34,738 nucleotides of DNA, from the IMG/VR virus record IMGVR_UViG_3300042453_003962, positions 1 through 34,738 of that record. One strand, 5' to 3'. The position numbers were made by a program, and so were the translations under genes. Below are positions 1 through 34,738 of the stretch, piece by piece. The notes beneath the pieces are model-generated. The model had not been told where the DNA came from and ran no database searches. It worked only from the letters and a program-made list of their open reading frames with translations. Source of the stretch: a virus. The first letter of the stretch is position 1; each line of letters begins with the position of its first letter.

Positions 1-20
1 AAAGATAATTGAGGTGTCAC

Positions 21-1055
21 ATGAATATCAAGACGATTTTTACTACTGTCTTAGCAATACTTTGCATTTCATTTGCAGCATATGCACAAAACGCAAGAGA
101 TCAAATTCGTGCTGTTGGATCATCGACAGTTTTTCCATTTACTACAACGGTTGCTGAAAATTTCAGTCGAACATCAGGTCTGAAGGCGCCTATTGTAGAA
201 TCTACTGGAACGGGTGGTGGATTTCGTCTGTTCTGTGCCGGTATAGGAACACAACACCCAGACATTTCAAATGCGTCTCGTCCGATCACAAAATCAGAAA
301 TTGAACTTTGCGCCAAGAATGGTGTAACGAGCATTACTGAAGTAATGATTGGATATGATGGCATCGTATTTGCGGTTCGCAAGGATGTAAAGCCTTTTAG
401 TTTGACACGCGAACACGTTTGGCTTGCTTTGGCTCGTCAGGTGCCAAAGGACGGTAAGCTTGTAAATAATTTCTACCAGAAATGGAATGAGATTGATCCT
501 AAACTACCAAACGCTCCAATTGAAGTCATGGGACCGCCTCCGACTTCTGGAACGCGCGATGCATTTGTTGAAATGGTAATGGATCATGGCTGCAAGAGTT
601 TCGATGAAATCAAGTCTCTGCAAGATGCAAGACAGAAGCAAGCTGCCTGCTCTTCAATTCGTGAAGATGGCAAGTTCATTGAGGCTGGTGAAAATGATAA
701 TCTAATTGTTCAGAGACTGGTCTCTAACAAGAACAATCTAATTATTGGAGTCTTTGGATACTCGTTCTTGGAAGAAAACGTAGACAAGCTTATTGGATTA
801 AAGATTGATGAGGTAGAGCCAGAGTTTGAAAATATCTCTACACAGAAATATCCAGTCGCTCGTTCCTTGTTTGTCTATGTCAAGAATGCTCATGCTGAAG
901 TTATTCCTGGCATTAGAGATTTCATAGCTGAGTATGTTTCAGATCGTTCCATGGCTGAGAATGGATACCTTGAGAAAAAGGGTCTTGTGCCATTGACGAA
1001 GGCACAGAGAGAGCTTGTGCGTAAAAATGCTCTTACACTAACACCAATGAAATGA
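21..1055 (+). CDS. pstS: Phosphate ABC transporter substrate-binding protein PstS
   Basis: Periplasmic phosphate-binding protein that would feed the host PstCAB transporter. The 344-residue product starts with a signal peptide (residues 1-22: lysine, a hydrophobic run to about 20, then an AYA cleavage motif before Q23). The mature part shows PstS phosphate-loop motifs: GSSTVFPF at 33-40 and STGTGGGFRL at 61-70, then an ASRPI motif. I chose the ATG at 21, which has GAGGTG 5 bases upstream; an in-frame TTG at 9 lies before that ribosome site and is unlikely. PstS is a known auxiliary metabolic gene in T4-like cyanophages, where it is induced under phosphate starvation. Here it stands without pstC, pstA or pstB, so it must use the host permease. 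Family assignment is firm; benefit to the phage is inferred. Confidence 0.93.
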   Translation: MNIKTIFTTVLAILCISFAAYAQNARDQIRAVGSSTVFPFTTTVAENFSRTSGLKAPIVESTGTGGGFRLFCAGIGTQHPDISNASRPITKSEIELCAKNGVTSITEVMIGYDGIVFAVRKDVKPFSLTREHVWLALARQVPKDGKLVNNFYQKWNEIDPKLPNAPIEVMGPPPTSGTRDAFVEMVMDHGCKSFDEIKSLQDARQKQAACSSIREDGKFIEAGENDNLIVQRLVSNKNNLIIGVFGYSFLEENVDKLIGLKIDEVEPEFENISTQKYPVARSLFVYVKNAHAEVIPGIRDFIAEYVSDRSMAENGYLEKKGLVPLTKAQRELVRKNALTLTPMK

Positions 1056-1067
1056 AAGGTTTATATC

Positions 1068-1361
1068 ATGGTCAAGTATATTCTAAAGTCTGTTGATGAT
1101 ACTGCCGACGATATGGCAGCTACTGTGACGTATGAGTTTCAGTCCGATCTGGCTGACAATGTCACATGGCATCTTGCTCAGTTCATGCGCGCAGTAGGAT
1201 TTACCTGGGTAGAGAGTCTTGAGATCGTCAAGGAGTATGATGATTCAGAGTTTGATGAACTTGACGATAGTGAATTGACGATTGATGATTCAATGATTGT
1301 CAATAAGGATTCCACAGAAGACAAGTATGTGTCTGTGACACCAACTAAAGATACCAAGTAA
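1068..1361 (+). CDS. Small acidic hypothetical protein
   Basis: 97-residue protein I do not recognise. The N-terminal two thirds looks like a compact alpha/beta fold with tryptophans in AQFMRAVGFTWVESLEIV. The C-terminal third is strongly acidic (YDDSEFDELDDSE) with no membrane segment or cysteine pair. It begins 12 bases after pstS with a weak AAAGG ribosome site, so it is probably co-transcribed with pstS. Its TAA stop is directly adjacent to the stop of the convergent dps gene, leaving no room for a terminator. Acidic C-termini occur in DNA-mimic and ssDNA-binding proteins, but nothing here supports such a call. Confidence 0.7.
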   Translation: MVKYILKSVDDTADDMAATVTYEFQSDLADNVTWHLAQFMRAVGFTWVESLEIVKEYDDSEFDELDDSELTIDDSMIVNKDSTEDKYVSVTPTKDTK

Positions 1362-1922
1362 TTAGTCGGTTGGTCGCATACCCATTGTGCGTTCTTGACC
1401 AACCATATGGCTCTTGATCATCCATGCTAGTTTTGCATGTTTATCAAGGCGGTCTTCCAAGTAATTGACGAGACCGTAATTGTCTTCGCGTTCTGCTAGC
1501 CCTCTTGCTGCATTGATTGAATCGACCAATGCGGAATTAGCGGCTAGCAGACGAGCGAACATATTTTTTGATCCAGGAATTTCTGCCGTGTCCGACATTG
1601 TCGATAGCGATTCAAATTCCTTCATTGTTCCTGGTGCATATGAACCAAGTGCGCGAATTTGTTCGGCAGCAGTATCGACTTCTTCAAACAGTTGCACATA
1701 GACCTTGGAGAAGAAATCATGATAGGCTGAAAAGAATGGACCTTCAACATTCCAATGATACTTGTGTGCGAGAAGATACATGCTGAATGTATTTGCTAGT
1801 ACAATGTGCATTGTACGCACAAGATCTGGTTTGCCCAATTGTTCTTCCAGAAGTTCCTCATTTAGAACAGTTTCTGTTGTATCTTGGACTTCTTCTTGAA
1901 TCACATTTTCATTTTCGGACAT
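1362..1922 (-). CDS. dps: Dps-like DNA-protecting ferritin
   Basis: Ferritin-like dodecamer-forming protein that oxidises and stores iron and, in bacteria, shields DNA from peroxide. Counting from the ATG at 1922 (186 residues), the ferroxidase ligands are present with E. coli Dps spacing: H56 (in HKYHWNVEGP), H68 (in AYHDFF), D83 and E87 (in EEVDTAAEQ). The C-terminal helices continue to the end. The N-terminal ~33 residues are an unusually acidic extension, where classical Dps often has a basic DNA-binding tail. An upstream ATG at 1931 is in frame, but the AGAGGA ribosome site would then be only a base away; from 1922 it is 9 bases off, which fits better. A late promoter lies 28 bases upstream, so it is probably made late. 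It runs against the flanking plus-strand genes. Confidence 0.9.
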   Translation of the reverse strand: MSENENVIQEEVQDTTETVLNEELLEEQLGKPDLVRTMHIVLANTFSMYLLAHKYHWNVEGPFFSAYHDFFSKVYVQLFEEVDTAAEQIRALGSYAPGTMKEFESLSTMSDTAEIPGSKNMFARLLAANSALVDSINAARGLAEREDNYGLVNYLEDRLDKHAKLAWMIKSHMVGQERTMGMRPTD

Positions 1923-1949
1923 AGTTGACATTCCTCTAGAGGTATGATA

Positions 1950-1957
1950 TATTTATA
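1950..1957 (-). promoter_or_regulatory. T4-type late promoter for dps
   Basis: The minus strand reads TATAAATA exactly, the T4 late promoter -10 consensus recognised by gp55/gp33 with the sliding clamp. It ends 27 bases before the dps ATG at 1922, leaving room for a short leader that contains AGAGGA. A 10-bp palindrome (cctctagagg, 1933-1942) lies in that leader. Confidence 0.7.
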
Positions 1958-1960
1958 ATC

Positions 1961-2530
1961 ATGAATATCTTTTATCTTTCTCACGATCATGCTCAGTGTG
2001 CCCAATGGCATGTGGACAAACATGTAGTCAAGATGATTCTGGAAAGCTGTCAGTTGCTTTCTACGGCTCGTCGTTTGATTGACGGTGTTCCAACAATTGA
2101 AAAACGATATGTTGCAGGATCATTGCATCCGGCACGTTTTCGTAATATCAAGCGATGGGTGCTGGAAGATCATCCAGAAGCTGACAAGATCATCTATCAG
2201 GCTACGCATGTAAATCATCCGTCGGCTGTGTGGGTTCGTCAGTCATTGGAGAACTATGTTTGGTTGTCGGATCTAACATTTGCCCTTATCAATGAATACA
2301 AGTATCGATATGGTAAGGATCACAAGTGCGAAATTGTTGCTCGTCATCTTGCGACTCCTCCCATGAAGGATTTTCCTCATAAGGGATTCACGGAGCCGAC
2401 ACCTGCAATGCCAGATGAGTACAAGGTTACTGGCGACAGCATTGCGTCATATCACAATTATTACCGTGGTGCTAAGGCTCGTATGGCATCATGGAAGAAT
2501 CGTGATGTACCGTCTTGGTTTACTAAATAA
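1961..2530 (+). CDS. Conserved T4-like phage protein of unknown function
   Basis: 189-residue soluble protein. I recognise the family as common in T4-like cyanophages and relatives but know of no established function. Visible hallmarks are an N-terminal MNIFYLSHD strand, a DKHVVKMILESCQLL helix, HVNHPSAVWVRQS near the middle, an FTEPTPAMPDEYK loop and a C-terminal SYHNYYRGAKARM plus W-rich end. Conserved His, Asp, Glu, Arg and Tyr residues suggest an enzyme or nucleic-acid-processing protein, but no catalytic motif is assignable. It diverges from dps, with 38 bases between the two start codons. Its ribosome site is poor (AGAGG sits about 18 bases upstream). Confidence 0.75.
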   Translation: MNIFYLSHDHAQCAQWHVDKHVVKMILESCQLLSTARRLIDGVPTIEKRYVAGSLHPARFRNIKRWVLEDHPEADKIIYQATHVNHPSAVWVRQSLENYVWLSDLTFALINEYKYRYGKDHKCEIVARHLATPPMKDFPHKGFTEPTPAMPDEYKVTGDSIASYHNYYRGAKARMASWKNRDVPSWFTK

Positions 2531-2562
2531 GAGTATGTTCAACCTCAAACCAGGATTATATT

Positions 2563-2823
2563 ATGCCAACGTATGATTTTATCAATGAAGAAACTGGTGA
2601 AACATTTGAGATGCAGATGTCTATTGCAGACATGGAAAAGTATCTCAAAAAGAACAAACATATCAAGCAGGCTGTCACCAGAATGACTTTAGGTGATTCG
2701 GTTCGTCTAGGAATCACCAAGCCGCCAGCAGATTTTCAAAAAGGAGTTATTGGTCGCATGAAGGAAAAAGTTCATGGCAATAATCTGAAGACTTCGAAAT
2801 TCAACATTCCAAGAGAGTGGTGA
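2563..2823 (+). CDS. Small conserved phage protein (MPTYDF family)
   Basis: 86-residue protein opening with MPTYDF, the start seen in FmdB-type zinc-ribbon proteins, but without any cysteine, so no zinc ribbon is formed. Similar small proteins ending in a lysine-rich tail are common in T4-like phages and have no proven role. The middle predicts a helix (SIADMEKYLKKNKHIKQ), followed by a conserved-looking KPPADFQKGVIGRMKEK stretch. The ATG has CAGGA 8 bases upstream. It lies in the same direction between the 189-residue protein and phoH. Confidence 0.7.
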   Translation: MPTYDFINEETGETFEMQMSIADMEKYLKKNKHIKQAVTRMTLGDSVRLGITKPPADFQKGVIGRMKEKVHGNNLKTSKFNIPREW

Positions 2824-2869
2824 GTGATTAGTCCCATTTCTCCCGTGTATAAAACAGTATTCAACACGC

Positions 2870-2903
2870 AAAGAGGATCTCGCGAAAACGCAAGGTCCTC
2901 TTT
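2870..2903 (+). terminator. Inverted repeat ahead of phoH (weak terminator or leader hairpin)
   Basis: An 8-bp perfect inverted repeat, aaagagga (2870-2877) and tcctcttt (2896-2903), with an inner GCG/CGC pairing around AAAA. The stem ends in three T but no long U-tract follows, so termination would be weak. It ends 20 bases before the phoH start and could equally be a leader hairpin or RNA-processing site. Confidence 0.4.
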
Positions 2904-2923
2904 GTCATTTCAGAGAGGCGTAC

Positions 2924-3622
2924 ATGTCAAAGAAAAAGAAGAAGTTAAATCAACAACAGCAACAAAATCATTTCTCTCTACGAACAATATCACCACTAAC
3001 ACTAAATCAATCATCAACATTCAAGGCCTTTGAGCAAGGCAAACATCTTCTTCTACACGGCGTTGCCGGAACAGGTAAAACATACATCTCTCTATATCTG
3101 GCACTAAATGAAGTTCTAAACAAATCCAGATACAAACACATTGTCGTCATACGCAGCGTAGTTCCTTCTCGCGATATGGGATTTCTGCCAGGCTCCGCAA
3201 AGGAAAAAGCAAAAGTGTATGAAGAGCCATACAAGATGATTTGCGATGATTTATTTGGTCGTGGCGATGGCTATGATATACTCAAGATGAAGCGCATGTT
3301 GGATTTTACCACGACTTCATTCTTGCGCGGAGTTACATTCAATGATGCAATCATCATTGTCGATGAATGTCAAAACATGATTCAACAAGAGTTGGATACT
3401 GTCATGACTCGTGTTGGTAACAATTGTCGTATCGTGTTCTGCGGAGATTTTCGTCAGACTGATTTGGCAAAGCATGAAGAACGCAGAGGACTCTTGACAT
3501 TCATGAATATTCTTGATAAAATGTCTTGCTTTGAAAAAATTGAGTTTGGTAAGGAAGATATCGTGCGTAGTGCATTGGTAAAATCCTACATCATCTCTAA
3601 ACTGGAGTTAGGATACGTTTGA
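2924..3622 (+). CDS. phoH: PhoH-like P-loop ATPase
   Basis: 232-residue ATPase of the PhoH family, common in marine T4-like phages. Walker A is GVAGTGKT at residues 46-53 and Walker B is IIIVDECQ at about 143-150, followed by the family motif GDFRQTD. The N-terminus is a basic, glutamine-rich leader (MSKKKKKLNQQQQQ) that looks disordered. AGAGAGG lies 6 bases before the ATG. Bacterial PhoH was linked to the phosphate regulon and is related to RNA-helicase-like and PIN-PhoH proteins; the phage role is unsettled. A phosphate-stress link with PstS, 2 kb upstream, is plausible but inferred. Confidence 0.92.
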   Translation: MSKKKKKLNQQQQQNHFSLRTISPLTLNQSSTFKAFEQGKHLLLHGVAGTGKTYISLYLALNEVLNKSRYKHIVVIRSVVPSRDMGFLPGSAKEKAKVYEEPYKMICDDLFGRGDGYDILKMKRMLDFTTTSFLRGVTFNDAIIIVDECQNMIQQELDTVMTRVGNNCRIVFCGDFRQTDLAKHEERRGLLTFMNILDKMSCFEKIEFGKEDIVRSALVKSYIISKLELGYV

Positions 3623-3623
3623 T

Positions 3624-3785
3624 ATGTTGATTTATGCTGCACCTGCGATCATTTGGATGATCATGCGTCTAATGAGAAAGATCATACTCACTTGGCCCAA
3701 TGCATTCAATGCATGGATGTGTGTGATCACCACAATCGTCATGGGCGGGATCATTTTTAATTTTCTGGTAAAGCTTATAAGTTAA
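3624..3785 (+). CDS. Small two-segment membrane protein
   Basis: 53 codons, opening MLIYAAPAIIWMIM. It shows a hydrophobic N-terminal segment (about 1-14), a short basic stretch with RLMRK, and a second hydrophobic segment (about 31-50, CVITTIVMGGIIFNFLV). It starts one base after the phoH stop, and its TAA overlaps the ATG of the next gene by one base, typical of real genes in this phage. GGAGTTAGGA lies about 12 bases upstream. Size and topology would suit a holin or pinholin acting with the endolysin candidate 1.2 kb downstream, but no holin signature can be read, so function is open. Confidence 0.65.
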   Translation: MLIYAAPAIIWMIMRLMRKIILTWPNAFNAWMCVITTIVMGGIIFNFLVKLIS

Positions 3786-4441
3786 TGAAAAAGTTTCATC
3801 ATTCATTTGTGAATCTTCCAAATCTTGAGGAAGAGTATATTGACGGAAGGAGGCATTATAGAACTCCAGAGGGAAATGTGTATCCTTCCGTCACTACTAT
3901 TTTGTCACGATTGCCAAACGAGAGTTTGAAAGAATGGCAAAATAGAGTTGGAGAAGAAGAAGCCAAGCGAGTATCTGGCGTATCAGCTCGACGCGGAAAA
4001 AATCTTCATCAAGTCTGTGAGCGATATTTGCTCAATGAAGAAAAGCCTACGCGCGGTCATATGCCAGATGTTTCATTTATGTTTCTTGAGTTAAGAAAAC
4101 ATATTGATCGAATTGATGAAGTATACGCCGTTGAAGCGCCTTTATATTCTGATCAATATAAGTTTGCAGGAAGATGTGATGCAATAGGTACATTTGATGG
4201 ATATCCGGCGATCATTGATTTCAAGACGACCAAGTCGGAAGCTGATTCCAGCATGGATAAGGTCAAGAAATATTTCATGCAGTTGTCGGCATATTCTTTG
4301 GCATATGAAGAAAGAACTGGCGTAAAAATTGATTTGGGGGTATTGTTATTTGCATCGGCAGAAACTGAATCTAGCTGCATTCCTGCAAATTTGACTAAGT
4401 ACAAGACTCAATTCATTTCTTTGTTGACAAGCACTAAATAA
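3785..4441 (+). CDS. PD-(D/E)XK exonuclease (RecB/Cas4-like)
   Basis: 218-residue nuclease of the PD-(D/E)XK superfamily, widespread in T4-like cyanophages and usually annotated as exonuclease. The core motif is visible: D132 in GRCDAIG and D145-x-K147 in IIDFKTTK. A helix with SARRGKNLHQVCERYL (about 67-82) provides the upstream His/Glu element typical of RecB-like folds, and YFMQLSAYSLAYEE (about 158-171) matches the QxxxY helix. A role in host DNA breakdown or recombination is likely but not shown. The last bases contain the -35 box of the tmRNA promoter. Confidence 0.82.
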   Translation: MKKFHHSFVNLPNLEEEYIDGRRHYRTPEGNVYPSVTTILSRLPNESLKEWQNRVGEEEAKRVSGVSARRGKNLHQVCERYLLNEEKPTRGHMPDVSFMFLELRKHIDRIDEVYAVEAPLYSDQYKFAGRCDAIGTFDGYPAIIDFKTTKSEADSSMDKVKKYFMQLSAYSLAYEERTGVKIDLGVLLFASAETESSCIPANLTKYKTQFISLLTSTK

Positions 4442-4452
4442 TGTAATATAAT
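4424..4452 (+). promoter_or_regulatory. Consensus sigma-70 promoter for the tmRNA
   Basis: TTGACA at 4424-4429 and TATAAT at 4447-4452 with exactly 17 bases between them, a perfect housekeeping promoter. The expected start is near 4459-4460, just before the tmRNA acceptor piece. It overlaps the end of the exonuclease gene. It implies transcription by unmodified host polymerase, so probably early and strong. Confidence 0.85.
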
Positions 4453-4458
4453 ACGATA

Positions 4459-4770
4459 TTACTGTTGATAACAACGTAATAAACTGTCTGGACGCGGCTT
4501 CAATGCCGCCACCTCCACCAGTCAACACACTAGGGCCGTAACCCAAGCAGCTGCTTGAGAAACCCCAAAAGTGAGGGATTAAGTGTGTTGGCTAATGGGG
4601 GTGAAAGGGATTCGACAGAAGTGTAAAGGTTGCGGAGGTAATCGGTAAGGAACGACCGACAATTAGTCCAAAACAATAGATGCAAACGATAATTACGCAT
4701 CTGAGATGGCACTAGCTGCCTGAACGGGGTTCGGTGGGGACCTGGCAACAGAATCCCACCACTTTCATCA
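4459..4770 (+). ncRNA. ssrA: Circularly permuted (two-piece) tmRNA, tag ANDNYASEMALAA
   Basis: Trans-translation RNA that rescues stalled ribosomes. The 3' acceptor piece comes first (about 4459-4520): T-arm gcggc-TTCAAT-gccgc (4495-4510), then CACCTCC, A, CCA ending at 4520. An intervening segment (4521-4596) is closed by an 11-bp helix (4521-4531 with 4582-4592) and would be cut out. The coding piece begins GGGGGTG at 4597-4603, which pairs with 4511-4517-region CACCTCC to give a 7-bp acceptor stem with the G3-U70 wobble and A73 that alanyl-tRNA synthetase needs. GACAG (4614-4618) pairs with CTGTC (4484-4488). A TCGGT/ACCGA stem (4642-4659) fits pseudoknot 1. The tag starts at GCA 4682 and stops at TGA 4721-4723. 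A GGTGGGG/TCCCACC hairpin (4733-4760) follows. The outer ends are approximate. Confidence 0.93.
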
Positions 4771-4786
4771 ATCGTAGGAGGTATCG

Positions 4787-4975
4787 ATGAGTGAAGTATC
4801 TTGTTATGTTATGAAACCCCTTTCTTATGCAACCGATAACGAATGCACGTTCAAGAATTTGCGTTCGGTTGATTTGAAACGAGCAAAGAAGCATCGTGGA
4901 GTATATAAGCTTTCGTATGGACAATACGGAAGTTCCAACCATGTTTCTTATGTGGCAACACGAGATTTCGACTGA
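4787..4975 (+). CDS. Small hypothetical protein downstream of tmRNA
   Basis: 62-residue protein with no recognisable domain. It is mildly basic in the middle (NLRSVDLKRAKKHRG), has two cysteines and a tyrosine/serine-rich C-terminal part. The strongest ribosome site in the window, TAGGAGGT (4775-4782), lies 4 bases upstream, so it is very probably expressed, either from tmRNA precursor read-through or a longer transcript. Its TGA overlaps the ATG of the endolysin candidate by one base, suggesting translational coupling. Confidence 0.7.
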   Translation: MSEVSCYVMKPLSYATDNECTFKNLRSVDLKRAKKHRGVYKLSYGQYGSSNHVSYVATRDFD

Positions 4976-5586
4976 TGTATAAAACTCTGATGGTAGGAAT
5001 ATTCCTACTCATCGGGTTCTTTGGTGCAAGACTGTATCCATATGATACAACAACAAATGCTGTAGCGCAAATTCCTGGATATGAAAGGATTTACGAATAC
5101 GAGCATTTGTTGCTATCATTTGTTCCAGATGAACCATTGCCCGATGAGCAGGAGACAAAAGTAGTCAACGTCGATCCTAAAGAGAGGGAGTGTTTAGCCA
5201 AAGCCATATATTGGGAGGCTCGCAACCAATCTCTTGATGGAAAAGTCGCTGTAGGATACGTTGTAATCAATCGTGTCAATGCTGGTCTGTGGAAAGACTC
5301 CATCTGTGGCGTTGTCTATCAGGGTTGTCAATTCTCTTGGGTCTGTGAAGGTAAGGGTAAAAGAAACCTCTACAAGCTAACGAACGAGAACGAAAAAATT
5401 GCATGGGCTGAGGCGATTGCTCTTGCAAATGAACTTCTCATAGAGTATAATGACATTGAAGATATAACGAAGGGTGCAGTCTTCTTTCATGCTCATTATG
5501 TGAGACCTGATTGGTCAAAGTGGAAGAAAGTTGAACGCACCGTTCGTATTGATGATCATATATTCTATCGTTTGAGGTCCATGTAA
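4975..5586 (+). CDS. SleB-type cell wall hydrolase, candidate signal-anchored endolysin
   Basis: 203-residue protein with an N-terminal hydrophobic segment (about residues 5-18) that looks like an uncleaved signal anchor, a linker, and from about 71 a cell-wall hydrolase SleB (Hydrolase_2) domain. The catalytic glutamate is probably E81 in AIYWEARNQ, with the family's GKVAVGYVVINRV, CQFSWVCEGK and GAVFFHAHYV motifs following. SleB-type enzymes cleave peptidoglycan glycan strands. As a free-standing, membrane-targeted wall hydrolase it is the best lysis enzyme in this window, possibly a SAR endolysin released on membrane depolarisation; that behaviour is inferred. It is coupled to the gene before (1-base overlap) and to gp33 after (1-base overlap). 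Confidence 0.85.
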   Translation: MYKTLMVGIFLLIGFFGARLYPYDTTTNAVAQIPGYERIYEYEHLLLSFVPDEPLPDEQETKVVNVDPKERECLAKAIYWEARNQSLDGKVAVGYVVINRVNAGLWKDSICGVVYQGCQFSWVCEGKGKRNLYKLTNENEKIAWAEAIALANELLIEYNDIEDITKGAVFFHAHYVRPDWSKWKKVERTVRIDDHIFYRLRSM

Positions 5587-5807
5587 TGCCAACAAAAGAT
5601 GAAATGCTATCCTTTGCCAAGACTATTGAGCAGATAGTCAAGGAAAAGGATCTAAACTATATTGATGCTGTGACGCATTTTTGCGAGATCAATTCTTTGG
5701 AGATTGAGTCAGTTACAAATCTGATCAATCAATCATTGAAGGCCAAGATTGCATATGATGCGTCACAGCTCAATCTTTTACCCAAAAGCAATACATTGCC
5801 AGTATGA
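5586..5807 (+). CDS. 33: Late transcription co-activator gp33
   Basis: 73-residue protein matching the short gp33 of cyanophage-type T4-like phages (T4 gp33 is 112). In T4, gp33 binds the RNA polymerase beta flap and links gp55-polymerase to the gp45 clamp at late promoters. Visible features are an N-terminal helix (EMLSFAKTIEQIVKEK), the conserved pattern NYIDAVTHFCE, then LEIESVTNLINQSLKAKI. The call leans on synteny: 33-59-32 is the T4 order and all three are here, with a 4-base overlap into gp59. The late promoters seen elsewhere in the window are its expected targets. Confidence 0.75.
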   Translation: MPTKDEMLSFAKTIEQIVKEKDLNYIDAVTHFCEINSLEIESVTNLINQSLKAKIAYDASQLNLLPKSNTLPV

Positions 5808-6412
5808 AAATTGTTGCTCTAGAAGCATACAAGCTATTTCATTCGATCAAGCTTCACTTTACTCGTCAGTCATTTGACTTTTTCAAGAGTAGAGTAAAGA
5901 TTTCGGAGAAAGCTTTTCTTTCTCGTCGCGATAGATTTGCATTTTATCGATTGGCGAAAGAGTATGATCGTGATCAATTTATCTCCCTGACTCTGGCGAA
6001 CATTCTCAAGAATGATTCGTTGTGGTCAATGAATTTGCTTGAGCCAGAAGCTGCAGATAATCTAGTCGAATATCAAAAGAGACTGGAGTCGCTCACATAT
6101 AATTTCAAGCAGGACTTGAAAAAGCTTTTGGATTGGTCGCACGAACACGGTGTTTTTTTGGATCGTGCTTTTGTCCCTGGCGATTCTTATCCTCCGTTAC
6201 TGACAATGGTCATGAGAAATGAAATTTCCATGGAGACATTTGTCATTCTAAATGGTGTCATCGATTTTCTCCCCATGTGGAAAAGAAAAATAAATGATGA
6301 GATCATTTGGCCAAAGTTTGCAATCAAGTGCGAGAAATATGCTCCATTTGTTTTGCAGCGAGTTGATTTGAAGAACATGAAAAAGATTCTGAAAAGTGAG
6401 TTTTTTCCTTGA
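5804..6412 (+). CDS. 59: DNA helicase loader gp59
   Basis: 202 residues against 217 in T4. In T4, gp59 binds fork DNA and gp32 and loads the gp41 helicase for recombination-dependent replication. The N-terminal pattern, EAYKLFHSIKLHFTRQSFDFFK, split here as EAYKLFHSIK then LHFTRQSFDFFK, is the family's signature. RRDRFAFYRLAKEYDRDQF and a helical C-terminal domain rich in aromatic and basic residues follow. It starts inside the end of gp33 (ATGA overlap) and is followed by the gp32 promoter, as expected for proteins that act together at the fork. Confidence 0.85.
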   Translation: MKIVALEAYKLFHSIKLHFTRQSFDFFKSRVKISEKAFLSRRDRFAFYRLAKEYDRDQFISLTLANILKNDSLWSMNLLEPEAADNLVEYQKRLESLTYNFKQDLKKLLDWSHEHGVFLDRAFVPGDSYPPLLTMVMRNEISMETFVILNGVIDFLPMWKRKINDEIIWPKFAIKCEKYAPFVLQRVDLKNMKKILKSEFFP

Positions 6413-6438
6413 CTTCGAATCAACGCATGATATATAAT
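6409..6438 (+). promoter_or_regulatory. Sigma-70-like promoter for gp32
   Basis: TTGACT (6409-6414) and TATAAT (6433-6438) separated by 18 bases, directly upstream of gp32. An alternative -10, TATATA (6431-6436), gives 16. It leaves a leader of about 60 bases with AAAGGAAA before the gp32 ATG. This fits early or middle expression independent of gp59. Confidence 0.7.
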
Positions 6439-6506
6439 AGTGAATATTATGCATCATGTGAACAAGATGTAATACGAAACATACAACGCATACGAAAGGA
6501 AATACA

Positions 6507-7379
6507 ATGTCTTTTGCATCACTAAAAAAGGCCAGCGGTTCTATTGACAAGCTGGCGCGCGAGCTAGAAAAGCTTAATACACCTGCAACCAATTCATCGG
6601 AAGATACTCGTTTCTGGAAGCCAGAACTTGACAAGGCTGGTAACGGCTTTGCTACGATTCGTTTCCTTGCAGCACCTGCTGCTGATGGTGACGATGCTCT
6701 TCCTTGGGTTCGCGTCTTTGATCATGGCTTTCAAGGACCTGGCGGTTGGTACATTGAGAACTCTCTGACGACTATCGGTCAGAAGGATCCTGTCTCAGAG
6801 TACAATTCGATTCTATGGAATTCTGGAATCGAAGCTAACAAGGAGATTGCTCGTAAGCAGAAGCGTCGCTTGAAGTATATCTCCAACATTCTTGTCGTTA
6901 GCGATCCAAAGAATCCTGACAACGAGGGTAAGATCTTTTTGTTCAAGTATGGCAAAAAGATCTTTGACAAGATCACCGAAGCAATGAATCCACAGTTTGA
7001 AGACGAGAAGGCTGTCAATCCATTTGATTTCTGGGCTGGCGCAAACTTCAAGCTTAAGATTCGCAAGTTTGAAGGTTATCCGAACTATGACAAGTCTGAG
7101 TTCGACAAGCCTTCTGCGCTTTATGATGGTGATGATACAAAGCTGGAGAAGCTTTGGAAGTCCGAGTATTCACTCAAGGATTTCCTTGATCCAAAGCACT
7201 TCAAGAGCTATGATGAGCTGAAGACCAAGCTAAATCGTGTTCTTGGTCTTGACGGAGCACCAGCTGCCTCAAAGAGCAAGGCATCGGATGAGAAGCCGGC
7301 ATCAAAGGAGACACCTCCTTGGACTGACGACGAAGACGATGACATGAAGTTGTTTGAGAAGTTGGCTCGCGAGGACTAA
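6507..7379 (+). CDS. 32: Single-stranded DNA-binding protein gp32
   Basis: 290 residues (T4: 301). It coats ssDNA in replication, recombination and repair. The N-terminal part holds the cooperativity region (LARELEKLN). The core OB-type region includes RFWKPELDKAGNGFATIRFL, split as RFWKPELDK and GNGFATIRFL, then YIENSLTTIGQKDPVSEYN and KRRLKYISNILVV. The C-terminus is a flexible, acidic tail (PWTDDEDDDMKLFEKL) that in T4 recruits partner proteins such as gp59. The T4 zinc cysteines are absent, as in cyanophage-type gp32. It has its own promoter upstream and a strong terminator 18 bases after the stop. Confidence 0.95.
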   Translation: MSFASLKKASGSIDKLARELEKLNTPATNSSEDTRFWKPELDKAGNGFATIRFLAAPAADGDDALPWVRVFDHGFQGPGGWYIENSLTTIGQKDPVSEYNSILWNSGIEANKEIARKQKRRLKYISNILVVSDPKNPDNEGKIFLFKYGKKIFDKITEAMNPQFEDEKAVNPFDFWAGANFKLKIRKFEGYPNYDKSEFDKPSALYDGDDTKLEKLWKSEYSLKDFLDPKHFKSYDELKTKLNRVLGLDGAPAASKSKASDEKPASKETPPWTDDEDDDMKLFEKLARED

Positions 7380-7397
7380 GTACTGAGCGAGTAGCGA

Positions 7398-7427
7398 AAG
7401 AGGGGAGTGAAAGCTCCCCTCTTTTTT
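7398..7427 (+). terminator. Rho-independent terminator of gp32
   Basis: Ten-bp stem aagaggggag (7398-7407) with ctcccctctt (7414-7423), closed by a TGAAAG loop that can form a U-G-closed GAAA tetraloop, followed by a T run to 7427. The T run includes the first bases of the convergent gene's stop codon. It faces gp32; in the other direction there is only a weak CTTTC. Confidence 0.92.
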
Positions 7428-8949
7428 ATGACATGGATTGTATTCCCATCATATTTTGAACACGCATCAATGTGTTGTCTTCATTTCTCACACTTGCTAC
7501 CGGAGCATTGGCGGCAGAAGATTGAGGTGGAGATGGAATTTGATTTCCACCACCTCCATTGTTGATGTTATTGATTACTGGCGCCTGAGATTGATTCATT
7601 TGATCTCTTTTCGTCTGTCTTTCCTCAGACATGTTTGATAAAACCTCACCTGTTTGTCTTTGTGGTTGCTGCTGCATTTCAGCTGCAATTGGTGCAGGTT
7701 TCATTTGTTCCGGAATTGCCATTCCTGTTGCTGGCATGGTTTGAAGATTGAGATCCCTCGTTAGCGATCCTTGTTGCTGCATCATATATGGTTGATTTAC
7801 TGGATTTTCATTAGTTGGCTCTTTTTCGGCCGACGGCTGTCCTTGAGGATTCAAAGTCACTTTTCCGTAGTTTTGTTCGCCAGGAGTAAAGAAAGTTGAT
7901 TGTAGTTGTGGTTTTACCTCTTGAGGTTGAACTTGAGCAACTTCTTTTGGCAATTCATTTGTCAATGGTCGATTGGGCGTTTCTTCTTTTTGTGGTAGTT
8001 GTTGCGCCATTTGGGTTGGTTGTGGCTTTGGAATATTTTTTCCGTATTTCTCACTAATTGAATTTATATCCTTTAAATATTTTCCAGGATCTGCTGTAAA
8101 ATATCCAGATTTGCCTAAAGCATCAGTTGCAGCTTTGAAATCTTTTGATTGTAAAACATCCTTGTATCTTGAATCTTTTTCAATAAGATTGAGCCAGTCT
8201 TTTCCGGCATCTTCTACTTTTTCATATTTTCTAAATTTTTCACGTTTACTGATCTCTTTTCCTTCAACGACTTCTTTAGTTGCTGAGGTTGATGAGGGTT
8301 TGTTTTCTCTTGTTTCCTTTATACCAAAAGGATTGTTTGAATCTTTTGGCATTTTTTTTCCATGCCCGCTTTCAAGCGATGCTTGAGATGCACCCAGTCG
8401 CGCAAGAACATCTGCATTTTGCAGTCCCTTATCAAGAGCTGTTTGATAAATGGAATCGTACATTTTTTTGTGAAAGTCTTCGCGTGGATTTGATTTTTTT
8501 TGTTCTTGTACGTTGTTTTCTGGTTTTTGTTGCTGCAATGATGTTGACTGTAAAACTGGAGATGATTGTGGAGTCATTGAAGATTGTGGTGATTCAACAT
8601 TTGAATTTTCATCTTCATTATTTTTAAAGAAATCAACCATTTTTTCCAAATTTATTTGTGGTTGATTGTTGCTATCTTTTTCTTCCAAGTTTTCAGTAAG
8701 TGCTGTTAGCATGTTAGTCATGTTTTGTATTGTCTTGTTTGTTCCTGCAAGACCTAAATTTTCTTCTTGTTTATTTCTAAATGTTGGATTATTTCTCACA
8801 TCTTCGAAAGAGTTTCGACTTTTTTCTTGATCCCTTCTTTCAACAGATGGATCTCCAAATATCTTTGAATAGGTATTTGTTACGTTTTCTGTAACAGTAT
8901 CGGCTAAATCTTTTATTGGACTATTTCTATTGATTTGTTCGTTTTCCAT
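7426..8949 (-). CDS. Tail/hub protein with glucosaminidase domain, in the tape-measure position
   Basis: 507-residue protein with a central glucosaminidase (FlgJ/LytN-like, N-acetylglucosaminidase) domain at about residues 155-305. The likely catalytic glutamate is E193 in QASLESGHGKK, with NNPFGIK and a YEKVEDAGKDW helix after it. Flanking regions are low-complexity: residues 110-155 and 310-480 are Gln/Pro/Asn-rich and probably disordered. No membrane segment is seen. It follows the gp26 chaperone, where other tailed phages have the tape measure (T4 gp29, 590 residues). It may be a tape measure carrying a wall-cutting domain, or a separate virion lysin replacing the lysozyme missing from gp5. 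The domain call is firm; the structural role is inferred. Confidence 0.8.
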   Translation of the reverse strand: MENEQINRNSPIKDLADTVTENVTNTYSKIFGDPSVERRDQEKSRNSFEDVRNNPTFRNKQEENLGLAGTNKTIQNMTNMLTALTENLEEKDSNNQPQINLEKMVDFFKNNEDENSNVESPQSSMTPQSSPVLQSTSLQQQKPENNVQEQKKSNPREDFHKKMYDSIYQTALDKGLQNADVLARLGASQASLESGHGKKMPKDSNNPFGIKETRENKPSSTSATKEVVEGKEISKREKFRKYEKVEDAGKDWLNLIEKDSRYKDVLQSKDFKAATDALGKSGYFTADPGKYLKDINSISEKYGKNIPKPQPTQMAQQLPQKEETPNRPLTNELPKEVAQVQPQEVKPQLQSTFFTPGEQNYGKVTLNPQGQPSAEKEPTNENPVNQPYMMQQQGSLTRDLNLQTMPATGMAIPEQMKPAPIAAEMQQQPQRQTGEVLSNMSEERQTKRDQMNQSQAPVINNINNGGGGNQIPSPPQSSAANAPVASVRNEDNTLMRVQNMMGIQSMS

Positions 8950-8976
8950 TTTTATCTTTGCCTTGATCTAGTAGTT

Positions 8977-9171
8977 TTACTTTCTTTGTGCTGCCATATC
9001 TTTTAGTCTTTGATTTTCTTTTTCGATGTGCTGGGCTAGCAATATTACATAGACATCTCTTTCCCAGGGTATCATATTTTCTAGTTCACTTAGACTATAA
9101 TGATAATTGTGCATCATCGTAAAGTTAGTTTGAAAATAATTTGTCAAACTTTCATGACCAAGGCTTATGCG
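8977..9171 (-). CDS. -1 frame extension of gp26, read only by ribosomal frameshift (predicted)
   Basis: A 64-codon open frame, -1 relative to gp26, running from the slippery site (9171) to a TAA at 8977-8979. It includes HNYHYSLSELENM, then PWERDVYVILLAQHIEKEN and a basic C-terminus. The 'xxSLSELxxMxxWE' look resembles the downstream half of tail assembly chaperone pairs such as P2 E+E'. The first ATG codons (9115-9117 and 9112-9114) have no Shine-Dalgarno sequence, and the conserved-looking part starts immediately after them, so separate initiation is unlikely. The frameshifted fusion would be 247 + 64 = about 311 residues. It fills the otherwise unexplained gap between gp26 and the glucosaminidase gene. 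Confidence 0.72.
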   Translation of the reverse strand, partial: RISLGHESLTNYFQTNFTMMHNYHYSLSELENMIPWERDVYVILLAQHIEKENQRLKDMAAQRK

Positions 9172-9911
9172 AAAAAACTTGTCAGGCCCTCCAAAGGTAT
9201 TACATGATTAAATCCGCACTTGTTGCATGTATGTTCAATGTTTGATTTTATACTTGGCATTGTTTTGAAAAAATTGTCGATTTTGTCAAAACTTGATTTT
9301 GGAATATTTTCAATGTATTCTAAAACATCTTTTTTTTCCATTTCTTTGATATAGTATATACCATCTTTATCGAAGAAATAGTCGATACTATTGATAATCA
9401 TATCCAAAGCAGTTTCTATTGAAGTTTTTTTGTTTTTGCTTGCAAGCGTTTCAACAGCATTGAATGAAGGATATTTCATCATGACACCAACATCTTTTGT
9501 AAAGAATATTGTCTTGTTATGATTTGGTTTCTTTTCAATGACGGTTGAATTTAAAATATCGTGTTCAAATTGCATTAGATTATTGCATTCTTTGTCTTCT
9601 ACTGTATTTTTACAACGAAATGACATATTTACTTTTTCATTTATTGATCTTGCTCTTAAATGAATGAAGAAATATTCTATGTCAAATGAAGACATTTCAT
9701 TTATATCAAAGTTGGTTTCGACTATACAATTTTTGACAATTTGTCTTACGGCGTCAACGATTGATTTTTCGTTTGATTCCGTTTTTTGTTCTTCAAGTGC
9801 CATCAATAGAATTTTTTGTTCTTTTACTAGAAATGGTCTAAACTTTAGTTTTTTGCCTGTTGAAGGTAATTCAAACTCATATATTGGCAAATCAATTTTA
9901 GGTAAATTCAT
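9165..9911 (-). CDS. 26: Tail assembly chaperone / baseplate hub protein gp26
   Basis: 248 residues (T4 gp26: 208). Opens with PKIDLPIYEFELPSTGKKL then FRPFLVKEQKILLMALEEQ, the hallmark of the T4 gp26 baseplate-hub family; FDIEYFFIHLRARSI and VMMKYPSF follow. Four cysteines, at FRCKNTVEDKECN and HTCNKCGF, could bind zinc. In T4, gp26 is needed for hub assembly. By position (after a tube-fold protein, before a tape-measure candidate) and by its 3' slippery site, it looks like the upstream member of a tail assembly chaperone pair. Main product ends at 9165; a minor frameshift product would continue to 8977. Confidence 0.85.
   Translation of the reverse strand: MNLPKIDLPIYEFELPSTGKKLKFRPFLVKEQKILLMALEEQKTESNEKSIVDAVRQIVKNCIVETNFDINEMSSFDIEYFFIHLRARSINEKVNMSFRCKNTVEDKECNNLMQFEHDILNSTVIEKKPNHNKTIFFTKDVGVMMKYPSFNAVETLASKNKKTSIETALDMIINSIDYFFDKDGIYYIKEMEKKDVLEYIENIPKSSFDKIDNFFKTMPSIKSNIEHTCNKCGFNHVIPLEGLTSFFA
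9171..9177 (-). other. Slippery heptamer T_TTT_TTC for -1 frameshifting
   Basis: In the gp26 frame the mRNA reads AGT TTT TTC GCA TAA. T_TTT_TTC fits the X_XXY_YYZ rule for -1 slippage and sits two codons before the stop. A 7-bp hairpin (agtttga/tcaaact, minus strand, 9150-9127) starts 20 bases downstream; that spacing is longer than usual, so its role is uncertain. Confidence 0.75.
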
Positions 9912-9931
9912 GATTTAGATTTATCCTTTCT

Positions 9932-10591
9932 TTATCTTTGTCGACCAGGATTTGTTTCTCGTGCTGTTCTAGGAGGTTGCGTTGAAGAAACATATTTTGT
10001 ATTTTCATAAGGGCTATACTCATTTGAATAATAAAAATAGTCATAACTAAACGATACGGCAACGCGAGTTATTTCTTCACTTGTCCAACTCATTGTCACA
10101 GGACTAACAGATACTGGATACGCATTTACAATGTAAATTGAATAGCTACGACCCTGATTTACATCGAAGCACTCTATTATAATTTCTTTTGCGTACTCAG
10201 TCTTGTATTTGAAATTGTGATACGCGATTTCTGGTTTTTGTGAGGCTGATACTGGATAAGTATTAATCCAATTCATCCAATCTTCAAAAACTCTTTTTTC
10301 TACCATTCCTGTTAAAGGTTGTTTACTAATATTTCCTGTGCAAAAAAACATACAAGTTATTTCACTAAAAAATGACTGTACTGGATATTTAACTACAGGA
10401 CCATAGGTTCTATGTTCAAATGTGTTGAGACTTCTACCTGGTATTTCTACGGATTCACATTTATACTCAAGTTGTGAATCGGAAGATAATGATCCAGGAA
10501 TTCCTTGTGGAAATCTTACTTGAAATCTACTTTGTCTTTGAAAATCAGAGTACTTGTTTATAGCTGATAGAAATTTATTGATATCTGCCAT
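9932..10591 (-). CDS. Tail tube-fold protein (gp19/gp54-like)
   Basis: 219-residue protein with features of the T4 tail-tube fold shared by gp19 and the tube-initiator proteins gp54/gp48: RFQVRFPQGIPGS, a CESVEIPGRSL strand-loop, YGPVVKYPV, a FEDWMNWINTYP helix and a C-terminal beta region with NAYPVSVSPVTMSW and VAVSFSYDYFYY. Such proteins stack as hexameric rings to form the tube or its base. It lies just upstream of gp26 in the operon, with AAAGGA before the ATG at 10591. Since gp48 is at 11644, this could be gp54 or a second tube protein; I cannot tell which from sequence alone. Confidence 0.75.
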   Translation of the reverse strand: MADINKFLSAINKYSDFQRQSRFQVRFPQGIPGSLSSDSQLEYKCESVEIPGRSLNTFEHRTYGPVVKYPVQSFFSEITCMFFCTGNISKQPLTGMVEKRVFEDWMNWINTYPVSASQKPEIAYHNFKYKTEYAKEIIIECFDVNQGRSYSIYIVNAYPVSVSPVTMSWTSEEITRVAVSFSYDYFYYSNEYSPYENTKYVSSTQPPRTARETNPGRQR

Positions 10592-10603
10592 CTTTATTTC
10601 CTT

Positions 10604-11164
10604 TTAGATTGGCGAAGCATTTTTATTTTTTTCAGGATATATGAAACTTTCAACAGGCAATGACGCCGCAATATCCCATTCACTTGCATCTATTTTTATG
10701 AATCTTGAACGTATGTTTGATGTCAAATATCTTTTCACTGCTGGTTTAGCATCAATTGGAAGATTTTTTAAGACGGCATATGTGAATGTAAATCTTGTCT
10801 TTTCGTCATATTTGTTGTCATTTGTAAACACACTCAATTGATTTAGAAGACCCAATCTTGTTCCTACCGAAAGATAATGTAAATTAACTCCAATAAATCC
10901 ATCTCCAAATCTATCAAATGGAATGACTAGAGGAAACATGTCGTATCTTGGTAATATGTCTTTCGTTTTTGGATTATACACAAAGAAATACATTGCGCCA
11001 AGATGAAATGACGTTTCTTTGCGTTTTGTGTCGCGCAAAAGATCTCTGCGGCTAGAACTTTTTAGTTCATCCGCTTTTTTTTGAATCCATTCTCTAGCTT
11101 TTTGTGTGCTAGCGGATAAATTCGCTCGTTCTATTCTTCTTTGTCTTTTGTCTATAATTGGCAT
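10604..11164 (-). CDS. Conserved T4-like virion assembly protein, possibly gp2-like
   Basis: 186 residues. The N-terminus is basic and helical (KRQRRIERANLSASTQKARE, then EWIQKKADELKSSSRR). It is followed by an alpha/beta part with MYFFVYNPKTKDILPRYDMF, PFDRFGDGFIGVNLHYLS and SEWDIAASLPVESF. I recall this YDP/LPYYD...NLHYL pattern from T4-like phage proteins sometimes annotated as DNA end protector gp2, and in T4 genes 2 and 4 are neighbours, which fits the position just after gp4. The assignment is tentative. No Shine-Dalgarno is evident; an AATAAATA element ends 5 bases before the ATG. Confidence 0.7.
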   Translation of the reverse strand: MPIIDKRQRRIERANLSASTQKAREWIQKKADELKSSSRRDLLRDTKRKETSFHLGAMYFFVYNPKTKDILPRYDMFPLVIPFDRFGDGFIGVNLHYLSVGTRLGLLNQLSVFTNDNKYDEKTRFTFTYAVLKNLPIDAKPAVKRYLTSNIRSRFIKIDASEWDIAASLPVESFIYPEKNKNASPI

Positions 11165-11169
11165 AATGA

Positions 11170-11177
11170 TATTTATT
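11170..11177 (-). promoter_or_regulatory. Possible late promoter (AATAAATA) at the gp4 end
   Basis: The minus strand reads AATAAATA, overlapping the gp4 stop codon and lying 5 bases before the next ATG (11164). If used, its transcript would start at or near that ATG, so it would be leaderless. The spacing argues against full function. Confidence 0.35.
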
Positions 11178-11610
11178 TGATTCCAAGATCATTTTCTGTG
11201 AGAACCTTGAATTGCCAATTTCGGTCGAGACAGTATTCCTGAGCTGCTTTCCACTTGGCATCATTGACTCCCCAAGTGACTATTTCGGTTATGTATTTTT
11301 GCGTTACTCTTGATCTTTTCTTAGGCGGCACTGACTCTTTTTGTGGCTTTATTTCCCATATCATCTCTCGTATCTTGTTGTCTTTATCGCGAACTTTGAC
11401 ATAGAAATCGGGAAAGTAACGATGCACTTTGCGATCAACGGGAGAGAGATAAGGTATCACTATTTCTTCAGAAGACCATTGTATGACTGACGGGTTTTCA
11501 TCAAGAAAAACCATGACACGACGCTCCCAAAGACTACGATATATGATTCGTGTGGGATCTCCGCGATATTTTTGACTATTTGTTGGTATGAAGCGGCCTT
11601 TGTATGACAT
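11173..11610 (-). CDS. 4: Head completion protein gp4
   Basis: 145 residues (T4: 150). gp4 (with gp50/65 synonyms in T4) acts at the head neck before tail joining and has a nuclease-like fold related to TnsA/PD-(D/E)XK enzymes. The family pattern is clear: MSYKGRFIPTN, YRGDPTRIIYRSLWERR, VIQWSSEEIVIPYLSP, the HRYFPDFYV core, IWEIKPQKE (E-x-K) and a C-terminal NWQFKVLTENDLG. D and E-x-K in the core are the possible catalytic residues. I place the start at ATG 11610; an in-frame upstream start at 11664 adds 18 residues not expected in this family. It is the first gene of the minus-strand block, divergent from gp48. Confidence 0.88.
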   Translation of the reverse strand: MSYKGRFIPTNSQKYRGDPTRIIYRSLWERRVMVFLDENPSVIQWSSEEIVIPYLSPVDRKVHRYFPDFYVKVRDKDNKIREMIWEIKPQKESVPPKKRSRVTQKYITEIVTWGVNDAKWKAAQEYCLDRNWQFKVLTENDLGIK

Positions 11611-11618
11611 GATAAATA
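11611..11618 (+). promoter_or_regulatory. Late promoter (GATAAATA) for the baseplate operon
   Basis: GATAAATA fits the NATAAATA late consensus of cyanophage-type T4-like phages and ends 25 bases before the gp48 ATG. It lies in the 33-base gap between the divergent gp4 and gp48 starts and would drive gp48 onward. Confidence 0.6.
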
Positions 11619-11643
11619 TAGTAAAAGTTACGGAAATATTTAG

Positions 11644-12792
11644 ATGGCAGCAGATTATAGACAAGCTACAAGAAAAGATGATTTTGGCGGTAGAATGGGG
11701 GCTGGACCCTTAGCTACGCTTGCAAACAATCCCTATCAATTTTCTTCTTTGAATTATCCTATTGACATTGAAAATCTATCACATGCTATGCTATTTAATA
11801 TCAATGTTCACGATAATTCAAATGATTTGTCAAAACGAGAAACACCCGCCGAAAATGCTACAGGACCAAATGCAGGATTTCAGTCAAGAAGAGATCGAAA
11901 TCTTCAAAATACTCCTAGTTTAACAAGAAAATTTACAAGAATAAAAAGAGCCATTTCATTGTATATGCCTGATACGATAGTTGTTGATAATAGACAAAAC
12001 TTTGAAACTCCAAGCTTGTTGGAAAAACTTGGTATTATTGGTACTAGTTTAGTTGCAGGAACACAAGCATTAACTGGATCTCTTGGAGAAGCAGGTAATT
12101 TAGCGATAGGATTAACAGGCGGAGCAGCCGCCGCAGCCGCTGCCGTGGGAGCCGCGACAGGTGCGGTAGCCCGCCAGCGCGGCATGGATCCAAGTTTAGC
12201 TGCAAGAATAGGTTCTGGAACAATGGGTCTTAGTAAATTTGATAGAGGTGTATTGACACCAGCATTAAGAACAGCTACTAGTTTATTTGGTTATGCTCTC
12301 AATCCTGTTGTTGAAGTTTTATATGTTAGTCCTCTTCTTAGAGCGTTTAATTTTGATTTTATTTTTTCTCCAAAAAGTGCAAAAGAAGCTGATGATGTTT
12401 GGAAAATAATTTATGAATTTAGAAGACATTCAGCTCCTGAATTTCTTAATAATAGCCAAAGTGGAGTAGGATCGCTAGTAAACTACATTATGATTCCACC
12501 ATCCCAGTTTGAGATAACATTTTTGAGAAAAGGACAATCAAATCCAAATCCAAATCCTGACGTAAATTCAAATGAAAGAATCAATGGTAGTGCTGGTACT
12601 GGCGGAGGATTTGTCGAAAACACTAATCTTCCTAGACTTTCTACATGTGTTTTAAGTGATGTCATGGTCGACTATACACCAACAGGCGGATTTGTAACAT
12701 TTGATGATGGAATGCCAGTTCAAATAAGAATGAGACTATCTTTCATAGAAACCAATATCATAACAAGAGAAATGGTTGATGAGGGCTACTAA
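11644..12792 (+). CDS. 48: Baseplate tail tube cap protein gp48
   Basis: 382 residues (T4: 364). In T4, gp48 caps the hub and starts the tail tube with gp54. Supporting features are LNYPIDIENLSHAMLFNI near the N-terminus, RIKRAISLYMPDTIVVD (about 99-115), SAKEADDVWKIIYEFRRH (about 247-264), and a C-terminal gp48-like end with PRLSTCVLSDVMVDYTPTGG and IRMRLSFIETNIITRE. Residues 135-180 form a Gly/Ala-rich hydrophobic stretch with seven alanines in a row (about 160-166), coded in noticeably GC-rich DNA (12115-12185). It heads the plus-strand baseplate operon; its TAA overlaps the gp53 ATG by one base. Confidence 0.85.
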   Translation: MAADYRQATRKDDFGGRMGAGPLATLANNPYQFSSLNYPIDIENLSHAMLFNINVHDNSNDLSKRETPAENATGPNAGFQSRRDRNLQNTPSLTRKFTRIKRAISLYMPDTIVVDNRQNFETPSLLEKLGIIGTSLVAGTQALTGSLGEAGNLAIGLTGGAAAAAAAVGAATGAVARQRGMDPSLAARIGSGTMGLSKFDRGVLTPALRTATSLFGYALNPVVEVLYVSPLLRAFNFDFIFSPKSAKEADDVWKIIYEFRRHSAPEFLNNSQSGVGSLVNYIMIPPSQFEITFLRKGQSNPNPNPDVNSNERINGSAGTGGGFVENTNLPRLSTCVLSDVMVDYTPTGGFVTFDDGMPVQIRMRLSFIETNIITREMVDEGY

Positions 12793-13412
12793 TGGCATAT
12801 TTTACTGATTTTCCCATAGCTTTATACGATCTAACAAATTCATCAAACAAGAGTCTCAAACTTGTATCGAATTTATTTGTTCGCACTAGATTTTTACCTA
12901 GTATTGAAAATGAATCTACAGTATTTTACAAGTATCAAATTTCTGATGGTGATACTCCAGAAATACTAGCTTCAAAATACTACGGCAATTCAAATCGTCA
13001 TTGGATCATTCTTCTTGCAAATAACATAACTGATCCGACATACGACTGGCCATTGACATATACAAATTTTTCATCTTATGTTGAAAACAAATATGGTTCA
13101 ATTGCAACTGCAAAAACAACATATCATCACTACGAAAAAGTGGTGACAAAAACGGATTCTGTCACAGGAACCATAACAGTAAACAAGTATGAACTTGACT
13201 ACAACACATATGCAAATTTGGCATCAAGTAGTACGGAAACAATCAATTTGAAAGATGGTAATACCGTTCAAATAGTTACGACCAAGAATGCTGTATCATA
13301 TTACGACTATGAAGAAGAACAAAATGAAGCAAAAAGAGAAATAAAGATAATAAACGCTGCATATGCTCTTCAAATAGAACAAGAACTATTTTCTATATTG
13401 ACAAATGTCTGA
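12792..13412 (+). CDS. 53: Baseplate wedge protein gp53
   Basis: 206 residues (T4: 196). gp53 joins wedge subunits to each other and to the hub, and its central domain has a LysM-like fold. Here YKYQISDGDTPEILASKYYG followed by NSNRHWIILLANNITDP is that LysM-like segment (about 47-80). The N-terminus (YFTDFPIALYDL) and a YEEEQNEAKREIKIINAAY helix near the C-terminus match the family. It is coupled to gp48 upstream (1-base overlap) and gp27 downstream (8-base overlap). Confidence 0.92.
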   Translation: MAYFTDFPIALYDLTNSSNKSLKLVSNLFVRTRFLPSIENESTVFYKYQISDGDTPEILASKYYGNSNRHWIILLANNITDPTYDWPLTYTNFSSYVENKYGSIATAKTTYHHYEKVVTKTDSVTGTITVNKYELDYNTYANLASSSTETINLKDGNTVQIVTTKNAVSYYDYEEEQNEAKREIKIINAAYALQIEQELFSILTNV

Positions 13413-14784
13413 TTTTTTATATACTAACGAAAAAAATTACGTAATAAAAGAGTTATTCATAGTTAATACCAATGGTTCTGGTATTAATATAAGAGCATTA
13501 CTTTTAGAATTGGATATTTTTGAAGATATTTACAATTCAACAATTTCAGGATATGCACTTTTAAATGATTCAAATGATTTGATTGCAACCTTACCTCTAT
13601 CTGGATTTGAATTTCTACGAGTAGTCATTGAAAAACCCGGATCCGAAAGAAAAGTTCTTTTTGAAAAAAGTTTTCGTATCTATAAAATGACTCCAGGAAC
13701 TGTAAAACAAGCAACCACATCAAATCAAACATATTTGTTGAATTTTTGCTCTGAAGAAAACGTAGTTTCTGCATCTCGTCGTATTTCAAAATCTTATCGT
13801 GGAAAAACGATGTCGAGTATTGTTACTGACATATTGACAAAACAGTTAAAAGTAACTCCGGAAAAACTAAGAGCAACAAATATAGAAAACACATCTGGAG
13901 TTCATGACGTAATAATTCCATTTTTGAATCCATTAACCGCTATATCATGGCTTGCTTCAAGAACTGTTTCATCTTCGGCAAAAAGTCGTGGTGCGACATT
14001 CATGTTTTATGAAAATACTCAAGGTTATAACTTCAAGTCTCTAGAAACTTTGTTTCAAGGAAACACTAAAGCAAAATATAGTTTCGGACCCAAAAACGCA
14101 CCTCCCGAAAAAACTGATACATCTGTATCTGAGATTAGAGATGTTGTGAAATATGAATTCATGAAAATGTTCGACGTTTTGTCAGGAATAACCTCGGGTA
14201 TGTTTTCAAGCACAATTAAGACAATTGACTTGGTCAAATTAGAAGCTACAGACTATGCCATGAGGTATGATGAATTATTCAATATTACTTCACATATAGA
14301 GAAACAAGGAAGCGCATTTTCTTTTCAAAACGAATATGAAGATAGATTCAAGAAAAAAGTATATGAAAATTCATATTCATTGATGAGAATGTATCCAACA
14401 AATAGATCACATGATACTGATAGCGTGATTTCAAGTAAACAACCATCAATAAAACAAAATCTGGTTGAAAAATGGCTATTGCAACGCATAACACAAATAA
14501 ATCAGCTGGATTACTTCAAGTTAAAATTAGTTATTCCGGGCGATACATATATCACGGTTGGCGACATCATAGAATTTCAAATTCCTCTTGTCGGGGCTAA
14601 AAATCCAGGCGCATCAAATGAGAATCCTTTCTACAGCGGAAGATATTTGCTAACCGCGATTCGACACAAAATAAATTTGGATAACTATGAAATGATTGTT
14701 GAAGCAACACGAGATTGTCTATCAAAGCCATATCCACAAGCGGAAAATAGTTTAGCACTAATCAATGAGATAAAGAAATCATGA
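13405..14784 (+). CDS. 27: Baseplate hub protein gp27-like
   Basis: 459 residues (T4 gp27: 391). Trimeric hub protein that connects the six-fold tube to the three-fold gp5 spike. The N-terminal half shows the VgrG/gp27 tube-domain style (NIRALLLELDIFEDIYNST, SGYALLNDSNDLIATLPLSG, YLLNFCSEENVVSASRRISKSY without a break is the family helix-strand region). The C-terminal part has the second barrel (KLKLVIPGDTYITVGDIIEF and SGRYLLTAIRHKINL). It starts inside gp53 and overlaps gp5 by 4 bases (ATGA), a coupling expected of proteins that form one complex. Confidence 0.88.
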   Translation: MSDFLYTNEKNYVIKELFIVNTNGSGINIRALLLELDIFEDIYNSTISGYALLNDSNDLIATLPLSGFEFLRVVIEKPGSERKVLFEKSFRIYKMTPGTVKQATTSNQTYLLNFCSEENVVSASRRISKSYRGKTMSSIVTDILTKQLKVTPEKLRATNIENTSGVHDVIIPFLNPLTAISWLASRTVSSSAKSRGATFMFYENTQGYNFKSLETLFQGNTKAKYSFGPKNAPPEKTDTSVSEIRDVVKYEFMKMFDVLSGITSGMFSSTIKTIDLVKLEATDYAMRYDELFNITSHIEKQGSAFSFQNEYEDRFKKKVYENSYSLMRMYPTNRSHDTDSVISSKQPSIKQNLVEKWLLQRITQINQLDYFKLKLVIPGDTYITVGDIIEFQIPLVGAKNPGASNENPFYSGRYLLTAIRHKINLDNYEMIVEATRDCLSKPYPQAENSLALINEIKKS

Positions 14785-15740
14785 TAAATCGCAATAATTT
14801 TATGGGACTAGATGGATTTGTCTGGTGGTTTGGTGTCATTGAAAATCGCAAGGATCCTTTATTGATAGGTCGTTGTCAAGTCAGAATTTATGGATGGCAC
14901 ACCGAAAACAAGAATTTGATACCAACATCCGATCTTCCCTGGGCACATCCTGTAATGCCTTTGAATACGAATACAGGAACAGGAATCGCTGCAAAGGAAG
15001 GGGATATGGTATTTGGTTTCTTCCTTGATTCGGATGATGCACAGTTTCCTGTTATGCTAGGAATTGTTCCGGGCATTCCTGAATCTGTGCCAAGAATAGA
15101 TAAAGGATTTTCTGATCAAAGAACACCAACTCAGTTGAGCGATTCTCCAAGAAAGCCGAAATCGAAAGATTATACTCAAGATGGAGAAGGTGTATTCATA
15201 GTTGAAGGTCAAGCAACACGGTATCCGGAAACTGTGAATGAATCGACTGTAAGTAAATTGGCAAGAAATGAAAATATTACTGATACAATTGTAGAAGAGA
15301 GAAAAAATAATCGTATACAGAATGTAGAAACATCTACTAAAGGTTCAACATGGTCTGAGCCCGAAACACAATATAACGCAAAATATCCATACAATCATGT
15401 ATATGAATCAGAATCCGGTCATGTTCTAGAAGTCGATGATACTCCAGGTGCGGAAAGAATTCAAACTACTCATCGTTCGGGAACTTTTGAAGAAATATAT
15501 CCAGATGGAACAAAAGTTACAAAAGTAGTAAAAGACAAGTACGAAATAGTAATGTCAGATAATAATGTATTGATCATGGGAGATTGCAATATTACGATCA
15601 ATGGTCAAGGTAAAATATTTGTCAAGGGTAGTGCAGATGTAAAAGTTGATGGCGATATGACAACACAAGTTGCAGGAACGTATAGTGTTACATCATCGAG
15701 CTACATGAGTTTTAGAGCACCAAGAATAGATCTAAACTAA
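14781..15740 (+). CDS. 5: Baseplate central spike protein gp5, without lysozyme domain
   Basis: 319 residues against 575 in T4. Residues 1-100 form the gp5/VgrG OB fold (FVWWFGVIENRKDPLLIGRC, GWHTENKNLIPTSDLPWAHP, GFFLDSDDAQFPVMLGIVPG). Residues 100-205 are a linker. The C-terminal third is a spike-type beta-helix region with short repeats (GHVLEVDDTPGAERI, IYPDGTKVTKVV, NITINGQGKIFVKGSADVKV). The T4 muramidase domain between OB fold and helix is absent, as in cyanophages. It follows gp27, its trimer partner, and precedes the PAAR tip. Confidence 0.9.
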   Translation: MINRNNFMGLDGFVWWFGVIENRKDPLLIGRCQVRIYGWHTENKNLIPTSDLPWAHPVMPLNTNTGTGIAAKEGDMVFGFFLDSDDAQFPVMLGIVPGIPESVPRIDKGFSDQRTPTQLSDSPRKPKSKDYTQDGEGVFIVEGQATRYPETVNESTVSKLARNENITDTIVEERKNNRIQNVETSTKGSTWSEPETQYNAKYPYNHVYESESGHVLEVDDTPGAERIQTTHRSGTFEEIYPDGTKVTKVVKDKYEIVMSDNNVLIMGDCNITINGQGKIFVKGSADVKVDGDMTTQVAGTYSVTSSSYMSFRAPRIDLN

Positions 15741-15753
15741 GATGGAATGAAAA

Positions 15754-16041
15754 ATGCCTGCAATTTCTAGATTGGGTGATATATGTACGGGTCATGGGTG
15801 TTGGCCCCAAAGGCCGAATGATACGGCAAGTGGTGACGTTTATGTTGAGGGTCTAGGTGTTCATAGACAGGGTGATCATTGGGTTTCACATTGCTGTCCA
15901 AATCAAGGATGTCACGATGGAATTTTGGCATCAGGATCGGGAACCGTATACATTAATGGATTGCAATGTAGTAGAGTTGGCGATCCTATAGATTGCGGTT
16001 CTACAATTTTAACTGGTGCCGGAACTTGCTTTGCAGGATAA
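15754..16041 (+). CDS. PAAR-repeat spike tip protein
   Basis: 95 residues (T4 gp5.4: 97). PAAR proteins form a metal-stabilised cone that sharpens the spike. The repeats are visible: PAISRLGDICTGHGCW, SGDVYVEGLGVHRQGD, CHDGILASGSGTVYINGLQ and RVGDPIDCGSTILTGA. His and Cys residues (GHGCW, SHCCP, GCHDG) can bind the tip metal. It starts 13 bases after gp5. Confidence 0.95.
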   Translation: MPAISRLGDICTGHGCWPQRPNDTASGDVYVEGLGVHRQGDHWVSHCCPNQGCHDGILASGSGTVYINGLQCSRVGDPIDCGSTILTGAGTCFAG

Positions 16042-16062
16042 TATGATAGGAGAAAAAATAAT

Positions 16063-16818
16063 ATGACAATAGGTTTTCCAATTCCAAGCATTGTGCCTAT
16101 TCCAGAGGTAGCAACAGCGATTGGTAATTTGCCAATAAACCCAACTGTTAGAAATATTTTTGAAGAAATAGCTACTAGCGGTCAAGCATCACTTTTTAGA
16201 AATCCGGTCATACAAAATATCAATCAAGTATCTAGCGGGATAAACGGCATAGTTAGTGCAATATCAAATTCTACATGTTTAAATTATACATCCGAAGCTA
16301 AAACAAATCTGACAACCGCATTAACTGGAACTGGCGGATTGTCCGAGCAAGTTACCGCCTTTACAACACATGTCAATACATTATCAGGAGTAATAGCAGG
16401 TAGTGCTGGAAATGCAACACCAGGACTTGAAAGAATATTGTCTGTCGGACGATCAATAAAAGATTTAGTTAATACTGTCGATCAAGCTTCGGGTTGTTTG
16501 GGCGTTCTAGGTAATATGACAGGACTATTTTCCGGAGAGCAACTTAATGGTTATGCTAGTCAGTTAGCATCGTTTATTGAGCAAATCAATGGTTGCTTGG
16601 CCGACTTGACTGAAATATTGGATCAAGTCAATTCTATCAAAGCGGCACTTGCCGCAATAATAGCTGCCGATCAAAACTTTTTTAATCAGGCACTAGAAAC
16701 ATTAAGACAAGCTGCGCTATCTTCACTTTTAGACTATATGTATAACGATCCGTGTGGCAGATTTATATTGGAAAATCAAATAGGGCAAACTAGTTTGCTA
16801 TCTAAATTATCACGATAA
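16063..16818 (+). CDS. Virion-associated protein of unknown function
   Basis: 251 residues, predicted mostly helical and rich in Ala, Ser, Thr, Asn and Gln. There are five cysteines (for example STCLNYT, SGCLGVLG, NGCLADL) and a C-terminal NDPCGRFILENQIGQ. The N-terminus is proline-rich (FPIPSIVPIPEVATAIG). TAGGAG lies 8 bases before the ATG. Its place between the PAAR tip and gp25, inside the baseplate operon, suggests a structural or assembly role, and similar-sized proteins occur there in other T4-like phages. I do not recognise a domain. Confidence 0.8.
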   Translation: MTIGFPIPSIVPIPEVATAIGNLPINPTVRNIFEEIATSGQASLFRNPVIQNINQVSSGINGIVSAISNSTCLNYTSEAKTNLTTALTGTGGLSEQVTAFTTHVNTLSGVIAGSAGNATPGLERILSVGRSIKDLVNTVDQASGCLGVLGNMTGLFSGEQLNGYASQLASFIEQINGCLADLTEILDQVNSIKAALAAIIAADQNFFNQALETLRQAALSSLLDYMYNDPCGRFILENQIGQTSLLSKLSR

Positions 16819-16821
16819 ATA
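16814..16821 (+). promoter_or_regulatory. Possible late promoter element at gp25
   Basis: GATAAATA overlaps the preceding stop codon and ends 5 bases before the gp25 ATG. No ribosome site is visible for gp25, so a leaderless late transcript is conceivable, but the match may be chance. Confidence 0.35.
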
Positions 16822-16826
16822 TAATC

Positions 16827-17222
16827 ATGGTAGCTTTATCCACAAGAACATTTAGAGATTTAGACTTAAATTTCACGCGACATCCTGCAACAAATGATGT
16901 CGCGACACGCATTGGTGATCAAGCAATAATTAGATCATTGCGAAATCTTGTCAATATGGCCAACTATGATAAACCATTTCATCCTGAAGTTGGTGGTGTA
17001 ATTCGTCAATTATTGTTTGAAAATGTTAATGCTATGACGGCTCAAAATATTAAAACTGCCGTCAAAGATGTAATAAACAACTTTGATCCTCGAGTTTCTC
17101 TTATCGATGTGGTTGTACAAGCCCAAGAAGATATGAATAGATATGATGTTTCTATATCATTTTACATAGTCAATCAAGCAACTCCAACAACAATAAACGT
17201 ATTTTTGGAAAGAGTAAGATAA
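16827..17222 (+). CDS. 25: Baseplate wedge protein gp25
   Basis: 131 residues (T4: 132). Small lysozyme-like-fold wedge protein that binds gp6 and gp53 and primes sheath assembly; conserved in contractile injection systems as TssE. Visible: FRDLDLNFTRHPATNDVATR, the RSLRNLVNM helix, FHPEVGGVIRQLLFENVNAM (counterpart of T4 FDPEFGCDLSDQLFEN), and the C-terminal DVSISFYIVNQATPT strand. It starts 8 bases after the upstream gene and gp6 follows one base after the stop. Confidence 0.94.
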   Translation: MVALSTRTFRDLDLNFTRHPATNDVATRIGDQAIIRSLRNLVNMANYDKPFHPEVGGVIRQLLFENVNAMTAQNIKTAVKDVINNFDPRVSLIDVVVQAQEDMNRYDVSISFYIVNQATPTTINVFLERVR

Positions 17223-17223
17223 T

Positions 17224-19302
17224 ATGGCAGCATCTAATACTGTTTTTAGAATTGCGGAACTCGACTTTGATACGATCAAAGGCAATCTAAGAGATTATCT
17301 GCGTAGTCAAAATCAATTTACAGATTATGACTTTGAAGGTTCTGGATTAAATATTCTTCTTGATGTTCTGGCATACAACACTCACTATATGGCATATTAT
17401 CTAAACATGGTAGGAAACGAAATGTTTCTTGATAGTGCGCTATTAAGAAATTCTGTCGTGTCGCACGCCAAGCATTTGAATTATGTTCCAACTTCTATGG
17501 TAGGCTCGCGCGCAGAAGTAAATATCGTTGTTGAAGATACTACTCCGACCAGCGGCTATTCAACGATAACTCTACCTGCATACTCACAATTTGAATCAGA
17601 ACAGATAGATGGAACCAACTATACGTTTGTAAATTTGGAAGCTTATTCCGCATCCAAGAATGTTACGTCAAACACATACACTTTTAGCAATGTATCGATA
17701 ACACAGGGTGAAAATATCTCATACAACGTTGGTGTAGATGTAACAAACACCAGAAGACGCTTTCTAATTCCGGAAGCAAACATTGATACATCAACATTGC
17801 TTGTAACTGTACAGAATTCAGATACAGATAGTACAAAATCAACTTATCTATTGGCCGATGATGTAACAACTCTAGATTCAAATTCAAAAGTATATTTCTT
17901 GGAAGAATCAGATGCTAATAGATATACTCTTTATTTTGGTGATGATTATATCGGCAAAAATTTGGATGACGGAAATATTGTTCAGCTAAGGTATTTGTCA
18001 ACAAGCGGAGATGTATCAAACAAGGCAAATTCATTCACTCTTACGACATCGATTTTGAATTTCTCAAACGTTGTGGTCAATTCAATTTCTGCAGCTGCTG
18101 GTGGTGCACAGAGAGATACTATTGATAGAATAAAGTTTTTGGCACCGAAATTCTATACCGCGCAAAATAGAGCAGTCACAAAAGATGACTATGGAACATT
18201 GCTTCTTAAAGATTATCCAAACATAGAAACAATTTCTGTGTGGGGCGGAGAAGAAAATGATCCTGTAGTTTATGGAAAGATATTCATTTCGATGAAGCCA
18301 AAGTCTGGTTATGTGATTACAAATATTGAAAAAGATAGAATTATTAGTGAATTAGTTGCAAATAGAAATATATTGACAGTTACTCCAGAAATTATTGATC
18401 CGGAATATCTGTATTTGAAGTTTGATGTGAGTGTAAACTATGATTCTACATTGACAAATACCGATGAAGCTGGACTAATTCAGATCATCAAAAACACTAT
18501 TAGCAATTATAATGCAACTGAGCTGGAACAATTCAATTCTACGTTTAGAACATCAAAACTTCAAAACTTGATAGATATATCTGACAATTCATTTTTAGGA
18601 AGCGATCTAATTACCGTTACACAAAAAAGATTTGAACCAACTTTAAATGAATCAAAAAATTACACAATTGATTTTAATATTCCTTTGAATAGAGGAACAT
18701 TTAAGGATAAGTTATACTCTTATCCGTCGTTCCAAATTTTGGACAATCAAGGAGTTTCTCGTGATGCTCTAATTGAAGAAACTCCGCTATCTTATACTGG
18801 AATTGATAGCATAGAAGTTCTAAATTCAGGATCTGGTTATACTGATAGTCCGACTGTAACAATAACTGGCGACGGAACAGGTGCAACAGCAAGGGCCGTA
18901 GTTGTCAACGGAAAAATAGTATCGATTGAAGTAGTTAATACAGGATCTGATTATACGGCTGCTGTAGTTTCAATTTCTGACTCTACGGGATCGGGAGCAA
19001 CTGCTTTAGCTGTCTTGTCTGGTCAAGTTGGAACTTTGAGAATATACTATGTGCAAACAACCACAGGCGAAAAGATAATCATTAATAGTGATGCGGGCAG
19101 AATCAATTACTCAACCGGCAGAATAAACCTGTACAATTTCAAGCCTCTTTCAGTATCATCAAATCCAAACTATGCTTCGGGTGTATTGACAATAAATGCC
19201 ATTCCTTCAGAAAAGACTATTCATCCGCTTCGAAATAGATTACTTTCAATAGACTCGCAAGATCCTATTGCTATTCAGGCGAGACTGGAGAATGAGGCCT
19301 AA
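17224..19302 (+). CDS. 6: Baseplate wedge protein gp6 (J-like)
   Basis: 692 residues (T4: 660). gp6 dimers form the inner ring of the wedge. The N-terminal part is classic: AELDFDTIKGNLRDYLRSQ, FEGSGLNILLDVLAYNTHYM, YYLNMVGNEMFLDSALLRNS. The baseplate J-like region lies at about 290-480 with APKFYTAQNRAVTKDDYGTL and ISVWGGEENDPVVYGKIFIS. Residues ~526-600 (18802-19020) hold two GxGYT-type glycine-rich beta repeats, not part of T4 gp6 as I know it and shared with gp7, gp8 and the protein at 27880. Overlaps the gp7 ATG by one base. Confidence 0.94.
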   Translation: MAASNTVFRIAELDFDTIKGNLRDYLRSQNQFTDYDFEGSGLNILLDVLAYNTHYMAYYLNMVGNEMFLDSALLRNSVVSHAKHLNYVPTSMVGSRAEVNIVVEDTTPTSGYSTITLPAYSQFESEQIDGTNYTFVNLEAYSASKNVTSNTYTFSNVSITQGENISYNVGVDVTNTRRRFLIPEANIDTSTLLVTVQNSDTDSTKSTYLLADDVTTLDSNSKVYFLEESDANRYTLYFGDDYIGKNLDDGNIVQLRYLSTSGDVSNKANSFTLTTSILNFSNVVVNSISAAAGGAQRDTIDRIKFLAPKFYTAQNRAVTKDDYGTLLLKDYPNIETISVWGGEENDPVVYGKIFISMKPKSGYVITNIEKDRIISELVANRNILTVTPEIIDPEYLYLKFDVSVNYDSTLTNTDEAGLIQIIKNTISNYNATELEQFNSTFRTSKLQNLIDISDNSFLGSDLITVTQKRFEPTLNESKNYTIDFNIPLNRGTFKDKLYSYPSFQILDNQGVSRDALIEETPLSYTGIDSIEVLNSGSGYTDSPTVTITGDGTGATARAVVVNGKIVSIEVVNTGSDYTAAVVSISDSTGSGATALAVLSGQVGTLRIYYVQTTTGEKIIINSDAGRINYSTGRINLYNFKPLSVSSNPNYASGVLTINAIPSEKTIHPLRNRLLSIDSQDPIAIQARLENEA

Positions 19303-21929
19303 TGGCAACGAACAATAAAATATCAACAGTAGTATCTAGTCAGCTTCCAGAATTTGTTAGGGCAGATCATCCTGTATTTGTTGCTTTTCTACAAGCTTAC
19401 TATGAATATCTTGAACAATCAAATAACACCTTAAGTTTTGGTAAAACTGTAGAACGCGCAAAGAATATTCGCAATTACTTCGATACCGATAAAATTACAG
19501 ATACTGGTCTTGAAGAATTCAATACACATTTGTATAGTGAATTTTTATCTCTTGTCCCAAAAGATACACCGTCTGATAGATCGAAGTTACTAAAAAATAT
19601 TAAGGACTTCTATCGAGCAAGAGGTACCGAAAAATCCTATAATTTTCTTTTTCAACTTCTTTTCAATGAACAACCAAAATTTTATTACCCTAAAAATGAC
19701 ATTCTTATCGCGTCATCTGGTAAATGGTTAGTTGAAAAATCAGTTAGATTGTCTGATGTGTATATCAATGGAACTGCGGATGAAACAATTTCAAGTCTAA
19801 CAAAATTTAAGAATACACTAATCGTAGGAAATACATCTACTGCTCAAGCCCAGGTTGAACGTGTTCTTGTATCTTATGAAAATGGCGTAAGGTACAATGA
19901 ATTCTTTCTATCAAAACAAGAAGGAACTTTTACCTCTGGTGAAAATGTATTTGCAGTAAATATTGACGGAGAAACATTAAGCGGTAATCTTATTGCCGGA
20001 TATGTTTCGTCAATAGTAGTAAATTCTGGAGGAACTGGTTATACGGCCGGAGTATCTGTTCCAATTACAGGCGGATCCGGTAGTGGTGCTACAGCAGTAA
20101 TCGATAGAGTAAGTAGTGGAAATATTTCAAACGTTACAGTCGTAACAAGTGGTGCAGGGTTTAGAGTTGGAGATTATATACTATTTACAGGTGGTGGTGG
20201 AACCGGAGCAAATGCAAATGTCTCGGCCGTTGCTGCAAATGGCTATTTTCATCCTAGCTCATACAACATCAATTCAGATATCATAGAAACATATAATGCA
20301 ACTGCTATCGGAGCGTATAGCAATTCGTCTGGCGGAAATGCAAATACTTCTATGGCAAATACATTGACATTTTTCTTGTATGCAAATACAGGACCAATGA
20401 CTACGGTTCAAGTGCTATCGGGAGGAAATAACTATACAACACTGCCTAGTGCAACCGTTTCCGGAAATACAAGAATCAAAAATCTTGGTATCTTAGGAAA
20501 ACTAAAGATAAATTCTGGAGGGACTGGTTATTCGAATGGTGCAAGACTAATATTTACAAACGTTCCTGGTGGATACGGTTTTGGGGCAAATGGAAACGTT
20601 GTTGTGAATGCAACAGGAACAATTATTCGTACAAATTTTAGACAATTAAGCCCAGGACAAATTATTGGCGGATCTGGTTATCAACTCAACTTTTTACCAA
20701 CTATTACAGTAAGCGGTAGCGGTTCGGGCGCAAACATTGCCGTAGAAACGTTATTGGGTTTTGGCGGAGAACTTACACCCGCAACAGGATCTCTTGGCGT
20801 AATAGAATCGATTAGCATAACAAATAGAGGAAGTGGATATACCTCTTCTCCAACAATAGATCTTACCGGCCTTGGAGATGGATCTGCAAATGCAACTGCG
20901 AATATCGTAGCAGGCGTCTATACATATCCAGGTCGTTTTAAGGATGATACTGGTCTATTGAGTAGTTCAAATTATCTTGAAGATCGCGATTACTATCAAA
21001 ACTTCAGTTATGTCATCAAGTTAAGAAAGTCAATCGAAGAATATCGCAAGTATGTAAATGATCTTGTGCATCCGGCTGGCATGAAGATTTGGGCTGAATA
21101 TGTTTATGAATCTGAACCAACTGTTAATGACTCTATTTCCATCGCATACTCAAATGTAAGTACTTACAAGTATTACACAGCGAATGCTCTATCGTTCAAT
21201 GGATCAAATTCAATAATATTCAAAAATAGTTCGCTTACAACGACCAATACGAAAAATGGAATAGTTAGTTTTTGGTTCAATTCTTATAATCTTTCAAATG
21301 ATCAAATATTGTTTGGAATTTCAAATACTAGTAGCATGTCAGGAAATATAGGACTTCTAGTATATTTAACTTCAAAAGGCACTTCTAGCAATTCAAGTAA
21401 TAGTGTAATAAGAATAGTAGGTCGAAATAGAGCAAATACTACTATCCTTGACATGTCATCAAATGTTCAAGACAAAATATTTGCAAATAATTGGTATCAT
21501 GTTCTTGCAGGATGGCAATTGTCAGGAACTTCAAATGCGAATTGCGTAATATATCTAAATGGTGTAAATTCAACTAATTTGATAACCCGTGATACTTCTG
21601 AATCAAATGTCAACTATTTGGGCGCAAATGTTTATGTTGGTAGCACTCCAGCTGGAAATAGTTCTTTCATTGGCTGCTTGTCTGAATTTTGGTTCTCAAA
21701 TACATACGCTAATTTAGTAAACTCTACAATTAGAACTTACTTTAGTGGAGCAAATGGAACTCTTAGACCATCATACTTGGGTCCACAAGGTAATGTTGGA
21801 ACTGAAATTAGACCAATAGTATATGTAAGAAGTAATTCTACATACGCTAACGTTAATAGTGGTTTGGGTGGAGATTTGATATTTGCAAATAACATAACAA
21901 ATTGTACAACTTCTCCTAGTGATGCATAA
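19302..21929 (+). CDS. 7: Baseplate wedge protein gp7 with GxGYT repeats and a LamG-like domain
   Basis: 875 residues (T4: 1032). The N-terminal ~220 residues match cyanophage-type gp7: LPEFVRADHPVFVAFLQAYY, FLSLVPKDTPSDRSKLLKNI, DFYRARGTEKSYNFLFQLLF. Next come at least four GxGYT glycine-rich beta modules (about 235-545). DRDYYQNFSYVIKLRKSIEE, about 560-600, returns to the gp7 core and ends with HPAGMKIWAEYVYES. Residues ~628-845 form a concanavalin/LamG-like jelly roll (NALSFNGSNSIIF, NGIVSFWFNSYNLS, WYHVLAGWQLSG, GCLSEFWFSNTYAN). LamG domains often bind glycans, so this may be a surface-exposed accessory domain. The stop codon overlaps the gp8 late promoter. Confidence 0.85.
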   Translation: MATNNKISTVVSSQLPEFVRADHPVFVAFLQAYYEYLEQSNNTLSFGKTVERAKNIRNYFDTDKITDTGLEEFNTHLYSEFLSLVPKDTPSDRSKLLKNIKDFYRARGTEKSYNFLFQLLFNEQPKFYYPKNDILIASSGKWLVEKSVRLSDVYINGTADETISSLTKFKNTLIVGNTSTAQAQVERVLVSYENGVRYNEFFLSKQEGTFTSGENVFAVNIDGETLSGNLIAGYVSSIVVNSGGTGYTAGVSVPITGGSGSGATAVIDRVSSGNISNVTVVTSGAGFRVGDYILFTGGGGTGANANVSAVAANGYFHPSSYNINSDIIETYNATAIGAYSNSSGGNANTSMANTLTFFLYANTGPMTTVQVLSGGNNYTTLPSATVSGNTRIKNLGILGKLKINSGGTGYSNGARLIFTNVPGGYGFGANGNVVVNATGTIIRTNFRQLSPGQIIGGSGYQLNFLPTITVSGSGSGANIAVETLLGFGGELTPATGSLGVIESISITNRGSGYTSSPTIDLTGLGDGSANATANIVAGVYTYPGRFKDDTGLLSSSNYLEDRDYYQNFSYVIKLRKSIEEYRKYVNDLVHPAGMKIWAEYVYESEPTVNDSISIAYSNVSTYKYYTANALSFNGSNSIIFKNSSLTTTNTKNGIVSFWFNSYNLSNDQILFGISNTSSMSGNIGLLVYLTSKGTSSNSSNSVIRIVGRNRANTTILDMSSNVQDKIFANNWYHVLAGWQLSGTSNANCVIYLNGVNSTNLITRDTSESNVNYLGANVYVGSTPAGNSSFIGCLSEFWFSNTYANLVNSTIRTYFSGANGTLRPSYLGPQGNVGTEIRPIVYVRSNSTYANVNSGLGGDLIFANNITNCTTSPSDA

Positions 21930-21932
21930 ATA
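21925..21932 (+). promoter_or_regulatory. Late promoter (CATAAATA) for gp8
   Basis: CATAAATA overlaps the gp7 stop codon and ends 22 bases before the gp8 ATG. Spacing and sequence fit a late promoter that would boost gp8 and the long genes after it. Confidence 0.55.
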
Positions 21933-21954
21933 TGAGTTACAATAGAGTTTATAG

Positions 21955-23277
21955 ATGACAGCTATTACAACCACAAATCTTCGCATCAATTCTGCCGAAC
22001 AGCTGCTGGAATCAGTATCTGAACCCGCATCAACAATGCTTTATGTGTCTTATGGCAAGAATACTCCATGGGCAAACGATTCACTTCCAAACACAGCAAG
22101 CGACACGATTGCTGATAAAAATGAAGTTTGGAGAGATGTGATCGGTGGAAAAAAAGTTACAGGAAATGACATTACATTAGTCATAAAAAGAGTTGATTGG
22201 ACAACGAATACTGTCTACACTCAATATGATGATACTGCAAATAATCTATATGACGCAAACACGCAGTTCTATGTGTTGACAAGTGACTACAACGTATACA
22301 AGTGTTTATACAACAACAATAGCTCCAATTCAACATCAATGCCAACATATACGTCATTCAATACCACAAGTACTGAATCTGATGGATATGTTTGGAAATA
22401 TATGTATACTCTCAACACAAAAGAAAAACAAAGATTTCTTCTAGATGCATGGATGCCTGTCAAAAGCTTGACACTTGATGACGGCTCCACACAGTGGGGT
22501 ATTCAGTCTGCTGCAGTAGATGGAGCCATTGATATCATCCTTGTATCCAATTCTGGTTCGGGATTTACAAATTCAAGCAATGTTTCTATATCAATAACTG
22601 GAGACGGATCGGGCGCAAATGCAACGGTCTATGTAAATACAGTATCAAATACTGTAGCAAATATTGTTGTTACATCTAAGGGAACTGGATACACATTTGC
22701 AAATGTCATCATATCGGGTGGTGGCGGATCGGGCGCAAATGCTCGCGCAATTATAGGTCCATATGGCGGACATGGTAGCAATCCCGTATATGAACTTGGC
22801 GGTTCAAACATTCTAATGGATGTTCTAATCAAAGGAACTGAAGATGGTGTTTTAATAGCCAATAACGACTATAGACAAGTTAGTATAATCAAGGATCCTC
22901 TAATTTACGGATCTTCAAGTATTTTTAGCAATAGTGTATTTTTTCAATCATTGTCACTTGCACTTGCAGGTAGCGGTCCAGAATATGTCGTAGATGAATA
23001 TGTTTATCAAGGAGCATCACTAGCAAGTTCAACATTTAGTGGTAGAGTATTGTCGTGGGATACTGCAAATAGTATCATGAAGTTGACTGAATATACTGGA
23101 ACCCCAACAACGACCACATTGAACGGTCAAACTTCAGGTGCATATAGATACATCACAAGCACAACAAATCCAAATTTAAAAAATCGTTCTGGACAAGTAA
23201 TATATATTGATAATATCACTCCAGTAACAAGAGCAATAGATCAAACTGAAAATTTCAAAATAGTCATAAAGTACTAA
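21955..23277 (+). CDS. 8: Baseplate wedge protein gp8
   Basis: 440 residues (T4: 334). gp8 dimers sit in the outer wedge with gp7 and gp10. Family features: TTNLRINSAEQLLESVSEP, LYVSYGKNTPWANDSLPNTA, EVWRDVIGGKKVTGNDITLV, and SDGYVWKYMYTLNTKEKQRF. The larger size comes mainly from an inserted pair of GxGYT repeats (residues ~192-268, SNSGSGFTNSSNVSISITGDG and [20 protein letters not shown]). The end, with TPVTRAIDQTENFKIVIKY, is typical. It is preceded by its own late promoter. Confidence 0.92.
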   Translation: MTAITTTNLRINSAEQLLESVSEPASTMLYVSYGKNTPWANDSLPNTASDTIADKNEVWRDVIGGKKVTGNDITLVIKRVDWTTNTVYTQYDDTANNLYDANTQFYVLTSDYNVYKCLYNNNSSNSTSMPTYTSFNTTSTESDGYVWKYMYTLNTKEKQRFLLDAWMPVKSLTLDDGSTQWGIQSAAVDGAIDIILVSNSGSGFTNSSNVSISITGDGSGANATVYVNTVSNTVANIVVTSKGTGYTFANVIISGGGGSGANARAIIGPYGGHGSNPVYELGGSNILMDVLIKGTEDGVLIANNDYRQVSIIKDPLIYGSSSIFSNSVFFQSLSLALAGSGPEYVVDEYVYQGASLASSTFSGRVLSWDTANSIMKLTEYTGTPTTTTLNGQTSGAYRYITSTTNPNLKNRSGQVIYIDNITPVTRAIDQTENFKIVIKY

Positions 23278-23286
23278 GGATAAAAG

Positions 23287-26200
23287 ATGGTAGATAAGAT
23301 TGTACCCACAGAAGCAGTAGATTCTCCATACTATAATGACTACGATGAGACAAAGGATTTCTATAATATCCTGTTTCGTCCAGGTTATGCTGTTCAGGCT
23401 CGCGAATTGACCCAGCTACAAACAATTCTTCAAAAACAGGTTCAACGTTTTGGAGATCACGTTTTCAAGAATGGAAGTATTGTAACTGGAGCACAAATTT
23501 CAACGTCAAAGGCAACGGCTCTAAATCTATCATCCCAATATAGTGGTTCAGATATCACAATTGCAAATTTTGATCGCAAGTATGTCAATAATACAACAAA
23601 CACAGCAACAACTCAAGCAACAGCGTTTGTGTTAACATATGAAACCGGTTCATCTCCAGTATTGATGGTCAATTATATTTCTGGAGACACTTTTGCAAAT
23701 GATACGATCAAGGCATCGAACACATCAGACTTTGCAGTAATTTCTGGACCAGAAGGTCTAGGAACAGTTGCAAGTATTTCTGAAGGTGTAATGTTTGTCG
23801 ATGGATATTTTTCAAGAGTTGCAGCACAAACAATCATTCTTGACAAGTATTCAACATCTCCATCATATCGTGTTGGATTAGAACTAGATAAAAGCATTGT
23901 TCTTCCAACATCAGATACATCTCTTCTTGATCCTGCATTAGAAGCATCAAATTATCAGGCTCCAGGCGCTTCTCGCTACAAGATAACTCTAACTCTTGCT
24001 AAACGCACACTTGATAGTACCGACGATAGCCAGTTCATTGAACTTCTTCGTGTTGAAGATGGATACATCACAAATATTATCAAGTATCCAATTTATTCTG
24101 AATTGGAAAAAACATTAGCAAGAAGAACAAATGACGAGTCGGGTAGCTACACAGTCAGACCATTCACAATTCGATTGAGAGATCATGCAAACACAACTCC
24201 AAATGCGGAGCTATTTACTGCAACATTAAGTCCTGGAAAAGCTTATGTTCAAGGATTTGAATATGAAACATATAGTTCATTCAATCTAGATGTTGAAAGA
24301 TCAAGACAATCTTCGAATGTAAATAATTATCCACTATCATTGAATTATGGAAATTATGTTGTTGCGACAAATGCAAATTCTACTGGCGGCGCAACATCGA
24401 CCGGATTTTTCAAAATAGATGATTCTGGCATTGGTCCACAGCTTGTCGATTTGCATTCGGTTGTTCGCGGTCAAATTAATACAGTAAATCCAACCTCATA
24501 CGCAGCGACTAAAGTTGGAACAGCAAGAATAATAAATGTTGACTATGATAGTGCTGGAAATACAGCAAATTCATATTCATACAAATATAGAGTTTATTTG
24601 AATGATTTTTCATTCTCAAATGTAACCGGAACAATATTTGCAAATACATCAAATGATAAAATTGTACTAGCAAATGTGTCAAATGAAACATCGGCACAAA
24701 CTGTAGCAAACGTTGCAAACGCATATCTAGGTTCGGTCATAAGAATTGCAAATGGTGCATTGTCGGGAGTGACCAGAACAATCGTAAGCTATGATGGAAC
24801 TACGAGAACAGCAACTCTTGACTCAAATATTGCCATATCAACAGCTCAAGCAAACGCTGATCGTTGGTCAATAGATTTCTCATCTAGAGATATCAAGAGC
24901 ATGGCAAATATCGTAACTGGAACTCCAGTTTCTATTGGTGGTTCTATGGACGTTGATGTATCAAGCAAATATGGTAGCAATACAGAAATTACCGATCCTA
25001 GATACAACAAGTTGCTATTTGAGCTACCACAAAACTATGTCAAGCAGGGTATAACTGATCAAACATACGACTACTTCAAGGTGTTGGGTACTGCAGTATC
25101 CTTTACAAGCGGAACAACTGGGTCAATTAGTGCTGGTGTTGGAGAAGTATTTCTTGCAAATGGTACACAGTCAACTACTCAAGCATTGGAAAACTTCATT
25201 GTTGTTATTCGCAACAATCTAGGTTCAACGATTGGAGCAAACGGTGCAATTCTACCTATGACAACAGGTAGTGCAAGCATTGTCGTTAATAATGGAGGAA
25301 CGCCAACAGCAACTTTCACGGCGCCTCAAGCAAATACATTCACAGCTGACATTTTGGCAAAAGTTTCGATAACTTCTGGATCAAAAATAAATGAGAAGTT
25401 GAAGACTCTAGTTACTTCAAATTCCACACATATTCAAACGCAAGGTGGAACAGCAAATGCAACATTTGCAAATGTTTCTATCTATTCTGCAGCTGGTCAA
25501 GTTCATCTTTCCGCGCCAAACAAGACACCAGGTCAAAAAGATAGCTTGTACACATCTGACGTTTATGAAATAAACAAGATATATGATATCGGGTCTGCTG
25601 CTTTCACAAGCGGAACTGTTTTATCTTCATATAATGACATTACATCAAGATACTCTCTTGACAATGGACAAAGAGATGATCATTATGATCATGGCGGAAT
25701 TGTCTTTCTTCCAGGAAATTCGCCACCAACAGGAAATGTTGTAGTTTGCTTTAGTTATTTCAAACACGAAACTGGTGGTAGTGATGGTTTAGGATATTTC
25801 TCTGTCGATTCCTATCCATATTATAACAATATTCCACAATATACAAGTGCATCATCAGGCGAAACATATGATCTAAGAGACTGCATAGATTTTAGACCAA
25901 GAAGACGAGACAACTCAAACACTTCGCCCGGATATACTCTACAAACCTTCAGAGTCGGTCTTCCTAATGAAGAATTTTCTGCCGATTATCAATATTATTT
26001 GGCAAGAAAAGACAAGATCGTATTGACAAAAGACAGAGTCTTTAGCGTTGTTAAGGGCATCTCTTCTCTAAATCCAGTTCCTCCTAGAGAACCTGAAGGA
26101 TCAATGGTTCTGTATAATTTGACCATTGCTCCTTATACAGCATCGCCAGCAAATGTAATAGTAAAGTACGTCGAAAACAAACGCTACACGATGCGTGATA

Positions 26201-27852
26201 TCGGTTCTCTAGAAAAGAGAATTGAAAATCTAGAATATTACACGGCTTTGAATTTGGTCGAAAAAGATACTGAAATCATGTCGATCAAGGATGTTAATGG
26301 TCTTGATCGCACAAAGAATGGTATACTTGTTGATTCGTTCAAGGGACATTCTGTCGGTGACGTAAGAAACATTGATTACAAGTGTTCAATCGACACTAGA
26401 ACAGAAGAACTTCGTCCGTCAACTAATACAAATTCACACTACTTGGATTATGATTTTAGCGCAAGTACTGGATTGACATATAAATCGGGTCTTGTATTGC
26501 TTCCGTATACGACAGAAGAAATGGTTGTTCAAAACGTTTCATCGCAAACAGTTGACGTTCAACCATATCTGTTTGCTCGCTTTGTTGGCTCAATACAATT
26601 GATTCCTGAGTCTGACTTTTATTTCAACAAGTATGACCTACCAGATGTGACGATAAACTATACCGGAGAAAACGATGGATATTCGGCATTGCAATCAGCA
26701 CTAAGTGGTACAACATCTGCGTTTGATGCTGAATTCGGTCATTGGGAAACACGTTCAACTGGTGCAGAAATTGTTACAAATGAATTGAACGAGCAGGGAA
26801 GAAATGGACTACAAATTTGGGAAAATGGTGTAAATAGAACAACGACATTTGGCGGCTATCAGAACGGATTCCTGCGTCGCTCTTCATTTGATCAAATTTC
26901 TCAAACTGTCAATGATCGTGTCGTAAACCTTGGTGTTACTCCGATCATGCGTCAAATCGATATTGATTTTGTCGCAACATCTTTAAGACCAAGAAAAGTT
27001 GTATATTATTACTTTGATGATGTGAACGTAACAAATTATGTTCAGAGAGCTAACGAATTAGTATTTTCTGGAAATAATTTCTTTGATAAAGCCGATGGTG
27101 AAAGAATTACTTCGGGATCGGGTAATACTGCAAATGTTATCTTGTCAAAGACATTGTCATCATCTAATGTTGCATATGTTGCAGACGTTAGCGGGAATGT
27201 GATAGCTGGACAAACTTGGACAGGTGCAAGATCTTCAAATACAGGTATTGTTGTAGAATATAGACACTATTCAGGTACTGCAAGAAGTGCAAATTCAACT
27301 ACGATCAATCTTGCATTTGATGCAGCAAACACGGATAGTTGGTATGTAGGAAATACAATCTACTTTGTTGATGGTTTAGGTGTTGGATCTTCTTATACAA
27401 TTGATGCGTATATTGGCTCAACGAGATCTGCAAGAAACACTGCAGGCTTCTCTGTAACACCAGGATCAAATACAAGATATTCGATTGGCGATTCAAAGAC
27501 AAATGAATTTGGTCAACTTGCCGGCACATTTGTTGTACCAAGCAATAGTACGTTGAAGTTTAGAACTGGCGAGAGAATGTTTAGAATAAGTAATCTTGCT
27601 AATGGTTCTTCAAACGGTTCAACGACTATTGGCGAAAGCAAGTTCTATGCACAAGGATTGATTGGTGTTTCTGTAGGCGTAACTGCAACCAGATTGCCAC
27701 AGCCTACATATTATCCTGGAGATGCTTATTATTGGGATGGTGATGCTGGAAATCATGGAGCACCAGATAATAATGGTTATGGCGGTGGTGGATTAGGTCC
27801 AGATAGTACAGGAGCCAGTGGTTTTGGTGGCGGCGGATCAGAACAGCAATAA
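23287..27852 (+). CDS. Giant virion structural protein, DUF4815 type
   Basis: 1521 residues, the largest gene here. The N-terminus (YYNDYDETKDFYNILFRPGY, then AVQARELTQLQTILQKQVQRFG and HVFKNGSIVTGAQIS, written in parts) is the DUF4815 signature found in long baseplate/fiber-associated proteins of cyanophages. The middle is beta-rich. DLRDCIDFRPRRRDN and MRDIGSLEKRIENLEYYTAL (about 960) are strong family landmarks. The last ~45 residues are Gly/Asp/Asn-rich (NNGYGGGGLGPDSTGASGFG). In related phages I recall the 'LAQTFFV' segment continuing in the same chain; here it begins a separate gene 28 bases later. Probable role: peripheral baseplate or fiber attachment. Confidence 0.85.
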   Translation: MVDKIVPTEAVDSPYYNDYDETKDFYNILFRPGYAVQARELTQLQTILQKQVQRFGDHVFKNGSIVTGAQISTSKATALNLSSQYSGSDITIANFDRKYVNNTTNTATTQATAFVLTYETGSSPVLMVNYISGDTFANDTIKASNTSDFAVISGPEGLGTVASISEGVMFVDGYFSRVAAQTIILDKYSTSPSYRVGLELDKSIVLPTSDTSLLDPALEASNYQAPGASRYKITLTLAKRTLDSTDDSQFIELLRVEDGYITNIIKYPIYSELEKTLARRTNDESGSYTVRPFTIRLRDHANTTPNAELFTATLSPGKAYVQGFEYETYSSFNLDVERSRQSSNVNNYPLSLNYGNYVVATNANSTGGATSTGFFKIDDSGIGPQLVDLHSVVRGQINTVNPTSYAATKVGTARIINVDYDSAGNTANSYSYKYRVYLNDFSFSNVTGTIFANTSNDKIVLANVSNETSAQTVANVANAYLGSVIRIANGALSGVTRTIVSYDGTTRTATLDSNIAISTAQANADRWSIDFSSRDIKSMANIVTGTPVSIGGSMDVDVSSKYGSNTEITDPRYNKLLFELPQNYVKQGITDQTYDYFKVLGTAVSFTSGTTGSISAGVGEVFLANGTQSTTQALENFIVVIRNNLGSTIGANGAILPMTTGSASIVVNNGGTPTATFTAPQANTFTADILAKVSITSGSKINEKLKTLVTSNSTHIQTQGGTANATFANVSIYSAAGQVHLSAPNKTPGQKDSLYTSDVYEINKIYDIGSAAFTSGTVLSSYNDITSRYSLDNGQRDDHYDHGGIVFLPGNSPPTGNVVVCFSYFKHETGGSDGLGYFSVDSYPYYNNIPQYTSASSGETYDLRDCIDFRPRRRDNSNTSPGYTLQTFRVGLPNEEFSADYQYYLARKDKIVLTKDRVFSVVKGISSLNPVPPREPEGSMVLYNLTIAPYTASPANVIVKYVENKRYTMRDIGSLEKRIENLEYYTALNLVEKDTEIMSIKDVNGLDRTKNGILVDSFKGHSVGDVRNIDYKCSIDTRTEELRPSTNTNSHYLDYDFSASTGLTYKSGLVLLPYTTEEMVVQNVSSQTVDVQPYLFARFVGSIQLIPESDFYFNKYDLPDVTINYTGENDGYSALQSALSGTTSAFDAEFGHWETRSTGAEIVTNELNEQGRNGLQIWENGVNRTTTFGGYQNGFLRRSSFDQISQTVNDRVVNLGVTPIMRQIDIDFVATSLRPRKVVYYYFDDVNVTNYVQRANELVFSGNNFFDKADGERITSGSGNTANVILSKTLSSSNVAYVADVSGNVIAGQTWTGARSSNTGIVVEYRHYSGTARSANSTTINLAFDAANTDSWYVGNTIYFVDGLGVGSSYTIDAYIGSTRSARNTAGFSVTPGSNTRYSIGDSKTNEFGQLAGTFVVPSNSTLKFRTGERMFRISNLANGSSNGSTTIGESKFYAQGLIGVSVGVTATRLPQPTYYPGDAYYWDGDAGNHGAPDNNGYGGGGLGPDSTGASGFGGGGSEQQ

Positions 27853-27879
27853 TTTTTTGATTAAGAAAAGAGAGAATAA

Positions 27880-29373
27880 ATGCCAGCAATTCTAGCACAA
27901 ACATTTTTCGTAGATAGAACTCTTTATAGAGAGGGTGTATTTGTCTCTAGCGTTGATCTATTCTTCGCAAATAAAGATTCATCAGGAATACTTCCTGTCG
28001 AAGTACAGTTGCGTCCAACAAGAAATGGATTTCCTCTAACGAATTATGCCATACCTTTATCAAAAGTCTCTGTTGATGCGATAAATGTAAAAACATCAGA
28101 CCAACCAGATTCAAATGATTCTGATACAAAAACGTCTTTTACTTTTCCAGCTCCAGTATATCTTGAACCTGGCGGTGAATATGCTCTTGTCGTGTATTCA
28201 GATAGTCCTGAATATGTTCTATTTTCAGCCAAAGTTGGTCAAACACTAGTTGGTAGTGATAGGTCTGTATCTAAGCAACCGAATACCGGCGTTTTGTATA
28301 AGCCACAAAATGCATCAGAATGGATACCTTTTGCAGACGAAGACCTAATGTTTGTCGTGAATAAGTGCGTATTTTCTACGGCAAGTTCAGGATCAGGAGT
28401 CTTCAATGTTCGTTCTCCGTCTTCAAATGTCGAGATGGACTTAATGTACGTTCGATCAGATCAGATGAAATTTGCTACATCTACACTAGATTATTCATTT
28501 AAAGCCACATTGAAGTCAACGGGGATAGTCGATTCTTCGTATACAGGATTTTTGACAAACAAAGACTATGAATTTAATGATGGTTTAGGTCGTAGAAAGA
28601 TTGATAATTCAAATCACTTTATATTGAAGGCAGATTTCGCGACACTAAATCCAGATGTGTCTCCAGCAGTTGACGTACAAAGACTTGGTTTGTTTTCAAT
28701 TGAAAATATCATCAATAATGCAAATCTTTCAAATTCGACAATTGTGGTAACTGACGGCGGCGCAGGACACACCAATCCAACAGTTACAATTTCTGGCGGT
28801 GGTGGTTCAGGTGCAACGGCAACAGCAAACGTTGTAGCAAACGTAGTTAGAAACATCGTTGTTACAGCTGGTGGTTCTGGGTATACAAGCACGCCAACTA
28901 TTACAATCTCTGAAGGCGGGGCGACAAGAAACGCTTCGGCAATTGTTCTTGGTGAAACAAGATCGTCTGGTGGTAATTATCTTGCTCGTTATATTAGTCG
29001 TCGCGTACAGCTAAACGATGGCTTTGACTCTTCGGATCTTCGCGTGTTCTTGACTGCATATAAGCCACCTACGACGGGAATTGAAGTATACTATAAGATT
29101 TTGAACGCTGATGATCCCGATGATTTTGATGTAAAATCATATTTCAAGATGGAGCAAAAGACGCCATCGGGAGTGACATCAACAAACTACAATGACTACA
29201 TTGAATATGAATATAGACCATCTCTAAACACCGATTTGGTTATATATTCAAGTGGTGGAACAACATATGAAACATTCAAGTTCTTTGCAGTCAAGATAGT
29301 GCTAAGTAGTCCAGATACTACTCTTGTTCCTAAAGTTAGAGATATGCGTGTAATTGCGTTGCCGGCAGGATGA
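27880..29373 (+). CDS. Structural protein, C-terminal companion of the DUF4815 protein
   Basis: 497 residues. It opens with [20 protein letters not shown] then [20 protein letters not shown] and [19 protein letters not shown], a beta-sandwich segment that in cyanophage giant proteins follows DUF4815 in one polypeptide. Residues ~285-355 carry two GxGYT-type repeats ([20 protein letters not shown] and [19 protein letters not shown]). The C-terminal third ([38 protein letters not shown]) is also beta-rich. AGAGAG precedes the ATG by 7 bases, so it has its own initiation. Likely assembles with the preceding gene product at the baseplate periphery. Confidence 0.8.
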
Positions 29374-29377
29374 TAAA

Positions 29378-29584
29378 ATGAAAGTCAAGATTACCGATAC
29401 GCAATATGTTCGTGATATAAATTCAAAAGCAATTCTAAACACAAATAGAGCACAGTTGGATGAATATCATGTTAAAAAGAATATGATGTCTAAAGTCAAT
29501 GAAATAAATACTTTGAAAGAAGAAGTGGCGGAAATCAAGGACATGATGCAAAAGATTCTAACATTAGTGTCGGAGCGCAAGTAA
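29378..29584 (+). CDS. Small coiled-coil phage protein
   Basis: 68 residues from the ATG at 29378. An upstream in-frame start at 29354 lies inside the previous gene and adds residues unlike the rest. The N-terminal part (ITDTQYVRDINSKAILNTNR) resembles small proteins found beside structural genes in T4-like cyanophages. The second half is a heptad-like coiled coil (VNEINTLKEEVAEIKDMMQK). No function is known; the location suggests a tail or fiber accessory. Confidence 0.75.
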   Translation: MKVKITDTQYVRDINSKAILNTNRAQLDEYHVKKNMMSKVNEINTLKEEVAEIKDMMQKILTLVSERK

Positions 29585-29585
29585 T

Positions 29586-30317
29586 ATGCCTATTAGTAAC
29601 GTAGCACTCACGAACACATTTGATGAATGGAGAGTGACGACTAATCAGCTGATTGTTGTCACAAATGACTTGCTTGGCGATGGTCTTACGACTTATCGTA
29701 GTGTGACTGCAAATGTTGTTACAGCAAATACGTTGTTTTTTGGAACTTTGAATGTAGTATCTTTGCTTGCCTCAACTTTTGCTCGCGCTAATGCTGCAAA
29801 TTTGATTGCAAATCTAGCATTTGATAAAGCAAATACAGCAAATGTAATTGCAGCTGCCGCTTTTGACAAAGCTAATGTTGCAAACAACAATGCAAGTAAT
29901 ACGGTTCTTCGCACGGGCGACACGATGACTGGAACCTTAGTTGTTCCAAATATCAACGTATCGTCAAATATTCGCATGACCGGCGGTCTTGTCGATACTG
30001 CAAAAGCCAATATTCTTTCGCAAACATTGACTGATGCTGCAACTATAACGTGGAATGCATCAAATGGACAAATTGCTACGGTTACATTGAATGGAAATCG
30101 TGTTCTGTCAAACATAACAAATATTCGTGTTGGTACATATGTTCTTCATGTAGTGCAAAATACGTCTGGTGGTAGCTCACTTACTTTTGGACAAGGATAT
30201 CGTTTTACAGGGAATATTGCTCCGCCATTAACTACAGCAGCGAATTCTCGTGATGTGTTTACTTTCATTTCTGATGGATCAAAATTATACGGCTCATTCA
30301 TTCCTGACGTAGGATAA
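29586..30317 (+). CDS. Tail fiber-like protein with AFDKANTAN repeats
   Basis: 243 residues. The N-terminus (NVALTNTFDEWRVTTNQLIV) is the FDEWR-type start I associate with T4-like cyanophage fiber proteins. Residues ~60-105 are alanine/asparagine repeats of the type FARANAANLIANLAFDKANT, probably a trimeric fiber shaft. The rest is a beta-rich tip-like domain: LRTGDTMTGTLVVPNINVSS (a typical short phage-fiber motif), then TITWNASNGQIATVTLNGNR and a C-terminal FTFISDGSKLYGSF, seen in many phage tail proteins. The repeat segment is nearly identical in DNA to part of the fiber gene at 34186. Confidence 0.8.
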   Translation: MPISNVALTNTFDEWRVTTNQLIVVTNDLLGDGLTTYRSVTANVVTANTLFFGTLNVVSLLASTFARANAANLIANLAFDKANTANVIAAAAFDKANVANNNASNTVLRTGDTMTGTLVVPNINVSSNIRMTGGLVDTAKANILSQTLTDAATITWNASNGQIATVTLNGNRVLSNITNIRVGTYVLHVVQNTSGGSSLTFGQGYRFTGNIAPPLTTAANSRDVFTFISDGSKLYGSFIPDVG

Positions 30318-30318
30318 A

Positions 30319-31212
30319 ATGTTTCTACCACTTGTCACTAGACCAAATATACTAATAAACATAAACTCTATTGCAAACAATGTCAATTTGCGAGCAAGGG
30401 CAAATTCGCCATCATATCCTTTAAATGTTTTTTGCTTGATCAATGCAAACATTACGAGTAATTCTGCAAATATTCCAGCACTTAGAACTGGATTTGGCTG
30501 GGCAAATTCTACATATATTGTGATAAGAAACTCAGCTAATATTGTTGGGAATATAGGAGTTACTGGTATTTCTGGTTCTGGTGGTGCAGGCGGTCCCGGA
30601 GCAGGATATCCCACAAATCCAGTTGCAGCAGGTTCTGCTGGCGGAACTGGCGGGCAGGGTGCGAATGGTAGTCCTGGGTTTCAAGCAGAGGCAAATACCG
30701 GAACAACAACAACATCATTTGTCATAGTAATGAATAATCAAGGTTCTATCATAGGCGGCACCGGCGGTCCTGGCGGTCAAGGCGGTGGCGGCGGCGGCGG
30801 TGGTGGTGCTCTAGGATTTACACCAAGCAAAGGTGTTGGTCAATATCACGGCGGCGGCGGTGGCGGCGGCGGTGCCGGTTCTCCTATTGGTCTTGGCGGC
30901 GCAGGAGGACCTAGTAATGTTAATGGATCAGCTGGAGCAAATGGAACGGCTACACTTGGCGGCGCTGGTGGTGCTGGCGGCGGCGGTTCTACATATACTG
31001 CTGGACCGGGCGGTTCTGGTGGAAATCTTGGCGTTGCCGGTTCTCCTGGCGGAAATAACGCTGGATATGCATTCAATACAACATATGGCGCAAGAGCCGG
31101 AGGTGCTGCCGGAGCAACAGGAAATGTTGGTAATACGGGATTTGGTATTTCTGGCAATAATTTGATTAGATTTGTTGCTTTTGGTACTGTAGTTGGAAAT
31201 ACTTCAAACTAA
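30319..31212 (+). CDS. Polyglycine-rich adhesin-like tail protein
   Basis: 297 residues. The first ~85 look like an ordered beta domain (MFLPLVTRPNILININSIAN, YIVIRNSANIVGN). From residue ~85 the chain is dominated by GG-x-GG and runs of up to nine glycines (30570-31130), ending in an ordered SGNNLIRFVAFGTVVGN. The pattern recalls the polyglycine-II sandwiches of gp38-type receptor-binding adhesins (for example phage S16), and similar glycine-rich tail proteins occur in marine phages. Glycines are often GGC, making this part much more GC-rich than the surrounding genes. Candidate receptor-recognition protein; not proven. Confidence 0.75.
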   Translation: MFLPLVTRPNILININSIANNVNLRARANSPSYPLNVFCLINANITSNSANIPALRTGFGWANSTYIVIRNSANIVGNIGVTGISGSGGAGGPGAGYPTNPVAAGSAGGTGGQGANGSPGFQAEANTGTTTTSFVIVMNNQGSIIGGTGGPGGQGGGGGGGGGALGFTPSKGVGQYHGGGGGGGGAGSPIGLGGAGGPSNVNGSAGANGTATLGGAGGAGGGGSTYTAGPGGSGGNLGVAGSPGGNNAGYAFNTTYGARAGGAAGATGNVGNTGFGISGNNLIRFVAFGTVVGNTSN

Positions 31213-31830
31213 TCATACAAATTTAGGACCAGTAATCCAAATTACTATTGTTTTACGAATGCCCTTGGTCACTGGTTTTACCCTATGAATAATGTATGAA
31301 GGAAAGAATATCATTCTACCTTTTTTCATTAATATGGTTTCGGGTTCTTCTTGATTTCCCACATTGATTTGAAATTCTCCTCCAACAAAGTCTTTTTCCG
31401 GATCGGACAAACACATTACAAGAGACAATTTTCTTGTTATATTAAATTTATTTTGACCATGAATCATATCCATGTGCCAGTTATATTCACCACTTTCATT
31501 TCCATGATATTCTGTGTATTGGAAATCAGCATATCCGTTTAATTCATAATTGTAGTAGCTTTCATTTATAATTTTGCTTATTTCATTTACTCTATTAAAA
31601 AACCATGCATTATTTTCATTTTTACTATAGAATTTAATTCTTGATTTTCTTATCTTTTCTGTTTCGTTAATGTCATTGGTACCAACAACAGTTGCTTTTT
31701 CTGTTTGTTCTATTTGACAGTATCTTTCTAAATTTGTTAATTCTTCTTCAGAAAATGCATTATCCCAATATGCCCAACTATATGTTGTACACATTCTTTC
31801 CTCTGGATTATTTGTAATGTCTTTGTACAT
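31213..31830 (-). CDS. 2OG-Fe(II) oxygenase (prolyl hydroxylase-like)
   Basis: 205 residues. Iron- and 2-oxoglutarate-dependent dioxygenase of the PKHD/P4Hc type, frequent in T4-like cyanophages. The iron triad is visible: H119-x-D121 (in YNWHMDM) and distal H172 (FPSYIIHRV), with R182 ten residues on to bind 2-oxoglutarate. FVGGEFQINV is the typical strand between. I chose the ATG at 31830, with GAGGA 7 bases upstream; the in-frame TTG at 31842 lies before it. Its stop directly abuts the stop of the glycine-rich gene. It could hydroxylate a virion, host or nucleic-acid target; the substrate is unknown. Confidence 0.88.
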   Translation of the reverse strand: MYKDITNNPEERMCTTYSWAYWDNAFSEEELTNLERYCQIEQTEKATVVGTNDINETEKIRKSRIKFYSKNENNAWFFNRVNEISKIINESYYNYELNGYADFQYTEYHGNESGEYNWHMDMIHGQNKFNITRKLSLVMCLSDPEKDFVGGEFQINVGNQEEPETILMKKGRMIFFPSYIIHRVKPVTKGIRKTIVIWITGPKFV

Positions 31831-31852
31831 TATTTTCCTCAAGTTGGGTCAT

Positions 31853-31860
31853 TATAAATA
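31853..31860 (+). promoter_or_regulatory. Late promoter (TATAAATA)
   Basis: Exact T4 late consensus in the gap between the divergent oxygenase and the 157-residue gene, 31 bases before the ATG at 31892. It should drive that gene and the PP-loop gene. Confidence 0.7.
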
Positions 31861-31891
31861 AAGATACATAGTTATATATCGGAGTAGGGAA

Positions 31892-32365
31892 ATGGAAGTC
31901 AAGTTTAAAATAATTGATGTTGATTCTTCACAGCACTCAATGATCGTGAGATACTATACTAATTTGCTAACTGAAGATAGTCTAGCAACATCATACAATC
32001 CAGATGGGACTATAGCTAGAAGAAGCGATGGATCACCACAAAGATGTCAAACAGATTATAACTTCAATATATGGCAAACTGATCCTCCTATTACGGAAGA
32101 GCAAATTAAGAAAATTGCAAACGACGGAGCGCCTTATGATTGGTTTAAGCTAAGACACGATATTCTCGATCCTCAAATAGATACTTCCTTAAATGTTGTT
32201 TCCAATCTATTAAATACAGAATTTGATGCCATCAAACCAGTATTTTCTATTGATACTATTGATACGAATGCAAATACAGAAAGTACATTGAGTGAAGATC
32301 ATATTGAAAATCTAATTAACGAACTTCTAAACAATTCAAGTGCAAATACTTCAAACACACAATGA
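31892..32365 (+). CDS. Hypothetical protein in the fiber region
   Basis: 157 residues, not recognised with confidence. The N-terminal ~95 residues look folded (MEVKFKIIDVDSSQHSMIVR, CQTDYNFNIWQTDPPITEEQ, DGAPYDWFKLRHDI). The C-terminal ~50 are acidic, Asn/Ser/Thr-rich and probably flexible. Expressed from the late promoter at 31853. Its ATGA overlap with the PP-loop gene indicates coupled translation. A tail or fiber-assembly role is possible. Confidence 0.7.
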   Translation: MEVKFKIIDVDSSQHSMIVRYYTNLLTEDSLATSYNPDGTIARRSDGSPQRCQTDYNFNIWQTDPPITEEQIKKIANDGAPYDWFKLRHDILDPQIDTSLNVVSNLLNTEFDAIKPVFSIDTIDTNANTESTLSEDHIENLINELLNNSSANTSNTQ

Positions 32366-33564
32366 ATAAAAAACTTGGTTATTATACTGTTGGTAAAAAA
32401 GAGTTGGAATCAAAAATTCATGCGTGTATCTTTGCAACGCATATTGCCAACAATGTCAAGGAAAATGTAGATCCTCTTAGTCTTGTCAAATGGCATTTCA
32501 ACGAAGATATTTTTTCCAATTATAACTGGCTTCAAGAACCCGAAGCGACATTGGATCAACTTTACAATAAACGAGCAAGAGAACTTCGTGAAAAATATGA
32601 CTATATCATAATTAGTTATAGTGGCGGAGCAGATAGTCATAATGTTGTAATGTCTTTTCTTCGTCAAAACCTTCATATAGATGAAATTATCGTAAATTGT
32701 TTGGACAAAGGAAATGAAAAATTTGCTGTAATTGATCCTAATGTTACTGATGCAAAATATGCACATGCATCGGAACATAAGCTGCAGGCAATTCCAAGAA
32801 TAAAAGAAATACAAGCAATTGCTCCACAGACAAAGATTAGTGTCTATGATATGACGGATCATTTGTTTGATTCATTTGCCAATTCTGAAGAAAATTGGTT
32901 TTTGAAAATGCGTGAGGAACTTAATCCTGTTGATGTTACGAGATACAATTATATTCATTTTTCAGACTTTAGAAAAAGAGTTGACAAAGATAAAAAGATT
33001 GCAGTTGTAATGGGGATTGATAAACCAAAAGTTGTTATTGATGATACTAATGACTTTGTTTACTTAAGGTTTTCAGATAGATTAACAAATATATCTCCTG
33101 TTGGAGAATATATGAAAGACTATACAAATACGACGGTTGAATATTTTTATTGGAGTCCTGATGCATGTGATATGTTATGCAAGCAAGCCCATTTAATAAA
33201 AAAATGTATTGAAATTGATCCTGGTCTAAGAAACTTTTTTAGTCTTCAAACACCAAGAAATATGGTACCTGGATTTCTTAGACTTGTGAGCGAAAGGCTT
33301 CTTCGACCAATATTGTACACTACATGGAATAAGACTTGGTTTCAAGCTGATAAAGGTATTTTTGATTGGCACACGGATTTTGACACTTGGTTTATTGATG
33401 GATATGTTGATAATAGGGCAAATCTTATATGGAGAGAGGGTTTAAAACAGGTTGTCAAGCGAGCAAGACCTTTTGTTTATTCGCATGGGCAAGTATATGA
33501 TGGACTAATTAGTTATTATCACAATTATAAAATAGGCGTTTTAAGAAAATTTCATAGTACTTGA
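32362..33564 (+). CDS. PP-loop (PAPS reductase / adenine nucleotide alpha-hydrolase-like) protein
   Basis: 400 residues. A PP-loop pyrophosphatase motif SGGADS lies at 87-92 in YDYIIISYSGGADSHNVVM, with a following IDEIIVNCLDKGN strand-loop and a KIAVVMGIDKPKVVID segment (about 210-228), as in the ATP-binding HUP fold. Such enzymes adenylate substrates (PAPS reductases, tRNA thiolases, QueC, DndC, asparagine synthetases). The C-terminal ~200 residues are rich in Trp and Tyr (TTWNKTWFQADKGIFDWHTD) and fit no family I know; the CxxC motif of many tRNA-thiolating enzymes is not seen. It is late-expressed with the 157-residue protein and sits inside the fiber genes. Substrate unknown. Confidence 0.78.
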   Translation: MNKKLGYYTVGKKELESKIHACIFATHIANNVKENVDPLSLVKWHFNEDIFSNYNWLQEPEATLDQLYNKRARELREKYDYIIISYSGGADSHNVVMSFLRQNLHIDEIIVNCLDKGNEKFAVIDPNVTDAKYAHASEHKLQAIPRIKEIQAIAPQTKISVYDMTDHLFDSFANSEENWFLKMREELNPVDVTRYNYIHFSDFRKRVDKDKKIAVVMGIDKPKVVIDDTNDFVYLRFSDRLTNISPVGEYMKDYTNTTVEYFYWSPDACDMLCKQAHLIKKCIEIDPGLRNFFSLQTPRNMVPGFLRLVSERLLRPILYTTWNKTWFQADKGIFDWHTDFDTWFIDGYVDNRANLIWREGLKQVVKRARPFVYSHGQVYDGLISYYHNYKIGVLRKFHST

Positions 33565-33615
33565 TTTCAAAAAAGCGATTTGCCACTTATACTAAATAGC
33601 TAAAAAGGTAAGACA

Positions 33616-33951
33616 ATGGCATCATATGCAGAACTCATAGTAGACCAGGGTTCTACTTTTAGCACAATTCTAACCCTAACAGACGACACAACAAACTTGC
33701 CTATTAATGTTTCCGGATATTCTATCAATGCGAATATCAAGAAATCTTATTATTCAGTAAACAATACTGCCGTTTTTACATCAACAATAAATGATGCCGC
33801 AAACGGAAATGTAACGATTGCATTGTCATCTGGTGTCTCAACAAACATCAAGGCCGGAAGATATGTTTATGATGTAAAAACTACTAGTCCGGGAAGCGTG
33901 GTAACTAGAGTTATTGAGGGTATTCTTACGGTAACGCCTAAGGTATCTTAA
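33616..33951 (+). CDS. BppU-N-like baseplate/fiber protein
   Basis: 111-residue all-beta protein. It begins YAELIVDQGSTFSTILTLTD and continues GYSINANIKKSYYS, SGVSTNIKAGRYVYDVKTTS and VIEGILTVTP. This is the layout of the BppU N-terminal-like domain that anchors receptor-binding parts to baseplates in several phages. AAAAGGT precedes the ATG by about 7 bases. It opens a run of three tightly packed genes (33616, 33953, 34186) that ends with a fiber, so it may be a fiber adaptor. Family assignment is moderate. Confidence 0.7.
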   Translation: MASYAELIVDQGSTFSTILTLTDDTTNLPINVSGYSINANIKKSYYSVNNTAVFTSTINDAANGNVTIALSSGVSTNIKAGRYVYDVKTTSPGSVVTRVIEGILTVTPKVS

Positions 33952-33952
33952 A

Positions 33953-34186
33953 ATGACAATAGCTGTTAGAATTGCAGGTCCTAGTTCAACTGCGGTTAGC
34001 ATAAATTCACAAAACCAGCAAAAAGTAAGAAGCTTGACTCCAAGTGCCGTTGCAACTACAACGCTAGCAGGACTAACAGACGTTTCGATTATAGATTCAA
34101 GCAATAATAGTACTCTTGTTTACAATTCGGAAACTTTAAAATATGAAGTAAAAGCACTTCCTGTAATATTTGGTGGTACTTTCTAA
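33953..34186 (+). CDS. Small fiber-associated protein
   Basis: 77 residues starting one base after the previous stop and overlapping the next ATG by one base. The middle carries LAGLTDVSIIDSSNNSTLVY then NSETLKYEVKAL, a pattern repeated in many T4-like cyanophage fiber proteins ('LxDVxxxxxxxGxxLxYd...kWe'), where it forms small beta units. It probably works with its neighbours as a fiber or connector piece. Confidence 0.7.
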   Translation: MTIAVRIAGPSSTAVSINSQNQQKVRSLTPSAVATTTLAGLTDVSIIDSSNNSTLVYNSETLKYEVKALPVIFGGTF

Positions 34187-34738
34187 TGGCAAATACTACC
34201 ACTATTATCCTAAAAAATTCTGGAACTACTGGAAATACTCCAACTGCTGCAAATTTAGAATTTGGAGAATTAGCATTAAACTATGCCGATGGACTACTGT
34301 TCTATAAAGCAGCAAATGGTACAGTTCTTAGTATAAGTGGAAGTGGAGGCGGTGGTGGAACTGGAAATGGCTCTGCGGCGTTTGATCAAGCTAATCTCGC
34401 TTTTGCTCAGGCTAACACGGCCAACTCAACTGCTATAGCAGCATTTGCTCAAGCTAACACAGCTAATATAACTTCAGTTGCTGCTTTTGCTCAAGCTAAC
34501 ACAGCTAATATAACTTCAGTTGCTGCTTTTGCTCAAGCTAACACAGCTAATATAACTTCAGTTGCTGCTTTTGCTCAGGCTAATACTGCCAATACAACTG
34601 CCGTCGCCGCCTTTGCCAGAGCTAATGCAGCTAATTTGATTGCAAATCTTGCATTTGATAAAGCAAATACAGCAAACGTATTTGCGGTTGCAGCTTTTGC
34701 ACAAGCTAATACTGCATATTCTGGTGCTGTACTAAAGA
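34186..34738 (+). CDS. Tail fiber protein with AFAQANTAN repeats (partial, runs off the window)
   Basis: 184 codons are visible and the frame stays open to the end of the window. The N-terminus (ILKNSGTTGNTPTAANLEFG, ELALNYADGLLFYKAANG) is a typical short beta module of T4-like fiber proteins. After a glycine linker (SGSGGGGGTGNG) comes a long array of alanine/asparagine repeats, about 14 residues each: AFAQANTANITSVA and variants. Such repeats are expected to form a trimeric fiber shaft. Three repeats are identical at DNA level (34444-34569). The segment FARANAANLIANLAFDKANT is shared with the fiber at 29586. The tip is not in the window. Confidence 0.85.
   Translation, partial: MANTTTIILKNSGTTGNTPTAANLEFGELALNYADGLLFYKAANGTVLSISGSGGGGGTGNGSAAFDQANLAFAQANTANSTAIAAFAQANTANITSVAAFAQANTANITSVAAFAQANTANITSVAAFAQANTANTTAVAAFARANAANLIANLAFDKANTANVFAVAAFAQANTAYSGAVLK
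34444..34569 (+). repeat. Three perfect 42-bp tandem repeats in the fiber gene
   Basis: Copies at 34444-34485, 34486-34527 and 34528-34569 are identical base for base, each coding 14 residues. Diverged copies flank them (for example 34570-34611). Identity even at third codon positions points to recent duplication. Confidence 0.92.

Follow-up and report, generated by a model that had tools for sequence, protein, structure and literature searches.

The DNA analyzed here, a 34.7-kb IMG/VR record of a T4-like aquatic virus (hereafter the window), contains genes matching T4-like tail and baseplate families, followed by fiber genes; a 1521-aa ORF is located at positions 23287-27852. Among the fiber genes an initial annotation had placed a dioxygenase, an unknown protein and a 400-aa PP-loop protein, and this layout was confirmed: all three ORFs are present, the first product matches Pfam family PF13640 and the third contains the motif SGGADS.

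The locus comprises, from left to right, (i) a gene encoding a Gly-rich fiber or adhesin of 297 aa (positions 30319-31212, plus strand; phrog_10745, E 2.8e-7), paired with the third gene in related viruses, (ii) the gene of a 2OG-Fe(II) oxygenase of the PKHD/prolyl-hydroxylase type (31213-31842, minus strand), whose 3′ end abuts the fiber gene, (iii) a gene designated U (31892-32365, plus strand), which is divergent from the oxygenase gene, begins 50 bases from its start and encodes a 157-aa protein assigned to no known family, a probable fiber partner, (iv) the gene of a PP-loop ATP pyrophosphatase (32362-33564, plus strand; 400 aa), similar to an asparagine synthetase without its glutaminase part, and (v) a fiber-assembly-related ORF of 111 aa (33616-33951, plus strand; phrog_3304 'L-shaped tail fiber protein assembly', E 7.5e-17), which marks the right-hand end of the insert and is 80-89% identical in relatives. 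The start of the PP-loop gene and the stop of U overlap by 4 bases (32362-32365). The two genes are therefore probably translationally coupled, as had been proposed, and may have one promoter in common.

Synteny of this block extends to five near-identical IMG/VR contigs and to several others at 50-75% identity. Every pair with changes gives a pN/pS ratio below 1 for the cassette, although from few changes among the near-identical strains and from saturated synonymous sites among the others. The Gly-rich fiber, 297 aa long in the window, has 513 aa in the near-identical contigs (L226:10223-11764), which also carry two more genes upstream of it (encoding a 135-aa protein and a 294-aa fiber protein) that are missing from the window. 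These differences in fiber length and gene content represent rapid fiber remodeling.

The structural region of pelagimyophages and cyanomyophages includes, ahead of the neck genes, a large and variable host recognition cluster that contains fibers and unrelated enzymes (PMC7029224). The locus is likewise a variable island of fibers and unrelated enzymes. It lies among fiber genes and, as seen in a near-identical 73-kb contig, is bounded by neck genes: the fiber genes of that contig are followed by neck13 and neck14, from families that give matches to head-tail adaptor Ad2 and head closure Hc2. The phages with such clusters have been reported to carry radical SAM cassettes and a desaturase (PMC7029224); a word search of the same paper retrieved no asparagine-synthetase-like ligases and no TTT/TRAP binding proteins.

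The oxygenase, U and the upstream box

The oxygenase matches PF13640 (2OG-FeII_Oxy_3) with 62 bits (cut-off 27; E 1.1e-16) and phrog_61 (E 4.6e-26), and a generic 2OG model was the sole match obtained for the locus with PADLOC. Its active site, HxD...H...R, is intact, with H123, D125, H186 and R196 invariant in an alignment of 10 relatives. The listed start codon (TTG) is doubtful and position 31830 (Met5) is a likelier start, since Met5 is the first residue that is invariant among relatives. The nearest solved structures are PKHD hydroxylases, followed by a prolyl 4-hydroxylase. The catalytic residues and the profile match are shared with the PKHD hydroxylases PiuC and Sbal_3634 and with phage oxygenases of phrog_61, but the window protein belongs to a tight subfamily of its own.

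Cyanophages commonly encode oxygenase relatives of 29-38% identity. Those with at least 41% identity were found in three settings: (i) beside the fiber and U, (ii) next to another 2OG enzyme and to TctC-like genes and (iii) between genes resembling, by eye, the recombination genes of gp47 and gp46 (L142, L143, L146, L151, L155, L191 and L197). The same family is thus used at two widely differing locations in these genomes.

Searches with U gave no match above the cut-off in Pfam, PHROG, NCBIfam or PDB and no relative among the phage isolates searched; a PDB sequence search with the Gly-rich fiber returned nothing useful. Of 30 dereplicated U loci, 19 have a Gly-rich fiber gene immediately before U, and in four more, including the window, the antisense oxygenase gene alone separates the two. 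The position directly behind a fiber gene, typical of tail-fiber chaperones (cf. Tfa, gp38 and Pam3 gp25), is thus also that of U, and this almost constant placement in relatives makes a fiber partner the most likely assignment. In cyanophage Pam3, the Gly-rich fiber gp24 is followed by the small chaperone gp25, which has a β N-terminal and a helical C-terminal domain (PMC9608196). The predicted structure of U (pLDDT 87) has the same composition, with a β N-terminal and a helical C-terminal part, so that U is similar to Pam3 gp25 and TfaMu (PMC9608196) in architecture and, for gp25, in its place behind a Gly-rich fiber; it differs from both in that no sequence or fold match was found. Comparison of the model with solved folds, known fiber chaperones included, gave no clear match (the best, with Z 4.1, was to a secretion chaperone and lies within noise). 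By analogy, we infer that U is most likely a fiber partner resembling an assembly chaperone; its model is good but has no clear counterpart among solved folds.

The octamer TATAAATA, a T4-type late-promoter-like box, occurs as an exact match at positions 31853-31860 (plus strand), approximately 30 bases 5′ of U. The bare match means little, as two copies of the octamer are present in the window against 2.8 expected. It gains weight from two further observations. TAAATA was found upstream of 8 of the 36 gene starts in the window, where approximately 0.9 would be expected under a uniform model that ignores AT-rich spacers, and a similar box is present in the other three lineages of the same gene order: all four lineages with an antisense oxygenase gene between the fiber and U (window included) have ATAAATA at -34 to -40 before U. 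These four lineages are kin and do not represent four independent events. In nearly all other loci among the 30 dereplicated U copies, U lies behind the fiber gene and the ATAAATA box is absent; the exceptions are L164 at -52 and L177 at -39, where the match falls within the 3′ end of the preceding gene. Most simply interpreted, U normally shares a transcript with the fiber gene and needs a late promoter of its own once the oxygenase gene separates them. The exact late promoter originally ascribed to both U and the PP-loop gene corresponds to this box, a possible promoter in front of U; in the window the PP-loop gene has no promoter box of its own. Expression with the late genes is plausible.

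The PP-loop protein and its relatives

The PP-loop motif SGGADS occupies residues 87-92 and is invariant, or nearly so, in the family: SGGxDS constitutes the invariant core of alignments of 42 and 80 rows and is present in 94 of 102 copies. The residues invariant across 80 sequences include the SGGxD loop, R71, R76, G218 and K221. Above the cut-off, the protein matches nothing in Pfam, PHROG, NCBIfam or the PDB sequences, PF00733 does not match any of six family members, and PDB sequence searches with the protein and with its profile yielded nothing useful. No relative was found in 50,697 phage records, nor in plasmids, and no description of the family was found in the literature. A profile scan of IMG/VR revealed at least 142 relatives in uncultured viruses.

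A structural model built with AlphaFold from 42 relatives (pLDDT 93) placed the protein among amide-forming synthetases. The best Foldseek matches were carbapenam and β-lactam synthetases (E 1e-4). The VIA Z values were 11.5 for human ASNS (residues 4-384), 10.8 for AsnB and 9.9 for β-lactam synthetase; across ASNS, AsnB, β-lactam and carbapenam synthetases and TsnB9 they ranged from 8.6 to 11.5, mostly over residues 3-384, compared with at most 7.8 for other PP-loop families, including NAD synthetase, GMP synthetase and LarE. The Trp-rich C-terminal half, initially regarded as unfamiliar, is recognized in the model as the C-terminal part of the synthetase domain.

A single sequence proved too weak for comparison with AsnB, and a profile of nine sequences was used instead. 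With it, residues 4-240 aligned in collinear order to AsnB 145-364, starting at the final glutaminase-domain hairpin and running through SGG.DS, although with a marginal E value (0.006). The sequence LGYYTVGKKELESKIHACIFA aligns with the stretch before the AsnB linker. The alignment starts at AsnB residue ~140-149 and the N-terminal glutaminase domain, with its catalytic Cys, is absent, which indicates that the protein consists of a synthetase domain plus the last glutaminase hairpin. It therefore has in common with asparagine synthetase B and the β-lactam and carbapenam synthetases the synthetase-domain fold over its whole length, SGGxDS and this hairpin, and differs from them in lacking the glutaminase domain and a PF00733 match, in very low sequence similarity and in the motif G218-x-D-K-P, almost invariant in the family, at the place of the AsnB sequence GEGSDE. 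Because of this substitution, the chemistry or the substrate may differ from those of asparagine synthetases. K331 was considered, on the basis of its motif, as a candidate counterpart of the AsnB catalytic lysine.

Judging from the fold matches, the adenylation and amidation suggested at the outset would be the right chemistry to expect. ATP would be bound at SGGxDS, a carboxylate would be adenylated with the release of pyrophosphate, and ammonia or an amine would then attack to give an amide.

Cellular relatives of 357-361 aa (E ~1e-50) were detected in 4 of 369 Bdellovibrionota genomes and form one clade in the tree of PP-loop proteins. They are chromosomal and belong to lineages of predatory bacteria (L097, L098, L116 and L117). 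Three of the four are located, by eye, near an RpiB-like gene; other neighbors, in different genomes, are genes for a spermidine-synthase-domain membrane protein, a methyltransferase-like protein and a GT2-like protein.

Gene neighborhoods and exchange of the PP-loop gene

Among 80 loci with oxygenase relatives, U was found nearby in 44 and the PP-loop gene in 41, and of 52 PP-loop loci four have a member of this oxygenase family within ~10 kb and three have U nearby. Adjacency was assessed for 102 dereplicated PP-loop copies with shuffled gene order as the control. All neighbor counts, these included, come from loci that differ in length and were chosen by similarity to the very genes counted, and the oxygenase-anchored ones contain the oxygenase by construction. 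The most frequent neighbors were genes of the TTT/TRAP type (TctC, DctP or TctA), which adjoin the PP-loop gene in 50 of the 102 copies, against 14.0 ± 3.2 in the shuffles (maximum 26). Adjacency was also recorded for a QueC-like PP-loop gene (15 copies; 6.7 expected), an NMO-like gene (10; 2.0 expected) and U (10; 3.5 expected), while that of the oxygenase or its cousin (9; 9.3 expected) is at the chance level. These counts indicate that U goes with the fiber and the PP-loop gene with transport genes, with no special pairing of ligase and oxygenase. The co-occurrence expected of the three genes thus holds in part: they recur together at loci of this type, but the PP-loop gene and the oxygenase gene are not preferentially linked. 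PP-loop genes were also found in other viral gene neighborhoods, e.g. near PhoH (cluster 10).

No match to the TctC or DctP families was found in the closest relatives of the window, including contigs of 73, 142 and 197 kb, so the link to transport genes has been demonstrated at the level of the PP-loop family and not of this copy. The 197-kb contig, which carries the syntenic cassette elsewhere, contains a run of genes (L225:7003-17419) for a radical SAM protein, two PP-loop proteins, TctA (as two separate ORFs) and a secreted protein, together with two small ORFs and, by eye, carbamoyltransferase-like and peptide-binding-protein-like genes; this run resembles a phage-borne small-molecule cluster. 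In another contig (L052:1674-11155), the PP-loop gene is part of a run that includes, by eye, genes for an amino-acid-binding protein, a dicarboxylate symporter and an aspartate/glutamate racemase, which is in line with a carboxylate or an amino acid as the ligase substrate. The QueC/NAD-synthetase-like proteins (L199:7243-8043 and relatives, alignment A7) constitute a second PP-loop family that is a frequent neighbor of the first; neither this family nor the one carboxylate-binding transport protein also looked for was found in the phage isolates searched.

Most ligands of TTT/TRAP proteins are carboxylates, with aspartate, glutamate, citrate and nicotinate recorded for TctC relatives (PMC5812351) and a selectivity for carboxylates in TRAP binding proteins (PMC4646407). 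Virus contigs of SUP05 have been reported to carry tctA and 2OG-FeII oxygenase auxiliary genes, families that were both also seen here; the role of tctA was called unknown, and the passages covered describe neither a ligase nor linkage of the genes (PMC4164917).

The slot behind U has received a PP-loop gene on at least three occasions, its occupants coming from three clades or more. In a tree of 105 PP-loop proteins (a quick tree with some long branches), occupancy of this slot needs three changes, and supported branches force all three. Sequence identities also differ between the gene and its surroundings. The window PP-loop protein is 52% identical to that of L024, compared with 71-83% for the neighboring oxygenase, U and fiber, and 50-54% identical to those of relatives in which these neighbors are mostly 64-83% identical. 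Conversely, L024 and L111 share 66% identity in the PP-loop protein and 43-57% in the oxygenase, U and the 243-aa fiber gene. Such mismatches indicate that the PP-loop gene has been replaced independently of its surroundings.

Possible roles of the locus

The locus is probably the cargo part of a T4-like host recognition cluster, the variable stretch between the baseplate/fiber and neck genes, in which U as a fiber partner, a hydroxylase in antisense orientation and an exchangeable ligase of the asparagine-synthetase type, acting on a small carboxylate, would be functionally separate. U would be made late, with the Gly-rich fiber, and would aid its folding or assembly. The oxygenase is a predicted 2OG-Fe(II) hydroxylase inserted antisense between the fiber gene and U. 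The PP-loop gene would be an exchangeable auxiliary gene, expressed late here only because of its place behind U. The substrate of the ligase is most likely a small carboxylate and not a virion protein, given the steady presence of TTT/TRAP neighbors across viruses and the carboxylates known as their ligands.

The initial annotation had suggested that the three genes could form one module modifying virion proteins or nucleic acid. In the former case, the oxygenase would hydroxylate and the PP-loop enzyme amidate side chains of the Gly-rich fiber, which U would present. All three genes abut this fiber gene in the window lineage, U and the oxygenase occur by Gly-rich fibers in many viruses, in three clades the PP-loop gene immediately follows U, and a prolyl 4-hydroxylase is among the nearest oxygenase structures. 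We nevertheless consider this role unlikely, since the PP-loop gene is beside a Gly-rich gene in 1 of 102 copies (4.1 expected) and beside the oxygenase no more often than by chance, many of its copies are far from fibers, and the slot may be empty of it, with fiber and U retained in L110 and L113 and fiber and oxygenase in L023; the oxygenase family also resides among DNA-metabolism genes. Action on tRNA or DNA, with a PP-loop enzyme of the TilS, MnmA or QueC kind and an oxygenase for modified bases, is even less probable, and indeed very doubtful. PP-loop enzymes often act on nucleic acids, the QueC-like family is a frequent neighbor and the oxygenase family lies beside recombination-like genes in some viruses, but the fold groups with amide-forming synthetases instead of TilS, MnmA and QueC, and neither a nucleic-acid-binding part nor a partner gene was observed. 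The preference of the PP-loop gene for transport genes, its independent exchange and the presence of both enzyme families in other neighborhoods argue against a single module of either kind.

The ligase and the oxygenase might instead alter a sugar or lipid of the host surface, e.g. by amidation of a sugar acid, and block superinfection in the way of the glycosyltransferases of such clusters. LPS-type genes do occur in host recognition clusters (PMC7029224), and one Bdellovibrionota homolog adjoins the GT2-like gene, with what look by eye like aminotransferase and epimerase genes close by. The PP-loop protein also weakly matches the model of the N-acetyl sugar amidotransferase WbuX (E 0.003), but far under the cut-off; moreover, glycosyltransferases are not among the frequent neighbors identified and a change of the envelope leaves the transport proteins unexplained, so we regard this explanation, like virion modification, as improbable.

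An extension of the favored reading, host-recognition-cluster cargo, can be put forward tentatively. The PP-loop gene may belong to an exchangeable small-molecule pathway of uncultured aquatic T4-like phages, in which secreted TTT/TRAP proteins would capture a carboxylate, the ligase (often with the QueC-like PP-loop protein) would couple it to ammonia or an amine, and radical SAM, 2OG and other enzymes would finish a nutrient or a bioactive product late in infection.

The locus shows that host-recognition islands mix fiber parts with swappable enzymes, and U represents a candidate class of fiber partner. The PP-loop proteins constitute a probable amide-forming family, named in none of the databases searched, which is widespread in uncultured aquatic viruses and associated with carboxylate-binding transport proteins. 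If the ligase and the transport proteins act together, these phages would take up a compound of their own choosing and convert it during late infection, which goes beyond boosting the metabolism of the host.
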